Assembly: GCF_000252125.1 (NCBI RefSeq)
Contig: NZ_AHKF01000025.1
Coordinates: 1 to 64,000 of the forward strand
From: Flavobacterium frigoris PS1
Lineage (GTDB): Bacteria; Bacteroidota; Bacteroidia; Flavobacteriales; Flavobacteriaceae
Length of the DNA: 64,000 bases
Reading direction: 5' to 3'
Shown here: positions 1 through 64,000 of the stretch, in pieces
Position numbering within the stretch: position 1 is the stretch's first letter
Layout: each line of letters opens with the position of its first letter
The notes under the pieces: model-generated
Seen by the model: only the letters and a program-made list of their open reading frames with translations
What the model was told of the DNA's origin: nothing
Databases searched by the model: none
Made by a program: the position numbers and the translations under genes

Positions 1-766
1 TTGAAATTGCCGTTTTATTCACTGTTTCTGCTGTTGTAGCTCTTGAAACTTCTGCTCCTAAAGCCGTAGATCCTGAAGTAGCGCTAGCATCAACATAGCT
101 TTTTACTGATTTAACACTTGGGTATTTAGTATCCGAATAACCATCCGAAGCAATATTTAAACTCTTATTAGCTAAGCTTTCTTTTCCATTTAACGCATAC
201 TGAGTTATAGTACTTATTGGCTTATCTTGATCACTTGTGTTATTTACATTTTCAATTTGTAAATTAGTTTTAGCTCCCAAAACTGTTAATGCATTTGTCC
301 CTCCATTTTCAATTGCTACAACACCCGTAACATTATCAGCATTTAAGGCAGAAAAAGCCAACGGCACATAACTAAAAGGCTGATCACTAATCTGAGTATA
401 ACTGGAACAATTACCGTCGGTATTAATTCCAACAACTAAATTTTTATTTAAAGAACTCCACACTATAGATTTAAAAGAATCGGCATATCCAGCGGTCTGT
501 CTTCCAGAACCAATAATTAAATTTACCATTCCAAACTGATCTGTTTTGGTTTGAACGGTCTCCTGGTACTCAACATTTGAAAATTCATCAACGAATTTAA
601 AAACCATACAAATATCTTTTTCAACTAAAGGGATATTTGGAGAAGCAACACTAGGCAATTGACCCCCTCGCGCATTCATTATCACAGCTTGATAAGTAAT
701 TCCATTATTTTGTGCAAAACTTTTAGCTGCTGTAAAAAGTAGTAATAATATGATTATTTTTTTCAT
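1..766 (-). CDS. Secreted surface/adhesin-like protein, truncated by window edge
   Basis: The first 255 residues of a longer protein are visible; the reading frame stays open to the left edge of the window. It starts with a Sec signal peptide (MKKIIILLLLFTAAKSFA, cleavage before Q). A globular N-terminal part follows (ITYQAVIMNARGGQLPS, then a beta-rich stretch), then a repeat-like unit (VTGVVAIENGGTNALTVLGA, then VNNTSDQDKPIST). This unit resembles the tail-fibre/collagen-like repeats of large Flavobacteriia surface proteins. The family resemblance is from memory. Export is clear; adhesin or fibre function is inferred. No strong promoter was found; a TATAATTTG word about 100 bases upstream has one extra spacer base relative to TAnnTTTG. 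Confidence 0.7.
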   Translation of the reverse strand, partial: MKKIIILLLLFTAAKSFAQNNGITYQAVIMNARGGQLPSVASPNIPLVEKDICMVFKFVDEFSNVEYQETVQTKTDQFGMVNLIIGSGRQTAGYADSFKSIVWSSLNKNLVVGINTDGNCSSYTQISDQPFSYVPLAFSALNADNVTGVVAIENGGTNALTVLGAKTNLQIENVNNTSDQDKPISTITQYALNGKESLANKSLNIASDGYSDTKYPSVKSVKSYVDASATSGSTALGAEVSRATTAETVNKTAIS

Positions 767-1048
767 AATGAAATGAATTGATATTGTATTTTAAATTATA
801 GTTAATTGGGTCTAAATAAAAAAACTGCCTGACAGCCTCAATATATTATTAATACAAGGCAAATTATATCCCCCACCTAAACAAACCATTTCCGTAGCAA
901 TTAATAATTCTACTTTAACAGATTAAGTCAGGCTAACAATTTGATTTTTCATAAATATATTTTGGGACTTTTCACAAGAAAGAAATAAACTCCTTGATAA
1001 AAACAGAGTCGCTTATTTTAAGCGAAGTAAATGAAGAGTAGTTTTCTA

Positions 1049-1522
1049 TCATAATTTGATGATTTGAGTATAGTAACTGAAGTTGTTTGAATATAGGTGA
1101 ACTAAATATTGTGATGTGGGTAAATTTGCTAGGTTAACGCTCAAAATTGTATCAGTTGCACTTTTCTTCCCATCAAAAACTAGGCGCCCGCTAACATTAT
1201 AAATAAGGATAGTTATAGGCTCTGTAATTGCTTGTGAGAATTGAAAATTTACCGTTTCTACAAAAGGGTTTGGATATGTTTTAGTAACAACCGAATCAAC
1301 ATTATTAGAAGATATAAAAGTACTCCATAAACTTTGTTGAAAACCCTGAATGATAATATAATTCTTATTTGAATTACCAATACTACTTTGTTGGCCAATA
1401 GTTTGATTCACAATTAACCCCTTAGTCAATTCTACAGAACCTCCCTGCGAAGAGATCATTTGATGATGTATAACTTGTGCATAAAAAGTGAAAGAAGAAA
1501 AAAACAACAACAAAAATTTCAT
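1049..1522 (-). CDS. Small secreted protein with T9SS type A C-terminal sorting domain
   Basis: 157 residues. An N-terminal signal peptide (MKFLLLFFSSFTFYAQ) is followed by a short mature region with an IGQQSSIG stretch. The C-terminal ~75 residues form a type A Por/T9SS sorting domain: YPNPF motif, FSQAITEPITILIYNVSGRL strand, and a terminal lysine-leucine after YYTQIIKL. Such proteins cross the inner membrane by Sec and the outer membrane by the type IX machine. The mature part is only about 60 residues, too short to carry a known enzyme. It resembles the small T9SS proteins found in tandem with larger surface proteins. It lies in the same direction as the adhesin-like gene, with 282 bases between them that show no further gene. 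Confidence 0.85.
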   Translation of the reverse strand: MKFLLLFFSSFTFYAQVIHHQMISSQGGSVELTKGLIVNQTIGQQSSIGNSNKNYIIIQGFQQSLWSTFISSNNVDSVVTKTYPNPFVETVNFQFSQAITEPITILIYNVSGRLVFDGKKSATDTILSVNLANLPTSQYLVHLYSNNFSYYTQIIKL

Positions 1523-1696
1523 GCGAATTTTTTTAATTAAACACTTACAAATATATCTTGAATAAATGTAACCTATTTTTCATAAAAACAGGATGAAATA
1601 CGATAAAAAACGTTAAACTACATTTTTACATAATTTCATGTAAAAAAATACCTGTTAAAGCAATTTCGAATGACACTGCCCGAGAATTTACGAAAC

Positions 1697-1732
1697 AAAA
1701 AAGGTTCAACTTCTCAGTTGAACCTTTATAAT
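1697..1732 (-). terminator. Intrinsic terminator downstream of ccsA
   Basis: A perfect 12-bp inverted repeat (AAAGGTTCAACT / AGTTGAACCTTT, loop TCTC) is followed on the minus strand by a run of six T. It sits just after the stop of ccsA. The plus strand also has a T-rich tail, so it may work in both directions. Confidence 0.8.
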
Positions 1733-1755
1733 TTTTGAAACCAAAATAAACGGTT

Positions 1756-4700
1756 TTATTTTTTATAGTACTTTCTGTACTTTGGATAAGTAATGGCACC
1801 TATAAAAGAGATTGTCCCTAAAGAATACCATATCCAACTTAATGAATGTGCTTCTCCACTTGCATAAGAATGCAATCCTACCAAGTGAAAGTTTACTCCA
1901 TAATAGGTAAATAAAATAGATACAAAAGCAAACATACTCATCAGGTTAAATATCCACTTTCCTCTTAATGAAGGTACAAATCGCGCATGAATCACAAATG
2001 CATAAACCATAATACTGATCAATGCCCAAGTCTCTTTTGGATCCCATCCCCAGTAACGCCCCCAACTTTCATTAGCCCATTGTCCACCAAGGAAGTTACC
2101 AATAGTCAACATGATTAACCCTATCGTTAAGGCCATTTCATTGATATAGGTTATCTCTTGAATGTTCAAATCCATTTTTGCTTTGTTCTTTTCATTAGTG
2201 AAAAAGATTAATAATAAAGAAACAAAACCTAATATCATTCCCAGAGCGAAAGGTCCGTAACTCGCAACGATAACAGCCACGTGAATCATTAACCAATAAG
2301 AATTAAGTACAGGCTGTAAATTAGCTATTTCTGGATCAATCCAGTTCATGTATGCCGCTGATAAAATCATTGCTGCTACAAATGCAGCCGAAGCCACTGT
2401 CAGCTTTGATTTGATATCAAATGTCAAACCAAAGAACATAGTTGCCCAAGCCACATAAACAATAGCTTCGTACGCATTACTCCAAGGCGCATGACCTGAA
2501 ATAAACCAACGTGCCGCTAAAGTAAATGTATGTAAAACGAATAAAATCGTTATTACCACATGCATACTATTTATAAGAATACGCAATACCTTATTTTCTT
2601 TAAAAATTTGAAGTATTGTAAAAAACAACATCAAAATTGAAGCGAAAATATAGGCGTAAGGTAATTTTTGAAGTATATCGTACTTGTTATAAAGAATCTC
2701 CATCGTGATTTTTCTTTCACTAGGCATTACTTTACTACCAAATTTCTTTTGAAAACCATGGAGACTTTCTACTAAATCATCTGCATTTTTATAATCATTA
2801 GATACCGAAGCATTGTTTAAGGAGCCAAAATACAAAGGCAATACACTTTTTGTATAAGTAGAATCCATTCCTTTTAACCCAGCCTCACCTAATTCTAAAG
2901 AAGATACCCATTTATTATTAGGATCATTCGGAATTGGAAAAATCTTTAATATCCTTCCGCTTAATGCCGATTCCATTAGATTCACTTTCTTATCCGTTTC
3001 AATAAAATCTTTTTCAAATTGATTTGGATTAGCTGCTTTATAGGCAGCATCTAAATACGGAGACAACTTATAATTCCCTTTTTCATCAAAGAAAGCGATG
3101 AATGGAACCGTTTGGGCTTTAACATCAACACCTATTATCTTACGAATACTATCATTTCCACTTTTGATATAAATCAAAGGAACTTCAATCCATAATTGTG
3201 CATATTGAGACATTGATAAAAATACCTGATCGGGATTCATTCCCTTATAATCATTGGAATGGCTCACCTTCCTTAATAATTCAGAAGAGAAAGTATTGAT
3301 TGGTTTCATTCTTCCGCCGGCATCCTGAATAACTAATCGCCCAAATTTTGACGCATGCTCTTCGGATACTTTGAATTTATTAACCAAGGAATCCAACTGT
3401 TTTTCGGTAGGCGCAACACGAATGTGATTCCCGTTTTCAACATGATCCTCATGATTCCCATCGGCATCATGCTCATGATTGTGAACTTGTGCAAAGCCAT
3501 TAAAACTCAACAACAAAACAAAAACGGTGATCAATTTTGATTTTTTACCCTTTACCACTTCTAATTTTCTTTTTAAATCCGCAAAACGAGAATGCTTCGT
3601 AAACATAATAGACATCATCGCAAAAAACAACATGAAATAACCTGCGTAAGTAATTCCTGTACCCCAAAAATCATGGTTTACAGATAATACTGTTCCTTTT
3701 TCGTCAGGATCAAAAGAAGATTGAAAAAAGCGGTATCCTTTATAGTCTAATACATTGTTCATAAAAATTCTGGCATCAAAAGTTTCAGCACTATCTTGAA
3801 CGCTAACTTTACTTTCAAACGAAGAGTAACTTTTCTCTGTTCCAGGATATTTCTTAGCTATAAAATCATTCAGCTTTATTTTAAATGGCAAAACATAAGC
3901 TTTACTTCCGTAGAAGAAAGTATAATCAATCGCTCCTATTTTTACCGTTTGAACCTGCCCTACTTTCCCTTTTGAACCTACAACGGTAACTTCCTTTTCT
4001 TGTCCATCCGCTTTTATGCTTAAAACTAAGGCATCATCATGATTTTTAGCTTTATAATCGTTATTTGACTCGTAAGCAATTACCCCTTTTACAGCCGGAT
4101 CAGGAAATACAAAACGTTTCTCTCCAATGGAATATAGGGAACGCATCATTAAGGGTTGCACAACATCTTTAGTAACTGCGCCCTGAAGTTTGTCTGCCAT
4201 TCGCATAAAATTTCCTTCAAAGGGAGTTTGAATAGTATACTCTGTTCCTGTTGTATTTATATTGATAGCGCCTTCTGTAGGCTTATTTAAAGCAAAAAGA
4301 ACGTTGTGAATATTTTGAACCTCTCCCTCCTTCAAGAAATGTTCTTCACGACCTCCGTCACCTGCTTCTACCAACTTTAAATACAGAACCCCTTTATCAT
4401 CAGCCTTTACATACTCTTTAGCTCCCATGATATAATCTTTGTATTCAACTACGAAAGGAGTATCGGCAAATTTATCAGAAATGGAAAAATTATTATTAGT
4501 TGCAGGAGAAAGTAAAAGTGATTTCTCAAAGACTTTACGTTTCATTTCTCCTTTATATTCTCCATCAACATAAACGGTAAGGAAAGTTTTATCCGAATAA
4601 AACTGGTTCTCGGCGGCGCCTTCGCGTATTGGCATCATTCCTTCATAGCTTATATAACGGGTTACAAAAGCCCCCATAAGGATAAAAACAAAGGACAAAT

Positions 4701-4947
4701 GAAGTAATAAAGTGGCCCATTTTTCTTTTTTCAGTAACTGGTACCGTTTTATGTTTCCAATGAAATTAATCAAGAAAAACAGATGAATAGCTTCAAACCA
4801 CCAAGAGTTATAAATTAAAATTCGAGCTGTATCTGTATTGTATTTGCTTTCGATAAAAGTTCCTGCACCCATTGCTATTGCATAAGTCAGGAAAAGTATA
4901 GCCATTAATCGTGTAGAAAATAAAAAGGAGAAATATTTTTTATTCAT
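1756..4947 (-). CDS. ccsA: Fused ResB-CcsA cytochrome c biogenesis protein (CcsBA type)
   Basis: 1063 residues. It is the system II cytochrome c maturation synthase, which moves heme across the inner membrane and attaches it to CXXCH apocytochromes. The N-terminal ~450 residues are ResB-like: four membrane segments, with a large periplasmic part between segments 3 and 4. The C-terminal ~300 residues are CcsA-like with the WWD heme motif (WGRYWGWDPKETW near residue 966). Candidate heme-ligand histidines lie near residues 812 (SGHAPWSNAYEA), 887 (HVAVIVASYGP) and 1030 (NFHLVGLHSY). A His/Asp-rich loop (HNHEHDADGNHEDH) lies near residues 490-509 at the junction of the two halves. The fused form is usual in Bacteroidota. 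It is transcribed alone and ends at the terminator just downstream. Confidence 0.93.
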   Translation of the reverse strand: MNKKYFSFLFSTRLMAILFLTYAIAMGAGTFIESKYNTDTARILIYNSWWFEAIHLFFLINFIGNIKRYQLLKKEKWATLLLHLSFVFILMGAFVTRYISYEGMMPIREGAAENQFYSDKTFLTVYVDGEYKGEMKRKVFEKSLLLSPATNNNFSISDKFADTPFVVEYKDYIMGAKEYVKADDKGVLYLKLVEAGDGGREEHFLKEGEVQNIHNVLFALNKPTEGAININTTGTEYTIQTPFEGNFMRMADKLQGAVTKDVVQPLMMRSLYSIGEKRFVFPDPAVKGVIAYESNNDYKAKNHDDALVLSIKADGQEKEVTVVGSKGKVGQVQTVKIGAIDYTFFYGSKAYVLPFKIKLNDFIAKKYPGTEKSYSSFESKVSVQDSAETFDARIFMNNVLDYKGYRFFQSSFDPDEKGTVLSVNHDFWGTGITYAGYFMLFFAMMSIMFTKHSRFADLKRKLEVVKGKKSKLITVFVLLLSFNGFAQVHNHEHDADGNHEDHVENGNHIRVAPTEKQLDSLVNKFKVSEEHASKFGRLVIQDAGGRMKPINTFSSELLRKVSHSNDYKGMNPDQVFLSMSQYAQLWIEVPLIYIKSGNDSIRKIIGVDVKAQTVPFIAFFDEKGNYKLSPYLDAAYKAANPNQFEKDFIETDKKVNLMESALSGRILKIFPIPNDPNNKWVSSLELGEAGLKGMDSTYTKSVLPLYFGSLNNASVSNDYKNADDLVESLHGFQKKFGSKVMPSERKITMEILYNKYDILQKLPYAYIFASILMLFFTILQIFKENKVLRILINSMHVVITILFVLHTFTLAARWFISGHAPWSNAYEAIVYVAWATMFFGLTFDIKSKLTVASAAFVAAMILSAAYMNWIDPEIANLQPVLNSYWLMIHVAVIVASYGPFALGMILGFVSLLLIFFTNEKNKAKMDLNIQEITYINEMALTIGLIMLTIGNFLGGQWANESWGRYWGWDPKETWALISIMVYAFVIHARFVPSLRGKWIFNLMSMFAFVSILFTYYGVNFHLVGLHSYASGEAHSLSWIWYSLGTISFIGAITYPKYRKYYKK

Positions 4948-5107
4948 TTGTAAGTAATTACGTTTTTTAAAACTGCCACAAAAGTACTTAAAAATGTTGA
5001 CTTTTTTATTTGTACAATTGTTAATTTAATCAAAAATTAAGGCTTTTATTGGCAAGGAAACAATCGTATTTATTCATTTTTTTATCAAAAATGTATAGTA
5101 CGAATAG

Positions 5108-5140
5108 TTGCAAACACTTTAAAAAAAAATGCTAATTTTG
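5108..5140 (+). promoter_or_regulatory. Bacteroidota-type promoter of the DUF2520 operon; likely leaderless
   Basis: A -7 box TAATTTTG (5133-5140) matches TAnnTTTG, with TTG at 5108-5110 as the -33 element (22-base spacing). The start codon lies only 4 bases after the -7 box, so transcription probably begins at or next to the ATG at 5145. Confidence 0.65.
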
Positions 5141-5144
5141 TCGA

Positions 5145-5921
5145 ATGCTTAAAGTTATTATTATTGGCTCTGGAAATGTATCGCAACATTTGATAGCTGC
5201 TCTACAAAAATCCCAAAACATTGGGAACGAAATTGAATTGGTTCAAGTCTATTCTAGAAAAAAAGATTCGATTGCTAATCACTTATTAGACTCTAGCAAA
5301 ATTGTAACTGCTTATAATGATTTAATGGATGCTGATCTTTATATAATAGCCGTTTCTGACGATGCTATCGCCAGTGTTTCTGATCAACTCCCTTTCAAAA
5401 ACAGATTAGTAGTTCATACATCGGGTAGTGTTGCGCTAGATTCTCTGAATAATAACAACCGAAAAGGAGTTTTTTACCCGCTTCAAACTTTTACTAAAAA
5501 TAAGGAAGTCGATTTTAAAAATATCCCTATTTGCTTAGAAAGTGAAAACAGTACCGATTTTCGATTGTTAGAAAAAGTCGCTAAATTAATTTCCGATAAG
5601 GTTTTTGCAATCAACTCTCAACAAAGAAAAGCCTTGCATGTGGCTGCAGTTTTTGTAAATAATTTCAGTAATCATTTGTACCAGTTAGGAAGTGAAATTT
5701 GTAAGGAACACCAAGTCCCTTTTGATATTCTAAAACCTTTGATTCTGGAAACAGCGCAAAAAATAACTACGCTATCACCTGAAGATGCTCAAACTGGGCC
5801 AGCAATACGCAATGATAAGCAAACAATTGAAGCGCATCAATTATTCTTGACCAATAACAATCAATCAAACATTTATAAAATACTAACACAATCAATACAA
5901 GATAATGGCAAAAAGTTATAA
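5145..5921 (+). CDS. Rossmann-fold DUF2520 protein
   Basis: 258 residues. The N-terminal Rossmann domain has a glycine-rich nucleotide loop (IIIGSGNVSQHLI). The C-terminal helical half matches DUF2520 (QQRKALHVAAVFVNNFSNHL, then LILETAQKI, then TGPAIRNDKQTI). The family resembles ProC and F420-dependent NADP oxidoreductases, but its substrate is unknown. It is the first gene of a run that continues with a KdsC-like phosphatase, overlapping it by 17 bases, which suggests translational coupling. The same pairing is common in Flavobacteriia. The ATG is supported by a -7 box placed immediately in front of it. Confidence 0.85.
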   Translation: MLKVIIIGSGNVSQHLIAALQKSQNIGNEIELVQVYSRKKDSIANHLLDSSKIVTAYNDLMDADLYIIAVSDDAIASVSDQLPFKNRLVVHTSGSVALDSLNNNNRKGVFYPLQTFTKNKEVDFKNIPICLESENSTDFRLLEKVAKLISDKVFAINSQQRKALHVAAVFVNNFSNHLYQLGSEICKEHQVPFDILKPLILETAQKITTLSPEDAQTGPAIRNDKQTIEAHQLFLTNNNQSNIYKILTQSIQDNGKKL

Positions 5922-6432
5922 AGAATTAATGAATGACATCACTACTTTTATTTTTGATGTTGACGGCGTACTTACAGATAGTTCCGTATTTGTAACCACC
6001 GAAGGTGAAATTTTAAGAACGATGAATATTCGTGACGGTTACGCCATGAAAGCAGCAGTAGAAAGCGGTTATAACGTATGTATCATTTCTGGCGGAAGCA
6101 ACGAAGGAGTTCGCGTCCGATTGAGAAATTTAGGTATTACCGATATTCATTTAGGAACCCCCGATAAAGTGGAAACGTTTAAAGAGTATATAGAATTGTA
6201 CAATATAAATCCTGAACAAGTTCTTTATATGGGTGACGACATACCTGATTATCATGTTATGAAATTAGTAGGACTTCCTACATGTCCTCAAGATTCCAGC
6301 CCTGAGATCAAAGCTATTTCTACCTATATTTCCAATAAAAATGGCGGAAAAGGTGCTGCACGTGATGTTATAGAGCAGGTAATGAAAGTACAGGGTAAAT
6401 GGATGGAATATTTTGACGCAAAGCATGACTAG
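5905..6432 (+). CDS. kdsC: KdsC-like HAD phosphatase (KDO-8-phosphate phosphatase)
   Basis: 175 residues, the usual size of cap-less, tetrameric HAD phosphatases of the KdsC type, which remove phosphate from 3-deoxy-D-manno-octulosonate 8-phosphate in lipid A/LPS core synthesis. Motif I is FDVDGVLTD (nucleophile Asp and acid Asp), motif II is IISGGSN, and motif IV is GDDIPD. The C-terminal GGKGAARDVIE matches the substrate loop of the family. It overlaps the DUF2520 gene upstream and is followed after 59 bases by a UbiA gene. Family assignment is firm. The exact substrate is inferred from sequence likeness; kdsA and kdsB are not nearby. Confidence 0.88.
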   Translation: MAKSYKELMNDITTFIFDVDGVLTDSSVFVTTEGEILRTMNIRDGYAMKAAVESGYNVCIISGGSNEGVRVRLRNLGITDIHLGTPDKVETFKEYIELYNINPEQVLYMGDDIPDYHVMKLVGLPTCPQDSSPEIKAISTYISNKNGGKGAARDVIEQVMKVQGKWMEYFDAKHD

Positions 6433-6491
6433 TCTCATTTAGTAGCCTCAAAATAAAGTGTAACTGAAAATCTATAACCTTAAACTCAGCT

Positions 6492-7424
6492 ATGAATTTC
6501 CTTAAACTTATCAGATATCAAAATCTACTGATGTTGGCTTTCATGCAGTTGATTTTCAGATATGGCTTTTTGAAACTACAAAATGTCCCTTTAGCTTTAG
6601 CGGAATGGCAATACGGATTATTAGTTCTAAGTACTGTTTTATTGGCAGCAGCCGGTTACGTGATCAATGATGTTTTTGATCAGGATACCGACATTGAAAA
6701 TAAACCTAAAGATGTCATTGTTGGTACTAAAATTACGGAAGCAAACGCATACAATATCTATGTGGCATTAAATGTTGCGGGTGTTGGAATCGGCTTCTAT
6801 TTATCGAATGTCATTTTAAAACCTGGCTTTGCCGCCATTTTCATCCTAATTGCCGCTACCCTCTATATTTACGCGACTAGCTTAAAGCAAATGCTACTTC
6901 TAGGTAACCTAATTGTTGCGCTTTTGCTTGCGTTTAGTGTTGTAATTATTGGTGTTTTCGATCTATATCCTGTTATTGACCAAGCTAATCAGCCAATCAT
7001 GGCCAACCTATTTTCAATACTTTTGGACTTTGCAATATTTGCATTTATGATTAATTTTATTCGGGAAATCGTAAAAGACTTAGAAGATATAAAAGGAGAT
7101 TCTAATCAGGGAATGAAAACTCTAGCCATCGTTTTGGGAGTTGAAAAGACATCAAAATTAGCCTCTGTTCTAGGATTAATACCTACAGTTTTCCTTTTGG
7201 TTTATATCAACAATTATTTTGTAGCTAATAATTTATTCGCAACAACATTTTATGCTTTTATGTTTGTGGTGGCACCATTGCTCTACTTCAGTATTAAAGT
7301 TTGGCCTGCCAAAACAAAGAAAGAATTTCATAAATTAAGTCTACTACTAAAATGGATTCTGCTTTTAGGGATTATATCCATTGTAATCATTACTTTAAAT
7401 ATAAAATACAATGCTTCAAAATAA
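6492..7424 (+). CDS. UbiA-family prenyltransferase
   Basis: 310 residues with about eight predicted membrane helices. The first prenyl-diphosphate motif is NDVFDQDTDIENKP, the NDxxDxxxD signature. The second is a DLEDIKGD stretch near residue 200. The family transfers polyprenyl groups to acceptors such as 4-hydroxybenzoate, heme or glycerol-phosphate. Bacteroidota copies in this context are often annotated as geranylgeranylglycerol-phosphate geranylgeranyltransferase, but the acceptor cannot be told from sequence. Its 3' end overlaps the start of the maf gene by 14 bases, so the two are translated as a unit. Confidence 0.85.
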   Translation: MNFLKLIRYQNLLMLAFMQLIFRYGFLKLQNVPLALAEWQYGLLVLSTVLLAAAGYVINDVFDQDTDIENKPKDVIVGTKITEANAYNIYVALNVAGVGIGFYLSNVILKPGFAAIFILIAATLYIYATSLKQMLLLGNLIVALLLAFSVVIIGVFDLYPVIDQANQPIMANLFSILLDFAIFAFMINFIREIVKDLEDIKGDSNQGMKTLAIVLGVEKTSKLASVLGLIPTVFLLVYINNYFVANNLFATTFYAFMFVVAPLLYFSIKVWPAKTKKEFHKLSLLLKWILLLGIISIVIITLNIKYNASK

Positions 7425-7995
7425 ATTAAAACAGTACAAACTAATCCTCGCATCTGGCTCGCCAAGAAGACAACAATTCTTTAAAGATCTGGAATTAGAT
7501 TTTGAAATCAGATTAAAGGAGATAGAAGAAATTTATCCACCAGAATTAAAAGCGGCTGAAATCACGAACTTTCTTGCTGAATTAAAAGCCAATGCATTTG
7601 AAGGCGACTTAGAGCAAAATGAAATACTTATTACCAGCGATACGATAGTTTGGCACAATGAAAATGCCTTGGGTAAACCAAAAGACAAACAACATGCATT
7701 TGAAATTATAAAATCGCTATCTAATTCCACTCACGAGGTAATTACATCTGTTTGTTTTAAAACAAATTTGAAAACAGAGCTCTTGCACGAAATAACAAAA
7801 GTAACATTCAACGAATTAAGTGACGAATCAATTATTTATTACATCGATAAATATAAACCTTATGACAAAGCGGGAGCATATGGAATTCAAGAATGGATTG
7901 GGTTTATAGGAGTTTCAAAAATTGAAGGTTCATATGCAAATGTTATGGGGCTGCCTGTTGACAAAGTTTACGAATATTTGAGTAAATTAGCATAA
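7411..7995 (+). CDS. maf: Maf family nucleoside-triphosphate pyrophosphatase
   Basis: 194 residues, normal Maf length. The N-terminal signature LASGSPRRQQFF, the central SDTIVWHNENALGKP and the C-terminal KAGAYGIQEW with EGSYANVMGLP are all present. Maf proteins hydrolyse non-canonical or modified nucleoside triphosphates (dTTP/UTP or m7GTP type) and are linked to septum arrest. The gene starts inside the 3' end of the UbiA gene and is followed after 10 bases by an MscS-like gene, so it is the middle of an operon. Confidence 0.93.
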   Translation: MLQNKLKQYKLILASGSPRRQQFFKDLELDFEIRLKEIEEIYPPELKAAEITNFLAELKANAFEGDLEQNEILITSDTIVWHNENALGKPKDKQHAFEIIKSLSNSTHEVITSVCFKTNLKTELLHEITKVTFNELSDESIIYYIDKYKPYDKAGAYGIQEWIGFIGVSKIEGSYANVMGLPVDKVYEYLSKLA

Positions 7996-8005
7996 AAGGA
8001 AAAAG

Positions 8006-8536
8006 ATGGCTTTTATTAACGATTTTTTTAAAGAAGCGATTGCAACTGCCATTTTGATAATTTTGGTATTAGCATTGCGAATTATCATCTCAAAACTAGT
8101 GAAGCGCTTTGCAAAAACGACACACAGAATTGAGCACCGAACAAATCTGGTGATCAAATACATCCATTTGTTAACCACCATTTTGTCAATAATTGCTTTA
8201 ATTATCATTTGGGGGGTACAACCCAAAGACATTATTATAGCCATTTCCTCAATTACAACAGTGGTAGGTGTTGCTATGTTTGCACAATGGTCTATTTTAA
8301 GTAATATAACATCCGGTGTAATACTGTTTTTTTCATTTCCTTTTAAAATTGGAGACGTAATCAGAATTCATGATAAAGATTTCCCCATCGTAGCAGAAAT
8401 CCAAGATATTCGTGCTTTTCATGTTGCCTTAAAAACGGAAGATGGAGAAAGAATTGTTTACCCCAACAATTTACTTTTTCAAAAAGGAATATCTATTATG
8501 AAAAATCATTTCAATGAAACTAATTTTGTCGATTAA
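8006..8536 (+). CDS. Small MscS-family mechanosensitive channel protein
   Basis: 176 residues, much shorter than E. coli MscS (286). It has two or three N-terminal membrane segments (residues ~10-30, 55-75, 80-110). The pore-lining helix is TTVVGVAMFAQWSILSNITS, followed by the FSFPFKIGDVIRIHD beta-domain signature. The C-terminal alpha/beta cytoplasmic domain is missing, so this is a minimal MscS unit. Loss of the cage domain is common in Bacteroidota small MscS proteins, so the protein may be functional rather than broken. It is the last gene of the 5145-8536 operon. Confidence 0.85.
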   Translation: MAFINDFFKEAIATAILIILVLALRIIISKLVKRFAKTTHRIEHRTNLVIKYIHLLTTILSIIALIIIWGVQPKDIIIAISSITTVVGVAMFAQWSILSNITSGVILFFSFPFKIGDVIRIHDKDFPIVAEIQDIRAFHVALKTEDGERIVYPNNLLFQKGISIMKNHFNETNFVD

Positions 8537-8621
8537 TATTTTATTCGAGAAAAGGTATCCTCACTCCTTCTCTCTTTATATATTTTAAGTGGTAATTATA
8601 TAAAAAAAAATAAAAAAGCTG

Positions 8622-8629
8622 TAATTTTG
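8622..8629 (+). promoter_or_regulatory. -7 box upstream of the AI-2E-type permease
   Basis: TAATTTTG matches TAnnTTTG. Transcription would start near 8636, upstream of the preferred ATG at 8716. No clear -33 TTG at ideal spacing was identified. Confidence 0.4.
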
Positions 8630-8715
8630 AAAAGCAAAAAAAACATCATATTTGTTTGCTGCTATTTGATAATTGCAAGTTAATTTTATCTGTCTCAATA
8701 AATTCCGAAATTTCT

Positions 8716-9906
8716 ATGGAACCCAAAACCAAATATCCGTTTTATATCAGACTCGGTTTTTCTTTAATATGTATAATTAGTATTACCTACATTTTCTTTT
8801 TGGGCAAAAGTGTATTAATACCTGTATTAATGGCTTTTCTATTTGCCGTTCTATTGCTACCCGGAGTTACTTTTTTGAATTCAAAACTACGTTTCCCACA
8901 AGGATTAGCGGTATTTATCATTGTGATCCTATTTGTCTTTGCAATAATTGGAATTCTTGCCTTCATATCCTATCAAATAAGTGATATTGCAGCCGATTTT
9001 AATACTATCAAGAAAAACGTCAACATTTTTATATCGGATATTCAAAGATTCATTAGAAGTAATTTTAATGTAAGTATTTGGGAACAAAGAAAATACATTG
9101 AAGATGTGACACAAGATTCTGTTAAAAAGGGAAAAGAGAGCATGGCAACCACCTTAATATCTGTTTCAGACACGATCGCCAATATCATATTAGTCCCCAT
9201 ATATACATTTTTAATTCTACTTTACAGAACCCACTTCATTTTATTCTTTGCTAAACTATTCAGAAAAGAACATCATCAAAAATTGCAAGAAATTTTAACC
9301 CAAATCAAAGGATCTGTACAAAGCTACATTGTAGGTTTGATCATAGAAATGATTTTTGTATCTATTTTGACAAGCGCCGGACTTTACTTTATAGGTGTAA
9401 AATATGCTATCTTATTGGGAATTATAACGGGAATACTAAATCTAATCCCTTATTTAGGTATTCTTGTTGCGGGTGTTTTGACCATATTGTCCTCACTTAC
9501 CGGAGCACCTGATATATCAATAATTCTGGGCGTAATAGCAGTAAATGTTGTTGTTCAGTTGATTGACAATAACATCCTTGTTCCTCTAATAATAAATACG
9601 AAAGTTCAAATAAATGCATTCGTATCAATTATTGGAATTATTATCGGAGGTGGTATTGCGGGTATTGCAGGAATGTTTTTGGCTATTCCAATATTGGCTA
9701 TGCTAAAAATAATTTTCGACCGAATTGAAAGTTTAGAACCTTGGGGTTATCTGATGGGCGATAATATGCCAAAAAAATTCATCTGGAGACATTTAAAAGC
9801 GGTAAAACCAAATAAAAATCCTAAAGTTGAAACAAATGAAGCCAACGCTTTTGACCCTAGTGGTAACGATAAAACAGAAGGTTTTAATCAAAATGAGACA
9901 ATGTAA
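8716..9906 (+). CDS. AI-2E family membrane transporter (PerM-like)
   Basis: About 396 residues from the ATG at 8716. An in-frame TTG at 8656 would add 20 residues, but the ATG start MEPKTKYPFYIRLG puts the first membrane helix in the usual place. It has roughly eight membrane segments, a soluble stretch after helix 3, and the family's C-terminal region GILNLIPYLGILVAGVLTIL, then NNILVPLII and IIGGGIAGIAGMFLAIPILA. The family includes PerM/TqsA exporters and Na+(Li+)/H+ antiporters, and substrate cannot be assigned. The hydrophilic tail after residue ~350 is poorly conserved. Confidence 0.87.
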   Translation: MEPKTKYPFYIRLGFSLICIISITYIFFLGKSVLIPVLMAFLFAVLLLPGVTFLNSKLRFPQGLAVFIIVILFVFAIIGILAFISYQISDIAADFNTIKKNVNIFISDIQRFIRSNFNVSIWEQRKYIEDVTQDSVKKGKESMATTLISVSDTIANIILVPIYTFLILLYRTHFILFFAKLFRKEHHQKLQEILTQIKGSVQSYIVGLIIEMIFVSILTSAGLYFIGVKYAILLGIITGILNLIPYLGILVAGVLTILSSLTGAPDISIILGVIAVNVVVQLIDNNILVPLIINTKVQINAFVSIIGIIIGGGIAGIAGMFLAIPILAMLKIIFDRIESLEPWGYLMGDNMPKKFIWRHLKAVKPNKNPKVETNEANAFDPSGNDKTEGFNQNETM

Positions 9907-9918
9907 AACCATTATTAT

Positions 9919-9926
9919 TACATTTG
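9919..9926 (+). promoter_or_regulatory. -7 box upstream of the outer-membrane barrel gene
   Basis: TACATTTG is an exact TAnnTTTG match 57 bases before the ATG at 9983. Predicted start of transcription is near 9933. Confidence 0.45.
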
Positions 9927-9982
9927 TAGCTCAGTAGCTTGAATAAAAACGGCTTTTATATTTTACCGAAATTCACATTCAA

Positions 9983-11803
9983 ATGTCTCGAAATCAAAAA
10001 ACAGTGCTCCTCCTTTTGATGCTCTTGGGCGTTCAGCATGCTTTTTCACAAGTTAAAAAAACAGAAAAAGACAGTACAGAAATTTATCAGCAAATCCAGA
10101 CCTATTCTAAAAAAAATAAAATCACTAAGTTTATGCATGGTTTAATTTTTAAACCAACAAAATTAAAAAAACACAATCCAATTGTTAAGGAACAAAAAAG
10201 AATTGCAGCTGAAAACAAAATAATAAGAAATATTAATATTATTACACTGGATCCTTTTGGTTATTCTGACCTTGACACCATAAGAAGACCCGGTAATTGG
10301 GCCGAAAGAACAGGTAATAGATTGCATCTTAAAACAAAAGAACTTGCCATAAAGAATCTCTTGCTTTTTAAAAAAAATTCAGCCTATAATTTTTTAAAGA
10401 TTCAAGAATCTGAACGTATTATCCGGGCGCAGAAGTTTGTTAATCGAGTAACAATTACAGAAGAATTTGCAGGTGTAAAATCTGATTCGGTCGATATCAC
10501 CATTCGCGTATTGGATTCTTGGAGCAGCATCCCCAAAATTTCTGTTTCTGGTTCACGAAATTCCTTGGGACTGAATGAAAGGAATTTTTTTGGAATAGGT
10601 CACCAATTTGATTATAAATTCACCAAGAGATTAAGTGATGGCAAAACCGCCAATAATTTAGCGTATACCGTACCAAACATTAGGAACACCTTCATAAAAA
10701 CAATACTAAAATACCAAATAGATCTAGATAATTATTATGATAAAAGCATCTCTTTTGAGCGCCCTTTTTATTCCCCTTTAACAAAATGGGCTGCTGGGAT
10801 CACTTTGGACCAACAATTTAGAAAAGACACCTTACAGGGTATAGATTTAAAATATGTCAGCCAAAATTTTAAATACAGCTCGCATGATTTCTGGATTGGA
10901 AAAGCCGTTCAAATATTTAAAGGGAATACAATCAATGCCAAAACTACTAATTTAATTATTTCTGGACGCTTCTTAAACATAAATTACCTCGAGACTCCAA
11001 CTATTGATTACGATCCCATCAATTTTTACTCTAATGAAAAATTCATAATGTCCGGAATTGGTATCACTACACGTAATTTTATTCAAGACAGGTATATTTT
11101 TAAAAACGGAGTCGTTGAAGATGTTCCTATCGGCAGGATATATGGATTAACCTTTGGATACCAATATAAAAATAATAAGTGGAGACCCTATTTGGGCGGT
11201 CAGATCTCCTTTGGAAATTACCACAATTGGGGCTTCTTAAGCACCAACTTTGAAATAGGCACTTTCTTTAATAAATCCGTAACGGAACAGACTGTATTTT
11301 CATTTCAAGCCAATTATTTCACTTCACTTACTGAGTTTGGTAAATGGAAGTTAAGACAGTTCATAAAACCGCAAGCTATCATAGGAATTAACAGACTAAA
11401 TTCCGTAGGTGATCAATTGACTATTAATGGGGATCGTGGCATTCAAGGTTTCAATAGTGCGGTTTATGGATCGAACAAAATGGTATTAACTTTGCAAACA
11501 CAAGCCTATGCGCCAAATGATGTTTGGGGATTTAGAATGAATCCTTACTTCAACTATTCCATAGCTTTATTGGGGCAAAAAGAAAATGGAAACAAGACGA
11601 CAAAAGCATATTCTAAAATTGGCGTTGGACTAATTATAACCAATGATTATCTAGTGTTCAGTTCTTTCCAGCTATCTCTTTCGTACTATCCTACAATTCC
11701 TTTTGAAGGTGATAATGTTTTCAGGACCAACGCATTTGAAACTGGTGATTTTGGACTTCAGAATTTCGAATTGGCAAAACCAAGAACAGTACTCTACGAG
11801 TAA
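9983..11803 (+). CDS. Outer-membrane beta-barrel protein with N-terminal POTRA-like region
   Basis: 606 residues. The signal peptide ends ...VQHAFSQ. A basic stretch follows, then a possible POTRA-like module around residues 85-175 (IIRNINIITLDPFGYSD, SERIIRAQKFVNRVTI, VDITIRVLDSWSSIP). Residues ~180-606 form a barrel with alternating aromatic strands (GQHFDYKF-like, YQYKNNKWRPYLGGQISFGN) and end in a short polar tail. This order resembles BamA/TamA-type two-domain barrels, but the single POTRA is shorter than in BamA and no tip-loop VRGF motif was seen. A role in outer-membrane assembly or secretion is possible but not shown. It is transcribed alone. Confidence 0.75.
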   Translation: MSRNQKTVLLLLMLLGVQHAFSQVKKTEKDSTEIYQQIQTYSKKNKITKFMHGLIFKPTKLKKHNPIVKEQKRIAAENKIIRNINIITLDPFGYSDLDTIRRPGNWAERTGNRLHLKTKELAIKNLLLFKKNSAYNFLKIQESERIIRAQKFVNRVTITEEFAGVKSDSVDITIRVLDSWSSIPKISVSGSRNSLGLNERNFFGIGHQFDYKFTKRLSDGKTANNLAYTVPNIRNTFIKTILKYQIDLDNYYDKSISFERPFYSPLTKWAAGITLDQQFRKDTLQGIDLKYVSQNFKYSSHDFWIGKAVQIFKGNTINAKTTNLIISGRFLNINYLETPTIDYDPINFYSNEKFIMSGIGITTRNFIQDRYIFKNGVVEDVPIGRIYGLTFGYQYKNNKWRPYLGGQISFGNYHNWGFLSTNFEIGTFFNKSVTEQTVFSFQANYFTSLTEFGKWKLRQFIKPQAIIGINRLNSVGDQLTINGDRGIQGFNSAVYGSNKMVLTLQTQAYAPNDVWGFRMNPYFNYSIALLGQKENGNKTTKAYSKIGVGLIITNDYLVFSSFQLSLSYYPTIPFEGDNVFRTNAFETGDFGLQNFELAKPRTVLYE

Positions 11804-11974
11804 ACAAGTACTCTTAATATATTTTTAACCACTTAGTATACAGAAAACTACAAACAATAAATAGTTAAAAAAAGTGTAAATTTTATAAATTTTACAAGCA
11901 ATTATATAATGTTGATAAATAAATTGTTATTATCTTTATGTAAATAATCGTTCTAAATTAAAACCAAATAAAAG

Positions 11975-12295
11975 ATGAAAAAACTTAGTTTCTATTTAAT
12001 GGTAATGGTATTATCATTAGGTGCGTTACCAACAACTATGTTCGCTGCTGAAAAAAATATTGCAGCAGCAGTTACAACCGAACCAAAAGAAATTCCTGCT
12101 GAAGTTCAAACTATGCTTAATCGCTTAGATGAAATAAAAGCAATGGACAAATCCTCTTTAAATTCTTCAGAAAGAAAAGAATTACGCAAAGAAGTTCGTG
12201 AAATTAAATCGGAATTAAGATCTACGGGAAATGGTGTTTACTTTTCTGTGGGTGCAATAATTATCATTATCCTATTATTGATTTTATTATTATAA
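11975..12295 (+). CDS. Small exported protein with C-terminal membrane anchor
   Basis: 106 residues. It has an N-terminal signal peptide (MKKLSFYLMVMVLSLG ... TTMFA). A charged helical middle follows, with PAEVQTMLNRLDEIKAMD and SSERKELRKEVREIKSEL, likely a coiled coil. The C-terminal hydrophobic helix GAIIIIILLLILLL ends the protein with no cytoplasmic tail. Function is not recognised; similar mini-proteins are frequent in Flavobacteriia. A near match to the -7 box (TATCTTTA, 11931-11938) lies 36 bases upstream. A terminator follows, so it is a single-gene unit. Confidence 0.7.
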   Translation: MKKLSFYLMVMVLSLGALPTTMFAAEKNIAAAVTTEPKEIPAEVQTMLNRLDEIKAMDKSSLNSSERKELRKEVREIKSELRSTGNGVYFSVGAIIIIILLLILLL

Positions 12296-12323
12296 TAAAT
12301 GTCAATTACATTGAAACTAAGAA

Positions 12324-12351
12324 AGAAGCGCATTTAGCGTTTCTTTTTTTT
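12324..12351 (+). terminator. Intrinsic terminator after the small membrane-anchored protein
   Basis: Stem AGAAGCGC / GCGTTTCT (one G-T pair), loop ATTTA, then eight T. Its stem sequence is nearly the same as the terminator at 12944. Confidence 0.8.
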
Positions 12352-12390
12352 GCCAAAAATTAAAACCAATTAAACGTTAAATAAACACTG

Positions 12391-12406
12391 TGGCACAGTA
12401 GTTGAA
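12391..12406 (+). promoter_or_regulatory. Sigma-54-like (-24/-12) promoter of first tandem paralogue
   Basis: TGGCACAGTAGTTGAA fits the sigma-54 layout TGGCAC-N5-TTG, with the GG and TG elements at the right spacing; the -12 GC is GA here. It lies 65 bases before the ATG. A matching site stands before the paralogue at 13326, while the rest of the two upstream regions differs. Confidence 0.6.
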
Positions 12407-12470
12407 TTGAACCATCAGGCATAGATAATATACTTGCCCATAAAATGATTTAAAGAAAAAAAAAGAAAAA

Positions 12471-12929
12471 ATGAAAACATTAAAACTCCTTGCCTTAGGA
12501 ATCGTACTTTTTGTATCTGGTTCTATGCATTCTCAAGTTTCAGTCAACGTAAACATTGGTACTCCTCCGTCATGGGGTCCAGCTGGCTACTCTAATGTAG
12601 ACTATTATTATTTGCCTGATGTTCAAGCCTATTATGATGTCAGAGCCTCACAATTTATTTATTTCGGAAGCGGAAACTGGGTAAGATCTAGATATTTACC
12701 AGGACAATACAGAAACTACGATTTATACAACGGATACAAAGTGGTGTTAAACGATTATCACGGTAAAACACCTTATACCCACTATAAACAACACAAAGTT
12801 AAATATTACAAAGGGTACAAAGGACAACCACAAAGATCCATAGGTAAAAGAAATGATAACCATAATAACTATTCTAAAAAAGGAAACGGCCACAAGAGTC
12901 ATGGAAACAATGGAAAAGGCAAACATTAA
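12471..12929 (+). CDS. Secreted Tyr/His-rich protein, tandem paralogue 1
   Basis: 152 residues. A signal peptide (MKTLKLLALGIVLFVSGSMHS, cleavage before Q) is followed by a conserved block: SVNVNIGTPPSWGPAGY, VDYYYLPDVQAYYDVRASQF, IYFGSGNWVRSRYLPGQYRN, YKVVLNDYHG. The C-terminal tail is rich in Lys, His, Gly and Asn and of low complexity. The function of this family is not known to me. The conserved block resembles small periplasmic proteins that appear next to envelope-stress genes in Flavobacteriia, but that is weak. The gene has a sigma-54-like promoter and its own terminator, so it is expressed singly. It is about 65% identical by eye to the next gene in the N-terminal 110 residues. Confidence 0.8.
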   Translation: MKTLKLLALGIVLFVSGSMHSQVSVNVNIGTPPSWGPAGYSNVDYYYLPDVQAYYDVRASQFIYFGSGNWVRSRYLPGQYRNYDLYNGYKVVLNDYHGKTPYTHYKQHKVKYYKGYKGQPQRSIGKRNDNHNNYSKKGNGHKSHGNNGKGKH

Positions 12930-12943
12930 TTCTCAAATTAAAA

Positions 12944-12975
12944 AAAGAAACGCAAATCGCGTTTCTTTTTTTTTT
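12944..12975 (+). terminator. Intrinsic terminator after paralogue 1
   Basis: Perfect 10-bp stem AAAGAAACGC / GCGTTTCTTT with loop AAATC and a run of ten T. Confidence 0.85.
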
Positions 12976-13251
12976 GCAAATAAAACTCAATTTAAATCAT
13001 GCTAAAATCAATATCGTGCAATAGCTACAATTAAGCCTCTGAAAAAAAATAACAAACAATATTATTTAACAATCGAAAAAAATAAAATTAATCCTTGTTG
13101 AGATAATACTACTCAAACTTTATTAAAAACAAACATCTGAATATTTTCTTCTGATTTTCAACTTATTACCAAACAATATTATATAAAATAAACGAAATTG
13201 TCTTACTTTCTTGTTAGGCATAAACCTAATTAAATAGAGCTAAAACCATTG
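12976..13251. other. AT-rich spacer between the tandem paralogues
   Basis: The 396-base gap between the paralogues holds the terminator at its left end and a sigma-54-like promoter at its right end. The AT-rich middle may carry an upstream activator site, but no clear dyad was identified. No ORF is visible. Confidence 0.4.
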
Positions 13252-13267
13252 TGGCACAGTTGTTGGA
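13252..13267 (+). promoter_or_regulatory. Sigma-54-like (-24/-12) promoter of second tandem paralogue
   Basis: TGGCACAGTTGTTGGA fits TGGCAC-N5-TTG at the same spacing as the site at 12391. It lies 59 bases before the ATG at 13326. Confidence 0.6.
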
Positions 13268-13325
13268 TTTAGCCATAAAGTATATACAAAAGGAATAAAA
13301 ATATAATAATAATAAAAACAGAAAC

Positions 13326-13877
13326 ATGAAAACATTAAAACTAATCGCCGTTGGAATAATTCTACTCGTATCGAGCTCTATACAAGCTCAAGTTTCAGTA
13401 AGTTTAAATATAGGAACAGCTCCATCATGGGGTCCTACAGGGTACGCAAATGTAGACTACTACTATTTACCTGATGTACAGGCCTACTATGATATTAGAG
13501 CTTCACAGTTTATCTATTTCGGACAAGGAAGATGGGTAAGATCAAGATACTTACCAAGACAATATAGAAACTATGATTTAAATCGTGGCTATAAGGTAGT
13601 ATTGAATGATTACCATGGTAACAGACCTTACGCAAATTTCCATAACGACAGAAGAACATACTATAAAGGATATAGAGGTGGAAACCAAAGAACAATTGTA
13701 CAAAGACAAGATAATCACAGATATTCTAACGACAGAAACGCTGTAAACCATAGAAAATATGATACTCGTAGATATTCCGAAAACCGTAAGTCTTCAAATA
13801 ACCATGGTAAGTATGATAACCACAGAAACAACGACCACGGAAATAAAAGAGAAAATAAAGGTCACGGGAAACACTAA
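13326..13877 (+). CDS. Secreted Tyr/His-rich protein, tandem paralogue 2
   Basis: 183 residues. It has the same plan as paralogue 1: signal peptide MKTLKLIAVGIILLVSSSIQA, then SVSLNIGTAPSWGPTGY, VDYYYLPDVQAYYDIRASQF, YFGQGRWVRSRYLPRQYRNY, YKVVLNDYHG. The C-terminal tail is longer and made of Asn/His/Arg/Tyr-rich low-complexity sequence (for example SENRKSSNNHGKYDNHRNN), strongly basic. The two copies arose by tandem duplication; the conserved core has been held while the tails diverged in length and charge. Function unknown. Single-gene unit with its own promoter and terminator. Confidence 0.8.
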   Translation: MKTLKLIAVGIILLVSSSIQAQVSVSLNIGTAPSWGPTGYANVDYYYLPDVQAYYDIRASQFIYFGQGRWVRSRYLPRQYRNYDLNRGYKVVLNDYHGNRPYANFHNDRRTYYKGYRGGNQRTIVQRQDNHRYSNDRNAVNHRKYDTRRYSENRKSSNNHGKYDNHRNNDHGNKRENKGHGKH

Positions 13878-13905
13878 TTCCTGAAAATCTATTAAAAATT
13901 AAAAG

Positions 13906-13930
13906 AGCCCCATAATGGGGCTTTTTTTTT
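13906..13930 (+). terminator. Intrinsic terminator after paralogue 2
   Basis: Stem AGCCCCA / TGGGGCT, loop TAA, followed by nine T. Confidence 0.85.
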
Positions 13931-13992
13931 GCTCAGATTCTCCTTTTCAGCAAAGAAAATAAGAATCATTTTACAGAAAAACATTTAATTAC

Positions 13993-14000
13993 TACATTTG
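13993..14000 (+). promoter_or_regulatory. -7 box of the PIG-L/symporter operon
   Basis: TACATTTG is an exact TAnnTTTG match 27 bases before the ATG at 14028. This position supports 14028 rather than the in-frame TTG at 14007 as the translation start. Confidence 0.55.
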
Positions 14001-14027
14001 AAGTAATTGCACAAAAAATCAAAAAAA

Positions 14028-16559
14028 ATGTACAAAAACAAAATTCAGTTTTTACTAATATTTATTTTCTCTTTTCACATATTATCGGCCCAAAAGCCTC
14101 AAAAACTCAATTCAGCAGAAATATACAACCAGATTCAGAAGCTTAATTTCTTAGGTTCTGTTCTTTATATTGCCGCCCATCCAGATGATGAGAACACGCG
14201 TTTAATCTCGTATTTATCGAATGATGTGAAAGCCAGAACAGCTTACTTGTCTTTGACTAGAGGTGACGGAGGTCAAAACTTGATTGGCCCACAATTAAGG
14301 GAGCTCCTAGGTGTAATCAGAACCCAAGAACTGATCGAAGCAAGAAAAATAGACGGAGGAGAACAGTTTTTTTCAAGAGCCAATGACTTTGGATACTCCA
14401 AAAACCCAAAGGAAACATTACAAATTTGGGATAAAGATAAAGTGTTAGCCGATGTAGTATACGCCATTAGAAAATTTCAACCTGATGTAATAATAAATCG
14501 TTTTGATCATCGTACAGCAGGTACAACGCATGGCCATCATACGGCATCAGCTCTTTTGAGTACCGAAAGCTTTGATTTGACAAACAATCCAGCCGTATTT
14601 CCCGACCAATTAAAATTAGTGCAAACTTGGCAACCCAAACGCCAGTTTTTTAATACTTCTTGGTGGTTTTATGGTAGCAAAGAAAAATTTGACGCAGCTG
14701 ACAAAACCAATTTAGTGAATTTGCAAACTGGTGTTTACTATCCCACACTAGGGAAGTCAAACCAGGAAATAGCTGCCTTAAGTCGAAGTAGTCATCAATC
14801 GCAGGGCTTCGGAAGTACAGGAAGTCGTGGTGAAGACACAGAATACTTAGAATTTATTAACGGCGAAAAATCAAAAGACAACTCAAACCTTTTCGAAGGA
14901 ATTGACACCAGTTGGAACCGGGTAAAAGGTGGAAGAAAAATAGGCGAACTACTTACGCTAATTGTATCGCAATATGACTTTTCAAACCCATCAGCTAGTA
15001 TTCCTAATTTGGTCAAAGCCTATCAAATGATTCAGACTTTGGAAGAAAATCATTGGAAAACACTAAAATCTAACGAATTAACAAATATAATTGCGGCCTG
15101 TTCTGGTCTTTACCTCGAAGCCGTTTCACAAAATCAGGAAGCAACTCCAGGGAGCACTGTAAATTTAAAGCTTGAAGCCATAAACAGAAGTGCCATAAAA
15201 ATGGATTTACTGAGCGTAACAACTTTTCCAGAGAATAGAAACACCCCCTTTAAAAGAGCATTAAACAATACTGTTTCAGAAAATATAAATCTAGATTTAC
15301 AATTACCTACAACAATAGAATATACCCAACCTTATTGGCTTAAGGAAAAAGGTACCGTTGGTATGTATGCGGTAAAAGATCAAAAAAACATTGGAGTTCC
15401 AGATGTCATCAGAGAAGTAAAGGTTGTTTTCAACATCGCTATCAACGGAATCGAAATCCCTTTTGAGCGTACTGTAGTTTACAAATACAATGACAATGTA
15501 AAAGGAGAAATGTATAATTATCTTGATATTGTTCCCGAAATAACGACAAGTATACTTAACAAAGTGGCTCTTTTTAATGATGGGAACCATAAATCAATAG
15601 CCGTTAAAATTAAATCTGGAAAAGACAATATTGAAGGTGATTTACAATTAGATTTACCTACAAACTGGACCGTTTCTCCAAAATTAATTCCTTTCGACTT
15701 AGCTAAAAAGGGAATGGAAAAAGTGCTTTACTTTGACGTAAGCCCACCTGCTGAACCTTCTGAAATCATAGCTAAAAGTATCGCTACCGTTAACAAGATA
15801 AGATACGATAAAGACCAAATCATTATAAATTACGATCACATTACAAAGCAACAAGTTTTAGAGCCTGCCGAAGCCAAATTCATCAAACTGGATCTGAAAA
15901 CTAACGGGCAAAAAATTGCTTACATTATGGGGGCCGGTGACGAGGTTCCTGAAAGTCTGACCCAAATGGGCTATAGTGTTAGCATAGTGAATCCAGAAGA
16001 CATAACCACCGAAAAACTAGAATCCTTTGATGTTGTTATTACTGGGATACGGGCTTACAATACGGTAGAAGCATTAGCTAACAAACAAGATATATTATTC
16101 GATTTTATTAAAGGAGGAAAAACAATGTTGGTACAATACAACACTCCAGATGAGTTTGAGACGGCAAATATTGCGCCATATCCATTAAAAATATCTCGCG
16201 ACAGAGTAACGGAAGAAAATGCAGCAGTTCAGTTTCTAGCGCCAAATCACCCCGTTTTAAATTATCCTAACAAAATCACTTCCAAAGATTTTGAAGGCTG
16301 GACACAAGAACAAGGATTGTATTATCCAAATGAATTTGACAAAGCCTTCACTCCTATTTTGTCTTCCCATGACCAAGGTGAAAGTCCAAAAAATGGAGCC
16401 TTATTAATTGCCCCTTATGGAAAAGGATATTATATTTATACCGGTTTAAGTTTATTTAGAGAATTGCCCGAAGGAGTATCTGGTGCATACCGTATTTTAG
16501 CAAACATAATTTCGTTAAAAGCACCAATAACACTTCCCACTCAAAAGATAAAACCATAA
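14028..16559 (+). CDS. Secreted PIG-L/LmbE-family deacetylase with C-terminal amidotransferase-like domain
   Basis: About 843 residues from the ATG at 14028, which starts a signal peptide (MYKNKIQFLLIFIFSFHILSA). The PIG-L domain (residues ~40-250) has the zinc motifs AAHPDDENT and HGHHTASA and the RGDGGQNLIGP loop. These enzymes remove N-acetyl groups from amino sugars or related amides. A central beta-sandwich region (~370-640) and a C-terminal ThuA/GATase-like fold (GMYSVSIVNPED-like, then KGGKTMLVQYNTP, then GKGYYIYTGLSLFRELPEG) follow. It is the first gene of an operon with a mini-protein and a sodium symporter, which suggests extracellular breakdown of an acetylated sugar compound and import of a product. 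The substrate is unknown. Confidence 0.88.
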   Translation: MYKNKIQFLLIFIFSFHILSAQKPQKLNSAEIYNQIQKLNFLGSVLYIAAHPDDENTRLISYLSNDVKARTAYLSLTRGDGGQNLIGPQLRELLGVIRTQELIEARKIDGGEQFFSRANDFGYSKNPKETLQIWDKDKVLADVVYAIRKFQPDVIINRFDHRTAGTTHGHHTASALLSTESFDLTNNPAVFPDQLKLVQTWQPKRQFFNTSWWFYGSKEKFDAADKTNLVNLQTGVYYPTLGKSNQEIAALSRSSHQSQGFGSTGSRGEDTEYLEFINGEKSKDNSNLFEGIDTSWNRVKGGRKIGELLTLIVSQYDFSNPSASIPNLVKAYQMIQTLEENHWKTLKSNELTNIIAACSGLYLEAVSQNQEATPGSTVNLKLEAINRSAIKMDLLSVTTFPENRNTPFKRALNNTVSENINLDLQLPTTIEYTQPYWLKEKGTVGMYAVKDQKNIGVPDVIREVKVVFNIAINGIEIPFERTVVYKYNDNVKGEMYNYLDIVPEITTSILNKVALFNDGNHKSIAVKIKSGKDNIEGDLQLDLPTNWTVSPKLIPFDLAKKGMEKVLYFDVSPPAEPSEIIAKSIATVNKIRYDKDQIIINYDHITKQQVLEPAEAKFIKLDLKTNGQKIAYIMGAGDEVPESLTQMGYSVSIVNPEDITTEKLESFDVVITGIRAYNTVEALANKQDILFDFIKGGKTMLVQYNTPDEFETANIAPYPLKISRDRVTEENAAVQFLAPNHPVLNYPNKITSKDFEGWTQEQGLYYPNEFDKAFTPILSSHDQGESPKNGALLIAPYGKGYYIYTGLSLFRELPEGVSGAYRILANIISLKAPITLPTQKIKP

Positions 16560-16569
16560 TACAAGTAAT

Positions 16570-16677
16570 ATGGAAACAAAAAAAACAAAAAACTGGAAAA
16601 AAAACTATACCTGGGTCCTGGTAGCCAATGCCCTTTATATTTTGATATTTTATATAATAATGAAATTATATTCTTAA
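16570..16677 (+). CDS. 35-residue single-helix membrane mini-protein next to symporter
   Basis: A 35-codon ORF (METKKTKNWKKNYTWVLVAN, then a hydrophobic helix ALYILIFYIIMKLYS). It starts 10 bases after the deacetylase stop and ends 3 bases before the symporter ATG. A basic, Trp-containing N-terminus followed by one membrane helix is what small accessory subunits of sodium:solute symporters look like. The tight spacing on both sides and the good reading frame argue that it is translated. Likely role: partner or stabiliser of the symporter, by inference from position and shape only. Confidence 0.7.
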   Translation: METKKTKNWKKNYTWVLVANALYILIFYIIMKLYS

Positions 16678-16680
16678 ATT

Positions 16681-18396
16681 ATGCAGCTATTTGACTGGAT
16701 TGTACTCGTAGTAACCTTACTATTTATAGTAGTTTACGGCGCTTGGAAAACCAAGGGAAGTAAAAACGTAGAAGACTATATTCTTGGCAGCAACGAAACA
16801 CCATGGTATACTGTAGGTTTATCGGTTATGGCGACACAAGCAAGCGCTATAACCTTTCTGTCAACGCCTGGACAGGCCTATCATGATGGAATGGGTTTTG
16901 TACAATTTTATTTTGGTTTACCTATTGCCATGGTCGTGATCTGTTTGACCTTTATCCCCATTTATCATAAATATAAAGTCTATACGGCCTATGAATACCT
17001 CGAAAAAAGATTTGATTTAAAAACACGTTCCCTAGCAGCCATTCTGTTCTTGTTTCAAAGAGGATTAGGAACTGGGCTTACCATTTATGCTCCAGCCATT
17101 ATCTTGTCGGCCTTACTAGGATGGAACCTTACTTATATGAACATTATAATAGGTATGCTCGTTATTATCTATACGTTTTCAGGTGGAACAAAAGCGGTAA
17201 ACGTGACCCAAAAACAACAAATGTTTGTCATCATGTCGGGAATGTTAATCACTTTTTTCCTCATACTACACTTTCTACCTAATGAAATGACATTTAGTAA
17301 TGCATTACATATTGCCGGAGCAAATGACAAGATGAACATTGTCAATTTTTCCATTGATCCCGAAGAAAAATACACAATTTGGAGTGGAATAACGGGTGGT
17401 TTCTTCTTGGCGCTTGCCTATTTCGGAACGGATCAGTCACAGGTAGGACGTTATCTCTCTGGGAAATCAGTTCGTGAAAGTCAGATGGGACTAATTATGA
17501 ATGGATTGTTAAAAGTGCCAATGCAATTCTTCATATTGCTTACTGGAGTTATGGTATTTGTCTTTTTCCAATTTAACCCGGTACCCTTAAATTTTAATCC
17601 CAATAATAAAATAATAGTTGAAAAATCGCAATACAAAGAGGAATACCATACTTTAGAAAATAAATTAGACGCCCTTTCTGAAGATAAAAAAGTAATTAAT
17701 CTGCTATATATCGACCAACTTAATCAGGATTACGACAATCCGATTCTGCGAAAAGAATTAATTAGCCTTTCGGCAAAAGAAAAAGACCTGCGAGACCGCG
17801 CTAAAGAGATCATTCTAAAAGCAGATAGCGGCAGCGAGACGAACGATAAAGATTACGTCTTTTTCCATTTTATTTTAAATTACCTGCCCAAAGGACTTAT
17901 CGGACTATTGCTTGCGGTAATTATATCCGCAGCTATGTCTTCAACGGCTTCGGGACTTAATGCATTAGCATCCACAACAGCGATCGATATTTACAAACGG
18001 AATTTAAAGGAAGAAAAATCAGAAAAACATTATCTCAATGCAACAAAGTTCTTCACTTTGTTTTGGGGAGTTGTAGCTATTCTTTTTGCCAGCATCGGTA
18101 CCCTGTTCGAAAATCTAATTCAATTGGTTAATATTGTTGGTTCCATTTTCTACGGAACGGTACTAGGGATTTTCTTAGTAGGATTTTATATTAAATTTAT
18201 AAAAGCCAAGTCCATATTTTATAGCGCCTTAGTGAGCCAAATGACGATTTTTATAATATACTACTATGCTATTTATGTTTTTCCTGCAGGCGAAGCTAAA
18301 TTGGGTTATTTGTGGCTAAATTTCATCGGAGCAATGCTTACGATTATTTTGTCTTCCTTGATGCAGCTAACTTTTTTCAGAAATGAGAAAAAGTAA
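16681..18396 (+). CDS. Sodium:solute symporter (SSS family)
   Basis: 571 residues with about 13 membrane helices. SSS features include the N-terminal VVYGAWKTKGSKNVEDYILG, ATQASAITFLSTPGQAY around helix 2, FGTDQSQVGRYLSGKS, and LLAVIISAAMSSTASGLNAL with the Na+-site serines. An extra hydrophilic insert lies at about residues 310-385 (between two helices), which is usual in the Bacteroidota sialic-acid/sugar-like branch. Within the operon it probably imports a product released by the PIG-L protein, but the substrate is not known. A strong terminator follows. Confidence 0.92.
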   Translation: MQLFDWIVLVVTLLFIVVYGAWKTKGSKNVEDYILGSNETPWYTVGLSVMATQASAITFLSTPGQAYHDGMGFVQFYFGLPIAMVVICLTFIPIYHKYKVYTAYEYLEKRFDLKTRSLAAILFLFQRGLGTGLTIYAPAIILSALLGWNLTYMNIIIGMLVIIYTFSGGTKAVNVTQKQQMFVIMSGMLITFFLILHFLPNEMTFSNALHIAGANDKMNIVNFSIDPEEKYTIWSGITGGFFLALAYFGTDQSQVGRYLSGKSVRESQMGLIMNGLLKVPMQFFILLTGVMVFVFFQFNPVPLNFNPNNKIIVEKSQYKEEYHTLENKLDALSEDKKVINLLYIDQLNQDYDNPILRKELISLSAKEKDLRDRAKEIILKADSGSETNDKDYVFFHFILNYLPKGLIGLLLAVIISAAMSSTASGLNALASTTAIDIYKRNLKEEKSEKHYLNATKFFTLFWGVVAILFASIGTLFENLIQLVNIVGSIFYGTVLGIFLVGFYIKFIKAKSIFYSALVSQMTIFIIYYYAIYVFPAGEAKLGYLWLNFIGAMLTIILSSLMQLTFFRNEKK

Positions 18397-18410
18397 CTTA
18401 TAACCATCCT

Positions 18411-18458
18411 AAAAAGCAAAACCCGTTTCAATTTCTTGAAACGGGTTTTGCTTTTTTA
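18411..18458. terminator. Bidirectional terminator between convergent genes
   Basis: A 21-bp perfect inverted repeat (left arm 18411-18431, loop TTTC, right arm 18436-18456) with A and T runs at its ends. It lies between the symporter and the convergent DUF2911 gene and can serve both. Confidence 0.92.
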
Positions 18459-18473
18459 TAAAAGAACGAACCT

Positions 18474-19316
18474 TTATTTACTCCATTCTGAGATACTGTC
18501 TTTGTTCATTTTAGCATAATCTTGATTTCCTGCTGCTTCAGAAGCGGCAAGTGATAATTTAGCCGTTTCAATGGCTCCTTTTTTATCCCCTTGTTTCGCT
18601 TGTACCAATGATTTTAGTCTCAAATAAAAGAACGGTTTTTCACTGTTCAATTCTAGTGCTTTATCTACATAGGTTCTTGTTTTATCTATATCGCCATTCG
18701 ACTGATAAAAATACTGTGCTGCCGAAAAATAATCACCAGATGACGGACCTGCAAGTGCTTTTTCTACATTTGCGATCGCCGTTTTTTGGGTAGGTACTTC
18801 AAATTTTACTGCTACATAAGAGTTCTCCCAGTTTATTTCAAGAAAAGCAAAATCTGAACTCAGACCGCTTATTCCAATGGTAAAAGTATCTTTTGCTTTT
18901 GGCATTGATTCCTCTTTTACAGTTGTTCGTAATGCAACATTTGCTTCTTTAAATTCTTGTGGAGTTCCCCAATTATCTGTAGTCGAATAAAATATAATTT
19001 CCCAACTTTGAATGTTTGGAATAGTGTATAACGCATATTTCCCTTTCTTCAGCGTTTTACCACCAATGATTACATCATCACTAAAAGAAACAGTTGTGTT
19101 TTCATTTGCTCCGGTTCTCCATAGTTTACCAAAAGGAACTAAATTACCAAAAACGGCTCTTCCTCTAGCCGAAGGTCTGGAATAAACAACTTCTACATCG
19201 GTCAAGCCCACCACTTGATTTATAGTCGCCTTTGGGCTTGCCTGTGGCGTTTGAACCTGTGCCTCAATAGTAAATTGAGTAATAATAATCGCTAATGCTA
19301 TAAGTATTTTTTTCAT
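18474..19316 (-). CDS. Exported DUF2911 protein with TPR-like tail
   Basis: 280 residues. The signal peptide ends ...TQFTIEA. The DUF2911 domain (residues ~25-175) has VVYSRPSARGRAVFG, GKLWRTGANENTT, GKTLKKGKYALYTIP and a FLEINWENSYVAV strand. The C-terminal ~100 residues look like two helix-turn-helix TPR-type repeats (YFSAAQYFYQSNGDIDKTRT, then LNSEKPFFYLRLKSLVQA). DUF2911 proteins are abundant periplasmic proteins in Bacteroidota with no known activity. Transcribed alone from the promoter at 19340. Confidence 0.87.
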   Translation of the reverse strand: MKKILIALAIIITQFTIEAQVQTPQASPKATINQVVGLTDVEVVYSRPSARGRAVFGNLVPFGKLWRTGANENTTVSFSDDVIIGGKTLKKGKYALYTIPNIQSWEIIFYSTTDNWGTPQEFKEANVALRTTVKEESMPKAKDTFTIGISGLSSDFAFLEINWENSYVAVKFEVPTQKTAIANVEKALAGPSSGDYFSAAQYFYQSNGDIDKTRTYVDKALELNSEKPFFYLRLKSLVQAKQGDKKGAIETAKLSLAASEAAGNQDYAKMNKDSISEWSK

Positions 19317-19339
19317 TTTCTAAAATTTATATTTTTTTT

Positions 19340-19347
19340 CAAATTTA
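19340..19347 (-). promoter_or_regulatory. -7 box upstream of DUF2911 gene
   Basis: On the minus strand TAAATTTG is an exact TAnnTTTG match, 24 bases before the ATG at 19316. Confidence 0.45.
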
Positions 19348-19373
19348 CAAAATACAGCCAATGATACTGTTAA

Positions 19374-20045
19374 TTATTTATTAATATCTAATCTATAGCG
19401 CGCCACTTTTTCATAATCAATTTCATTAAAATGGTTGATTACCACATCTGCTGCTGATAAATCCTGGTCTTTAGAATGGAAACTATTGTAGGCTATACAA
19501 AATATCCCCGCTGCTTTTGCCGCTTTGATACCATTTGTACTGTCTTCAATAACGATGCAATTTTCTTTAGGAGCTATTGATAAGGATGCCGCATGTTCAA
19601 AAATGGCCGGATGTGGCTTTGATTTAGGAAAGTCTTCCCCACTAACAATATGGGTAAAATAATCATGTAATTTGAATCGGTTAAAAACGCGCTCGATTGT
19701 TACTTTTGAAGCTGATGATGCTAAAATTAACTGCATTCCTTTATGATGAAAATCTTTGATTAAGATTTCGACACCAGTTAACAATTCTAAATCTTCCTTT
19801 TTATCAAAAGCATCATTAAAAATAGTTCGTTTTCTCTGAATTAAATCTTCAACATCGTGATCAAGCTGAAAAATATCTTTTACTTTCTGAAACGTATTTC
19901 GAGTCGAATTTCCTGTAAAGGAAGTAAACATTTCCTCGGTAACATCAATTTTAAGTTCACTAAATTGTTGAAAATAAGCATAACGGTGTACCGGCTCAGT
20001 GTCTACAATTACACCATCCATGTCAAAAATTACGGTTTGTATCAT
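19374..20045 (-). CDS. HAD-superfamily phosphatase, beta-phosphoglucomutase-like
   Basis: 223 residues. Motif I FDMDGVIVDTEPVH, an alpha-helical cap between residues ~15 and 85, motif II LILASSAS, motif III lysine in SKPHPAIFE, motif IV VIEDSTNGIKAAKAAG. This is the subfamily of beta-phosphoglucomutase, phosphonatase-like and sugar-phosphate phosphatases. The substrate cannot be assigned: sugar phosphate phosphatase or mutase. It is followed on the same strand by nothing close, and the TcdA gene is 43 bases upstream, so a shared transcript is possible. Confidence 0.88.
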   Translation of the reverse strand: MIQTVIFDMDGVIVDTEPVHRYAYFQQFSELKIDVTEEMFTSFTGNSTRNTFQKVKDIFQLDHDVEDLIQRKRTIFNDAFDKKEDLELLTGVEILIKDFHHKGMQLILASSASKVTIERVFNRFKLHDYFTHIVSGEDFPKSKPHPAIFEHAASLSIAPKENCIVIEDSTNGIKAAKAAGIFCIAYNSFHSKDQDLSAADVVINHFNEIDYEKVARYRLDINK

Positions 20046-20088
20046 TTTATGAGTTTAAATTTTTAGATATAATTTCTTAAACGAAATC

Positions 20089-20802
20089 TTATTTTTTCAG
20101 CAAATAGCGAATCACTGTTTCTGCGGCAAACAAGCCAAATAATCCTGGCATATAGCTGTTAGTTCCATAAAAAGATTTTTTATAATTGGAACCATCTGTC
20201 ATTTTTAAACTGGCATCATCTTGAATTTCTGATGAAAAAACGACTTTTAATTTATCAATTTTATGTTCTTTTAATCTTTTACGAATTGTTTTTGCCAAAA
20301 AGCAATTTTCTGTATTATTAATATCAGACACTTTTACTTTTGCAGCTTCCATCTTTCCACCAGCACCCATACTTGATATTATTTTAACTCTTTTTCGCTT
20401 GGCGCCAATAATTAAATTAAGTTTTGGAGTCACGCTATCGATGCAATCCAACACATAATCAAATTCTTCAGTAACAATTTCAAAAGCACGCTCTGGCGAG
20501 AGAAATTCTTGTACTTGAGTTAATTTCAACATTGGGTTAATATCCATCAATCGATCTCCTACAACCGTTATTTTGGGTTGTCCTACGGTGGAATGCAAGG
20601 CTGGTAATTGCCTGTTAATATTGGTAATATCCACCACATCACCATCTACAATCGTCATAGACCCTACTCCTGCTCTTGCCAAAAATTCAGCAGCAAATGA
20701 TCCTACGCCTCCCAATCCTACTACTAAAATGTTAGCATTTTGCAATTTATTTAATCCTTCCTTTTTAAATAAAAGTTCCGCTCTTTCTGTCCATTCTGCC
20801 AT
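20089..20802 (-). CDS. tcdA: tRNA threonylcarbamoyladenosine dehydratase
   Basis: 237 residues, ThiF/E1-like fold. ATP-binding glycine loop LVVGLGGVGSFAAEFLARAG, then DGDVVDITNINRQL, and DCIDSVTPKLNLI. The C-terminal TDGSNYKKSFYGTNSYMPGL matches TcdA (CsdL). TcdA converts t6A37 of ANN-decoding tRNAs to the cyclic form ct6A. Start ATG is chosen because MAEWTERAELLF is the typical N-terminus. The gene may form an operon with the HAD gene downstream. Confidence 0.92.
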   Translation of the reverse strand: MAEWTERAELLFKKEGLNKLQNANILVVGLGGVGSFAAEFLARAGVGSMTIVDGDVVDITNINRQLPALHSTVGQPKITVVGDRLMDINPMLKLTQVQEFLSPERAFEIVTEEFDYVLDCIDSVTPKLNLIIGAKRKRVKIISSMGAGGKMEAAKVKVSDINNTENCFLAKTIRKRLKEHKIDKLKVVFSSEIQDDASLKMTDGSNYKKSFYGTNSYMPGLFGLFAAETVIRYLLKK

Positions 20803-20871
20803 TGCTGTTTTTTGTTTAAAAGTTTAAGGTTTAAAGTTCAAAAAAACTTCTCCTTTTAAATATTTGATATT

Positions 20872-21528
20872 TTAAATCAAGTCAGTTTTAAAAACGGCTT
20901 GAAAATTACTGCTTATTTGTTTTTGAAGTTCCTCCAAATTTACGTCCTTATATTTTGCTGCCAAAGCATATACAACATCTATATTTTCTTCGATAGTATC
21001 CGTTTCCAGAAAAAACCGATTATTGGGGACGCTTTTAAAAACGGATTCCAATTCTAGATTTTTTAATAGATATTTCCCAAACGAAATATAAAATCCATTT
21101 TCTAATAATTGCTTTACCGTTTGCTCATTTTTAGAGAAACCATGAATAATCATGGGAACAGTGATGTTTAAGCTTTTTTTAATTGCAATTATTTCTTGAA
21201 AAGCGGCCACACAATGTATCACAACGGGTTTGTTGTATGTTTGTGCTAAAAGCAATTGCTTTTCAAAAACCGTTTGCTGCAGGTCCATTGGGATTTCAAT
21301 CCTTTTGTCCAGACCACACTCGCCTAGAGCAAGGCAATTGATCTCTTTTAACTTACTTTCTATTATTTCGAAATCGGTTGCCAACCTGTTCTCGACAATA
21401 TACCAAGGATGAATCCCTATTGAATAAAAAGGAATCGAGGCATCAAATTCTTGTGGATATTGATTAACCAATTCCAAGACATCCGATTGATTGCTGAAGC
21501 TGTGAGTATGGAAATTAAAGAATTTCAT
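20872..21528 (-). CDS. TatD-family metal-dependent hydrolase
   Basis: 218 residues. The metal motif HTHSF lies near the start, followed by GIHPWY, ALGECGLDKR, VIHCVAAFQE, IIHGFSKN and FLETDT. TatD enzymes are metal-dependent nucleases/hydrolases with 3'-5' exonuclease activity in studied members. This copy is shorter than TatD/YcfH (~260) because the C-terminal region after FLETDT is compact, as is usual for the Bacteroidota subfamily. Its ATG overlaps the stop of the DUF1684 gene by one base (TAATG), indicating coupling. Confidence 0.87.
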   Translation of the reverse strand: MKFFNFHTHSFSNQSDVLELVNQYPQEFDASIPFYSIGIHPWYIVENRLATDFEIIESKLKEINCLALGECGLDKRIEIPMDLQQTVFEKQLLLAQTYNKPVVIHCVAAFQEIIAIKKSLNITVPMIIHGFSKNEQTVKQLLENGFYISFGKYLLKNLELESVFKSVPNNRFFLETDTIEENIDVVYALAAKYKDVNLEELQKQISSNFQAVFKTDLI

Positions 21529-22130
21529 TAATCGTGAAATTTTTTGACTCCCGCCTTTATTTCGATGTTTAAATCATTTTCTAAAGGCACTCTAGGGCAC
21601 GAATATTTGTGATTGTAGGCGCAATACGGGTTGTAAGCAGTGTTGAAATCAATCGCAATAGTATTGCCTTTTGGTATTTTTAAATCGATATACTTGCCGC
21701 CTATGTAACTTTCATTACCTGAAGTGAGATCTGAATAAGGCAAGAAAAGGTAATCTTTATATTCTTTCTTTTTTGAAAGCTCGATGTTCTTATAGACATT
21801 CAGTTTTAATAGTTTTCCATCAATCGTGAAATGCACTTCTCCATATTTAATATAGGTCGGTGTTCTTTCTGTGGATGTTTTCATTCCAAATGGCTTCTCT
21901 TTATCAGTTCTTATAAAAGTAGCTGTCACGACGTATTTTTCATTTATAGGGTAAAAATCCAACGACTTAAATACAGCTAAATCAGCTGCTGTCAGTGGAC
22001 TAGTTTTGGCATCAGCATATTCAGAATTGATTTTTTTTTGAAATTTTTCTGCTGACTTGCTATCAAATTTTCCTTGGGCAAAGCCCAAACTCAATTGTGT
22101 CAAAAGCAACAGAACTAGAATCTTTTTCAT
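21528..22130 (-). CDS. Exported DUF1684 protein
   Basis: 200 residues. Signal peptide MKKILVLLLLTQLSLGFA. The DUF1684 domain has YVVTATFIRTDKEKPFGMKT, FLPYSDLTSGNESYIGGKYI and the family signature FNTAYNPYCAYNHKYSCPR. DUF1684 proteins occur widely in bacteria with no settled function. The Cys/Asn/Tyr-rich signature suggests a binding or catalytic site. It is the first gene of a two-gene unit with the TatD-type gene. Confidence 0.88.
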   Translation of the reverse strand: MKKILVLLLLTQLSLGFAQGKFDSKSAEKFQKKINSEYADAKTSPLTAADLAVFKSLDFYPINEKYVVTATFIRTDKEKPFGMKTSTERTPTYIKYGEVHFTIDGKLLKLNVYKNIELSKKKEYKDYLFLPYSDLTSGNESYIGGKYIDLKIPKGNTIAIDFNTAYNPYCAYNHKYSCPRVPLENDLNIEIKAGVKKFHD

Positions 22131-22144
22131 TTTTTTTATTTTAG

Positions 22145-22152
22145 CAAAAATA
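22145..22152 (-). promoter_or_regulatory. -7 box for DUF1684-TatD unit
   Basis: On the minus strand TATTTTTG is an exact TAnnTTTG match 15 bases before the ATG at 22130. It is divergent to the MFS promoter 50 bases away. Confidence 0.5.
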
Positions 22153-22198
22153 GTTTAAAAGTTACAAAGCAACAAAGACTGAAAGTTACAAAGTTCCC

Positions 22199-22206
22199 TA
22201 CCTTTG
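22199..22206 (+). promoter_or_regulatory. -7 box of MFS transporter gene
   Basis: TACCTTTG is an exact TAnnTTTG match, 20 bases before the ATG at 22227. Confidence 0.55.
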
Positions 22207-22226
22207 CAAAAAAGAATCTAATTATA

Positions 22227-23438
22227 ATGCTCGCAACCGCTTTCAGTCGCTATATTAACAATTTCAGAGGGTTTTCGAGAGAAATTTGGATTCTTACGTT
22301 GATTACTTTTATCAATCGTGCCGGAACAATGGTTTTGCCCTTTTTATCTAAATATTTAAAAGAAGATTTGAACTTATCCTATGCTGAAGTAGGATGGATT
22401 ATGGTCGCCTTTGGTTTGGGATCGATGTTAGGTTCTTGGCTAGGTGGTAAATTATCCGATAAGATAGGTTTTTACAGAATCATGGTTTTCAGTTTATTCA
22501 CCAGCGGACTACTACTATTTTTCATACAATACATCCGTACTTTTTGGGGATTGTGTGCTGGAATGTTTGTTATTATGACTGTCGCTGATATGTTTCGTCC
22601 CGCCATGTTTGTCTCCTTGGCAACTTATTCAAAACCAGAGAATCGCACCAGATCATTGACTTTAGTTCGATTAGCAGTAAATTTAGGTTTCGCAGCCGGA
22701 CCCGCTTTAGGAGGATTAATAATCATGAATTTAGGCTACGGCGGATTATTTTGGGTAGATGGAAGCTCCTGTATCATATCGATTTTAATTTTTACCCTAT
22801 TAGTAAAAGAACGTAAAAAGTCTGCCGATTTAGAAACGGCAAACAGCGAAACCGAAATACCGGTCTCCGTTTTTAAAGACAAAATATTCTGGCTCTTTCT
22901 CTTCGTTTGTTTTATAACGGCGATGCTTTTTTTCCAATTGTTTACGACGCTACCGCTCTATCACAATGAAAAATTTGGGTTAACAGAGTTTCAAAGTGGA
23001 CTTTTATTGTCCTTAAATGGATTGCTAATTTTCTTTCTCGAAATGCCAATTGTGAGTTTCACCCAAAGAAAAAATATAAATCATCTCCGGATTATTCTTT
23101 GGGGTACACTACTAATGTCCCTTAGTTTCTATGTTCTATTGATCAACATATGGGCTGGAATGTTAATTATTAGTATCCTTTTTATCACTTTTGGCGAAAT
23201 GTTCATCTTCCCTTTCTCCAATTCTTTTGCCTTAAGCAGAGCACCAAAAGGTCATGAAGGCCGTTACATGGCTTTATTTACAATGAGTTTCAGCTTAGCG
23301 CACATTGCGAGTTCTAAAACCGGATTGACGATCATAGATTCATTTGGCTATCAGGCGAACTGGTTTGTCATGGGCAGTTTAGGAATTCTTTCAGTAGCAA
23401 GCTGCATCTGGCTGCAAAAACTTGTTAAAAAAGAGTAA
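22227..23438 (+). CDS. Major facilitator superfamily (MFS) transporter
   Basis: 403 residues, 12 predicted membrane helices. The MFS motif A is GSWLGGKLSDKIGFYR between helices 2 and 3; helix 5 has NLGFAAGPALGGLI. A charged loop (ERKKSADLETANSETE) separates the two six-helix halves. It resembles the DHA1-type multidrug/solute exporters. No substrate can be named. It is divergent from the DUF1684 gene. Confidence 0.9.
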   Translation: MLATAFSRYINNFRGFSREIWILTLITFINRAGTMVLPFLSKYLKEDLNLSYAEVGWIMVAFGLGSMLGSWLGGKLSDKIGFYRIMVFSLFTSGLLLFFIQYIRTFWGLCAGMFVIMTVADMFRPAMFVSLATYSKPENRTRSLTLVRLAVNLGFAAGPALGGLIIMNLGYGGLFWVDGSSCIISILIFTLLVKERKKSADLETANSETEIPVSVFKDKIFWLFLFVCFITAMLFFQLFTTLPLYHNEKFGLTEFQSGLLLSLNGLLIFFLEMPIVSFTQRKNINHLRIILWGTLLMSLSFYVLLINIWAGMLIISILFITFGEMFIFPFSNSFALSRAPKGHEGRYMALFTMSFSLAHIASSKTGLTIIDSFGYQANWFVMGSLGILSVASCIWLQKLVKKE

Positions 23439-23660
23439 AAATAATCCCATAGTAATCATTTGGGCGTGCCCCCATTGCTCAAAGGGGCTAACTAACAAAC
23501 TGGTTATATTGCCCCCTTTAAACAACGCGGTCGGGCTATACGCTCCGCTGCGGCGGACTGCTGCTATCCCTCACGCGGCCTCATTTGCAGAACAACAAAT
23601 GGGTAATAAAGATTTCCCAGCTCCTATAATTACTTAAAAAGAAGAACAAATAGCCTGAAA
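23439..23660. repeat. GC-rich intergenic repeat-like block, non-coding
   Basis: A GC-rich island in an AT-rich genome, with CGCTCCGCTGCGGCGGACTG (23540-23559) at its core. It has a CAAATG-type dyad (CATTTGCAGAACAACAAATG, 23580-23599). An ORF can be read through 23422-23637, but it has no start signal, no protein-like composition, and lies in the gap between two genes. Blocks of this composition occur as dispersed intergenic repeats in Flavobacteriia as far as I recall. A genome-wide copy count would decide. Confidence 0.45.
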
Positions 23661-23724
23661 ACTAAATATCTAGTTAATTAACTAATTTTATAGTTGTGTA
23701 ACTACAAATATAGTTGTAACTTTG
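23661..23724 (+). promoter_or_regulatory. BlaI/MecI-type triple operator overlapping the blaI promoter
   Basis: Three copies of ACTA-N6-TAGT stand at exactly 20-bp intervals: 23661-23674, 23681-23694 and 23701-23714. ACTA-N6-TAGT is the half-site layout of staphylococcal BlaI/MecI operators (ACTACATATGTAGT). A -33 TTG (23694-23696) and -7 box TAACTTTG (23717-23724) with 20-base spacing form the promoter. Operators 2 and 3 cover the -33 box and the spacer. This predicts autorepression of the BlaI/M56 pair. Confidence 0.75.
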
Positions 23725-23734
23725 GATTGCGTTA

Positions 23735-23815
23735 AGGATTAAGGCGGTATCCTCGTAGTGAAACGAAGAGATATAGCCGAAAGCCTGACCCGCCCTTGCG
23801 GATAACGCCCAAATA
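23735..23815 (+). repeat. GC-rich structured-looking element in the blaI 5' leader
   Basis: Between the promoter and the BlaI start codon lies a leader of about 95 bases. It contains GGCGGTATCCTCGTAGTGAA (23741-23760), ATATAGCCGAAAGCC and CCCGCCCTTGCGGATAACGC, with GGCG/CGCC-type pairing. Its composition differs from the neighbouring genes. From memory, related sequences (GATATAGCCGAAAGCC...GACCCG) recur in intergenic regions of Flavobacterium genomes, so it is probably a dispersed repeat that became part of the leader. Confidence 0.45.
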
Positions 23816-23825
23816 AATCTAAGCT

Positions 23826-24194
23826 ATGGAAAAATTGACGAACAAAGAAGAAGAAATCATGCACATCTTATGGAAGCTAAAAAAAGCATTCGTAAAAGAA
23901 GTCATGGCGGAAATCACAGAGGACCAACCTCACTACAACACCTTATCGACCATTGTGCGGAACCTAGAGGACAAGGGTTATGTTGCACATAATGCCTTTG
24001 GGAACACCCATCAATACTACCCAATCATTGCGATTGAAGACTACAGAAAAGGATTTATGAATACGGCAATTGACAATTATTTTAATAGCTCGTATAAAAA
24101 TATGGTTTCCTTCTTTGCCAAAGAAGAGAAAATATCTGCCAAAGAACTGCGTGAAATTTTAGCGATGATAGAAAATCCGAAAGAAGAATTATAG
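23826..24194 (+). CDS. BlaI/MecI/CopY-family transcriptional repressor
   Basis: 122 residues, typical BlaI length. Winged-helix N-terminus LTNKEEEIMHILWKLKKAFV, recognition region PHYNTLSTIVRNLEDKGYV, C-terminal dimerisation helices ending LREILAMIENPKEEL. The family represses by binding ACTA-N6-TAGT operators and is inactivated by proteolysis triggered by the M56 partner. Three such operators lie upstream. The M56 gene follows 44 bases later. Such pairs in Bacteroidota are usually not tied to a beta-lactamase, and none is nearby. Confidence 0.92.
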   Translation: MEKLTNKEEEIMHILWKLKKAFVKEVMAEITEDQPHYNTLSTIVRNLEDKGYVAHNAFGNTHQYYPIIAIEDYRKGFMNTAIDNYFNSSYKNMVSFFAKEEKISAKELREILAMIENPKEEL

Positions 24195-24238
24195 ACTTTT
24201 TCTAAGTAATAATAATTGTGTATTTAAAAATTAAAACA

Positions 24239-25873
24239 ATGGAAATACTATTTATTTACCTCCTTAAATCAAGTGGCTTAATAACTTTGTTCTTTCTGGC
24301 CTACTATTTTTTATTGCAAAAAGAAACCTTTTTCACCAGCAACCGTTGGTTTTTAATCGCAGGTTTAATCACTTCGGCGCTACTACCATTACTAGTTTTT
24401 ACAAAGACCATTTGGGTAGAAGCAAGTGCGACAGCAATTGACTGGTCACATATTCCCGCTGTAATTCCAATCAAAAAAAGCACGTATGAGATTGATTGGT
24501 TTTTGACGATAGGCATGATCTATACGCTTGGAATAATGGGCTTTTTGATCCGATTTGGATTGGATTATTACAGTTTAACCAAAGTGTTTAAAGGAAAAAC
24601 GATTCAACAGCAAGCCGATTTTAAGTTTATTGATGTGAATGAAAAACTAGCTCCTTTTTCGTTTTTTAACACCATTGTATACAATTCGGCTTTATATAGC
24701 AGAATGGAATTAGAAAATATTATTGAGCATGAAAAAGTGCATTCCGAACAAAAGCATACCGTTGACGTATTAGTAACACGTTTATTTAGCATCATGTTTT
24801 GGTTCAACCCCATAATTTGGCTGTACCAGAAAGCCATACTTCAAAATCTGGAGTTCATCGCAGACAGCGAAGCTCTATTGAAAATCTCAGACAAAAAAGC
24901 ATATCAAATCACGCTTTTGAAAATAACAACACACGAAAATTGTGTTGCCTTATCCAATCATTTTTATCAATCATTAATCAAAAAACGAATCGTTATGTTA
25001 AACAAAAATCAATCTAAAAAAAGCAACTCATGGAAGTATTTATCAATACTTCCGGCACTAATTGCCTTTGTATTTCTATTTCAAATCAATGTAGTCGCCC
25101 AGGAAAAAGTCAAAGAGACAAAATCGGTGACCGTGATCAAAAACAGTGCAGATATTGCAAATGGCAAGGAATCCAGTAATACCCACAATGATACAGTTAA
25201 GAAAACTGTAACTGTAAAAGTCATAAAAAATGGTGATACAGACGAAGATACAACTATCTATATTGATGGAAAAGAAGCAAGCCAAGCCGAGCTTGACGCA
25301 TTAGACGCTAATGCAGTTAAGACCATGGACGTTAATAAAAATGGACAAAGTTCTACTATAAAAATAATCACTAAAAATTCAGATCATATTCCAGATGAGA
25401 CTGAAATTTATATTGATGGTAAAAAAACGAGTAAAAAAGAGTTAGATGAATTGGATCCTAATATGATTGCACAAGTGGACGTGCAAAAATCGGATGCAAA
25501 TAATACTAAAAGAAATACGATTCGCGTAGTTACTAAAACTAGAACTCAAACTGAGAACAACGGAGATAAACCAAATCCTCCAACGCCACCACAATTTCCA
25601 AAAGGACCATTGCTTGCTGCCCCTCAGATGTCAAATTTACCTGCTGCTCCTAGTCCGCCTAAAAATATAAAAGATAGAAAATCGATGGCTGAGTTTGAAG
25701 AAAAAATGAAGGAATTCGAAAAAAAGATGGAGTCATTTGAGCCTGATATGACAGCCTATGAGAAAAAAATCGAGGAAATAATGGCCAAACGCGAAGCAAT
25801 ATTTGAAAAAGAAATGAAAAAATATGAAAAAGCAATGGAAAAATACAGAGAGGCGATAGAAAAAAATAACTAG
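24239..25873 (+). CDS. M56-family (BlaR1/MecR1-like) membrane metallopeptidase sensor
   Basis: About 544 residues from the ATG at 24239; an in-frame GTG at 24218 would add seven. Three N-terminal membrane helices flank a zinc protease region with EHEKVHSEQKH (HExxH) and EFIADSEAL, the M56 signature. A further helix (YLSILPALIAFVFLFQINVV, near residue 280) is followed by a periplasmic part. That part holds two copies of a short motif (TTIYIDGKEASQAELDALDA and TEIYIDGKKTSKKELDELDP), a Pro-rich linker, and a C-terminal Glu/Lys coiled coil (FEEKMKEFEKKMESFEPDM). No penicillin-binding domain is present, so the ligand sensed is not the BlaR1 one. A terminator follows. Confidence 0.88.
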   Translation: MEILFIYLLKSSGLITLFFLAYYFLLQKETFFTSNRWFLIAGLITSALLPLLVFTKTIWVEASATAIDWSHIPAVIPIKKSTYEIDWFLTIGMIYTLGIMGFLIRFGLDYYSLTKVFKGKTIQQQADFKFIDVNEKLAPFSFFNTIVYNSALYSRMELENIIEHEKVHSEQKHTVDVLVTRLFSIMFWFNPIIWLYQKAILQNLEFIADSEALLKISDKKAYQITLLKITTHENCVALSNHFYQSLIKKRIVMLNKNQSKKSNSWKYLSILPALIAFVFLFQINVVAQEKVKETKSVTVIKNSADIANGKESSNTHNDTVKKTVTVKVIKNGDTDEDTTIYIDGKEASQAELDALDANAVKTMDVNKNGQSSTIKIITKNSDHIPDETEIYIDGKKTSKKELDELDPNMIAQVDVQKSDANNTKRNTIRVVTKTRTQTENNGDKPNPPTPPQFPKGPLLAAPQMSNLPAAPSPPKNIKDRKSMAEFEEKMKEFEKKMESFEPDMTAYEKKIEEIMAKREAIFEKEMKKYEKAMEKYREAIEKNN

Positions 25874-25895
25874 TTTTCTCGTATTATACAAAAAG

Positions 25896-25927
25896 AAGAC
25901 GGTCTAGTTGTAGACCGTCTTTTTTTA
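25896..25927 (+). terminator. Intrinsic terminator of the BlaI/M56 operon
   Basis: Perfect 11-bp stem AAGACGGTCTA / TAGACCGTCTT, loop GTTG, then a T run. Confidence 0.9.
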
Positions 25928-25935
25928 TACCTTTG
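25928..25935 (+). promoter_or_regulatory. -7 box of the 46-residue mini-protein
   Basis: TACCTTTG is an exact TAnnTTTG match 17 bases before the ATG at 25953. Confidence 0.5.
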
Positions 25936-25952
25936 TCCAAAATAAAACACTT

Positions 25953-26093
25953 ATGTTCAAAATTTTAGCTCAAATCAATAAAGTACTCTTACCGAGTTTC
26001 AGCAAACAGCGAATGGATCTCGCCAAAGCCAAAAAATGGCAAATGGCAATCATCGGCTATCGTTATTACGTTACTACTCGTGCATTGAGTTAG
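25953..26093 (+). CDS. Conserved 46-residue basic mini-protein of Flavobacteriia
   Basis: 46 codons: MFKILAQINKVLLPSFSKQR, then MDLAKAKKWQMAIIGYRYYV and TTRALS. It is basic, with an amphipathic first half. Near-identical short ORFs next to apt are, as I recall, carried by many Flavobacteriaceae and are sometimes labelled SsrA-binding protein; that label is unsupported because SmpB is about 150 residues and has an OB fold. A promoter stands directly upstream. Its stop overlaps the stop region of the convergent apt gene by four bases. Function unknown. Confidence 0.75.
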   Translation: MFKILAQINKVLLPSFSKQRMDLAKAKKWQMAIIGYRYYVTTRALS

Positions 26094-26602
26094 TACTTTA
26101 TTGCCGCAAAAATATCATATCCCATTATTTTATCCCTTCCATTGAGGAAACTAAGTTCCATCAGGAAATTAAACTGAACGATTTCACCACCTAATTGCTC
26201 TACCAATTCGCAAACAGCTTTGGCCGTACCGCCAGTAGCAAGAACATCATCATGAATAAGCACTCTATCGCCTTTACGGATAGCATCCGTATGAATCTCT
26301 AGGGTATCCGAACCATATTCTAGTTCGTAAGAAGCTGAGATAGTATCGTAAGGCAACTTATTAGGTTTTCTGACAGGAACGAAGCCTACATTCAATTCTT
26401 GTGCGATTAGCATCCCGAAGAAAAAGCCACGACTCTCTACTCCGATTACCTTGTCTATTTTTTTATCTTTTAGCGATGAAACCAAAATTTCCAAGCATTC
26501 TTTTCTTGCTTTTGGGTCAATTAATAAGGGTGTAATGTCTTTAAACAAAATTCCTTCTTTTGGAAATCCCTGAATATCACGTATATAATTTTCTAACTGC
26601 AT
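26090..26602 (-). CDS. apt: Adenine phosphoribosyltransferase
   Basis: 170 residues, normal length. It converts adenine and PRPP to AMP in purine salvage. PRPP-binding signature VLIHDDVLATGGTAKAVCEL, family motif IGVESRGFFFGMLIAQEL, KPNKLPYDTI and the N-terminal LENYIRDIQGFPKEGILFKD. It is convergent with, and overlaps by four bases, the mini-protein gene. The tRNA-Arg gene lies upstream on the other strand. Confidence 0.96.
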   Translation of the reverse strand: MQLENYIRDIQGFPKEGILFKDITPLLIDPKARKECLEILVSSLKDKKIDKVIGVESRGFFFGMLIAQELNVGFVPVRKPNKLPYDTISASYELEYGSDTLEIHTDAIRKGDRVLIHDDVLATGGTAKAVCELVEQLGGEIVQFNFLMELSFLNGRDKIMGYDIFAAIKY

Positions 26603-26630
26603 TTTTTTTTATTTTTATGTTTAATTAGAC

Positions 26631-26660
26631 TTGCAATTTACACATTTATCCTTATCTTTG
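26631..26660 (+). promoter_or_regulatory. Promoter of tRNA-Arg
   Basis: TTG (26631-26633) and TATCTTTG (26653-26660) are spaced by 19 bases, an ideal Bacteroidota -33/-7 pair. Transcription would start near 26667, leaving a 50-base leader before the tRNA. Confidence 0.65.
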
Positions 26661-26716
26661 CACCCGCAAACACGTTGACACAACATTTATGAAAATAAAG
26701 CTTTGCAAAACAAAAA

Positions 26717-26790
26717 GGCCTTGTGGCGCAACTGAATAGCGCACTTGATTACGGCTCAAGAGGTTACTGGTTTGAATCCAGTCAAGGTCA
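26717..26790 (+). tRNA. tRNA-Arg (anticodon ACG)
   Basis: 74 bases form a full cloverleaf: acceptor GGCCTTG / CAAGGTC with discriminator A, anticodon stem CTTGA / TCAAG with loop TTACGGC (anticodon ACG), T-arm with GGTTTGAATCC. CCA is not encoded. The 3' 35 bases are also read antisense as the end of the serine recombinase, which marks this tRNA as the attachment site of the downstream element. Confidence 0.95.
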
Positions 26791-28306
26791 CTTTACGGGA
26801 CAAAGAGAAAAAACTCTCTTTTGTCCCGTTTTTTTTACGACTTAACTCATTGTTAATCATGTAGATACACTCAATTACCTTGTTTATCCTTGTGGTTTGT
26901 ACTTGCTCTCCACGAATTGTGAAATTTTCAGGGTAAATTAAACCAATTAGGTCCCTTGCCTCCGCCAAACTTGCATTGCTATAATTATTGTTTAGTCTAA
27001 TAAGATTTTCAATACCATTACTCAATAGCCCATCTATACTTTGTTTGTCATTACTTATTAGAGATAGTTCAAATTCTAACTTGATTATCTTTTCAGAATA
27101 ATCAAGTTTCATTACTCTGTAATCTGAAGGATCAATTTGCATTGTTGAAAGTAAATCCCTCGAATTACTTAATCTATTATTATAATCTTTTATCTGCTCT
27201 AAAATTCTTTGCTTCTCTTCACGTGCACTATCTGTTAAATCTCTATATGTTTCTATTAAGACAGCTGTATAGATTTTTTTTACCTCATGGAGCGGTTCGT
27301 ATGTTTTTAGATTCTCTGCAAAAACATCATTAGCTACTTCTGAGTTTATACGATATTTACATTCAGAATCACAATGATAATAGTAATAATATTTTGTACG
27401 CCCTTTACATTTACTTCCTAACAATTTTTTCCCGCATTTTGGACAAGTAAAGAATCCACGCAAAGGAAACTCCTCAATAGTTTCAATCTTAGTTCGATAA
27501 CTTCGGGATTTACCATCTAATACAGCTTGAACGTTATAAAATAAACCTTCTGAAATAATTGGCTGGTGTTGCCCTGATACAAACGTACTTTCCTCATCTT
27601 TATACTTTGGAATAAAGATTCTTCCACAATAAATAGGATTTCTTATTAGAAGCCAAAAGTTACTTTTTCCTCTTGTGTAACCTTTTTTCTTAGCCATAAT
27701 AAAAATTTGTTCTGTGCTGAATATTCCTTTAGCTATTTCCTCGAATGCCCATCGCATTATCGAAGCCTCTGGATCTTTCTGACAAATATATTTCTGACCG
27801 TCTTCTTTAGATTTATTTGCGTAACCAAATGGAGCTATACCCATATATCGCCCTTCTTTTTTTGCACGTCTCATCCCGTGAAATGTATTTAAGGCTCTTC
27901 TATCATTTTCTACCTCTGGAGCTGCAAGATAAAATGCTAACATCATTTTATTTTCAGGAATTGCTAAGTCTAACGGCTGTTCCATTGCCTGAGGTTCTAC
28001 TCCTAACTTTCGAAGTGTGCTTATCATTTGATAAGCATCGCCCGCATTTCTACTAAACCTATCCCATTTTGTAAAAAGAATAAAATCTATCTTGTTCTTA
28101 TACTTTTTTAAATTAAGCAGAAGTTTCTTCCATTGCGGGCGATTAAATGTCTTAGCTGAATGGTCTTCATAAATTACATCTCGGACTGCAATAAAGTTAA
28201 TATCACAGTATTTTCTGAGGACCTCCTCTTGATTTCTTTGGGAATATCCTCTATCTGCCTGTTCATCTGTACTTACCCGTATATATAGATCGGCTACTTT
28301 TTTCAT
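26756..28306 (-). CDS. Large serine recombinase (integrase of the element)
   Basis: 516 residues. The N-terminal resolvase domain has the catalytic serine in YIRVSTDEQ, followed by RPQWKKLLLNL, FTKWDRFSRNAGDAYQMI (catalytic arginines) and a recombinase domain (~160-300). A zinc ribbon follows (CPKCGKKLLGSKCKG ... YHCDSECKYR), then a coiled coil at ~350-440. This is the family that integrates phages and mobile elements. Its last 11 codons (VTLTGFKPVTS) are read from the complement of the tRNA-Arg 3' end, so the C-terminus is set by the attachment site. Its ATG overlaps the stop of a 53-codon gene upstream (ATGA). Confidence 0.92.
   Translation of the reverse strand: MKKVADLYIRVSTDEQADRGYSQRNQEEVLRKYCDINFIAVRDVIYEDHSAKTFNRPQWKKLLLNLKKYKNKIDFILFTKWDRFSRNAGDAYQMISTLRKLGVEPQAMEQPLDLAIPENKMMLAFYLAAPEVENDRRALNTFHGMRRAKKEGRYMGIAPFGYANKSKEDGQKYICQKDPEASIMRWAFEEIAKGIFSTEQIFIMAKKKGYTRGKSNFWLLIRNPIYCGRIFIPKYKDEESTFVSGQHQPIISEGLFYNVQAVLDGKSRSYRTKIETIEEFPLRGFFTCPKCGKKLLGSKCKGRTKYYYYYHCDSECKYRINSEVANDVFAENLKTYEPLHEVKKIYTAVLIETYRDLTDSAREEKQRILEQIKDYNNRLSNSRDLLSTMQIDPSDYRVMKLDYSEKIIKLEFELSLISNDKQSIDGLLSNGIENLIRLNNNYSNASLAEARDLIGLIYPENFTIRGEQVQTTRINKVIECIYMINNELSRKKNGTKESFFSLSRKVTLTGFKPVTS
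26795..26836 (+). terminator. Terminator of tRNA-Arg
   Basis: Stem ACGGGACAAAGAGA / TCTCTTTTGTCCCGT with one bulged T, followed by eight T on the plus strand. It lies inside the 3' end of the antisense recombinase gene. Confidence 0.75.
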
Positions 28307-28464
28307 GTTTGCAAATATTTAGATACAGCTATATTAGCTATTTTTTTCATAAACTCCAAAATTGCTTTAGCTTCTTCAACAGTTACATGTATACCCCCAG
28401 AATTAAGTATATTCATAGTTTGTGTCGGAGTAATTCTTCCTTTCTTGTTTAGTTTATTTTCCAT
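28303..28464 (-). CDS. 53-residue protein coupled to the serine recombinase
   Basis: 53 codons: MENKLNKKGRITPTQTMNIL, then NSGGIHVTVEEAKAILEFMK and KIANIAVSKYLQT. The stop TGA overlaps the recombinase ATG (ATGA), so the two are translationally coupled. The layout, a basic start, TPxQxxxIL, then EExAxxILEF and a terminal helix, recurs in small ORFs placed before serine recombinases in Bacteroidota elements, as I remember them. It may act as a recombination directionality factor or regulator; that is inference from position. Confidence 0.7.
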   Translation of the reverse strand: MENKLNKKGRITPTQTMNILNSGGIHVTVEEAKAILEFMKKIANIAVSKYLQT

Positions 28465-28485
28465 TATTTCCCTATTTTTATTTAC

Positions 28486-28512
28486 AAAAAAAGCCCGAAA
28501 ACGGGCTTTTTT
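28486..28512. terminator. Terminator between recombinase unit and transfer operon
   Basis: Stem AAAAAAGCCCG / CGGGCTTTTTT, loop AAAA, with T runs on both strands. On the minus strand it ends the long transcript coming from the tra genes. Confidence 0.85.
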
Positions 28513-28549
28513 ATTATTCTCAAAACAATCTTTTTTTTACTTGACATAT

Positions 28550-28828
28550 CTACAAATAAATCTTGCTCGCCTGATTTCTTTTAAAAGAGGGTTCGTACTT
28601 GATATAACCATACTCGCTTAACTCTCTTACACATTTATGATAAGTGGTTGATGCCGATATTTTTGCTATTCGCATAATTTCATAACTAAAAACCTGTATA
28701 GGACTAGCAAAACCCCTATCCTCACTATATTTCAATAAAGCGGCATACACACCAATATGCGTAATACTGATACGGTAATCTTTTTCAATAGCTGAAAAGA
28801 AATCTGATAAGGGTTTTAGACTTTCCAT
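28550..28828 (-). CDS. Small winged-helix DNA-binding protein of the element
   Basis: 92 residues. The central region ITHIGVYAALLKYSEDRGFA followed by YEIMRIAKISASTTYHKCVR and ELSEYGYIKYEPSF fits a helix-turn-helix with a winged end: first helix, turn at KISASTTYH, recognition helix, then beta wing. Proteins of this size and shape occur at the end of transfer operons in Bacteroidota conjugative elements. It may regulate transfer or excision. Its ATG is 6 bases after the stop of the next gene upstream, so it belongs to the tra operon. Confidence 0.65.
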   Translation of the reverse strand: MESLKPLSDFFSAIEKDYRISITHIGVYAALLKYSEDRGFASPIQVFSYEIMRIAKISASTTYHKCVRELSEYGYIKYEPSFKRNQASKIYL

Positions 28829-28834
28829 TATTTA

Positions 28835-29635
28835 TCATATTGAATTAGACTGCTTTTTTGTTCTTTTTTTTTCCTTAGGTATGTCAGGCTCTTCACTATC
28901 GATACTTGTCCCTCGTTTTTTACTATCCTGTTTAACGGAAACCTTCTCCCCTTCTTTCTGCTTCTTGCCTTTAGACTCTCGATTATCAATACGCTTCATA
29001 TTTGTATTGTAAACATTGATTGTCTTGAACTGGGGATTGACTTCAATAAATTGCTTGACCTCTTTGCCATCCTTCAAAAATGTAGCAGATTGAAGGTTTC
29101 CTTTTTTCAGAGATTCCATTAGATCTTCTTTGTATTTTGGAGTTTCTAATTCTTTTATAGGTAACTTACCTAGGGCAGCTTCAAGATCATAGCCATAATT
29201 CTGATGATACTGGTTTAGCTTGAAGTTACCATTGGTATCTGTTTCCTTAAAATCCATCTGCACCCAAGAATTATAAATCTGACCTTCTTTGTTAGTTAGT
29301 TCTTTATTGACTGCTCTACCTTCCATTAGATTATAGGCTTCTTTCATGGTAATATTACTCCCCCTATTGATATAGAAAGTCTGTTCTAGTGATTCTTTAG
29401 AATTGTCTTTTTGTAAATCGACCTTGTAAGAATTAAAAAAATACATTTCGCTCTGATCTGATTTTTTAAAACTTAATGTCGCTTTAGCTCGGTCTGTACC
29501 GTACAACACTTCATGGTTTAATGTGAAATTAGAGGTTTGTTGTTGCATTTTCTCCTTCAATTCTTTGTCCAAACCTTCTCCAAAACCAGTGTACTTAACC
29601 TGGTTACGCAAGTATTCAAAATTTTTCTCGTTCAT
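28835..29635 (-). CDS. DUF3945/DUF4099-like element protein
   Basis: 266 residues, soluble, charged. The stretch NGNFKLNQYHQNYGYDLEAA, then LGKLPIKELETPKYKEDLME and LKKGNLQSATFLKDGKEVKQ with FIEVNPQFKTINVYN resembles the DUF3945/DUF4099 module. That module is found in Bacteroidota conjugative elements, often next to topoisomerase genes. The C-terminal 50 residues are Lys-rich and probably disordered. Its role in transfer is unknown. It follows traN with a 26-base gap, in the same operon. Confidence 0.6.
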   Translation of the reverse strand: MNEKNFEYLRNQVKYTGFGEGLDKELKEKMQQQTSNFTLNHEVLYGTDRAKATLSFKKSDQSEMYFFNSYKVDLQKDNSKESLEQTFYINRGSNITMKEAYNLMEGRAVNKELTNKEGQIYNSWVQMDFKETDTNGNFKLNQYHQNYGYDLEAALGKLPIKELETPKYKEDLMESLKKGNLQSATFLKDGKEVKQFIEVNPQFKTINVYNTNMKRIDNRESKGKKQKEGEKVSVKQDSKKRGTSIDSEEPDIPKEKKRTKKQSNSI

Positions 29636-29661
29636 GATTCTTAAATTTAAATGATTACTAA

Positions 29662-30507
29662 TTATAGTTTAGGAAGGACCGTAAGCCTCAAAAGCTTTGT
29701 ATTTTTAAGTTGTAGCTCAATGTGCCTGCCTCCATTCTTTTCCATAAGTTGGATTACTAAGTGTTTTTTATCTGGAATCGTAAACTTGGGTAACGCAAAA
29801 ACAGTTGTTCCCTCAGATTCGCCATTAATTGTACTTAAGTAATTGTGAGTAAGAATTGGTATAATTTCTATTTCTTGCGATGCGGTTCGCTTTATTTTTC
29901 TGCTGTCGCGAATAAAAAATCGAAGCTGGTCTATATCATAATTTATTCTAGAATTGTTCACCACTCTTGTCTTATAATAAAGTATATCATCTCGTATATA
30001 GATTCCGTTTAATTGGAATTTAATCTCATACTTTTTCTTCATAGCACCAGCTATCTTATTCTTATGATAAAAAGCTAATTTGGAATAATTAATTAATTCC
30101 TCCTCGTTATCGCTCTGCTCTGAAAAGTAAATTTCAGGACTTTTTGACTTTACCTTGTCCATACTAAGGTTCAATTGTGGCGACTCCTCATCATAGTTTA
30201 CCACAAACGAATACAGCTTTGCATCTGCTGTGATCACCGTAAGGTTGGTCTGGTCAAACCCTTGCTGTGCCGCTTTAATATGCAATATGTTTTCCATCCC
30301 TTTCGCCTTCTGGGCTAAAACATCTTGACTTCCCTTGTCTACACTTTTAATAGTATAAGGAAACACGATAGTTGTAGTTTTTGAATACCCAATATATAGG
30401 GAATCTGACTCCATTTCTGCAAAATGATTTCTTTCCGTTTGCTGAGCAAAGGCTCCAATAGATACAACCCATAAAAATCCCATAAGTAATACATTAATTT
30501 TTTTCAT
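29662..30507 (-). CDS. traN: Conjugative transposon protein TraN (VirB9-like)
   Basis: 281 residues with signal peptide (MKKINVLLMGFLWVVSIGAFA). An N-terminal beta-rich part (YSKTTTIVFPYTIKSVDKGS, LHIKAAQQGFDQTNLTVIT) is followed by a second domain (GIYIRDDILYYKTRVVNNSR, INYDIDQLRFFIRD). This is the Bacteroidota TraN family. It forms part of the outer-membrane core of the type IV secretion apparatus, by analogy to VirB9. It follows traM closely, the standard CTnDOT order. Confidence 0.9.
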   Translation of the reverse strand: MKKINVLLMGFLWVVSIGAFAQQTERNHFAEMESDSLYIGYSKTTTIVFPYTIKSVDKGSQDVLAQKAKGMENILHIKAAQQGFDQTNLTVITADAKLYSFVVNYDEESPQLNLSMDKVKSKSPEIYFSEQSDNEEELINYSKLAFYHKNKIAGAMKKKYEIKFQLNGIYIRDDILYYKTRVVNNSRINYDIDQLRFFIRDSRKIKRTASQEIEIIPILTHNYLSTINGESEGTTVFALPKFTIPDKKHLVIQLMEKNGGRHIELQLKNTKLLRLTVLPKL

Positions 30508-30518
30508 GTTATTAGTTT

Positions 30519-31829
30519 TTAGTTTGATTCACTTTCTTTTTGGTTGTCATCGCGAAGTAATACTTGATAACCCGCCTTTAAAACCACTTTAACCAATTTT
30601 ACTTTTTTGCTTAATAGGCTTTTTGCCGCCTCTATTCCTGCTCCCGCAGCCTTTGCTCCCCAAGAATCATCAAGAGTCCCCATTCCTATGTTCTGCATGG
30701 AACGATCAGCAGTTGTTTTAGCAACATCTCGATTAATAGTACCCGGAATATAAATCCCCTCCAATCCGTCCATATCGTAAACAGAAAGTGCTACTGGATA
30801 CAAGGAAGTATTGTACCTAAGACTATTTATTTTGACAGTCAGTCGCTCCCCCTTTAAAGAAGCTATTCCAAACATAAAATTGTCTTTTGGTATCTCAACA
30901 CCATTAATATAAATAGCACTAGTAAGCCTTAATTTTACAGTAGCCCCATTAACGATCGTTTGCGTTTCATGAATAACAGCTGGTACTGTATTTTGAACAT
31001 CGACAGTACCTCCATTTTCATCCAAAGAATAAAATCCATTACGCTTGGATTGGCCATCAATTAAAAGATTATTTTTGGGCATGCTTTGTAATGAAGAAGC
31101 TATCTCTTCCATCGATTTGGAGCTGATCGTAAATACTTGTCCCCGATTTTCTTTCGAAACTTTTCTAAGTCTTTCCTTTACTCTATCAGGATGCTGAATA
31201 TCAAGTATGTTTTCAAGCATTCCGCTAAGTTGTTTTAATTCAGGGTCTTCAATTTCTTTCTGCTCATTCATAGAACTCATCATTTGTCCTAACCTATCAA
31301 TGTCGTCGGAATGCATATCTGATGTATTTGATATTACATTTTTACTCGAACCTTGATTTTGACCTGCAATTATAGTTGGGCTATCTATGGCCTTTTGTAG
31401 TGCTTCAAGTTTTTTATGAATCTTTTCTTCGTTTAAATCACGATACATAGCTGTATTTAATCCGCTGCGTCCATCGCTCTGCCTACTTTCTTTAAAAGTT
31501 GTATCCTCAGTAATTTCTGCTATAGCCCCATGAAAAGATTGCCTTAGATAATTCGGATCATTCTTAATGAGTTCATCCAACTTTGCTGAATCAATAGCAG
31601 CTTGTTCATAGTAATTCATCTTATCCAAGAACAGTCCATCTTTCAGGTTTGCATCAGGAAGCTTGGTATTAAAGCCTTTTTTTTCTGCTGTTTCTAAAGT
31701 GGAGGCATTCATTTCACCACCTCCTAGTATCCAAAACAGACATGTAATAAAGGGTAGCACCAAGAGCGGGAGCACTAGCAGCATCTTGCGCTGCCTTTGC
31801 ATTTTTAGTGATTCGGTTTTATGTTCCAT
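30519..31829 (-). CDS. traM: Conjugative transposon protein TraM (VirB10-like)
   Basis: 436 residues. One membrane helix near residues 12-32 (RKMLLVLPLLVLPFITCLFW). The long middle is Ser/Gln/Asp-rich. A C-terminal beta domain has VKLRLTSAIYINGVEIPKDN, VALSVYDMDGLEGIYIPG and a final helical region (SWGAKAAGAGIEAAKSLLS). The family spans the periplasm and links inner and outer rings like VirB10. Located between the TraL-like gene and traN in the normal order. Confidence 0.9.
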   Translation of the reverse strand: MEHKTESLKMQRQRKMLLVLPLLVLPFITCLFWILGGGEMNASTLETAEKKGFNTKLPDANLKDGLFLDKMNYYEQAAIDSAKLDELIKNDPNYLRQSFHGAIAEITEDTTFKESRQSDGRSGLNTAMYRDLNEEKIHKKLEALQKAIDSPTIIAGQNQGSSKNVISNTSDMHSDDIDRLGQMMSSMNEQKEIEDPELKQLSGMLENILDIQHPDRVKERLRKVSKENRGQVFTISSKSMEEIASSLQSMPKNNLLIDGQSKRNGFYSLDENGGTVDVQNTVPAVIHETQTIVNGATVKLRLTSAIYINGVEIPKDNFMFGIASLKGERLTVKINSLRYNTSLYPVALSVYDMDGLEGIYIPGTINRDVAKTTADRSMQNIGMGTLDDSWGAKAAGAGIEAAKSLLSKKVKLVKVVLKAGYQVLLRDDNQKESESN

Positions 31830-31884
31830 ATTATTTATTTTTAAATTGTGAGCTTTAATAATTCTCTACTACTACAAGGCTATC

Positions 31885-32331
31885 CTACAATCCAAGGCGG
31901 AACCTTAGAATGCTGTCCTGTACTCTTTTGCCAGTGGGACTGCGTCCTAAACTATCCATATATACTTGGAAACGGAGAAATCTTTCTAATTCCGTTTTGC
32001 TTAATGAGCTATTAAGTTGATTTTGTTTAGAATCGAATACTACTCTATTTGTTGGCCTACTGATCGGGCTGCGCTCTATGCTCTTGGAATCATTTCCATT
32101 GAGACTATCCACAATCAGATAAACATTGCCACCAACTGTAAATACTACAAAACAAAACAGTATTAGAATCCAACTTTTAGCCGATAAATGTGCCGTCTTC
32201 CGCTCCAGCCACACAACGCATTTATGCTGTAGCCAAAGATTAGCCTCATCGAATCGTTGGAATAAATAGCGCTCTTTACACTTAACGTCTTCAGCGCATT
32301 TCTTGCTCTTTCTTTTGAATGTGAATTTCAT
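31885..32331 (-). CDS. TraL-like single-helix transfer protein
   Basis: 148 residues: basic, cytoplasmic N-terminus with KEXK-type repeats, one membrane helix (SWILILFCFVVFTVGGNVYL, residues ~54-73), and a periplasmic tail of about 70 residues. It occupies the traL position between traK and traM of CTnDOT-type operons. Sequence is too diverged for a firm family match, so the name is based on position, size and topology. Confidence 0.65.
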   Translation of the reverse strand: MKFTFKRKSKKCAEDVKCKERYLFQRFDEANLWLQHKCVVWLERKTAHLSAKSWILILFCFVVFTVGGNVYLIVDSLNGNDSKSIERSPISRPTNRVVFDSKQNQLNSSLSKTELERFLRFQVYMDSLGRSPTGKRVQDSILRFRLGL

Positions 32332-32344
32332 AATCCATTCTTTT

Positions 32345-32953
32345 TTATTTTCTGTTCTTTGTACTTAAATCTCGATTCTCAATAGTGCTCCAGCGCTCAA
32401 TTAAAAAGCCATGTGGATTGTTGTCGCTTCGGGACACATTTCGAAGATTGCCCTCTGTTATTAGATTCCGATGAGCAATACTTGTAGGCCGTATTATGTT
32501 TTGGGTAGCATAGCAACGGAACTGATAGGGATAGGCATTAATGTCAATTGTTACGCTATCCACAACTATGGTTTGACTAACATTTCCTGATATGATACCA
32601 GAATAATATCCGTTTTCCTTTAAGTCATCATATACTCTTTTTGCACTATCATCTGCTAGATAAAGCGCCTTAGTAACATTAATTTTAATTACTTTATCGT
32701 CAGGGTCTAGACTGAAAAACAGCGTATGAAACGTCTTTACATGATCCTTTGCTTCAACTGGAATGTTTTCCTTTCGATCAGATGAAAAGGCTTCAAGTGC
32801 TTTTCCATTGGCAAGTATATATACCTTATCCTGCATTTGAGAAACCAGACTAAAACTTTTGTAAAGAGCAAAGCAGCATAGGACAACACATCCAATTACA
32901 ACTAGCATCGTAAAGCTCCGAACATATCGAAAAGCCGTGTCAATATTTTTCAT
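32345..32953 (-). CDS. traK: Conjugative transposon protein TraK (VirB8-like)
   Basis: About 202 residues from the ATG at 32953; an upstream in-frame ATG at 32965 would add four. The TraK N-terminus MKNIDTAFRYVRSFTMLVVI leads into one membrane helix. The periplasmic domain has FHTLFFSLDPDDKVIKINVT, KALYLADDSAKRVYDDLKEN and a C-terminal RNLITEGNLRNVSRSDNNPH signature. It is analogous to VirB8, a bitopic scaffold protein. Standard traJ-traK-traL order. Confidence 0.92.
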   Translation of the reverse strand: MKNIDTAFRYVRSFTMLVVIGCVVLCCFALYKSFSLVSQMQDKVYILANGKALEAFSSDRKENIPVEAKDHVKTFHTLFFSLDPDDKVIKINVTKALYLADDSAKRVYDDLKENGYYSGIISGNVSQTIVVDSVTIDINAYPYQFRCYATQNIIRPTSIAHRNLITEGNLRNVSRSDNNPHGFLIERWSTIENRDLSTKNRK

Positions 32954-32983
32954 TTTACTAAACATGATATTTCAGTTTATTGA

Positions 32984-34180
32984 TTAAGAATTACCTTTTA
33001 ATTTATCCCCCATATAACCATTCTTATCTTTGAAATAAGGAGTTGAACTACTAGATCCAGACATACTTTGAGACATCCTTCCTGCCGCATTACCCATCGC
33101 ATCTGCCATCATACCAGTACCAGTAGAAACACTACTTATTGCAGAATTTGTAGAATTACTGAAGATCGTAGTTACCTTTTGACTCAATGCTCCTCCACCA
33201 CCCGCATGGACTATATAATTGGCTACTGAGGGAACTGTAAAATAGCCAACAATCCCTATAATCATGAACACTAAATACGCCATATCGGTTCTACTAAAGA
33301 AAGTATCTCCGTAATCATTTACTTGGGCGATATCTAATTGTAACATCTTCTCTTGTATTTTTCCGATGATGCTACCGAAAATATTAGCAACTGGAAGCCA
33401 TAGATAAATATTGATGTACCGCGCCAGCCAAACGGTCAAAGTATGTTGAAATCCATCAAATACAGCAATCCCAAATACTAAAGGACCTAGTATGGAAAGC
33501 ACCACAAGTTGAAAAGTACGCAGGGTGTCGATACACAATGACGCTGCTTCAAACAAAACCCTTAATACTTCGCTCATCCATTCTTTAACCGAATTGCGGA
33601 AATTAAACGATGCCTTTGCCATGGCAAATTTGACATCGCTGCCTATCCCCTCAATCATTCCTTCGTTATCTGGATTTGCATTGTCGTGTGTATATTTATA
33701 CCATCGATCCTGATCACCATTTCCTGATTCCCCAACATACATCTGCCAGGAGTTGGTACTTTTAATGGCTTCCTCTTTCTTTTGAAGCAATAACCCAATA
33801 GCCTTATTAGAGCCTTCCACCATCGAAGCAGTTGCTGTAACGGTAGGCTTCATTACTCCGTTGATCAAGTTCAAGACCGAAGGAAAAATCATAATACAGA
33901 AACCAATTGCAAAAGGCCGTAGCAGCGGATAAAAATCTATCGGTTCTGCACTGGCGATATGCCTCCATACTCTTGATCCGATATACCAAATAGCTGCAAA
34001 ACCGGCTATGCCCTGTCCTACTCCCAGTAAATTGTTACACAAAGGCATCATTTCATCGTAGAGCTGATCAAGAACTCCATGTAAACTGTTCATGTCGGAC
34101 GCTATGCTTTGCGCCTTGCTCCCAAAGGGCAATACAATTCCTAGGGCTGTAAATAATACTCCCTTGCTTCTCTTTGCCAT
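32984..34180 (-). CDS. traJ: Conjugative transposon protein TraJ (VirB6-like)
   Basis: 398 residues with about seven membrane helices. It starts with a hydrophobic segment (GVLFTALGIVLPFGSKA). LYDEMMPLCNNLLGVGQGIA, WYIGSRVWRHIASAEPIDFY and PLLRPFAIGFCIMIFPSVLN are diagnostic of TraJ. The C-terminus is Gly/Ser/Met-rich and low in complexity (SQSMSGSSSSTPYF). VirB6-like inner-membrane channel component of the transfer apparatus. Follows the TraI-like genes with a 12-base gap. Confidence 0.92.
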   Translation of the reverse strand: MAKRSKGVLFTALGIVLPFGSKAQSIASDMNSLHGVLDQLYDEMMPLCNNLLGVGQGIAGFAAIWYIGSRVWRHIASAEPIDFYPLLRPFAIGFCIMIFPSVLNLINGVMKPTVTATASMVEGSNKAIGLLLQKKEEAIKSTNSWQMYVGESGNGDQDRWYKYTHDNANPDNEGMIEGIGSDVKFAMAKASFNFRNSVKEWMSEVLRVLFEAASLCIDTLRTFQLVVLSILGPLVFGIAVFDGFQHTLTVWLARYINIYLWLPVANIFGSIIGKIQEKMLQLDIAQVNDYGDTFFSRTDMAYLVFMIIGIVGYFTVPSVANYIVHAGGGGALSQKVTTIFSNSTNSAISSVSTGTGMMADAMGNAAGRMSQSMSGSSSSTPYFKDKNGYMGDKLKGNS

Positions 34181-34192
34181 CTTTATTTTTAT

Positions 34193-34828
34193 TTAGTTAT
34201 CTGTCTTATAAATACTGCGCATTACCCGCACATCATTGCGTTCTTTTGCACGCTGAATCGCCAATACTGTAGTGTTGTTATTAAAGCTTCGAAGAAATAA
34301 AAGTTTGTCCTGCATATCAGCATAAACCTTGTCAATCGCTGTGAGTCTTTCCTCATCGGTCATTCTTAATGTATTGGCGGTAATAACCGTTACCAATTCG
34401 TCCAAATTCCTCAAGCTCTGATTTAGTAGATTACTATATACGTTTGAGAAATAGGCTATTTCAGCAGGACTGAAATTCCCACTATTCCTGAAGCCTTCAA
34501 ATGCGGACTTATATTCTTTTACCAAAAGCAATTGATATTTCACAATCTCACCGACTCTTCTGTAGTTCCGTACTGTGGGACTTACTTGCATTAAGGCATC
34601 AAGGAATGTTTCATGAAGGCTGAAATTACCCTGTGACAATTCTTTAATTGTATTATAACCACCACTCAGGATCTGATATCCCTTTTTCATATCTGTAAGA
34701 ATCTGCTTGAATTGCGCTAACTTTTCTATGTTCAATAGCAACTGTTGCATTTCCTGTGATTGGGCTGCAAGCCTAGGTGGAAAAAATAAGCTCAGGAAAA
34801 GAGTCCCAATAATTAGTATCTTTTTCAT
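34193..34828 (-). CDS. TraI-like exported helical transfer protein, copy 3
   Basis: 211 residues. Signal peptide (MKKILIIGTLFLSLFFPPRLAA) and a helical body with MKKGYQILSGGYNTIKELSQ, GNFSLHETFLDALMQVSPTV and IAYFSNVYSNLLNQSLRNLD. Same plan as the next two genes: KKGY.TI...G.F.LH..F...L..V.P, then ELVTVIT and MTDEERL. These proteins sit where traI is found in CTnDOT. Databases sometimes call them TerB-type tellurite proteins; no TerB fold is evident to me. Overlaps the next gene's stop by one base, tightly coupled. A VirB5-like, exported role is inferred. Confidence 0.7.
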   Translation of the reverse strand: MKKILIIGTLFLSLFFPPRLAAQSQEMQQLLLNIEKLAQFKQILTDMKKGYQILSGGYNTIKELSQGNFSLHETFLDALMQVSPTVRNYRRVGEIVKYQLLLVKEYKSAFEGFRNSGNFSPAEIAYFSNVYSNLLNQSLRNLDELVTVITANTLRMTDEERLTAIDKVYADMQDKLLFLRSFNNNTTVLAIQRAKERNDVRVMRSIYKTDN

Positions 34829-35454
34829 TAGAAATTGGTATTTATGCCATTCAAGTCACGGCTTGTTTTCAGATCTTTCTTTTCTTTGGCTCTCGACAAC
34901 ACCATCAATCTTGTTTGCTTAGTAAAGCTTTCACCAAAACTGTAATTCTCCAACATATTCCGATACAAGGCATCAATGCGTTTCATTCGCTCCTCTTCTT
35001 TCATTTCAAGTTCACCATCCGTCACTATGGTTAAGAGTTCTTCTAAATTTCCATCACAATTCTCAATTAGACGATCCACTACTCTTTTGATATAGGCTAT
35101 TTCATTGCCATGAAAAAGATCATCCCATTGCACTTGTTTAATAATGAAACTTGAATTTTTGATGATTTTTAGTTGAACAGCTATAATCTCTCCCACCTTT
35201 GCATATGTTTTTATTTTCGGATTAACTGTTTTCAGCGAATTGAAATAATCGGAGTGAAGATTAAATTCTCCTCGTTTGAAATCACCAATTGTCGTTAGCC
35301 CCTTTTTGGCTTCCGAATATCCTTTTTGCGCATAATCAGTATAGACCTTTAAAGCAGCTATTTGCTGCAACAATACTTTTCTTTGCTTTAGCTGTCCATA
35401 AAGATCAGTCATCATCAAAGCTGTCAATAGTAAAAACAGAAATAACTTTTTCAT
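34828..35454 (-). CDS. TraI-like exported helical transfer protein, copy 2
   Basis: 208 residues. Signal peptide (MKKLFLFLLLTALMMTDLYG) and the shared helical body (AQKGYSEAKKGLTTIGDFKR, GEFNLHSDYFNSLKTVNPKI, IAYIKRVVDRLIENCDGNLE, ELLTIVTDGELEMKEEERMK). Clearly homologous to copy 3 in the order and spacing of motifs, about 30% identical by eye. Its stop and the next gene's start are coupled. The repeated presence of this fold suggests a hetero-oligomer or divergent duplicates. Confidence 0.7.
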   Translation of the reverse strand: MKKLFLFLLLTALMMTDLYGQLKQRKVLLQQIAALKVYTDYAQKGYSEAKKGLTTIGDFKRGEFNLHSDYFNSLKTVNPKIKTYAKVGEIIAVQLKIIKNSSFIIKQVQWDDLFHGNEIAYIKRVVDRLIENCDGNLEELLTIVTDGELEMKEEERMKRIDALYRNMLENYSFGESFTKQTRLMVLSRAKEKKDLKTSRDLNGINTNF

Positions 35455-35466
35455 AGCTTTATTGTT

Positions 35467-36159
35467 TTAGTTCGGGATGCCATAAAATTTCTTAATAGCA
35501 TCTGCGTCATGCTTCGTTTTCGCTCTTTGCAGACTAAGTTGCCTATTTTGCCTATTGAATAATCTAAGATCATCATAGTTGGCATCAATCTGATCAGCGG
35601 CTGTATTGATGATTTCCAATCTTTTGGCATCACTCATTTGGATCGTAAAGGAATCAAGAATCAGAAAAATCTGATCGATATTATTTAAACTCTCGTTTAA
35701 TATACCCGAATACACTTTATGCATATACTCCAATTCTGTCACATTAAAATGTGGGTCTTGTCTAATGAGGTCCCAAGCTCTTTCATATTCATTCACGAGC
35801 CGTACTTGTTTTTGCGTAATATCCCTAATTCGCTGGTAATAACTAATTATTGATTTAACTTTCATTAGCTCCTCGTAGTAATTCTTATACAAGTCTTTTT
35901 GTTTCTGTGTCCACTGCGAAATATCATCTAGTTTTAGTTTGGAAAGCGTATTCTCCAGTTTCTTGTGTGCATTTTGAAGCCAGATGGTTTTATTCTGCAA
36001 CCGCTGTATTCGCAAGTCTATCGCCAAAATCACTTTTTTAATTGCGGCAGTTATCACTCCAACTATAGGCAAAGCAACAACTGCTTTTGCAGGCCTTGCG
36101 GGGCTACTGACCAGCAGTAGACAAAGCAAACACAAGCTTATTTTTCTCTTTGTTTTCAT
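35467..36159 (-). CDS. traI: TraI-like exported transfer protein, copy 1
   Basis: 230 residues. It starts with an N-terminal membrane or signal segment (KISLCLLCLLLVSSPARPAK). An extra coiled-coil stretch follows (AIDLRIQRLQNKTIWLQNAH), before the same body as the next two (YYQRIRDITQKQVRLVNEYE, DPHFNVTELEYMHKVYSGIL, NESLNNIDQIFLILDSFTIQ, MSDAKRLEIINTAADQ). It lies directly after traG, the usual position of TraI. It is the longest and best match of the three to the Bacteroidota TraI-type proteins. Confidence 0.72.
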   Translation of the reverse strand: MKTKRKISLCLLCLLLVSSPARPAKAVVALPIVGVITAAIKKVILAIDLRIQRLQNKTIWLQNAHKKLENTLSKLKLDDISQWTQKQKDLYKNYYEELMKVKSIISYYQRIRDITQKQVRLVNEYERAWDLIRQDPHFNVTELEYMHKVYSGILNESLNNIDQIFLILDSFTIQMSDAKRLEIINTAADQIDANYDDLRLFNRQNRQLSLQRAKTKHDADAIKKFYGIPN

Positions 36160-36214
36160 AATGCATTTAATTTAGGTTTGTCTTCTCCTCTATTAGAGCG
36201 TTATAGTCTCTTTT

Positions 36215-38695
36215 TCATCCTTTTGCTTCCTCTCGCAAGTCAGCAGCCAATGCAGCAATTCCCTTTTGAATATCGCCTCCAAACATTTTTGTGTAGGATT
36301 GGACTTTTAGTTTTTCCGTTTCTTCAGTAGTATAGGCGAGATATTCTTCTAAGGATACTTCGGTTCGGTATACTTTAGAAAGCATACCACCCAAGGAAAT
36401 AAAAACTTCCTTGTATTTATTATTGGGATCATTGGCTTTATTTACTGATAACACCAATGCTTTTTCTTTTTCTGTGAGTCCCAATAGTTCCTGAATTTGC
36501 TCAAATTTGTTTTGATACTTACTCTGATCCAGTAATATCTTGCAGTCGCTATTATTGATGATCGCCTGCTTCACTACTGGTGAAGAAATGATATCTTCCA
36601 CTTCTTGGGTAACCACGATTGCCTCTCCAAAAAATTTCCGAACAGTTTTAAATAAATACTTAATATATTCAGCCATACCTTCCTTAGCAATAGCCTTCCA
36701 TGCTTCTTCAATTAATATCATTTTACGAACTCCTTTTAGCTTTCGCATTTTACTAATAAACAGCTCCATTATGATAATGGTAACCACTGGAAAAAGTATC
36801 GGATGATCCTTAATATTGTCTAATTCGAAAACAATAAATCGCTCTTGTAACAAGTCTAAATTTTCTGTTGCATTGAGCAGATAGTCAAACTCCCCACCTT
36901 GGTAATACGGTCGCAATACGTAGAGAAAATTATTCACATCAAAATCCTTTTCTTTGACCTTGTCCCCTTCCAATACTTTTACAAAATCCTCTTTTAAAAA
37001 GTCATAGAAGGTGTTAAAGCTGGGAAACAGCTGTAAATTGACAGCCAGCTTTTCATAATACAGTTGTAAAGCATTCGATAAGGCTACATATTCAATTCGA
37101 TTAAAGGTCTCATCGTCTTTTTTCCAAAGCGCCAAGAGCAAGGTTTTAATACTTTCCTTTTTCTCTGTATCCAAAGCATCACCATCACCAATGTAAAATG
37201 GATTGAATTTGATTGGATTCTTTTCATCATAGGTAAAATAGTACCCTTTTACCATATCACACAATCCTTTGTAACTATGCCCTACATCAACAAGCACTAC
37301 ATGAGTTCCTTGCTCGTAATAGCTTCTGACCATATGGTTCGTAAAAAAAGATTTTCCACTTCCTGAAGGTCCCAGAATAAACTTATTGCGATTAGTACAA
37401 ATACCCATCTTTACTGGTTCATCGCTGATATCAACATGTACGGGCTTTCCTGTCAAGCGATCACCTAGTCGGATTCCAGTGGGGCTTAACGAAGAACGAT
37501 AAGCTGTTTCGAGATTCAGAAAGCAACTTGCTTGCTCCACAAACGTATCAAAGCTATCGTTCATCGGAAAATCAGCTGCATTTCCTGGAATCCCTGCCCA
37601 ATAAATCTGGGCAGCTCCTACCGTTTCCTGTTTTGCAGCTGCATCCATTTGTACTAAAGCAGAAGAAACTTTGTTTTTAATCCCTTTCAATTCTTCTTTT
37701 CGATCGCTCCAAACCAATACGTTGAAATGTGCTTTAACTGGTAACCGTTGCTGACTAATCGCTTCATTAAGAAAATCATTTGTAGCATCCCGAGCAATTA
37801 AGTTCTCTCTGCTATAAGCCGATAAAGATTGTAACCGTAACCTTTTACTTTCTAATTTCTGCAAAGTCTTTTGGAAATCCTCTATAAAAATATACTGATT
37901 ATAAATATGATTGCATGAAAGCAGCTGACCCAATTTTGAGGCAAAACCAACGCTAAATTTGGTTCTGTCAGTTGAATACCGGTCATAATTAATTCTAGAA
38001 CCGCATAGCGCAGGTAAATCGGCTGCGTCCCCTAAAGTATATACCTGGCAATGTTTGTCACCCACCTGTAAACCTTCGTTGAAAGCAATGTCATTAAATT
38101 CAAAGGAATCCGGTTTCTCAGACAAGCAGCAATAGCGTTCTATAACGCCAATTTTCCTACTATGACTTCGCAACTCATCATTGCCCAGACGCTGCAGTTT
38201 TACAAAGCCACTGTCTTCCAATATTCGCTTGAATTGCCCTGTACTATCGACAAAATCTTGACGTAAACTTTCCTTTAACGTTTCTTCAGGCACGATTGAG
38301 GGCCTAATTAAATTAGAAAACAAGGAACTGGACGTCTTTCTTCCCCCTGGTTTTTTAGTCAAGAAAATGTAGCATGAATGGTCTAAAAAAGGACGTTCAT
38401 TAAAGAATCGTTCACTGCAGCGACTAAGAAAACTATGGTCATCATTTTCAAAATGCGGTTGATGCTTACTATCGATGAACCAGTCTTGCTTGTGAAAAAC
38501 GCTAAATTTCGGCAATAACTTTATGGCCTTCACCCACGCTTGGTGAAATGACTCATACTCCTGATCAGATAGCGTAAATATTTCTGGTAGTTCTGCTTTG
38601 AATACTACAGTAATGTCTCCCTGTTTGGATAGAATACAATCGTGTTCAATATCCATTAATGGCAAAATAGCCTCCATCGTTTTATCCATCATCAT
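36215..38695 (-). CDS. traG: TraG-family (VirB4-like) conjugation ATPase
   Basis: 826 residues, the expected TraG length. Walker A is GPSGSGKSFF (near residue 443). Walker B-like MILIEEAWKAIAKEGMAEYI and the conserved FRKTVRKFFGEAIVVTQEVED region follow. The N-terminal half is TraG/VirB4-like (LPKFSVFHKQDWFIDSKHQP, LSRCSERFFNERPFLDHSCY). The hexameric ATPase powers pilus assembly and substrate passage in type IV secretion. It sits in the canonical place between traF and the TraI-like genes. Confidence 0.94.
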   Translation of the reverse strand: MMMDKTMEAILPLMDIEHDCILSKQGDITVVFKAELPEIFTLSDQEYESFHQAWVKAIKLLPKFSVFHKQDWFIDSKHQPHFENDDHSFLSRCSERFFNERPFLDHSCYIFLTKKPGGRKTSSSLFSNLIRPSIVPEETLKESLRQDFVDSTGQFKRILEDSGFVKLQRLGNDELRSHSRKIGVIERYCCLSEKPDSFEFNDIAFNEGLQVGDKHCQVYTLGDAADLPALCGSRINYDRYSTDRTKFSVGFASKLGQLLSCNHIYNQYIFIEDFQKTLQKLESKRLRLQSLSAYSRENLIARDATNDFLNEAISQQRLPVKAHFNVLVWSDRKEELKGIKNKVSSALVQMDAAAKQETVGAAQIYWAGIPGNAADFPMNDSFDTFVEQASCFLNLETAYRSSLSPTGIRLGDRLTGKPVHVDISDEPVKMGICTNRNKFILGPSGSGKSFFTNHMVRSYYEQGTHVVLVDVGHSYKGLCDMVKGYYFTYDEKNPIKFNPFYIGDGDALDTEKKESIKTLLLALWKKDDETFNRIEYVALSNALQLYYEKLAVNLQLFPSFNTFYDFLKEDFVKVLEGDKVKEKDFDVNNFLYVLRPYYQGGEFDYLLNATENLDLLQERFIVFELDNIKDHPILFPVVTIIIMELFISKMRKLKGVRKMILIEEAWKAIAKEGMAEYIKYLFKTVRKFFGEAIVVTQEVEDIISSPVVKQAIINNSDCKILLDQSKYQNKFEQIQELLGLTEKEKALVLSVNKANDPNNKYKEVFISLGGMLSKVYRTEVSLEEYLAYTTEETEKLKVQSYTKMFGGDIQKGIAALAADLREEAKG

Positions 38696-38725
38696 CTCAA
38701 TTTAACTGTCTCTTCATTCCGTTCG

Positions 38726-39046
38726 CTATAGTTTTCGCATTTTAAAAACGCTCCTACTTTGAGTCTTGATTGCTTTAGGCAATTGTCTTTTCGCTAACTC
38801 TTTCATCATCCCAAACTCTCCGTACTTATGACTCATTTTATAAACTTTTACAACCATCACGGTTCCTCCAATACCTATAATTCCTAAGGAAATATAGGAG
38901 GGAAATCCGATTATATACATGATTGAAAAAAGGATCATTAATACTACTATTCCTGCTCCAAAATACCAAATGTATTGCGCTTTTAAACCTTTGAATTCGA
39001 TACTTTTATTGATTCCTTTGTTGATATGATATACCGTATTTTCCAT
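38726..39046 (-). CDS. traF: Conjugative transposon protein TraF (DUF4133, VirB3-like)
   Basis: 106 residues with two membrane helices (YIWYFGAGIVVLMILFSIMY and FPSYISLGIIGIGGTVMVV). The DUF4133 start VYHINKGINKSIEFKGLKAQ and end FGMMKELAKRQLPKAIKTQS are both present. VirB3-like inner-membrane component that works with the TraG ATPase. 30 bases upstream of traG. Confidence 0.93.
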   Translation of the reverse strand: MENTVYHINKGINKSIEFKGLKAQYIWYFGAGIVVLMILFSIMYIIGFPSYISLGIIGIGGTVMVVKVYKMSHKYGEFGMMKELAKRQLPKAIKTQSRSVFKMRKL

Positions 39047-39058
39047 ATTTATAGCGTT

Positions 39059-39397
39059 TTAAACTCCAAAAAATGATTTTATCACGGTGGCAACTACAAC
39101 TAGAAAAACACAGCTGCCAAACCAGGCCGCCGCTACTTTTCCCGTATCAGGATCACCCGCATTCCATTTCTGATATACCTTAACGGCGCCGATCAGCCCA
39201 AGTAATGCACCAATAGCATACATCAATTGGGTACCTGCATCAAAATAACTCCGTACTTTTTGGTTCGCTTCATTGATTCCCGCAAGCCCATCTTGTCCAT
39301 ATCCTTGATAGCTGAATACTAGCAATACCAAAATGCTAACACCGATAATTCTATTTTGTCGGTTCTCTTTCTTTAAATTCCTGATGCACTTCTTCAT
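39059..39397 (-). CDS. traE: Conjugative transposon protein TraE (DUF4134, VirB2-like)
   Basis: 112 residues. Signal-like N-terminus (IIGVSILVLLVFSYQGYG) and two helices with the DUF4134 motif AGINEANQKVRSYFDAGTQL, IGALLGLIGAVKVYQKWNAG, DPDTGKVAAAWFGSCVFLVV. It has the size and topology of a pilin-like VirB2 subunit. First of the recognised tra genes on this strand; its promoter region is probably shared with the gene at 39533. Confidence 0.92.
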   Translation of the reverse strand: MKKCIRNLKKENRQNRIIGVSILVLLVFSYQGYGQDGLAGINEANQKVRSYFDAGTQLMYAIGALLGLIGAVKVYQKWNAGDPDTGKVAAAWFGSCVFLVVVATVIKSFFGV

Positions 39398-39532
39398 AAT
39401 ACCTTGTTTTATAGTTCAAATCATTAAAAATAATGCAGAGCATGCCACTGTCTCAATTTCTCATTCCTGTCACATTAAGCCATACCGCACTGAAACGGAC
39501 AGGGGCAATTCCTCCACAATCTTTTATTATTC

Positions 39533-40012
39533 TTATTCATTTTCGTTCCATAATTCTTCTACCTCTACCTGACTTAAACTTATAAAATCTAGCTTATTGC
39601 ATTCTGAGATTATCATTTCACTGACTGAGGATCTAAAGGGGGAGTTTTTAATAGATGGAAACTCACAAAGGAGCAAACTGAGATAACTCTGAAACTCTGT
39701 TTTGACTAATTTTCTTTGAGCTGCCTCTTTTACAACATTTTTCAATCCTTCTACAAAAGCATCTATATTAATAATAGATTCTTCTGGCTCTCCAAATGAT
39801 GGCTGCAATGAAGTATCAGTAAAAGTTTGCGGCTGAACTACATCATAATGAATTTCTAAATCCTTACTCCTGCAATTCCGAATGGTCCACTTTCCTGTCA
39901 CAATTTCTTTGATCTCTACAAAATAAAATCGCAATCCAATAAATAAATACCAACTTGCCAATAGCAATACAATCACAACGATGTAATTGCCCCATGAAAT
40001 GTTTGTAAACAT
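39533..40012 (-). CDS. Membrane-anchored element protein of unknown function
   Basis: 159 residues: one N-terminal membrane helix (NYIVVIVLLLASWYLFIGLR), then a soluble acidic domain with GKWTIRNCRSKDLEIHYDVV, EGLKNVVKEAAQRKLVKTEF, QSYLSLLLCEFPSIKNSPFR. It is positioned where the small TraD-like protein is found before traE in Bacteroidota transfer operons. No family match is sure. Its start is the first of the transfer operon on this strand, 180 bases downstream of a region with a palindrome. Confidence 0.6.
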   Translation of the reverse strand: MFTNISWGNYIVVIVLLLASWYLFIGLRFYFVEIKEIVTGKWTIRNCRSKDLEIHYDVVQPQTFTDTSLQPSFGEPEESIINIDAFVEGLKNVVKEAAQRKLVKTEFQSYLSLLLCEFPSIKNSPFRSSVSEMIISECNKLDFISLSQVEVEELWNENE

Positions 40013-40122
40013 AGTTTCATAATTAAATGTTCAACTTCCTTTTTTTATTTCCATCGAACACTATAAAAAATAAATGTTTGATTTCATAAGTCAAAAGAAC
40101 AATTAGTTAACTTTCTTCACAA

Positions 40123-40141
40123 GTACAACTTTAAGTTGTAC
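40123..40141. promoter_or_regulatory. Palindrome upstream of the transfer operon
   Basis: A 19-bp perfect dyad GTACAACTT-T-AAGTTGTAC lies 111 bases upstream of the first transfer-operon gene (ATG at 40012). It has no T tract, so it looks like an operator rather than a terminator. It might be bound by one of the regulators encoded to the right. Confidence 0.4.
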
Positions 40142-40192
40142 CCTTTAGTACCCGTGGTCAACAGACCATATATCACACTTTACACACGGAAT

Positions 40193-41428
40193 TTAGTAGC
40201 TATTTATTTTTGTGATCATCTTCTCTAACGTGCGAATTGCTACTACTTTATCACGGTCTTCTGCATTGTATGACTTGCTTCTTACAGATTGATAAGAAAG
40301 CTCTTTTTTAAAAGGAGTAGATAAATAAGGAACAATACTTTTAAATACCTGACTCATGGAGCGGGCTTTTACGACACGAGATTCATCTGCAGCTCTCAAT
40401 ATAAGAGCTATCTGATCACACGATAAATCACATTCCATTTTAAGATTGGAATCTATTTTCGCTACGTCACTTTGAGGAGTTGTAACGATAGCAGCTTCTT
40501 CTTTGGTTTTTAATTGCTGTTCCAAGTAGCGAATTTCATGTTGAAACCAAGTATTTAAAACCTCTTTCAAATGAGGCTCTTGCGGGTCAAACATTCTTTT
40601 GGGCTTGCAATAGAGCTGCCCAAATTCTTTGTAAATAAGTAATATAGCGGCCAACCTCTCTCCAACTGTAGTATAGTGATCGAGCTGGAGCATAATCCTA
40701 TTCTTAAGATAAGAACTGTATTCCTGACAATTAAAATTAAATGCTATCAATATTTCATCTGCTGCCGAGTATATAGTACTTTTTACAACTGGTAACGCAT
40801 CATTAGCTAAGGCGTTCAATAGTTCCTTTCTATACACTATTTCCCTGTAAGTGCTTTTGTGCGTGTACTCAGATGTCAATTTTTGGTAAAGTTTTGCAAT
40901 TACAATTTGTAAAGGTTCTTCTGTACTAGAAGGATCCTTAGAAATATTTTTTTTTAAAACTTCTAGTTTGGACAGAATTTCTCTTTTGGAGACTATTTGA
41001 TAGGTGATGGGAACACGCTCATCCAAACTAAGGTACTTGTAAAAACGGTTTTCAACAAAAGATATCAAATCCTCTAGCACATTAATAACGGTAGCACCGA
41101 TAATACAAAGATGGGGTTCTCTAAAAAAATCATGCTGCTGGTTTTCAATGCTACAATCTAAAAGGTAAATGAAACTGGAATGGTATTTTCGAACTAAATG
41201 CCGAAATTGCCTCTTTTTTCGAATCGAAAAAATTTCTTCCTTAATCTGGATCTGAATCCTACGAGATTCTTTTAAAATATGGGCAACGAGTTCCTTGCTT
41301 TCAGCAATGGTTATGGATTGCAGTGCTCCACTCCTTGCATTAAGTTCCTGTACTATTAAACAATCGAACCATTCTAAGGGGTATTTTGTTTGCATCATAG
41401 AATTGTTTTTATTGGTTTTGAAAAACAA
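40193..41428 (-). CDS. Large soluble element protein of unknown function
   Basis: 411 residues. Mostly helical, no membrane segments, no recognised motif. The C-terminal part (CDLSCDQIALILRAADESRV, then VKARSMSQVFKSIVPYLSTP and FKKELSYQSVRSKSYNAEDR, then DKVVAIRTLEKMITKINSY) looks like a compact helical domain of the kind seen in element-encoded Bacteroidota proteins. Not RteC as far as I can tell. It lies between the AraC regulator and the transfer operon, with 20 bases to the regulator, so both may be on one transcript. Confidence 0.5.
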   Translation of the reverse strand: MFFKTNKNNSMMQTKYPLEWFDCLIVQELNARSGALQSITIAESKELVAHILKESRRIQIQIKEEIFSIRKKRQFRHLVRKYHSSFIYLLDCSIENQQHDFFREPHLCIIGATVINVLEDLISFVENRFYKYLSLDERVPITYQIVSKREILSKLEVLKKNISKDPSSTEEPLQIVIAKLYQKLTSEYTHKSTYREIVYRKELLNALANDALPVVKSTIYSAADEILIAFNFNCQEYSSYLKNRIMLQLDHYTTVGERLAAILLIYKEFGQLYCKPKRMFDPQEPHLKEVLNTWFQHEIRYLEQQLKTKEEAAIVTTPQSDVAKIDSNLKMECDLSCDQIALILRAADESRVVKARSMSQVFKSIVPYLSTPFKKELSYQSVRSKSYNAEDRDKVVAIRTLEKMITKINSY

Positions 41429-41448
41429 TTGATTGGGGAGAAATAGAT

Positions 41449-42321
41449 CTACTTGCTTATACTGCTTCGGTAGACCGTCGGTGATTTTCCAACATGCTTT
41501 TTAAAAAAGGTACTAAAAGCGGAAGGACAGTTGAATCCCAAATATTCTGACAAGAAATTTATTGTAATTTGGTCGTCTTCAAGTGCATTTTTCGCCTCCA
41601 TGATAAGGGTTTCTTCAAGGATTCTTTTTACTGACTTCCCTGTAGTATGTTTAACTACCTTATTGAGATGACCAGGGGTTACATATAAAACGCCTGCGTA
41701 AAATTTTACGCTGTGCTGCTCTTTAAAATGAATGGCAAGAATATTTAAAAATTGAATGGTCAAATTTTCATTTCTTGTAAAACTCAAGTGGTAATCACTC
41801 ACAAAATGCCCATAAATACAACGGAGTTCATATAAAAAGAGATTAAAACTAATACGCTGCAACTCTGTTGCTACATGCCGAATCGCTTTATCACTGTTCA
41901 CTTGATACATCAACTTATAGATTAGCGATACCACTAAATAACTTTTAAGATCTAAACTCACCTTTCCAATACTTTTACCACTAAGAAAATAAAAAGCGTC
42001 AAGAAGGGCTTGCTTATTACAATTTTCTATCGCAAAGGCTGTACTGAAGGAAAGGTAGAATAGTTTTAGCTGAGGATCCGTGTCTAAAATGACTAAAGGT
42101 GACCCTTTAGAAAGGACAACTAAATCATGGGCGAACAGCTCCAAAAAAACGTCATGAAAAGAAATTCTTAGACTGCCTGATTTTATAAGTAGTACAGCCG
42201 TATTACTTATAAGGAAAGCTTCATGCCCCACTTTTTTAAGCGTACAATCTTTTAGAATTTGAACATCTAGGCCTTTAACTGGAAGTTCATTTAAATCGAT
42301 ATGTAGTAAAGTCATTATCAT
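41449..42321 (-). CDS. AraC-family transcriptional regulator
   Basis: 290 residues. The N-terminal half is a cupin-like sensor. The C-terminal AraC domain (residues ~190-288) has HFKEQHSVKFYAGVLYVTPG, HLNKVVKHTTGKSVKRILEE and FLSEYLGFNCPSAFSTFFKK, HVGKSPTVYR, the two helix-turn-helix motifs. Such regulators often control transfer or cargo. The ATG at 42321 is one of two near the start (also 42315). It probably regulates the adjacent transfer or lipoprotein region. Confidence 0.85.
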   Translation of the reverse strand: MIMTLLHIDLNELPVKGLDVQILKDCTLKKVGHEAFLISNTAVLLIKSGSLRISFHDVFLELFAHDLVVLSKGSPLVILDTDPQLKLFYLSFSTAFAIENCNKQALLDAFYFLSGKSIGKVSLDLKSYLVVSLIYKLMYQVNSDKAIRHVATELQRISFNLFLYELRCIYGHFVSDYHLSFTRNENLTIQFLNILAIHFKEQHSVKFYAGVLYVTPGHLNKVVKHTTGKSVKRILEETLIMEAKNALEDDQITINFLSEYLGFNCPSAFSTFFKKHVGKSPTVYRSSISK

Positions 42322-42369
42322 AATTCACTCGTTTCAAATAAAAAGGAATACTGGCAAACTAAAGTCGTA

Positions 42370-42612
42370 CTAATCGTTCTTATTTGATTTTTCGACAACA
42401 ATCAAAAAAATGAAATACAGATTCATCAGGGTTGCTACAAAAAGTAAATACCCCATCGTTTGAGTACTCACGTTTTTCTTGCGACCGTTAAACCAATAGC
42501 CAACTATTTCATCATAGCTTAATAAATCTATAATGAAACAGAGACTAATGAGGTTAAATATGACCAACACTAAAGAAAAGTAAATGGGTAATTTCATCAG
42601 TAACAAGGACAT
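42370..42612 (-). CDS. Two-helix membrane protein, unknown
   Basis: 80 residues. Two predicted membrane helices (IYFSLVLVIFNLISLCFIID and MGYLLFVATLMNLYFIFLIV) linked by a basic loop (DEIVGYWFNGRKKNVST). Unrecognised. It follows the lipoprotein gene by 25 bases on the same strand, so the two are probably co-transcribed. Confidence 0.55.
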   Translation of the reverse strand: MSLLLMKLPIYFSLVLVIFNLISLCFIIDLLSYDEIVGYWFNGRKKNVSTQTMGYLLFVATLMNLYFIFLIVVEKSNKND

Positions 42613-42637
42613 TTTTTGTTATAAAAAGATTAACTGA

Positions 42638-43333
42638 TTATAAGTAATAGCGCAGAAGGGCGATTACAGAAATGAGTGAAGCCTGAAAAGGATGAAACCC
42701 TGATGCTATTTTTTTGTTCCCAACGGAAATTTCCCAATCTCGATCTTTATGTCCCCCTTCTGCATCAAGTGCATATCTGGTAACTGCGGTGATTCCTAAA
42801 ATTGTTTCCAATTCGTTTCTTGTTAGATTAGTAGAATCCAATATCCCAGCTTCGTACGTGGTGATGAAATCATACAATAGGCTGTACTCTGCTTCCTTAT
42901 TTTGAATGAGAGATACAAAAAAACCGAGTAAACTACTTTCCGCAGCTTCGCTCAAGGTACCTGCAGCTAGTATTGATGTAACCACAGTTTCAGGATTATT
43001 TATACTAATACTAATACCGTCTTCCGTAATCAATATATTGCTTTTACCAAAAACATCGGGAGCTTTCAACTTTGCTCCCATATAATTTACTTGGGTCGCT
43101 AAATCTTGAATAGTTTTAGAATATCCATGAATCTGATAGTAGTCCGAAAGCCAAATACCATATTTTTTCCCAACTTCATCGTAAGGATTAGCATCATTTG
43201 CTGGACCCAATTGTTTCGATACACTTGCTTGCACAGAAACACTATTAACTTCTTCAACTGTATTTCCATATTCATCCGTAGAACAGGAAATCATTACTAA
43301 AACAACAAACAAACCTAAAAATAAATTTTTCAT
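42638..43333 (-). CDS. Lipoprotein of unknown function
   Basis: 231 residues. Lipobox LVMISCSTDE with Cys near residue 17 followed by Ser-Thr-Asp-Glu, suggesting lipid attachment and, by Bacteroidota rules, possible surface export. Body: ANDANPYDEVGKKYGIWLSD, DLATQVNYMGAKLKAPDVFG, then an Asp/Glu-rich region and a hydrophobic C-terminal stretch (SLISVIALLRYYL). No family recognised. Divergently placed from the TPR/HTH regulator at 43667; an adjacent membrane protein follows. Confidence 0.7.
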   Translation of the reverse strand: MKNLFLGLFVVLVMISCSTDEYGNTVEEVNSVSVQASVSKQLGPANDANPYDEVGKKYGIWLSDYYQIHGYSKTIQDLATQVNYMGAKLKAPDVFGKSNILITEDGISISINNPETVVTSILAAGTLSEAAESSLLGFFVSLIQNKEAEYSLLYDFITTYEAGILDSTNLTRNELETILGITAVTRYALDAEGGHKDRDWEISVGNKKIASGFHPFQASLISVIALLRYYL

Positions 43334-43487
43334 AATTATTAGTTATAAAATGTGACTGAGAATAATTTCTCTGTTCATCTACCCGGGTAAGCAGAACCTT
43401 TATTTAGCACGATGCTAAACTTTTTGCTTTTGAATTCGAAGCAAATCTATATGCTCTAAAGTACCCGCACAAGACTATAGTGGTGTG

Positions 43488-43524
43488 TTTTCACGATAAT
43501 AACTATGGATTTTCACGAAATCCA
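43488..43524. promoter_or_regulatory. Direct and inverted repeats in the divergent promoter region
   Basis: TTTTCACGA occurs twice (43488-43496 and 43510-43518), 22 bases apart. The second copy lies in the dyad TGGATTT-TCACG-AAATCCA (43506-43524). The region (333 bases) separates the divergent lipoprotein and TPR/HTH genes. Probably a binding site for one of the local regulators. Confidence 0.35.
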
Positions 43525-43666
43525 CACATTCTTTTTATTCCAATAAAACACTATTTATCAGTAGATTATAGTATTTTTGAAATACACTTTGTTGAAAAGA
43601 TTCCAGTATCTATATCTGAATACACAAGGAGTGTTTCGCAACTACCCCGAATTTAATTGATGTACT

Positions 43667-45346
43667 ATGAAGCCATTTTTTATACTAATGTTATTTGTAC
43701 CCCTGTGGATACAATCTCAGAATACCTCGTTCAAAGTTCCAGACTCCATTCAAAATAAAGATTTTGCTTATTTGGAAGACCGAATAGACCAGTTTAAAAA
43801 TGACAGTACCAGAGCTGCCATATACTTATTTACTTATATCAAAAAAGCGAAAAGGGAACACAACTGGCAGGAGCTTAAAAACGGCTATCAAAACTTAATG
43901 CACATGTCCCCTTCATCAATGCGGATAATTTACGCTGATAGCATGGTATATGCAGCAAAAAAGACAAAAGATAATGCTGCAATAGGTAGTGCGTTCTTAA
44001 CCAAAGGAATAGTTTTGTTTTCCAATAAGAAATACAAAGAGGCATTAGATGACTATCTGATTGCTAACGAATATATAGCTAAAACAAATGATCAATACCT
44101 CATTTATAAAGTAAAATACAACATTGCTCAGCTGAAGAACAGCATGGGTTTTTTTGACGAAGGCATTTCTTTATTGAGAGAATGTGTAAACTACTATAAA
44201 AAGAATCATGACAGAGCATATCTGAATTCACTCCATTCTTTGGGACTGTCTTATAATAAAGTGGGGAATTACGGCTTGTGCTCCATAACTAACGAGGAAG
44301 GAGTCAAAGAAAGTGAAAAGCGTGCTAGTCCAGAAATGACCGTTTATTTTCAGCACTCAGAAGGTGTGAACCAATATTTTCTAAATAATTACCAAAAGGC
44401 TATTGATAATTTAAAAAGTACAATGCTTGAAATAGAAAGTAACAATGATTTTGCCAATGAGGCTGTAGGGAATTTTTATATTGGGAAAAGTTATTGGGAA
44501 CTTAAAAAATATGAAACTGCCATCCCTTATTTTAAAAAAGTGGACCAGATTTTAAACAGCAAACAATTTATAAGAAGAGATTTATTAGAAACTTTTGTAT
44601 TATTAATTAACTACTACAAAACAAAGAAAGAGGACAAGCTACATTTGTATTATATAGACCAACTACTTAAAGCAGATCATTTGCTCCTTGAAACTAACAG
44701 TTACCTCATATCCAAAGTGAGCAAGGAATATGATAATAAGAACATTTTGATTGAAAAACAAAAATTAGAGTCACAAGTAAATGGACAAAAATCCAACAAC
44801 TTAATTTTTATTGTCCTTGTAACACTAATATTCTTAACCCTTCTTTTTGTAAGCTATCGCAACTTTAAAATCAAAAGTACGTACAAAAAAAATTATGACG
44901 CACTGATGAATAAAAGCTTCGAGCCTATAAAAGAAATCACCCCAATACAACATACTGGAATAGCTGACATCAATGCTGCAGCGGTTACTGAATTAATTAG
45001 GCAATTAGAAAAATGGGAACAAGGAAAGAAGTTCCTAGATAAAGAAATAACCTTAGTAAAACTAGCCGCTACTTTTAACTCCAATACTAAATATCTTTCT
45101 CTTGTTGTTTACCATCACCGCCATAAGAAGTTTGTTACCTACGTTAATGACTTGAAAATTGACTATCTGATCAACGCTCTTAAAGAAAGTAAACTTCTAC
45201 AACAGTATACAAATAAAGCACTGGCTGAAGAAATCGGCTTTAGTTCTACCCAACGTTTTGCGAATGCTTTTAAGGCAAGAGCTAATATGCCTGCAGCTTT
45301 CTATATCGCACAACTTAAAAAAGAAGAAAAGAAAGTCGTAACATAA
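43667..45346 (+). CDS. TPR sensor with transmembrane helix and C-terminal AraC-type DNA-binding domain
   Basis: 559 residues. A signal peptide (MKPFFILMLFVPLWIQSQ) is followed by TPR helices (residues ~40-340; AAIGSAFLTKGIVLFSNKKY, AVGNFYIGKSYWELKKYETA). One membrane helix lies at ~378-398 (NNLIFIVLVTLIFLTLLFVS). The cytoplasmic end (residues ~460-555) is an AraC-like HTH (LVKLAATFNSNTKYLSLVVY, ALAEEIGFSSTQRFANAFKA). This is a one-component membrane sensor type that is common in Flavobacteriia. Its signal and targets are unknown; the divergent lipoprotein is a candidate target. Confidence 0.83.
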   Translation: MKPFFILMLFVPLWIQSQNTSFKVPDSIQNKDFAYLEDRIDQFKNDSTRAAIYLFTYIKKAKREHNWQELKNGYQNLMHMSPSSMRIIYADSMVYAAKKTKDNAAIGSAFLTKGIVLFSNKKYKEALDDYLIANEYIAKTNDQYLIYKVKYNIAQLKNSMGFFDEGISLLRECVNYYKKNHDRAYLNSLHSLGLSYNKVGNYGLCSITNEEGVKESEKRASPEMTVYFQHSEGVNQYFLNNYQKAIDNLKSTMLEIESNNDFANEAVGNFYIGKSYWELKKYETAIPYFKKVDQILNSKQFIRRDLLETFVLLINYYKTKKEDKLHLYYIDQLLKADHLLLETNSYLISKVSKEYDNKNILIEKQKLESQVNGQKSNNLIFIVLVTLIFLTLLFVSYRNFKIKSTYKKNYDALMNKSFEPIKEITPIQHTGIADINAAAVTELIRQLEKWEQGKKFLDKEITLVKLAATFNSNTKYLSLVVYHHRHKKFVTYVNDLKIDYLINALKESKLLQQYTNKALAEEIGFSSTQRFANAFKARANMPAAFYIAQLKKEEKKVVT

Positions 45347-45435
45347 ACAAGAGAACAACTCAAATTTTACACTCTACGTCGTCTAACGAGAGCATAAATT
45401 ACTATTTTTACCTCTTAAATTTATAAAAAAATATC

Positions 45436-45612
45436 ATGAAAGATTTAATCGAAAAAATCAACGCAGAATTTGAAACATTTAAAACCGAATCTGAATCACT
45501 AACTGAAAAAGGTGTTAAAGCAGCTGGAGCAAGAGCTCGTAAAGCAACTCTAGAGCTAGAGAAACTATTAAAAGAGTTTAGAAAAGTTTCTGTGGAAGAA
45601 TCTAAAAAATAA
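45436..45612 (+). CDS. Histone H1-like (Hc1-type) DNA-binding mini-protein
   Basis: 58 residues: MKDLIEKINAEFETFKTESE, then SLTEKGVKAAGARARKATLE, LEKLLKEFRKVSVEESKK. It is Lys/Glu-rich with an Ala-rich centre, the form of short bacterial histone H1/Hc1-like proteins in Bacteroidota. It has its own strong terminator and no near neighbours on its strand. Likely a nucleoid-associated protein; DNA binding is inferred from the family. Confidence 0.8.
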   Translation: MKDLIEKINAEFETFKTESESLTEKGVKAAGARARKATLELEKLLKEFRKVSVEESKK

Positions 45613-45624
45613 TATTTCCCTAAA

Positions 45625-45662
45625 AAAAACCTCGTTTAAATCTTTTTAAACGAGGTTTTTAG
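45625..45662 (+). terminator. Terminator of histone H1-like gene
   Basis: Perfect 16-bp stem (45625-45640 / 45645-45660, core ACCTCGTTTAAA / TTTAAACGAGGT), loop TCTT, with a T run. Confidence 0.92.
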
Positions 45663-45756
45663 GTTTATCATGCCAATTAAATTTTAGGAGCCCTAGTTCA
45701 ACAAATACCAGCAGCACTTTTCTATATTTTGTGGTACATATTACTATATAGAAAGC

Positions 45757-46067
45757 TTATCCTTTCTTTAACTGTTTTAGCCGGCCATGGTAAGACTGCC
45801 AAAAATTTCTCTTAGTAGCGTCGTTTAGGAAAGAAGCAGCTAACACTTTTTCTACCTTTTCTGACTGTGATAACGCAACTCCATGATGTCATTAAAGTTT
45901 TTCTCACTGATGCCTATATGCACCGCAAAGACAAAAAACTGTCGCCTTACTTTTCCTTGATCTAAATTTTCAGGTAATAGTCCATCATCCAACGCAAATT
46001 CTTTATTGTCTATATGAATACGGCTATTCAACAGATCATAAGCTGGACTTAGCCTATAATCATACAT
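45757..46067 (-). pseudogene. hipA: HipA-family toxin remnant (C-terminal end, frameshifted)
   Basis: The first part reads YDYRLSPAYDLLNSRIHIDN, then KEFALDDGLLPENLDQGKVR, both typical of the HipA C-terminal kinase lobe. It then shifts to another frame near 45855, where SEKVEKVLAASFLNDATKRN and FWQSYHGRLKQLKKG finish the family's C-terminus (stop at 45757). The N-terminal ~230 residues of HipA and any HipB are absent. This is a decayed toxin-antitoxin locus. Confidence 0.7.
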
Positions 46068-46156
46068 TTCTTAAAATAAACTTAATTTTACTTTGCTAAC
46101 TTTCTTTTTAGTTTTACTTTCGCGCTTTATATTTAATTAATCTAAATAAGAATAAA

Positions 46157-48544
46157 ATGAAAATTATTATTTTAATTGCTGCTGCACTTCTATCAGTTCA
46201 GGCATTTTCGCAATCAAATCTAAAGGGTAAAATTACAGATCAAAATAATCAAGCAGTCATCGGGGCGACTGTGCAAATTAAAGAAACAGGAAATAGTACA
46301 ACTACAGATGTTTCTGGAGATTATTTGTTGTCTAACATAAAAGAGGGAACTTATTCAGCTAGGATTGAAATGCTTGGTTACCAAACTAGAATCAAAAGCT
46401 TTACGTTTGATGGTACTAGTTCAGTAGTATACAATGTTACTTTATCAGATGATATAAGCCGCTTAGATGAAGTTGTAATTTCTGCCAGCAGGCACTCTGA
46501 ATATTTATCAGAAATTCCAGCTTCTGTAACAGTAGTTGGACAAGCTAAATTGCAAGAGTTTGCTAAATCTACTTCAAATATTAGTGAAATACTAGAATTT
46601 ACAGTGCCAGGTTTAGCGATGTCTTCAGGTACTTTTTCTAACTGGGGACAAACATTACGTGGGCGATCTTTACTAGTTATGGTTGACGGTATTCCGCAAT
46701 CTTCACCTTTAAGAAACGGACAATTAGGAATAAAATCAATTACTCCTAATGATATTAGTCGCGTGGAGGTTATAAAAGGAGCTACTTCTATTTTTGGTAA
46801 CGGTGGTAACGGCGGTTTTATTAATTACATTACTAAAAAACCTAATTCTATCAAAAAATTTGAAGGCTCCACCAATGTTTGGGGTACATCTAATGTAGCA
46901 GAAACAAAAGACGCATTAGGATTTGGGGGTTACCAATCCTTTAAAGGGAATTTAGATAAATTCAGTTATTATATTAGCGGGAGTTATGAAAAAACGGGCA
47001 ATAAATATGATGCTAAAGGTATTCCTCTTTTACCAACCTATGGATTTGATAATTCTAAAATATACAGTACTTTAGGAAAGATTGAGTATCAATTAACTGA
47101 AAATCAAAAAATATCCCTAGGAGGTAATTTTTATAAATCGGTGCAAAACTCTCCATTTATTCCTGTAGCTGCAAAAGTTGAAGTTTTTAATAAAGAAGGA
47201 GATTATTCTATAACAGCTGGATATGGTGAAAAAGGGACTATTGCGGGAGAAAAAGCTAACGGTTCAATCCTTGGAAATGGACAATTGACATATAATTTAA
47301 ACAATATATTTTCTGAAACTACAGACTTTCAAACTGATTTGTATTACCAAAATACGGAGAACATTTTCTTTTATTCTGATAAGTTTGAAAACGGAGGTCA
47401 ATCTGTAATAAACGCAGAAAAATATGGGTTAAGACCCAATTTTATCACGAAGTTGTCAGACAACAAGGCGGCAGATATTACACTTACGTATGGTGTAGAT
47501 TTACTTAGAGATAAAACCAATCAAGGGCTATTAGATGGTAGGTTATGGGTGCCTAATATCGAAATGATTAGCTGGGCGCCTTACGCACAATCTACCCTTA
47601 AATTTAATGAAAAATGGGTTGTTAAAACAGGTTTACGTTATGATGATATTAATATGGATATTGTTGATTATAGTACTTTACCGTATTCCGGCAAGAGTGA
47701 TGGTAACTTTAGCCCGTCTGTAGACGTACAAGGTGGTAAATTAAACTTTAATAATCTCGCCTTTAATTTTGGTGTACGCTATATTGAGCATCAAGAATTT
47801 ATACCATATATAAGTTACTCACAAGGTTTTTCAATTGCAGATTTAGGTTCTGTATTGCGTTCTGCAACAGCAAGTAATATTAATGATATTCAGTTAGAAC
47901 CTGCGGTGACTAAAAACTATGAATTTGGTTTTTTATCTAAATTTAATAACCTGAAGTTTGAGGCTGTTGGGTATTACAGCACCTCTAGTTTGGGTACGGG
48001 AATTGTTTTTGTTGATGAGTTAAATACATTCCAACCTTCTAAACAACCACAACGTATTTATGGCGGAGAGGTTGCTATAGATTATTTTACGTCAAACGAT
48101 AAATGGCAATTTGGAACCTCCTATTCGTATGTTGAAGGTACCAAATATAATGTAGGAGACGAAAATAACTTAAGCTATTTGGGAGGTGATGTAATTTCTG
48201 CACCAAAATTGACTGTGTATGCAAACTGGAAACCGATACAAAAATTAAGTACTTCTATTAGAGTTACCAATTCGGGAGACAGAGAAAGATTTGATCCTTT
48301 TTTAAATGTAAACACTAACAAATATGAATATAGACATACTGAATTTCCAGTAAGTGGTTATACCTTAGTTAATCTTTCTTTGGCTTACCAATTAGAACCT
48401 AACTTGTCTGTGTCCTTAGCGGTAAATAACTTGTTAAACGAGTATTATCTTCCTGCAAGATCGCAATGGGCATCCCCATTAAAAACATTTACAGGAGCTG
48501 GCGAAGGCGCTAACGCTAAAGTAAGTTTACAATATAATTTTTAA
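46157..48544 (+). CDS. TonB-dependent outer-membrane receptor (siderophore type)
   Basis: 795 residues. Signal peptide MKIIILIAAALLSVQAFS. An N-terminal carboxypeptidase-D-like regulatory domain (residues ~20-100; NLKGKITDQNNQAVIGATVQ) is typical of Bacteroidota receptors. Next come the TonB-box region RLDEVVISASR, a plug domain (IPASVTVVGQAKLQEFAKST, GQTLRGRSLLVMVDGIPQSS, NDISRVEVIKGATSIFGNGG) and a 22-strand barrel that ends in the aromatic KVSLQYNF. The PepSY gene follows 10 bases later, which suggests uptake of a ferric siderophore with reduction at the inner membrane. Confidence 0.93.
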   Translation: MKIIILIAAALLSVQAFSQSNLKGKITDQNNQAVIGATVQIKETGNSTTTDVSGDYLLSNIKEGTYSARIEMLGYQTRIKSFTFDGTSSVVYNVTLSDDISRLDEVVISASRHSEYLSEIPASVTVVGQAKLQEFAKSTSNISEILEFTVPGLAMSSGTFSNWGQTLRGRSLLVMVDGIPQSSPLRNGQLGIKSITPNDISRVEVIKGATSIFGNGGNGGFINYITKKPNSIKKFEGSTNVWGTSNVAETKDALGFGGYQSFKGNLDKFSYYISGSYEKTGNKYDAKGIPLLPTYGFDNSKIYSTLGKIEYQLTENQKISLGGNFYKSVQNSPFIPVAAKVEVFNKEGDYSITAGYGEKGTIAGEKANGSILGNGQLTYNLNNIFSETTDFQTDLYYQNTENIFFYSDKFENGGQSVINAEKYGLRPNFITKLSDNKAADITLTYGVDLLRDKTNQGLLDGRLWVPNIEMISWAPYAQSTLKFNEKWVVKTGLRYDDINMDIVDYSTLPYSGKSDGNFSPSVDVQGGKLNFNNLAFNFGVRYIEHQEFIPYISYSQGFSIADLGSVLRSATASNINDIQLEPAVTKNYEFGFLSKFNNLKFEAVGYYSTSSLGTGIVFVDELNTFQPSKQPQRIYGGEVAIDYFTSNDKWQFGTSYSYVEGTKYNVGDENNLSYLGGDVISAPKLTVYANWKPIQKLSTSIRVTNSGDRERFDPFLNVNTNKYEYRHTEFPVSGYTLVNLSLAYQLEPNLSVSLAVNNLLNEYYLPARSQWASPLKTFTGAGEGANAKVSLQYNF

Positions 48545-48554
48545 TTTCTGTTTG

Positions 48555-49628
48555 ATGGCTTTAGGGAATATAGTGCGTAAAATTCATCTTTGGGTAGGTA
48601 TTACATGCGGTTTAGTTGCTTCGATTTCTGGCATTTCTGGTGCTATGTACGTATGGCAACCAGAAATCAGCGCGGCACTTAACCCTGAGCTATTAACGAT
48701 GAAAAACATAGATAGTTTAGAGGATGCCGTTTTTTTAAAAACGGCATCCTCTTTAACAACGACGCACTCGGATAGTATTAGCAAAATGTTTCTACCATAT
48801 AGAGAGCAGCAAACAATTTCTATTGAATATAAAAACGGGAAAACCAATTATTATAATTCAGAAAATGGGCAGTTTTTAGGAGAGAATTCAGCTTCAATTG
48901 TGTTTTTTGAAGATTTGTTAAAATTTCACCGTACTCTTTTAATTCCAAAAATAGGCAAGTATGTGACTGGAACAAGTACCATTATTTTCCTTCTATTGAT
49001 ATTGCTTTCGGGTATTTATATTTGGTACAAAACCTATAATACTACTCTTAAAAACGGGTTTAAAATTAAATGGAAGAGTAAGAAAAAGAAATTTAATTTT
49101 GATCTTCACAAAGTATTGGGCGTTAGCTTTTTTATCCCACTTTTGACAATTTCCTTTACAGGTGCCTATTTTACGTATAATTCCTATTATAAAAAGGCGC
49201 TATCAGTGCTAGATAGTAAAACAATTCTTAAACAAGAAACACAAAATAAGAATCCCTCATCCTTTGCAGCGGTTTTATTAGATTCCGATAAAAGTTATCA
49301 CTTGCGTGCCATTTACTATCCTAAAGATGCAAATGACAACTATCGGTTTAGATATATTGAGAGTAGATTTAAAACGCAAGGACTTAGAAAAACCAAAGAA
49401 CTGGCGGTCAGCACAAACCTAAAAACAGTCTCTTTAACAGATTATAGGAATGATGCTACTAGCAACCGTGTAGCATCACAATTTTACCCTGTACACATTG
49501 GTGAAATTGCAGGGATATTTGGTAGGATTCTTGTTTTTATCGCAGGATTTATTCCCATTACATTGTATATCACTGGCTTTAGGATATATCTTTCTAAGAA
49601 GCGTAGGACAAGAAAGTTTCCTGCTTAA
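48555..49628 (+). CDS. PepSY-associated membrane protein (iron reduction type)
   Basis: About 357 residues from the ATG at 48555; a TTG at 48552 is in frame. PepSY-TM family: KIHLWVGITCGLVASISGIS with the first helix, YVWQPEISAALNP, FHRTLLIPKIGKYVTGTSTI, FDLHKVLGVSFFIPLLTISF and a final IPITLYITGFRIYLSKKR helix. Four membrane helices in all, with conserved histidines that could bind heme. Family members are linked to siderophore-iron reduction. Co-transcribed with the TonB receptor. A terminator follows at 49937. Confidence 0.87.
   Translation: MALGNIVRKIHLWVGITCGLVASISGISGAMYVWQPEISAALNPELLTMKNIDSLEDAVFLKTASSLTTTHSDSISKMFLPYREQQTISIEYKNGKTNYYNSENGQFLGENSASIVFFEDLLKFHRTLLIPKIGKYVTGTSTIIFLLLILLSGIYIWYKTYNTTLKNGFKIKWKSKKKKFNFDLHKVLGVSFFIPLLTISFTGAYFTYNSYYKKALSVLDSKTILKQETQNKNPSSFAAVLLDSDKSYHLRAIYYPKDANDNYRFRYIESRFKTQGLRKTKELAVSTNLKTVSLTDYRNDATSNRVASQFYPVHIGEIAGIFGRILVFIAGFIPITLYITGFRIYLSKKRRTRKFPA
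48720..48751. repeat. Perfect 15-bp hairpin inside the PepSY coding region
   Basis: GAGGATGCCGTTTTT (48720-48734), loop TT, AAAAACGGCATCCTC (48737-48751). It encodes the peptide EDAVFLKTASS. There is no T tract after the stem, so it is not a standard terminator. Such an exact inverted repeat in coding DNA is unexpected. Confidence 0.9.
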
Positions 49629-49936
49629 CGGCAATTTAATGTCGCCTATGAAATTCAGAACTAAAAGAGATATATTAAAAATGTGCATGGACCCAAAAAG
49701 TTAGGCATTTAAATTAATTAATACTTTCTGAATGAGCTAACTACTGTACAGAGCTCATTCCTTTTATATTAAGTCTGATTCTATATGTTTATAAACAGTT
49801 TTGTTAGTGATTAGGTATCGCACTTTTCTTTCCTTCCATCAATACTCTTCTATATCCAAAGTGAAAAGAAGCGGAAGTCATTTATAACTCCAACAATATC
49901 AAATTCTATGAATTTCTATTGACTTTAGGATATTAA
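49629..49936. other. Non-coding stretch after PepSY gene
   Basis: About 310 bases with no supported gene, ending at the terminator. Nothing recognisable seen in it. Confidence 0.5.
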
Positions 49937-49964
49937 AAAGGGCTTTCCAGCCCTTTCTTTTTTT
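49937..49964 (+). terminator. Terminator downstream of the PepSY gene
   Basis: Stem AAAGGGCT / AGCCCTTT, loop TTCC, followed by a T run, about 310 bases after the PepSY stop. Confidence 0.75.
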
Positions 49965-50059
49965 ACAAAATGTTTTTATATTATTATTCTCAAAAAATAT
50001 TTTTATAGTACTTCATTGGAGTTTGCAGAATACAATTCAGTAATTGGGATTTATTTCAC

Positions 50060-50275
50060 TTATTTGGTTAAATTTACATTCAGCCTTAATTCGTATTTAA
50101 TTTCATTATCATCCAAATCTGTAATTTTAATAAAGTTAAGTTTTTCAAAGAGTTTTACTAATTTATCATTTTCCTTAGTCGTTATTGCCCGAATACGTTT
50201 TAGTCCAATATTATTTACCCAAATTCCATGGCTAAAAGCATAGCCGAAATCATATAACCTTGTTCACGGAGTTTT
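50060..50275 (-). pseudogene. GNAT acetyltransferase remnant (frameshifted)
   Basis: On the minus strand the last ~55 codons in one frame read NNIGLKRIRAITTKENDKLV, then KLFEKLNFIKITDLDDNEIK, ending at 50060. Just upstream another frame reads LREQGYMISAMLLAMEFG, the GNAT acetyl-CoA loop region. Together they are the C-terminal half of a GNAT acetyltransferase (GYMxEAL...GFxxLGLxRI...N..S..L.EKLGF). A frameshift lies near 50218, and the N-terminal half is missing. Confidence 0.6.
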
Positions 50276-50362
50276 TAGACAGTTTTCAGCTTAGCGAAGA
50301 CAGAAATTAGAAGTACAAATGTTCAGTTTGTTAGTGGTTTTGTGATTTTTGACCTATAATTT

Positions 50363-50941
50363 TCACTTTTGTCTTCTTCCCAATTCTTCTACTTTGTCTA
50401 GCCACTTTTTTCTTGATTCGGTCGTCGAAGTTTTTACAATTCCAAAATACGTCACTTTTACTGGCTTTACTCCACAAAATTCCAAGGTTGATTTTTTAAG
50501 TTGATTAACACTTGGACGTCCATACAAAAGCCAATAGTACCAACTTGGTTGGTCAATAGTTGTAATAATATGTGCCGTTTTGCCTTTGAGCAACTTGTCC
50601 CACCACACAGAATTTTCCTTGTATTGAAATGCAAAACCAGGTAAAAAAAGTCGGTCAATGAATCCCTTAGTAATTGCAGGAAGTCCACCCCACCAAACTG
50701 GATGAACCCAAACTATATGTTCAGCCCATTTAATTTTTCCCCAAGCTTCTGTCAAATCGGGTTCTAGTTCAGTCCTTTGTTGGTAACCAAATTGTAGATT
50801 CACATTAAAATGTAGTTCTGAAATAATTATTTCTTGGACCTCTGCTCCAGCTATTTTTGCCCCTTTTTTATAGGCATCCACTATACCAAAACAAAAACTA
50901 TTTTTGTTTGGATGGCCGTTAATTATTAAAATTTTATTCAT
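50363..50941 (-). CDS. NAD(P)H-dependent flavodoxin-fold oxidoreductase
   Basis: 192 residues. Flavodoxin-like fold of the NQO1/MdaB/KefF type. ILIINGHPNKNSFC at the FMN phosphate site, WGKIKWAEHIVWVHPVWWGG, LPAITKGFIDRLFLPGFAFQ, and the C-terminal YFGIVKTSTTESRKKWLDKV. Two-electron reduction of quinones or related compounds is the usual role. It overlaps the dehydrogenase gene upstream by 8 bases, so the two are translated together. Confidence 0.9.
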   Translation of the reverse strand: MNKILIINGHPNKNSFCFGIVDAYKKGAKIAGAEVQEIIISELHFNVNLQFGYQQRTELEPDLTEAWGKIKWAEHIVWVHPVWWGGLPAITKGFIDRLFLPGFAFQYKENSVWWDKLLKGKTAHIITTIDQPSWYYWLLYGRPSVNQLKKSTLEFCGVKPVKVTYFGIVKTSTTESRKKWLDKVEELGRRQK

Positions 50942-51962
50942 AGTATGTTGTCGAGATGGAGCTGTTTGAATTTAATAAACTAATAAAATGCTTAGGCTGG
51001 TGTAATTGATGGCTAAAATAAATGTCATTAGGATTAGTATCTTCTAACATTTTTTCTACGTGAAGTACGGTTGAAAATGCTGTCAGTTGCGACTGACCTT
51101 TCTCGGATTTCAAAGTAATCTTTTTTTCTAGGAAATTGTATTCTTTGTATAAAACCTCAAAAGCGGTAATATCACCGGAGCCACTACCTCCAAAAATCCA
51201 TTTCTTTTCTCTAAAACTTAAAATGTTGAAAAAACTAATTTTTTGCATGATTGCCAAAGCCGATGTAATTAGCTTTGAATCGAAAGTTAGTTTAGCATTT
51301 ACGACTGGTATTTTTTCTATTTTATTAAAAATATACAAATCTGGAATATCGAAATCAAAAATTTTTCTGGTTTGATTATCAAAGTCAAAAACATAATTTT
51401 CCCCATTCCTAAAATGTTTTGTTTTAATTGCTAAATTATTTTGGTAAAAAGTAAATGGTGTACTCACATTTTTAGCCATAAAATCGGCTGAACTGCCTCC
51501 TGCTTTATCTTTAGTTGAATAATAAACGATGATTTTTATTTTTTCTAATTCGTTTGGCAAAATTCCAGTTGCATATACTAGCAGTGGTGTGATGCCAGCC
51601 ATCCAGCCTGAACTAAAAACAATTTTACTTTTTATAAGGCTATTTTTAATGGAATAGTGTGCTTCGTGAAGTTCTGAAGAAGGCTTCGTAATATCGATGT
51701 AATCAATACCCTTTTTTATACTGTAATTAAGGATATTGTTTTGCGGGTCCTTAGTGCAAGCTACAATCAGATTTATGTGCTGATTTTCTAATATATCAAA
51801 AGTTTTCAAATCGTTAACATCTAATTGCAGATGATTTTTAAGGGTATGTTTTTTTCGGGATCCAATGAGGATTTTCAGATCTGGATTTCTGTCAGAAATC
51901 ATTTTATAAATGGTTTTACCTATCAAGCCCGTGCCACCTACAATTAAAATTGTTTTGCTCAT
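50934..51962 (-). CDS. Saccharopine dehydrogenase-like NAD(P)-binding protein
   Basis: 342 residues. Rossmann N-terminus ILIVGGTGLIGKTIYKMISD with GSRKKH and the saccharopine-dehydrogenase-like TKPSSELHEAHYS, SGWMAGITPLLVYATGI. The C-terminal half (KGQSQLTAFSTVLHVEKMLE) is typical for the family. No substrate is evident. Operon with the oxidoreductase downstream; both are divergent to nothing close, and the Crp-type regulator gene is 68 bases upstream on the same strand. Confidence 0.8.
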   Translation of the reverse strand: MSKTILIVGGTGLIGKTIYKMISDRNPDLKILIGSRKKHTLKNHLQLDVNDLKTFDILENQHINLIVACTKDPQNNILNYSIKKGIDYIDITKPSSELHEAHYSIKNSLIKSKIVFSSGWMAGITPLLVYATGILPNELEKIKIIVYYSTKDKAGGSSADFMAKNVSTPFTFYQNNLAIKTKHFRNGENYVFDFDNQTRKIFDFDIPDLYIFNKIEKIPVVNAKLTFDSKLITSALAIMQKISFFNILSFREKKWIFGGSGSGDITAFEVLYKEYNFLEKKITLKSEKGQSQLTAFSTVLHVEKMLEDTNPNDIYFSHQLHQPKHFISLLNSNSSISTTYYE

Positions 51963-52030
51963 CTACTTTGAATTTAGTTTTAAGATAGGCAAATATAAAT
52001 GGCAAAAAATAAGCAATACAGGACAAATGT

Positions 52031-52597
52031 CTAAAACGAAATTTCTTTTCTTATTCGACTTAAATGCCTTTGTGTAATCCCCAAGTAGGAAGCTAAATAC
52101 TGTAAAGGAATGTGCTGAATATATTCAGGTTGATTTGTAATCAAATCTCTATAACGTTGCAATGCACTATTTTTTTGCAATTGAAATATTCGTTTTTCAA
52201 GCTCAATGTATTGTTGTTCAGCAACTATTTTTAGAAATTTTATCCAATTTGCATTTTCTTTTACTAAATCATCAATTGTACTTTTTGGAATTATCAACAA
52301 TTCAACATCTGTAATTGCTTGAATGTTTTCAACCGTGTTTTGTCCTGTTATAAATGACGAATACGCAGTCATTAAGTTATTTGGAAAAGTAATACAATAT
52401 GTTATTTCCTCTACTTTATCTGAAATATAAAAAGAACGAAAAATACCACTTAAAACAAAGGCTACTTCTTTGCAAGTTTCGCCTTCTTTAATAAAATAAT
52501 CTTGCTTATTTAAATATCTATTTGTTGATTTTTGAATAAATAATTCAATCTCATCATCTGTTAAAATGTTATACGATTTTAAATAGTTCTTAATCAT
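52031..52597 (-). CDS. Crp/Fnr-family transcriptional regulator
   Basis: 188 residues. Cyclic-nucleotide-binding-like domain (DYFIKEGETCKEVAFVLSGI, FRSFYISDKVEEITYCITFP) and C-terminal helix-turn-helix (LQYLASYLGITQRHLSRIRK). The nucleotide phosphate loop is diverged, as in most Bacteroidota Crp-like proteins, so it may sense something other than cAMP. It lies just upstream of the dehydrogenase/oxidoreductase pair and probably controls it. Its start side adjoins the first attC-like element. Confidence 0.85.
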   Translation of the reverse strand: MIKNYLKSYNILTDDEIELFIQKSTNRYLNKQDYFIKEGETCKEVAFVLSGIFRSFYISDKVEEITYCITFPNNLMTAYSSFITGQNTVENIQAITDVELLIIPKSTIDDLVKENANWIKFLKIVAEQQYIELEKRIFQLQKNSALQRYRDLITNQPEYIQHIPLQYLASYLGITQRHLSRIRKEISF

Positions 52598-52653
52598 AAT
52601 TTGTCAGCTGTTCTTTTTCGGGATTTATTAATGTCAATGCTTACAGGTCTATG

Positions 52654-52866
52654 CCGTTATATGTTGTACAAGATTAGTATGTCTAAAGACCTTAAATTTG
52701 AGTTGCTTTTTATTCTTTAAAAGGTAAATATAGCTGATATAACTTTCGATTATATCTTTTCTGTAAAAAAGAGTTCGTCTTAAAAGTAATACAAATAACT
52801 AAATCAAACAATAAAAATTGATAGTAGAAATACAAAGCCTAGCTGCTTAGCATTTTGGCGTTAGCC
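52654..52866. repeat. Degenerate cassette-boundary element e1 (attC-like)
   Basis: Left part TTAGTATGTCTAAAGACCTT (52675-52694) with GAGTTGC, TTATTCTTTAAAAGGTAAAT and ATATAG aligns with the matching part of element A (CAGTATGCCTAATAACCTTC, then TTATTTAGAAAATAAATATAC). The right part CCTAGCTGCTTAGCATTTTG, GGCGTTAGCC carries the GTTAGCC arm. The left arm is decayed. This is probably the first, diverged member of the array. Confidence 0.4.
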
Positions 52867-53149
52867 TAAACTCTCCCGATATCGGGACTGTGATAGTTAA
52901 TTTTACAGCTAAGGCAACTTATGTTCTATTGTGATGGAAAACTGAATACAATACATCACTGGAATTTCCCGTTAACAAATGCGCTTTTCAAGTTTAGAAA
53001 AAAGTAATACATAAAGACTATCAAATGCCGTTTATAGACGCTTTTATAAAATATATAGATTTGATAACTGGTGTTTTTCAGTTCAGTTACTCAAAAAAAG
53101 AAGGTTGCTAGATCAAAAAGTAATATATCTCTAAAAATCTATTAATAAG
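52867..53149. other. Non-coding stretch with palindrome and partial X repeat
   Basis: TCCCGATATCGGGA (52874-52887) is a perfect 14-bp palindrome. ATACATCACTGGAATTTCCC, GTTAACAAATGCGCTTTTCA, AGTTTAGAAA (52951-53000) is a partial copy (X1) of the X repeat found in full at 53941 and 62831. No gene seen. Confidence 0.5.
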
Positions 53150-53245
53150 ACTATAACAACAAACAATACAATTCCGTACCATCAGCTAATTTTATTAATT
53201 GATTTAGATTGTGGGCATAAGCGAGACGCTTGCGCCAGCAGGGGA
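53150..53245. repeat. Y repeat, copy 1
   Basis: Contains CTATAACAACAAACAATACA, ATTCCGTACCATCAGCTAAT, TTTATTAATTGATTTAGATT, GTGGGCATAAGCGAGACGCT. It matches the block at 56742-56837 over about 90 bases (both share TTATTAATTGAT...AGATTGTGGGCA.AA.CGA.AC.CTTGC). Both copies end within 10 bases of the stop codon of an unrecognised minus-strand gene. Confidence 0.65.
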
Positions 53246-53252
53246 TTTTCGA

Positions 53253-53711
53253 TCACATAATAGCACTCCAATTGTCAGGATCGTACACGCCCGATTCTTT
53301 TTCTGCCTTTATTGTTTGATGGACTAAAATCCATATGTTTTCATTATTATCATCGTTTGTAAGTATACTATTAATTAAGGCTTTCCTAGTGAAAGTTAAA
53401 AACTCCTTTACTTTTGTAGTATCACTCAAAACTCTTTGTATTTCAGTAATAAATAGGTTTTCGGCAAGTTTATCATCAAGAATAGAATCTTCAAATTTTT
53501 CGATAAAAACGTCGAAGTTGTCATTTATTTCGTAGCTATAATTAGTGTCTGTTTGTATATTTTTTTCTTTAAAAATAGTTTTAAGTTCTCTAAAAATATC
53601 TGGTTGATCAAGAACGGGTTGTTTTTCAACCCAATCCCATATGACATCAGGTTCTTCCTCATTTTCTAAAAAGCACAATAGTTGTTCTCTATATTTAGCG
53701 ATTTTATTCAT
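53253..53711 (-). CDS. Unrecognised acidic small protein (possible immunity type)
   Basis: 152 residues, strongly acidic, all helical: ENEEEPDVIWDWVEKQPVLD, IFRELKTIFKEKNIQTDTNY, FTRKALINSILTNDDNNENI, WILVHQTIKAEKESGVYDPD. No family recognised. Size, charge and lack of signal suggest an immunity protein of a polymorphic toxin, but no toxin gene is nearby. A Y repeat begins 8 bases after its stop. It sits in the array of isolated genes. Confidence 0.5.
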   Translation of the reverse strand: MNKIAKYREQLLCFLENEEEPDVIWDWVEKQPVLDQPDIFRELKTIFKEKNIQTDTNYSYEINDNFDVFIEKFEDSILDDKLAENLFITEIQRVLSDTTKVKEFLTFTRKALINSILTNDDNNENIWILVHQTIKAEKESGVYDPDNWSAIM

Positions 53712-53940
53712 GATTTTTCTCGTTTAAAACTTTTTTAAAATTTAAATTTAAACATTTATTCTAAATTTAAGCAGGAAGGATTATATAAATGTAATTACTT
53801 CTTCTGCATTTCCGTTAAAATGAATGTAAGGATTTATTTGTGCAATATTTTTATTTTGAAATGCTATTTATACTTAGGAATACCAGGTGAAGAAATAGAT
53901 TTGCCAGTAATGGACTAATTACTCCTCCTTCTAGCGTGCT

Positions 53941-54100
53941 ACGCCTGTAAAACATAACAAAAGACTCGTGTAAAAAGAAGATTATTCTTATTTTCAAGAA
54001 TGCAACACATAACTGGAATTTCCCGCCTACAAATGCGCTTTAAAAGTTTAGAAGACATAAGCCCTAATTTTCGTCTTCCCCTTTTGGATAGGAACCGCAA
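53941..54100. repeat. X repeat, copy 2
   Basis: Shares about 150 bases with 62831-63012: ACTCGTGTAAAAAGAAGATT, ATTCTTATTTTCAAGAATGC, AACACATAACTGGAATTTCC, CGCCTACAAATGCGCTTT, GTTTAGAAG, CCCTAATTTTCGTCTTCCCC. An ORF can be read across it, but it shows no protein-like features. The surrounding 763-base gap (53712-54474) has no supported gene besides this repeat and the HicB promoter. Confidence 0.65.
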
Positions 54101-54365
54101 AAACAGCGAGTGGTTCCAAAACATTTTTAAAATAAAAAAAATCCATTTGTGGGTAAGGTAAGCTCTGTCTCAAAAATAGAAAAGATGGCCTTATTACTTT
54201 TGATTGCCTAACAAAAAGGTCAAAAGAAAACCTAAAAGCTACTAATTCCCCTATAGTAGCGCAAACCAATTAGCAGGTCTTAGTCAATACCAACTAACCG
54301 AAAAAATCCTCTCAACATTCATGATTGACTGGCTTTTAAGTTTTTTTTTGCCTAGTTTGATACAT

Positions 54366-54380
54366 CTTTAGCGGTGTACT
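54366..54380. repeat. Left arm of the HicBA cassette
   Basis: CTTTAGCGGTGTACT is nearly complementary to AGTACTACCGCTAAC at 55163-55177. The pair flanks the hicB-hicA unit. Confidence 0.45.
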
Positions 54381-54432
54381 TAATCAAAAGTTAAGTTTCC
54401 TTTAAAAATAATTTTAAGTTTCTTTTTTTCCA

Positions 54433-54440
54433 TATATTTG
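54433..54440 (+). promoter_or_regulatory. -7 box of the HicB/HicA operon
   Basis: TATATTTG is an exact TAnnTTTG match 34 bases before the ATG. The following AT dyads (CATATATATTTATATATATA) could be the autoregulatory operator bound by HicB. Confidence 0.5.
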
Positions 54441-54474
54441 CCATATATATTTATATATATAAAACTTCAATGTT

Positions 54475-54867
54475 ATGGCTAAATTAACAAAAACTCCTCT
54501 TGAAATTCAACCTCAAGAAGATACTATACGAATTAAAGGAGGCGATTTAACTCTGGAAGCTACTGTAGTTAGTGGCAAAGATGGAGATCATTTTATATCT
54601 ATTATTCCTTCTTTAATGATTAGTGGATATGGTTCTACAGAAGAAGAAGCAATTAATTCTTTAGATGAAAATGTTGAAACTTTTTGTGAAGATTTTATGA
54701 AATTGGGAGCAGAACAAAGAAAATTAGAATTAGTTAAACTTGGATTTTCACAAGTTCCTTATCATAGAAAGAATTTTTCTAAATTATTTGTTGACGAAAA
54801 TGGATTGTTACAAGGATTAGAAAATATTACCATTAGAAAAAATAAGCAATATAAAGTAGCTTGCTAA
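54475..54867 (+). CDS. HicB-like antitoxin
   Basis: 130 residues. The core resembles the partial RNase H-like fold of HicB antitoxins: VVSGKDGDHFISIIPSLMIS, GYGSTEEEAINSLDENVETF, CEDFMKLGAEQRKLELVKLG. Longer and more diverged than typical HicB, and it lacks a clear DNA-binding C-terminal ribbon-helix-helix. The antitoxin gene comes first and the HicA-type gene follows after 9 bases. The unit is the only one of the array on the plus strand, and it has its own promoter. Confidence 0.65.
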   Translation: MAKLTKTPLEIQPQEDTIRIKGGDLTLEATVVSGKDGDHFISIIPSLMISGYGSTEEEAINSLDENVETFCEDFMKLGAEQRKLELVKLGFSQVPYHRKNFSKLFVDENGLLQGLENITIRKNKQYKVAC

Positions 54868-54876
54868 TTTTTATAA

Positions 54877-55113
54877 ATGGGAAATAATAGACCAGTAAAA
54901 ACGAAAGATTGGGTTTCGTTTCTAAAAGCACACAACTGTAAATATCTTCGAACAAAAGCCTCACACGATCATTATAAATGTCCAAATTGTATTCGGACAA
55001 TAACTCATCGTGAAAAAGATAAAGATATTCCAGCATTGCATTTAAGAACTAATCTTTTTAGTATGGGATTAACTATCGATTATTTATATAAATGGATAGA
55101 GGAAAATTGTTAG
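54877..55113 (+). CDS. HicA-type toxin (mRNA interferase)
   Basis: 78 residues. HicA double-stranded RNA-binding-like fold: VKTKDWVSFLKAHNCKYLRT, KASHDHYKCPNCIRTITHRE with the catalytic His in ASHDHY, and C-terminal LRTNLFSMGLTIDYLYKWIE. The CPNC pair is unusual for HicA. As in HicAB loci the partner is adjacent (reverse gene order, antitoxin first). Its right end adjoins the right arm of the cassette. Confidence 0.75.
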   Translation: MGNNRPVKTKDWVSFLKAHNCKYLRTKASHDHYKCPNCIRTITHREKDKDIPALHLRTNLFSMGLTIDYLYKWIEENC

Positions 55114-55166
55114 ACGTTTAAGGGGAATCAATCAAAATAACTGTCCTTTTACATTTTTCTGGAGTA

Positions 55167-55347
55167 CTACCGCTAACGCCAGTATGCCTAATAACCTTCA
55201 AACTGCGTTGTTTTTTGTTATTTAGAAAATAAATATACTACATTAAACTATAATTATTTATCTTTTTTAAACTATCACAGGTTCCGTTCAACCGCGGGTT
55301 CATTGTTGGCTTTTCAAGCCCAACGAACCCTTAGCTGTTAGCGGTAG
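55167..55347. repeat. Cassette-boundary element A (attC-like)
   Basis: 181 bases bounded by a perfect 11-bp inverted repeat: CTACCGCTAAC (55167-55177) and GTTAGCGGTAG (55337-55347). Inside, reading toward the right: AATAAATATACT, GGTTCCGTTCAACCGCGG, a hairpin (GGGTTCATTGTTGGCTTTTC / AAGCCCAACGAACCC) and the conserved CTTAGCTGTT (55330-55339). These words recur in elements B, C and D. The right arm also pairs with the arm beyond the next gene at 56483-56497. Confidence 0.75.
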
Positions 55348-55350
55348 TTT

Positions 55351-56445
55351 TTATTTAAAATTGTCAATTGATTTAATTTCTTTTGGCAATTCGTTTAGTT
55401 TCAATTTGGCATTATCAATCAAAAGTTTTTCTTTATTATTAAATTCAAAAGTTTTTGGAACGTCCTTGATAAACTTATCAGGGTTATTCTGAAATTCAAC
55501 AATTTCTTCAAATGTTGGTTCTCTTTTAAGTATGAATGTCAAAATTTGTTCTGGTGAATATTTTTTTGATTGATTAATAATATTAGTTTCAGACGAAGTA
55601 TTAAGCAATGTATTTAGTTCACTGTTTACAATCGCAGGAGTTTTATTTACAGGTTTATTTAATTGGGTTAGTTGACGTGCAACAAAGTATTCAGTATTCT
55701 CTTCACTTGATTCAGCATAAAATTCGCCACCAATGTTTACTACTGGGGAAGTGATTTTTGCATTGCCATCACTTTTTGAATATTTAGCTGAATGATATTT
55801 AATCACGTGCATACCTGTACATATATATACTCCCTTATTTTTATTTACATCAAATAATTGGTTTGCTAAAGTCGCAATTTTTTGCAAGTCAGGTATTTGT
55901 ATTTTGATTGATGAAGTTCCTTCTATATTAATTGTAAACCTTGAATACTGATTCGATTGTATCGAAGCGGCTAACTTCGCAAATGGTACTCCACCATCAC
56001 CTTCTAGTTTTGAACCACTTGAAACAAAACTTTTATAAATAACATCCTTATCACGGTTTGTCAATGTTGGGTCTATTTTATAGTCGGATAAAATTATGGC
56101 ACCTTGTGGTTGTAATAGTCCATCGCTATCAACAACCCAAATTGTACCTAATTGACCAATTAAGTCACTTTTGTATTTAAAAGCATTTAATTCTATTCTC
56201 CAACCACCTTCACCGATAATAATATCCTTAGGTAGTTTGTCAGAAGTGATTACTTCATCTACTTTAATGTCTGAAATTCTATTAAGTCGAGCTTTAACAG
56301 TTTCTTTTTCTTTTTCTGCTTGAGTAATTTGACTTTTTAAATCGTCAATTTGTTTTCTAAGTTCTTTTTTTGACTGTCCAAAAGCAATACTACTGCTTGA
56401 TATTGTCAGAACTGTCATTATAATAAATTTTGAAATTGTAGTCAT
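55351..56445 (-). CDS. Exported coiled-coil protein of unknown function
   Basis: 364 residues. Signal peptide (FIIMTVLTISSSSIAFG, cleavage before Q), then a coiled coil (SKKELRKQIDDLKSQITQAE, residues ~25-55). A globular beta-rich domain follows (WRIELNAFKYKSDLIGQLGT, VAGT..., SSIKIQIPDLQKIATLANQL). The C-terminal part is helical (EQILTFILKREPTFEEIVEF). No family recognised. Its cassette arms are GTTAGCGGTAGTTTTTAT (55337-55354) and AAAATTACCGCTAAC (56483-56497), almost exact complements. Confidence 0.6.
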   Translation of the reverse strand: MTTISKFIIMTVLTISSSSIAFGQSKKELRKQIDDLKSQITQAEKEKETVKARLNRISDIKVDEVITSDKLPKDIIIGEGGWRIELNAFKYKSDLIGQLGTIWVVDSDGLLQPQGAIILSDYKIDPTLTNRDKDVIYKSFVSSGSKLEGDGGVPFAKLAASIQSNQYSRFTINIEGTSSIKIQIPDLQKIATLANQLFDVNKNKGVYICTGMHVIKYHSAKYSKSDGNAKITSPVVNIGGEFYAESSEENTEYFVARQLTQLNKPVNKTPAIVNSELNTLLNTSSETNIINQSKKYSPEQILTFILKREPTFEEIVEFQNNPDKFIKDVPKTFEFNNKEKLLIDNAKLKLNELPKEIKSIDNFK

Positions 56446-56482
56446 ATCATTTGTTTTTAATTGGTTTATTAGTCATCTTTCT

Positions 56483-56741
56483 AAAATTACCGCTAACTAG
56501 TATTTAACATCAACAAGTAACGCTTTTATAAAGTTTTACCACAGCTCATGCTAAATATTCTCATTCGTAAATAAAGTTTTTTTTTTACTACTCTTACAAT
56601 ACCCACTTTTAGTGATATTGTAGAAAGTAAAAGTATTCTGTAAATAATTTTAATTTGTAACAGGCTTTCAAAAAAACGAAACTCATAAAAAAAAACACCT
56701 CAGCAGCATCTTTTTCCCCAGTATTTCTTTAGATCAATAAA
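56483..56741. other. Non-coding region with a single cassette arm
   Basis: AAAATTACCGCTAAC (56483-56497) closes the previous cassette. The rest to about 56740 has AT-rich sequence and no CTTAGCTGTT word, so the element is only half present. No gene seen in it. Confidence 0.45.
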
Positions 56742-56837
56742 CACGACTATCATAATAGAAAACACAATACCGTATCATTGAAATTATTTTATTAATTGAT
56801 AGATTGTGGGCACAATCGATACACTTGCTAGGGAAGG
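56742..56837. repeat. Y repeat, copy 2
   Basis: CACGACTATCATAATAGAAA, ACACAATACCGTATCATTGA, AATTATTTTATTAATTGATA, GATTGTGGGCACAATCGATA, CACTTGCTAGGGAAGG. Homologous to 53150-53245 and, like it, ends at the stop of a minus-strand gene. Confidence 0.65.
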
Positions 56838-56839
56838 CT

Positions 56840-57535
56840 TCATTTTAAAAAAGGCTTCAAAATGTCCATCACAGAATCCAACAGAGTTACTATAGAATTA
56901 TTTTCGACTGTGCTATATCGAACTTCTTGTAGGCTACTAACATCAAATGCTACGCAATAATTGGAATTAATTTCAAAATCTTTGGAGTAGTTGAGATTTA
57001 AATATCTATATAATGCATCTGCGAAAAGACCAATTTCCTCTATGCTGTAACCTTTTATTTTTGCAATAAACCAAATTGCGCCAATTTTTGAAATATCATT
57101 TTCTTTAAAAGTGAATACATATTGAGGTAATACTTGAACAGGAATATCTTTAATTTTGAAAATAGATTTTTCTTTTGGTTTTGAAAGGTACTGTAGATCG
57201 AATTGAGGCTTAAACACTTTCAAATCATAATCTTCAACATTGTGTAGGATTTGAATGTTTTGTAAATACATATCCTTTGATGTTTTGGCGGTTGCTTTAC
57301 CATGCCTTTCAAACAAATCTGCAATTTTATCCTTGATTAATATAGGTTTATTGTTCTTGTAAGCATTACTAATGGCCCATATAGATGTAGACCAATAATC
57401 CCCTCCATCAGATGATTCTTCTGTTTTTATTTTTTTTGGTGGTTTAGGTTTTTTAAGATTATTTATAAAAGTCTGTCTAGGACCATCTTTAAGACGTATA
57501 AATTCAACAATTTTGCTAATTCCAATTTTCTCCAT
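56840..57535 (-). CDS. Unrecognised soluble protein
   Basis: 231 residues. The N-terminal part EKIGISKIVEFIRLKDGPRQ leads into a basic Pro/Lys stretch (KKPKPPKKIKT) and GGDYWSTSIWAISNAYKNNK. The C-terminal part (QYVFTFKENDISKIGAIWFI, AKIKGYSIEEIGLFADALYR, NSNYCVAFDVSSLQEVRYST) looks like an alpha/beta domain. No family recognised; an uncharacterised conflict-system protein is possible but unsupported. The right flank carries the arm TTGCCACTAAC of element B, while the left flank is a Y repeat rather than an attC-like element. Confidence 0.55.
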   Translation of the reverse strand: MEKIGISKIVEFIRLKDGPRQTFINNLKKPKPPKKIKTEESSDGGDYWSTSIWAISNAYKNNKPILIKDKIADLFERHGKATAKTSKDMYLQNIQILHNVEDYDLKVFKPQFDLQYLSKPKEKSIFKIKDIPVQVLPQYVFTFKENDISKIGAIWFIAKIKGYSIEEIGLFADALYRYLNLNYSKDFEINSNYCVAFDVSSLQEVRYSTVENNSIVTLLDSVMDILKPFLK

Positions 57536-57610
57536 TACACTATCTATTTGTTAATCAGTGTAAAGCTACATAAATTATAATTATCCAAGTAGTTGCTACC
57601 GTGATTTTTC

Positions 57611-57776
57611 TAAAATTGCCACTAACGTCAATTCGTCTAAAAAACTTAAAACGATCTTTATTTTATTAATTAGGAAGTAAATATACAGAAATTAAACTGC
57701 CTCTAGTTTCTGTTCAACGCAGGCTTCATTGTTAGCTTTTCAAGCCAAACGAAGCCTTAGCTGTTTTAGGCAGTGC
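57611..57776. repeat. Cassette-boundary element B (attC-like)
   Basis: Left arm TTGCCACTAAC (57616-57626), then GTCAATTCGTCTAAAAAACT, TTAATTAGGAAGTAAATATA, GTTTCTGTTCAACGCAGG and a hairpin (GGCTTCATTGTTAGCTTTTC / AAGCCAAACGAAGCC). CTTAGCTGTT follows (57756-57765) with right arm GTTTTAGGCAGTGC (57763-57776). Confidence 0.75.
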
Positions 57777-57777
57777 T

Positions 57778-58677
57778 TTATTTTGATAATTTAGACTTCT
57801 TACTATTAAAAGTTTTCTGTTTTATCCATTGAATTGAAATAGCAACAGTTTCTGTAATATCGCCGGAAGAAGTATTGTGTCCTAATTTAGAAAACAAAGT
57901 ATATTCGAAAGGTTTACCTTGAGCTTTCAATGTATTTAATTGCTCCATACACAACTTTACTGGAATCTGTATATCTTTCTCACCAAAAAGCCAAAGTCCC
58001 GGAATTGAAAGAGTATTCAGAGAATTTTTTGGGTCAGTCGCCACGAATTGATACCTGTCTGGGTCATTTTTAGTATGTTCACGAGCATCTGCTTCTGTAT
58101 GATTTTCCCAAAAATTATTGTTGCCGTTAGTATAAAACTGAAATCGAAGTTGTTCTAGAGTTGTAATTGTAGGGCAACTAAATAAAACCATAAATTCGAT
58201 TTGTGGATTTTTGCTTGCAGCAATTGGGATTATCCATCCTGCTTGACTGAAGCCAACTAATCCAATTGGTATTTTTTTATCCTTCAAATAGGTTCGAAAT
58301 GTATTTACTGCTGCACTTGCATCGTGAGATAATAAATCAAGATTAGTATTGTCAATGTTATTCGTGCCAACAGATGGTCCTACATATACACCGCCTGATT
58401 CTCCAACTCCACGTTTATCATATGTCAATACAGCAATACCTTCTTTGGCAAGACGTATTACGAAGTCCATTTCTCTTTTTACAGGATCAGACCCGTGAAC
58501 AATTACAACTGCTGCAACTGTTTTTTTAGGCGTTAAAATTGAGCCTGCAAGAGTGACGCCCTGACTTTCAAACTTTACATCTTGAGTAACAAAGTCGGCC
58601 GATTGACAAAATACAATTTCTGGTAAAATTATAAATAGTAACCAAAGAAATAAGTTAGAAAAAAAGTTTATGTTCAT
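57778..58677 (-). CDS. Exported alpha/beta hydrolase
   Basis: 299 residues. Signal peptide (NLFLWLLFIILPEIVFC). Alpha/beta-hydrolase fold: VVIVHGSDPVKREMDFVIRL with the oxyanion loop, AVLTYDKRGVGESGG, nucleophile elbow GFSQAGW, catalytic acid region GEKDIQIP, and a catalytic histidine in LGHNTS. It resembles the dienelactone hydrolase/esterase type. Substrate not known. Cassette arms: GTTTTAGGCAGTGC (left) and GCATTGCCTACAAC (right, 58724-58737), 12 of 14 complementary. Confidence 0.85.
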   Translation of the reverse strand: MNINFFSNLFLWLLFIILPEIVFCQSADFVTQDVKFESQGVTLAGSILTPKKTVAAVVIVHGSDPVKREMDFVIRLAKEGIAVLTYDKRGVGESGGVYVGPSVGTNNIDNTNLDLLSHDASAAVNTFRTYLKDKKIPIGLVGFSQAGWIIPIAASKNPQIEFMVLFSCPTITTLEQLRFQFYTNGNNNFWENHTEADAREHTKNDPDRYQFVATDPKNSLNTLSIPGLWLFGEKDIQIPVKLCMEQLNTLKAQGKPFEYTLFSKLGHNTSSGDITETVAISIQWIKQKTFNSKKSKLSK

Positions 58678-58723
58678 TTTAGTTTAATATAAAAAAATGT
58701 GTTAAATTCTTGATTCTGCGGTA

Positions 58724-58884
58724 GCATTGCCTACAACGTCAGTCTCTTTAAAAACCTCCAAACGACCTTTATTTTAATAATTAGGAAGTAAATATACGGG
58801 ATTTAAATTGCCTCTAGTTTCCGTTCAACCGTGGCTTCATTGTTGGCTTTTTAAGCCCAACGAACCCTTAGCTGTTGGCGGTAG
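58724..58884. repeat. Cassette-boundary element C (attC-like)
   Basis: Left arm GCATTGCCTACAAC, then GTCAGTCTCTTTAAAAACCT, TTAGGAAGTAAATATACGGG, TTTCCGTTCAACCGTGG and a hairpin (GGCTTCATTGTTGGCTTTTT / AAGCCCAACGAACC). CTTAGCTGTT follows (58867-58876) with right arm GTTGGCGGTAG (58874-58884). Confidence 0.78.
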
Positions 58885-58887
58885 TAC

Positions 58888-59730
58888 TTACTCATACCAA
58901 TCGCTTGTGTCAATTAAAAAATCCTCAATTTCAACAGTTGCATCCTCTAAAGTTTTATTTATTTCAACATTTATATTACAATTAAAAGGGAATGAAGTGT
59001 GCATTTCGGCTCCAATATCTTTTCTCAAATCACTATTTGAGCCCCATTGAAGTCTAACATACACAACACCATCAGTTTCAATTTTCATTGTTTTACTTTC
59101 AATTTTAGATATGTGATATTTTGTTGGTGAAATTTCTTCTAAATTATGATGCGTAGCTAAAATATCAACACTATCAGCTATTTCGTAAAGACTATGTTGT
59201 ATAAATTCATCTTGAATTTTTTCATATAGTTCGTCGATAATTATATTGTGTGTATTTTCAATGGTTTCTGCAAATTTTTTAAATGCAGATAAAATTTGTT
59301 CTGTATATCTGTCAATATTTACTTGAGAAACGTCAAAGGTTTTAGGGTTTATATGAGTATATTTATTCAATATTTCTACACAATCCTTTATTTCTTTTTT
59401 CCTTTGTATAATTGTTTCAATTTCAATAATTTCTTCATCTACAAACTTATCAGTCAATCCACCTTGAATAGCATATTTAATCCTTTCGCCTCTTGAAATT
59501 TGTCCCGCTATTTCAGTTTCATTTTTATACCAAACACATTTTTGAACTTCCTCATCAGGCGATAGATTATGCAGAAAATGTCTTGATAATTCTCTAATGC
59601 TGTAAGCAAAATTATTAAATCTAATTTTATTGTTTTTTTCTTTTAAATTTTCAAGACTTGCATCAAAAAGATCTTTCTCAAATTGACTTTTGAGTAGTGT
59701 TTTTATCTGACTTATTTCTGTGCTTTCCAT
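58888..59730 (-). CDS. Possible pPIWI-associating nuclease-like protein
   Basis: 280 residues. The stretch FNNFAYSIRELSRHFLHNLS, then KCVWYKNETEIAGQISRGER and IKYAIQGGLTDKFVDEEI resembles the predicted pPIWI-associating nuclease family (pP_pnuc), as I remember it. Next comes KYTHINPKTFDVS and a C-terminal beta-rich region. No argonaute or PIWI gene is in the window. If the match is right this is a defence gene in an isolated cassette. Arms: GTTGGCGGTAG (left) and TTATCGCTAAC (right). Confidence in the family is low. Confidence 0.5.
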   Translation of the reverse strand: MESTEISQIKTLLKSQFEKDLFDASLENLKEKNNKIRFNNFAYSIRELSRHFLHNLSPDEEVQKCVWYKNETEIAGQISRGERIKYAIQGGLTDKFVDEEIIEIETIIQRKKEIKDCVEILNKYTHINPKTFDVSQVNIDRYTEQILSAFKKFAETIENTHNIIIDELYEKIQDEFIQHSLYEIADSVDILATHHNLEEISPTKYHISKIESKTMKIETDGVVYVRLQWGSNSDLRKDIGAEMHTSFPFNCNINVEINKTLEDATVEIEDFLIDTSDWYE

Positions 59731-59756
59731 TTAGTTTTTCGTTTTTTTTTTGCGTA

Positions 59757-59925
59757 TTATCGCTAACGTCAGTCGTCCGGATAACTATCGAATTAAAAAC
59801 CTTCAAAATAACTTTCTTTTGTTAATTAGGAAATAAATATACAGGATTTAAACTACCTCCAGTTCCGTTCAACACTGGTTTCATTGTTCGTATTGCGCAC
59901 GCAACGAAAACTTAGCTGTTATAGC
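59757..59925. repeat. Cassette-boundary element D (attC-like)
   Basis: Left arm TTATCGCTAAC (59757-59767), then GTCAGTCGTCCGGATAACTA, TTAGGAAATAAATATACAGG, GTTCCGTTCAACACTGG and a hairpin with GTTTCATTGTTCGTATTGCG / CGCAACGAAAAC. CTTAGCTGTT (59911-59920) and right arm GTTATAGC (59918-59925). Confidence 0.78.
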
Positions 59926-59932
59926 AGTTGTA

Positions 59933-60775
59933 TTATTCTATTTCAAATCCTTTAAATTGTAAATAGCGTATTTCCTCGAGCCTTTCAGAAAATTCAACGA
60001 AACTGTCTGAGAAAAAATCCACAATATCAACAACAGTTGCAGCAAGAAATCTTCTAGCTAATAATATGCATTGGATACAATACTGAATATCCATTTCTGA
60101 ACCGATACCTCTGCCATTCTCATTATCAATTCGTTCGATCGACATTGGTAACGGATGAACTAAGTTTGAAAGAAGCCTATAAATTTTTATTAAATCATTA
60201 CAAATAGGTAAACTATTCTCAAAGTCAGATTTGGTTCTATACATTTCAGAAAATTTAAGGGCCTTATTCCGGTTTGATACAGATAGATTATTTAAGTATG
60301 GATGATTTTTAATTTGCTTTTTTTGGTTAATAATTCCTTCAAAAAATTCTTTATATTCTTCATCACCTTCTTCAATTTTTCTAATGTTGAACCACTCAAT
60401 ATTTCTATGTAATTGTAAAATGAGAAATCGTAATTCAGCTTCATCATCAGAAATTTTTTCTAAACCAAAATAATGTAAAGCTAAATAACCCTCAACTAGA
60501 TTTCGTGTAATTGAAGCAATTGATAAAACATCCCATAATTCTGTATCGTAAGAAGTCGTTTTTTGGGGTTTAGGAAAAATACGACTAAGAGAAAAAGCGA
60601 TTACAGTTTGTCTTGTGAAAATTTTCATTCCACGTACACCGCGCCCATCAGCATCAATTCCTCCTTGACATATAGAAATATCGGCAATAAAGCATAGTAC
60701 TTTATTATAAAGTTCTAATTCCTCAAGAAAGGAAATTTCAGAATCTGTAAGTTCTCTTGGTAATTGTTCATTCAT
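59933..60775 (-). CDS. Unknown helical protein (DUF5677-like)
   Basis: 280 residues, all helical. LWDVLSIASITRNLVEGYLA, LHYFGLEKISDDEAELRFLI and KIYRLLSNLVHPLPMSIERI with a late His-Pro pair fit the general look of DUF5677-type proteins. This is a weak match. Members of that group occur in toxin and defence contexts but have no known activity. Cassette arms GTTATAGC (59918-59925) and GCTATAAC (60797-60804) are exact complements. Confidence 0.5.
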   Translation of the reverse strand: MNEQLPRELTDSEISFLEELELYNKVLCFIADISICQGGIDADGRGVRGMKIFTRQTVIAFSLSRIFPKPQKTTSYDTELWDVLSIASITRNLVEGYLALHYFGLEKISDDEAELRFLILQLHRNIEWFNIRKIEEGDEEYKEFFEGIINQKKQIKNHPYLNNLSVSNRNKALKFSEMYRTKSDFENSLPICNDLIKIYRLLSNLVHPLPMSIERIDNENGRGIGSEMDIQYCIQCILLARRFLAATVVDIVDFFSDSFVEFSERLEEIRYLQFKGFEIE

Positions 60776-60796
60776 AGATCAAAGTTGATACAATTG

Positions 60797-61002
60797 GCTA
60801 TAACGTCCAGGCTATGGTTAGTACGGGAATTAAAATTACAGAATTTCCGAATTAGCACTTAGTCAAAACTTTTTATTTTATTTTATTTTATCTTTTCATT
60901 TTTAAAGCCAAATCAAAAAGATTTGGCGGACTTAGTAAATAAACAATTCACTTTGGATTAAGTACCAAAACCCGTATTAATTATAGCTTTTGTTGTAAAA
61001 CG
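60797..61002. repeat. Cassette-boundary element E (second attC-like family)
   Basis: Left arm GGCTATAAC (60796-60804), then GTCCAGGCTATGG. The middle has an A/T-rich hairpin AAAGCCAAATC / GATTTGGCGGAC, and AAGTACCAAAACCCGTATTA, ATTATAGC near the right end. Right arm GTTGTAAAACG (60992-61002). It shares the AAGCCAAAT...ATTTGGCGG hairpin with element F, and lacks the CTTAGCTGTT and CCGTTCAAC words of A-D. Confidence 0.7.
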
Positions 61003-61004
61003 TT

Positions 61005-61676
61005 TTAAGTAAATATTATTAATGCTATAATTATTATTGGAGTGATAATTATCATCGATAAATGCCAAGCATATATATTTAAATTAAGTTTTCTTTCAAT
61101 TTTTTTGATTTCCTTCTCGGTAAAAACTTCTTCAAAATAATCTAAATTTTTAATTCTGAATGTGTCGTAATCAATATCATCATGATTATCATATTTATTT
61201 AGAATGCTTTGATATTTGTTATTAATCTCAAAACAAAAGTCACTTATTTCAGATTCACTTATTTCAGATTCACTTTTTTCACCTTCTAAGGTTTTGAATG
61301 TTCTTAATCTATTGTAAATTTCAGCTAATTCAAGTCCACAACTATGGAAATTAAAAGCTCTTAATTTATAGTCTTGATTACTCTCGTGCATACTAACAAC
61401 AAGTAATAATATAGATAAAGCTGTGACTAGGTAACTGATGATATTATCATCAGAATTTTGATTAATATTATAGACAGAAAATAAACTAGCAATAATTAAA
61501 TATGCAGATAAAATAGAAACACTAATATTTGATAACTTTGACTTTTTCTTAAATCGACTATCAGCATTAAATCTAGTTCCTTTTGTGCACCATATTTTAT
61601 GATTTAATTCTTCAAGAAATGTTTTATCTAGGTATTCTTTAGACTTTATTCTTTTGTTTTTATCAGATTGCTCCAT
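61005..61676 (-). CDS. SLATT-domain membrane protein
   Basis: 223 residues. Two membrane helices near residues 48-70 (LSNISVSILSAYLIIASLFS) and 80-100 (IISYLVTALSILLLVVSMHE), followed by the SLATT signature: SNQDYKLRAFNFHSCGLELA, EIYNRLRTFK. A helical tail and one C-terminal helix (AWHLSMIIITPIIIIALIIF). SLATT proteins are predicted pore-forming effectors of nucleotide-based and reverse-transcriptase-linked defence systems. Here no partner gene is adjacent. Arms: GTTGTAAAAC (60992-61001) and GTTTTACAAC (61745-61754), exact complements. Confidence 0.75.
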   Translation of the reverse strand: MEQSDKNKRIKSKEYLDKTFLEELNHKIWCTKGTRFNADSRFKKKSKLSNISVSILSAYLIIASLFSVYNINQNSDDNIISYLVTALSILLLVVSMHESNQDYKLRAFNFHSCGLELAEIYNRLRTFKTLEGEKSESEISESEISDFCFEINNKYQSILNKYDNHDDIDYDTFRIKNLDYFEEVFTEKEIKKIERKLNLNIYAWHLSMIIITPIIIIALIIFT

Positions 61677-61744
61677 ATGATTTGCAATATCAGCATTAAT
61701 TTATTTATGAATAACTCTTGAGTTTACAATTTCTTTCTTTTAAT

Positions 61745-61944
61745 GTTTTACAACGGTCTTGTGTATGGAACGTAGCGTGTAAAAAAACGCTAACTTTTCG
61801 GATTAAACACGAGCCCAATTTTTAAATTTTTCTTTTTATCTTAATACTCTCAAAAGCCAAATTTAAAAATTTGGCGGTCTTTGCAAATGAGTACGAATCA
61901 CTGGATTAAACACTTATTAGCTATGTTTTATACACATTGTTATA
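61745..61944. repeat. Cassette-boundary element F (second attC-like family)
   Basis: Left arm GTTTTACAAC (61745-61754), then GGTCTTGTGTATGGAACG and ACGCTAACTTTTCGGATTAA. The hairpin AAAGCCAAATTTAAAAATTT, GGCGGTC lies in the middle, then ACTGGATTAAACACTTATTA, GCTATG. Right arm GTTATATC (61937-61944), which overlaps the stop codon of the next gene. Confidence 0.7.
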
Positions 61945-62785
61945 TCGCGTTTATCTCTTTTAATTCAAATTCTGATTCTTCAGGATTTACTTCTGCGTAT
62001 CTTAAATTTGTAATTTTAACAGCCCCATTTTTTTTAATGACAGAACATTCAAGAACTTCAATTAATTCCATTTTTTCATCTACTGTTTCAGGCTTTATTG
62101 AAACACAAAGACCTTTATAATCAGCTCTGACACTTGGATAAATTACTCCATCACATTGATTAATTACTCTTTCAGTTAATAAAGCACTAATTAGATAATC
62201 TCTCTCGCTATTAATTTTCGGTTTAGAGAATTCAGATGATATAAATTCTTGAAATAGAATTGCATTATTCTTTTCATCATTGATGTGTTCTAAGAATTTA
62301 TGATAGCCCTCGGTCATCTCTTTAAAAAAAGCAATTTTGTTTAATTCGGTTGCAGGGTCAATAATAGATAATAACGATATGGTTTCTTTTACTCTCCATT
62401 TACCAAATACTATTGTTTCTTCTCCATCAGGAAAATCTATGTTTCTTAAAAAGTCGCTTATTTCACAGGCTCCAATAATTCTTTCATTTGGCACTTCTAT
62501 TTCACCTCGTATTTCTGGGATAACCGCCCCATAAAACATAGTTTGTCTTGGTGTACTTGCTCTTTGAAAACTATTATTAAATTGTTCTGGAGTATAAGAA
62601 AGTTCGGAATTTAGGTTAACTGTTTGTCCTTTACTAATTCTACGAGCTCTATGGATTATTTTTCCTTCATGATAGTCTGTAATTGGAGCAGGAAGAAATC
62701 TAAGTTTATCAAATATATTAAGTACATCCTTTTCAGAAGCTTTTTCTAAATCTAAATTCTTAAATCTTTCAATTATTTCGTTCAT
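61940..62785 (-). CDS. Unknown protein, possible RES-type enzyme
   Basis: 281 residues. IIHRARRISKGQTVNL near residue 45 (Arg in an R-A-R context), SYTPEQFNNSFQRASTPRQT, MFYGAVIPEIRGEIEV, and the later QCDGVIYPSVRADYKGLCVS. RES-domain toxins (NAD+-degrading) have an N-terminal xxRAR, a central Ser/Arg block and a GVxYPSVR-like stretch, so a distant match is plausible. No Xre antitoxin is next to it. Arms: GTTATATCGC (left, 61937-61946) and GCTATATAAC (right, 62797-62806). Confidence 0.5.
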   Translation of the reverse strand: MNEIIERFKNLDLEKASEKDVLNIFDKLRFLPAPITDYHEGKIIHRARRISKGQTVNLNSELSYTPEQFNNSFQRASTPRQTMFYGAVIPEIRGEIEVPNERIIGACEISDFLRNIDFPDGEETIVFGKWRVKETISLLSIIDPATELNKIAFFKEMTEGYHKFLEHINDEKNNAILFQEFISSEFSKPKINSERDYLISALLTERVINQCDGVIYPSVRADYKGLCVSIKPETVDEKMELIEVLECSVIKKNGAVKITNLRYAEVNPEESEFELKEINAI

Positions 62786-62796
62786 ATTATTTTAAT

Positions 62797-63105
62797 GCTA
62801 TATAACGTCACCAGTCTGTGAACAAACCAGCGTTTTACTACTCCAAATATAACAAAATACTTGTATAAAAAGAGGATTATTCTTATTTTTAAGAAGGCAA
62901 CACATCACAGGAATTCCCCGACATCAAACGCCTTTTTCAAGCTTAGAAGAAGCAGTAACTTCCGATAATCAGGTCCTAAATTTTCGACTCCTTTTAGGGA
63001 AGGGGTAAAACGAAAATTTCGCTCACTTTTCACTACCTCCAGTTCCGTTCAACCTGAGTTTCATTGTTCGTGCTACGCACGCAACAAGCCCTAACTGTTA
63101 TATCC
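62797..63105. repeat. Cassette-boundary element G (attC-like, with inserted X repeat)
   Basis: Left arm GCTATATAAC (62797-62806), GTCACCAGTCTGTG. Then the X repeat copy 3, then CTCCAGTTCCGTTCAACCTG, AGTTTCATTGTTCGTGCTAC, GCACGCAACAAGCCCTAACT and right arm GTTATATCC (63097-63105). It is 309 bases long because the X repeat sits in the middle. Confidence 0.7.
62831..63012. repeat. X repeat, copy 3, inside element G
   Basis: TAAAAAGAGGATTATTCTTA, TTTTTAAGAAGGCAACACAT, CACAGGAATTCCCCGACATC, AAACGCCTTTTTCAAGCTTA, GAAGAAGC, CTAAATTTTCGACTCC. It matches the 53941-54100 copy over about 150 bases. Between the flanking parts of element G it looks like an insertion. Confidence 0.65.
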
Positions 63106-63112
63106 AGGCAAT

Positions 63113-63864
63113 CTATGCTCCAGGATCTGGATGAAAAAGCTTTTTTAAATCGCTCAAATCTCCACGATTAAAATTTTTATATTGCGACCAACAACTACAA
63201 TTAACTAAACTATTTTTGTGTCTCAGATGTTTCGGTACATCCTCAAATTCATTTTTAGTTAATTCTTCTAAAAGTTTTTCTGTGACTATGTCAGACAGAT
63301 AAGTTTCATTGCCATTATAATTAACTGAAACATTTGGATTGTCAAGTATGAATTTATTCAGAAATGGACGTAAAGGAAGTTTCCCATTAATGTCTTTTAA
63401 AATTAACATTGATCCAACATCCTTTAGTTTATTTCCCCTTTTATATTTGTCTTTGAATTCATCTAAATCAGAATAGTACCAATCTTTTTCCGATTGCGTG
63501 GAATTCCAATGTACTGGATTAACTTTTGTAATTCTAACATTATTCACGTGTTCCGATTTAAGTAACTCCACATTGAAAGAAAATACTAGTGGACCGTATT
63601 TGTTCCTTCTATTAAATACGGTATGTATATCCATTGCATCTAAAAATATCCCGTCCCAAATATCAAATTTTTTATCTTTCTCATCAGAATATTGACCTGT
63701 TTGGAATAAATTATTGTCAACAACATATTTTCGAGATAAAAGCGATTTTTCATTTAAGAAAGAAATTGACGTCGCAATAGTATTTGCATGATATAAGTTT
63801 TCAATTCCTTTTTCATAAAAATTTCGAATAATTTATTTTTATCTAAGTCAAATTCTGTAGCCAT
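63113..63864 (-). pseudogene. Conserved unknown protein, 5' end frameshifted
   Basis: Reading from an ATG at 63864 gives MATEFDLDKNK, then stops. The frame resumes as IIRNFYEKGIENLYHANTIA, TSISFLNEKSLLSRKYVV, IWDGIFLDAMDIHTVFNRRN, KYGPLVFSFNVELL and continues to 63113. Adding one A in the run near 63832-63834 would join the two into one 250-residue protein. A LYHxxxxxxxxxILxxxxLLS start and a DIHxxxNxxNxYGPLxF block are visible. This may be a DarT-like or other ADP-ribosylating fold, but I cannot assign it. Cassette arms: GTTATATCC (left, 63097-63105) and GCATATAAC (right, 63880-63888). Confidence 0.6.
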
Positions 63865-63879
63865 ATTTTCTGTTTGCTT

Positions 63880-64000
63880 GCATATAACTTCTCGTCTTAC
63901 TACAGCGTGTTTGGGACTAAATTAAGCCCATTATTCGGATTTGCCAAATCATTCCAAATACAAACTATTTTCAAATTAAGCCAATCCGTCAAAACCCTTA
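63880..64000. repeat. Cassette-boundary element H, cut by window edge
   Basis: Left arm GCATATAAC (63880-63888), then TTCTCGTCTTACTACAGCG, GGGACTAAATTAAGCCCATT, ATTCGGATTTGCCAAATC. The ATTCGGA / TTTGCCAAATC parts match family 2 (elements E and F). The right end lies outside the window, so the array continues. Confidence 0.6.

Follow-up and report, generated by a model that had tools for sequence, protein, structure and literature searches.

Sequence comparison led us to infer, with considerable confidence, that two tandem genes for exported proteins are both transcribed from sigma-54 (RpoN) promoters, within a chaperone and envelope stress response. The genes lie in a 64,000-nucleotide stretch of DNA that was analysed as a whole (the window). 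Sigma-54 control had been proposed in the initial annotation, and this reading gained support from the sites themselves, their position and conservation, their specificity for the gene family (77 of 142 family upstream regions vs. none of 500 controls), the presence of rpoN and of activators in the genome, and a layout shared with chaperone promoters. The features concerned are:

11874..11912, + strand: direct-repeat element, two TGTAAC-like halves 22 bp apart, before the neighbouring gene (20.9 bits)
11975..12295, + strand: small membrane protein, 106 aa, whose gene carries the direct-repeat element; a frequent upstream neighbour in Flavobacterium loci
12324..12352, + strand: terminator-like hairpin with a T run, upstream of the first site (by eye; not reported by the consensus scan)
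12391..12406, + strand: sigma-54-type -24/-12 site TGGCACAGTAGTTGAA, ahead of paralogue 1; conserved in relatives
12471..12929, + strand: exported Tyr/His-rich protein, paralogue 1, 152 aa
13252..13267, + strand: sigma-54-type -24/-12 site TGGCACAGTTGTTGGA, ahead of paralogue 2; the same 16-mer stands before the third paralogue (G000:C35:254230)
13326..13877, + strand: exported Tyr/His-rich protein, paralogue 2, 183 aa

Both 16-mers were found where the initial annotation had placed them, TGGCACAGTAGTTGAA at 12391 and TGGCACAGTTGTTGGA at 13252. The distances to the genes given there, 65 and 59 bases, are correct as an inclusive count. Site and ATG are separated by 64 and 58 bases, and the 16-mers begin 80 and 74 bases before the ATG, respectively. 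Judged from these positions, transcription would start near 12416 for paralogue 1 and near 13277 for paralogue 2. The pattern TGGCACRNNNNTTGNW had two matches in the 64-kb window, which were the two sites, compared with 0.07 expected from dinucleotide shuffles, and a count of two was reached in none of 100 shuffles of the window. The claim that nothing else nearby shows this layout held for this strict pattern. Since the count of the looser TGG-N7-TTG-N-W is near the chance level (27 vs. 21.8 expected), the signal is carried by the full -24 element. In the two sites, TGGCAC and TTG occur at the right spacing, but the C of the textbook TTGC is absent. Both sites have a -24 element with its GG (TGGCAY), and the -12 element, its TTG at the right spacing, reads TTGA or TTGG.

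Two other origins were considered and rejected. A chance origin of the sites is contradicted by the count in the window (2 vs. 0.07 expected) and by the lack of a site in all 500 control ORFs. A sigma-A promoter was discarded on the grounds that no exact TAnnTTTG (sigma-A box) was present on the + strand of either promoter region and that a consensus scan gave 15 sigma-70-like matches vs. 12.4 in shuffles.

The two proteins are paralogues, as had been stated, with 69% identity over 145 residues, and both begin with a signal-peptide-like stretch (judged by eye), in agreement with their description as secreted. Their Tyr content (12.5 and 10.9%) and His content (5.3 and 4.9%) bear out the description as Tyr/His-rich; the Tyr-rich core is followed by a basic tail. 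Pfam and NCBIfam searches with both proteins returned no match at E<=1. A structure model of middling confidence (mean pLDDT 70.3) contained four short strands, and a Foldseek search of the PDB with this model gave no match at E<=0.001.

A protein search of the host genome (3.93 Mb, 52 contigs) revealed three family copies, the two in the window and C35:253667-254164. All three genes carry the site, and that of the third is the same 16-mer as TGGCACAGTTGTTGGA. Over the whole genome, TGGCAC-N5-TTGNW was hardly enriched, with 13 matches vs. 11 for the reversed control; other sigma-54 patterns gave 5 vs. 4 and 20 vs. 6. Three of the 13 matches lie upstream of the three family copies. A fourth, TGGCACAGTAATTGGA, is a near-identical site at G000:C33:89477 before a 431-aa exported-looking protein (L156:4149-5444) that had no Pfam match.

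A scan of genome contigs yielded 79 loci from the best 80 of 124 matches, and the best-matching named loci were from Flavobacterium species. An HMM built from 42 members was then used to sort ORFs into family and control, the sorted set comprising the loci from the best 80 of the 124 matches, 29 genus loci (L160-L188), the window and one further locus (L154). This HMM-based recount was made because all 11 control matches of an earlier count had turned out to be unrecognised family members. TGGCAY-N5-TTG was present within 130 bp in 77 of the 142 distinct family upstream regions from the best 80 of the 124 matches and the other loci of this set. It was absent from all 500 control ORFs (ORFs taken from the first ATG, 100 aa or longer, some of them overlapping, with unrefined starts, whereas family starts were HMM-refined) and occurred in 9 of 28,400 shuffled family upstream regions. 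Of the 77 strict sites, 76 stand at -50 to -87 and one at -111. Variant sites occurred in a further 12 upstream regions, seven with ATG or CTG for TTG and five with a changed first base, and 53 of the 142 had none of these three site forms within 130 bp.

Conservation extended to columns that the strict pattern leaves free. Counting the first T as position 1, position 7 was A in 71 of the 77 copies and position 9 was T in 74, while position 6 was only C (59) or T (18). Position 15 was G in 59 copies and C in one, so that the -12 C is missing in 76 of 77. A first alignment of 36 rows had been picked by TGG[CT][AT]-N6-TTG, and its T, G, G, T, T and G are fixed by that choice of rows; one row (L081) was a chance match inside a repeat element.

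Within the genus, the family was present in 83 of 121 genomes. We fetched 109 copies, of which 101 were classifiable and eight were dropped for an uncertain start. Forty-five of the 101 had the strict site, 24 had TGGCACAGTATATGAA or a close form, five had a changed first T, four had the repeat described below, and 23 had none of these, three of the last (L180-L182) being misread strands. These genomes overlap those of the wider locus scan, and the sample is therefore not independent of it. In the TGGCACAGTATATGAA group (L179, L183-L188 and others), an A replaces the first T of the -12 TTG, and the spacing between GG and TG is unchanged.

Chaperone genes of the host genome served as a calibration; dnaK was named by family search, and we take grpE, dnaJ, lptE, groES and groEL to be such from reading their sequences. 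The dnaK site is TGGCACAAAGATTGAC at -71. That of groES, TGGCATAATTTCTGAA at -52, has CTG instead of TTG, and that of grpE, TGGCAGTACTTTTGCA at -72, has TGGCAG rather than TGGCAY at -24; the latter was missed by the regular expression and was read off the sequence by eye. In layout and distance, these three sites are similar to the window sites (-80 and -74). Only grpE has TTGC, and because the dnaK and groES sites also lack the C, its absence from the window sites is no strong objection here. In F. psychrophilum, the dnaK, groES and grpE genes or operons appear in the list of selected promoters with the sigma-54 motif (SM4), derived from mapped 5' ends (PMC9723704). According to PMC12316311, the sigma-54 targets predicted in Bacteroidota are enriched in chaperone genes; for F. 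psychrophilum and B. thetaiotaomicron, that paper cites GrpE as sigma-54-dependent.

The host genome contains one rpoN, and a search for the sigma-54 interaction domain (PF00158) listed ten matches, four strong and six weak. Three of the four strong activators have a receiver domain and one is without. One of them (L150:4350-5513), with receiver and AAA+ domains, lies two genes after grpE-dnaJ; a DNA-binding domain was not matched in it at E<=0.001. The other three respectively follow a histidine kinase gene, lie near lptE and groES-groEL, and stand beside a hybrid kinase gene. A further sigma-54-like sequence, TGGCATGTAGTTTGCC at L151:6189, starts 71 bases ahead of a 73-aa gene that lies shortly after an activator/kinase pair. 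The initial annotation had advised a search for a linked enhancer-binding protein; none appeared among the ORFs listed next to the four activators, next to the third paralogue or next to the window's two genes. Weak conservation was seen in an A/T-rich stretch, 12 to 27 bases above the TGG, in which one A reached 0.92 bits. Scoring of the 60 bases above the site column by column, without a motif finder, and inspection of 130 bases by eye brought no clear upstream activator site to light. Among relatives, rpoN was present in 48 of 50 genomes, and both misses were metagenome bins; genomes whose family genes lack the site have rpoN as well, so its co-occurrence does not discriminate.

A second promoter class precedes the same family elsewhere. 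In Lutibacter, Prolixibacteraceae, Paludibacter and other Bacteroidota, the family gene often stands behind GTGTGAATtATGtAACTcTT-N5-AAaTTgTGTAAC followed by CAnCTTTGT, the repeat halves being 22 bp apart. For the loci from the best 80 of the 124 matches, the repeat was found before the family gene in 27 of 78 by expression and in 32 of 78 by a weight matrix (>14 bits, five of them scoring only 15 to 20). Within 180 bp, the 142 family upstream regions fell into 77 with the sigma-54 site only, 33 with the repeat only, 32 with neither and none with both (78, 33, 32 and 0 with unrefined starts). When the distance was extended to 220 bp, a single locus (L064, family gene at 3001) had both, a weak repeat (18.8 bits) lying above the sigma-54 site. 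On a gene tree, the classes required two changes vs. 20 for shuffled labels, although 20 of its 81 rows were unlabelled, its deep branches were weak and its class labels came from the looser site pattern. Since the same family stands behind the direct-repeat promoter in many other Bacteroidota, the Flavobacterium lineage probably exchanged one promoter for the other.

In the window, the best repeat match was the element at 11874, with 20.9 bits compared with 12.4 for the next and 18.5 for the top of 20 mononucleotide shuffles. It has no mismatch to the genome pattern, which had been drawn up with that site in view. Homologues of the small membrane protein behind it had a repeat score of at least 14 in 24 of 43 upstream regions. 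The hairpin at 12324..12352, similar to hairpins seen by eye upstream in a number of relatives, would insulate the first sigma-54-type site from this preceding gene.

The repeat was not confined to the exported family. It also precedes genes that we take, from their sequences, to encode OmpA-like and DUF4382-like lipoproteins and CsbD-like and YtxH-like proteins. Among control ORFs, 19 of 456 scored as high, 14 of which are presumably OmpA-like or DUF4382-like, as judged by reading. In the host genome, the repeat pattern with up to three mismatches had 25 matches vs. one in the reversed control, and for 20 of the 25 an ORF of at least 40 aa starts within 260 bases downstream. The genes downstream include some that we assume, again from their sequences, to be UspA-like, aldehyde dehydrogenase-like and lmo0937-like, as well as an AraC-type regulator gene, whose own copy of the repeat has three mismatches. 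Next after this regulator gene comes one for a hybrid sensor kinase with a CHASE3 domain (G000:C21:35000-54500, L155). Twelve loci, each of them in the repeat class, have a close homologue of the regulator in the vicinity of the family gene; it lies downstream in 11 and upstream in the remaining one, and a kinase resembling this hybrid kinase follows it in 10 of the 12. Gene neighbourhood thus suggests the AraC-type regulator as the candidate that binds the repeat. We found no description of the repeat element with its candidate regulator in the open-access literature.

Against sigma-54 control, the TGGCAC...TTGG sequence could be an operator to which a different regulator binds, the genes then being transcribed with a different sigma factor. 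Such an operator would fit the direct repeat TTGGC-N7-TTGGC (TTGGCA...TTGGC) in a number of copies, the missing -12 C in nearly all strict copies and the weakly conserved A/T-rich stretch above the TGG, but TTGAA, TTGGA and ATGAA copies have lost the second repeat half, and sigma-54 sites share both the C/T wobble at position 6 and the spacing of GG and TG. Nor does either promoter region offer an exact sigma-A box. The similar sites of dnaK, groES and grpE, whose counterparts in a congener have sigma-54 promoters with mapped starts (PMC9723704), also speak against an operator, and we regard this alternative as unlikely. Much less credible still, to the point of being nearly negligible, is that the two sites are alike only through duplication of the genes together with their upstream DNA, no function being needed. 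The genes are indeed tandem paralogues, yet the DNA around the sites differs between them while the 16 bases are nearly identical, and the site is kept across many genomes and divergent paralogues and is absent from the 500 control ORFs. Mere duplication was rejected, as it is contradicted by this cross-species conservation.

It was also considered that the direct-repeat AraC-type promoter known from other Bacteroidota continues to drive the two genes, with the sigma-54-like site secondary. A repeat element does lie about 500 bp upstream, before the neighbouring gene, the repeat is present in 33 of the 142 family upstream regions, and L064 has its weak copy above a sigma-54 site. However, L064 is the only locus with both elements within 220 bp, the best repeat in the window is the one at 11874 with none near the two genes, and the terminator-like hairpin (by eye) separates the neighbour from the first gene; we consider this explanation very improbable.

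Under sigma-54 control, the reading that we prefer, each gene would be transcribed as its own unit from its own promoter. RpoN-RNA polymerase would bind at -24/-12, to be opened by one of the four activators, whose genes lie in other parts of the genome. The signal may be protein-folding or envelope stress, in which case the exported proteins would be made together with DnaK, GroES and GrpE. The time of their expression would thereby be narrowed to stress on protein quality and the envelope, and their probable role would be to protect the envelope, from within the periplasm or from the surface. A broader proposal, which we hold to be evenly balanced, is that the repeat marks a Bacteroidota general-stress regulon, in which a hybrid sensor kinase and the AraC-type regulator would act on the direct-repeat promoter of CsbD-, YtxH-, OmpA- and DUF4382-like genes and of small membrane protein genes. 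The exported family would be an original member that moved to sigma-54 in Flavobacterium, with L064 as a possible intermediate. If true, this would be a clear example in which a conserved stress protein has changed over to another sigma factor and another regulator.

These assignments would place a widespread, unnamed exported family in what is likely a sigma-54 stress regulon of Flavobacterium and so give a first hint of what the family does. They also point to a second promoter element that occurs across Bacteroidota and has a candidate regulator, and to a natural example of promoter exchange. The textbook sigma-54 promoter is TGGCACR-N4-TTGCW. The window sites share its -24 TGGCAC and the distance to the -12 TG, but have TTGA or TTGG, without the C, where the textbook promoter has TTGC. 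AraC-family regulators with direct-repeat sites about two helical turns apart offer a parallel to the candidate regulator, since the repeat element consists of direct repeats 22 bp apart, above a -7-like box. Also among the closest known systems is the SM4 regulon of F. psychrophilum (PMC9723704), which resembles the present case in its single sigma-54 and its small number of activators. That exported proteins can stand behind sigma-54 promoters is already known in Flavobacterium from that paper; the present exported family and the contrast with a repeat promoter were not encountered in the portion of it covered here. The newer part of our findings would accordingly lie in the switch between promoter classes and in the repeat element together with its candidate regulator.
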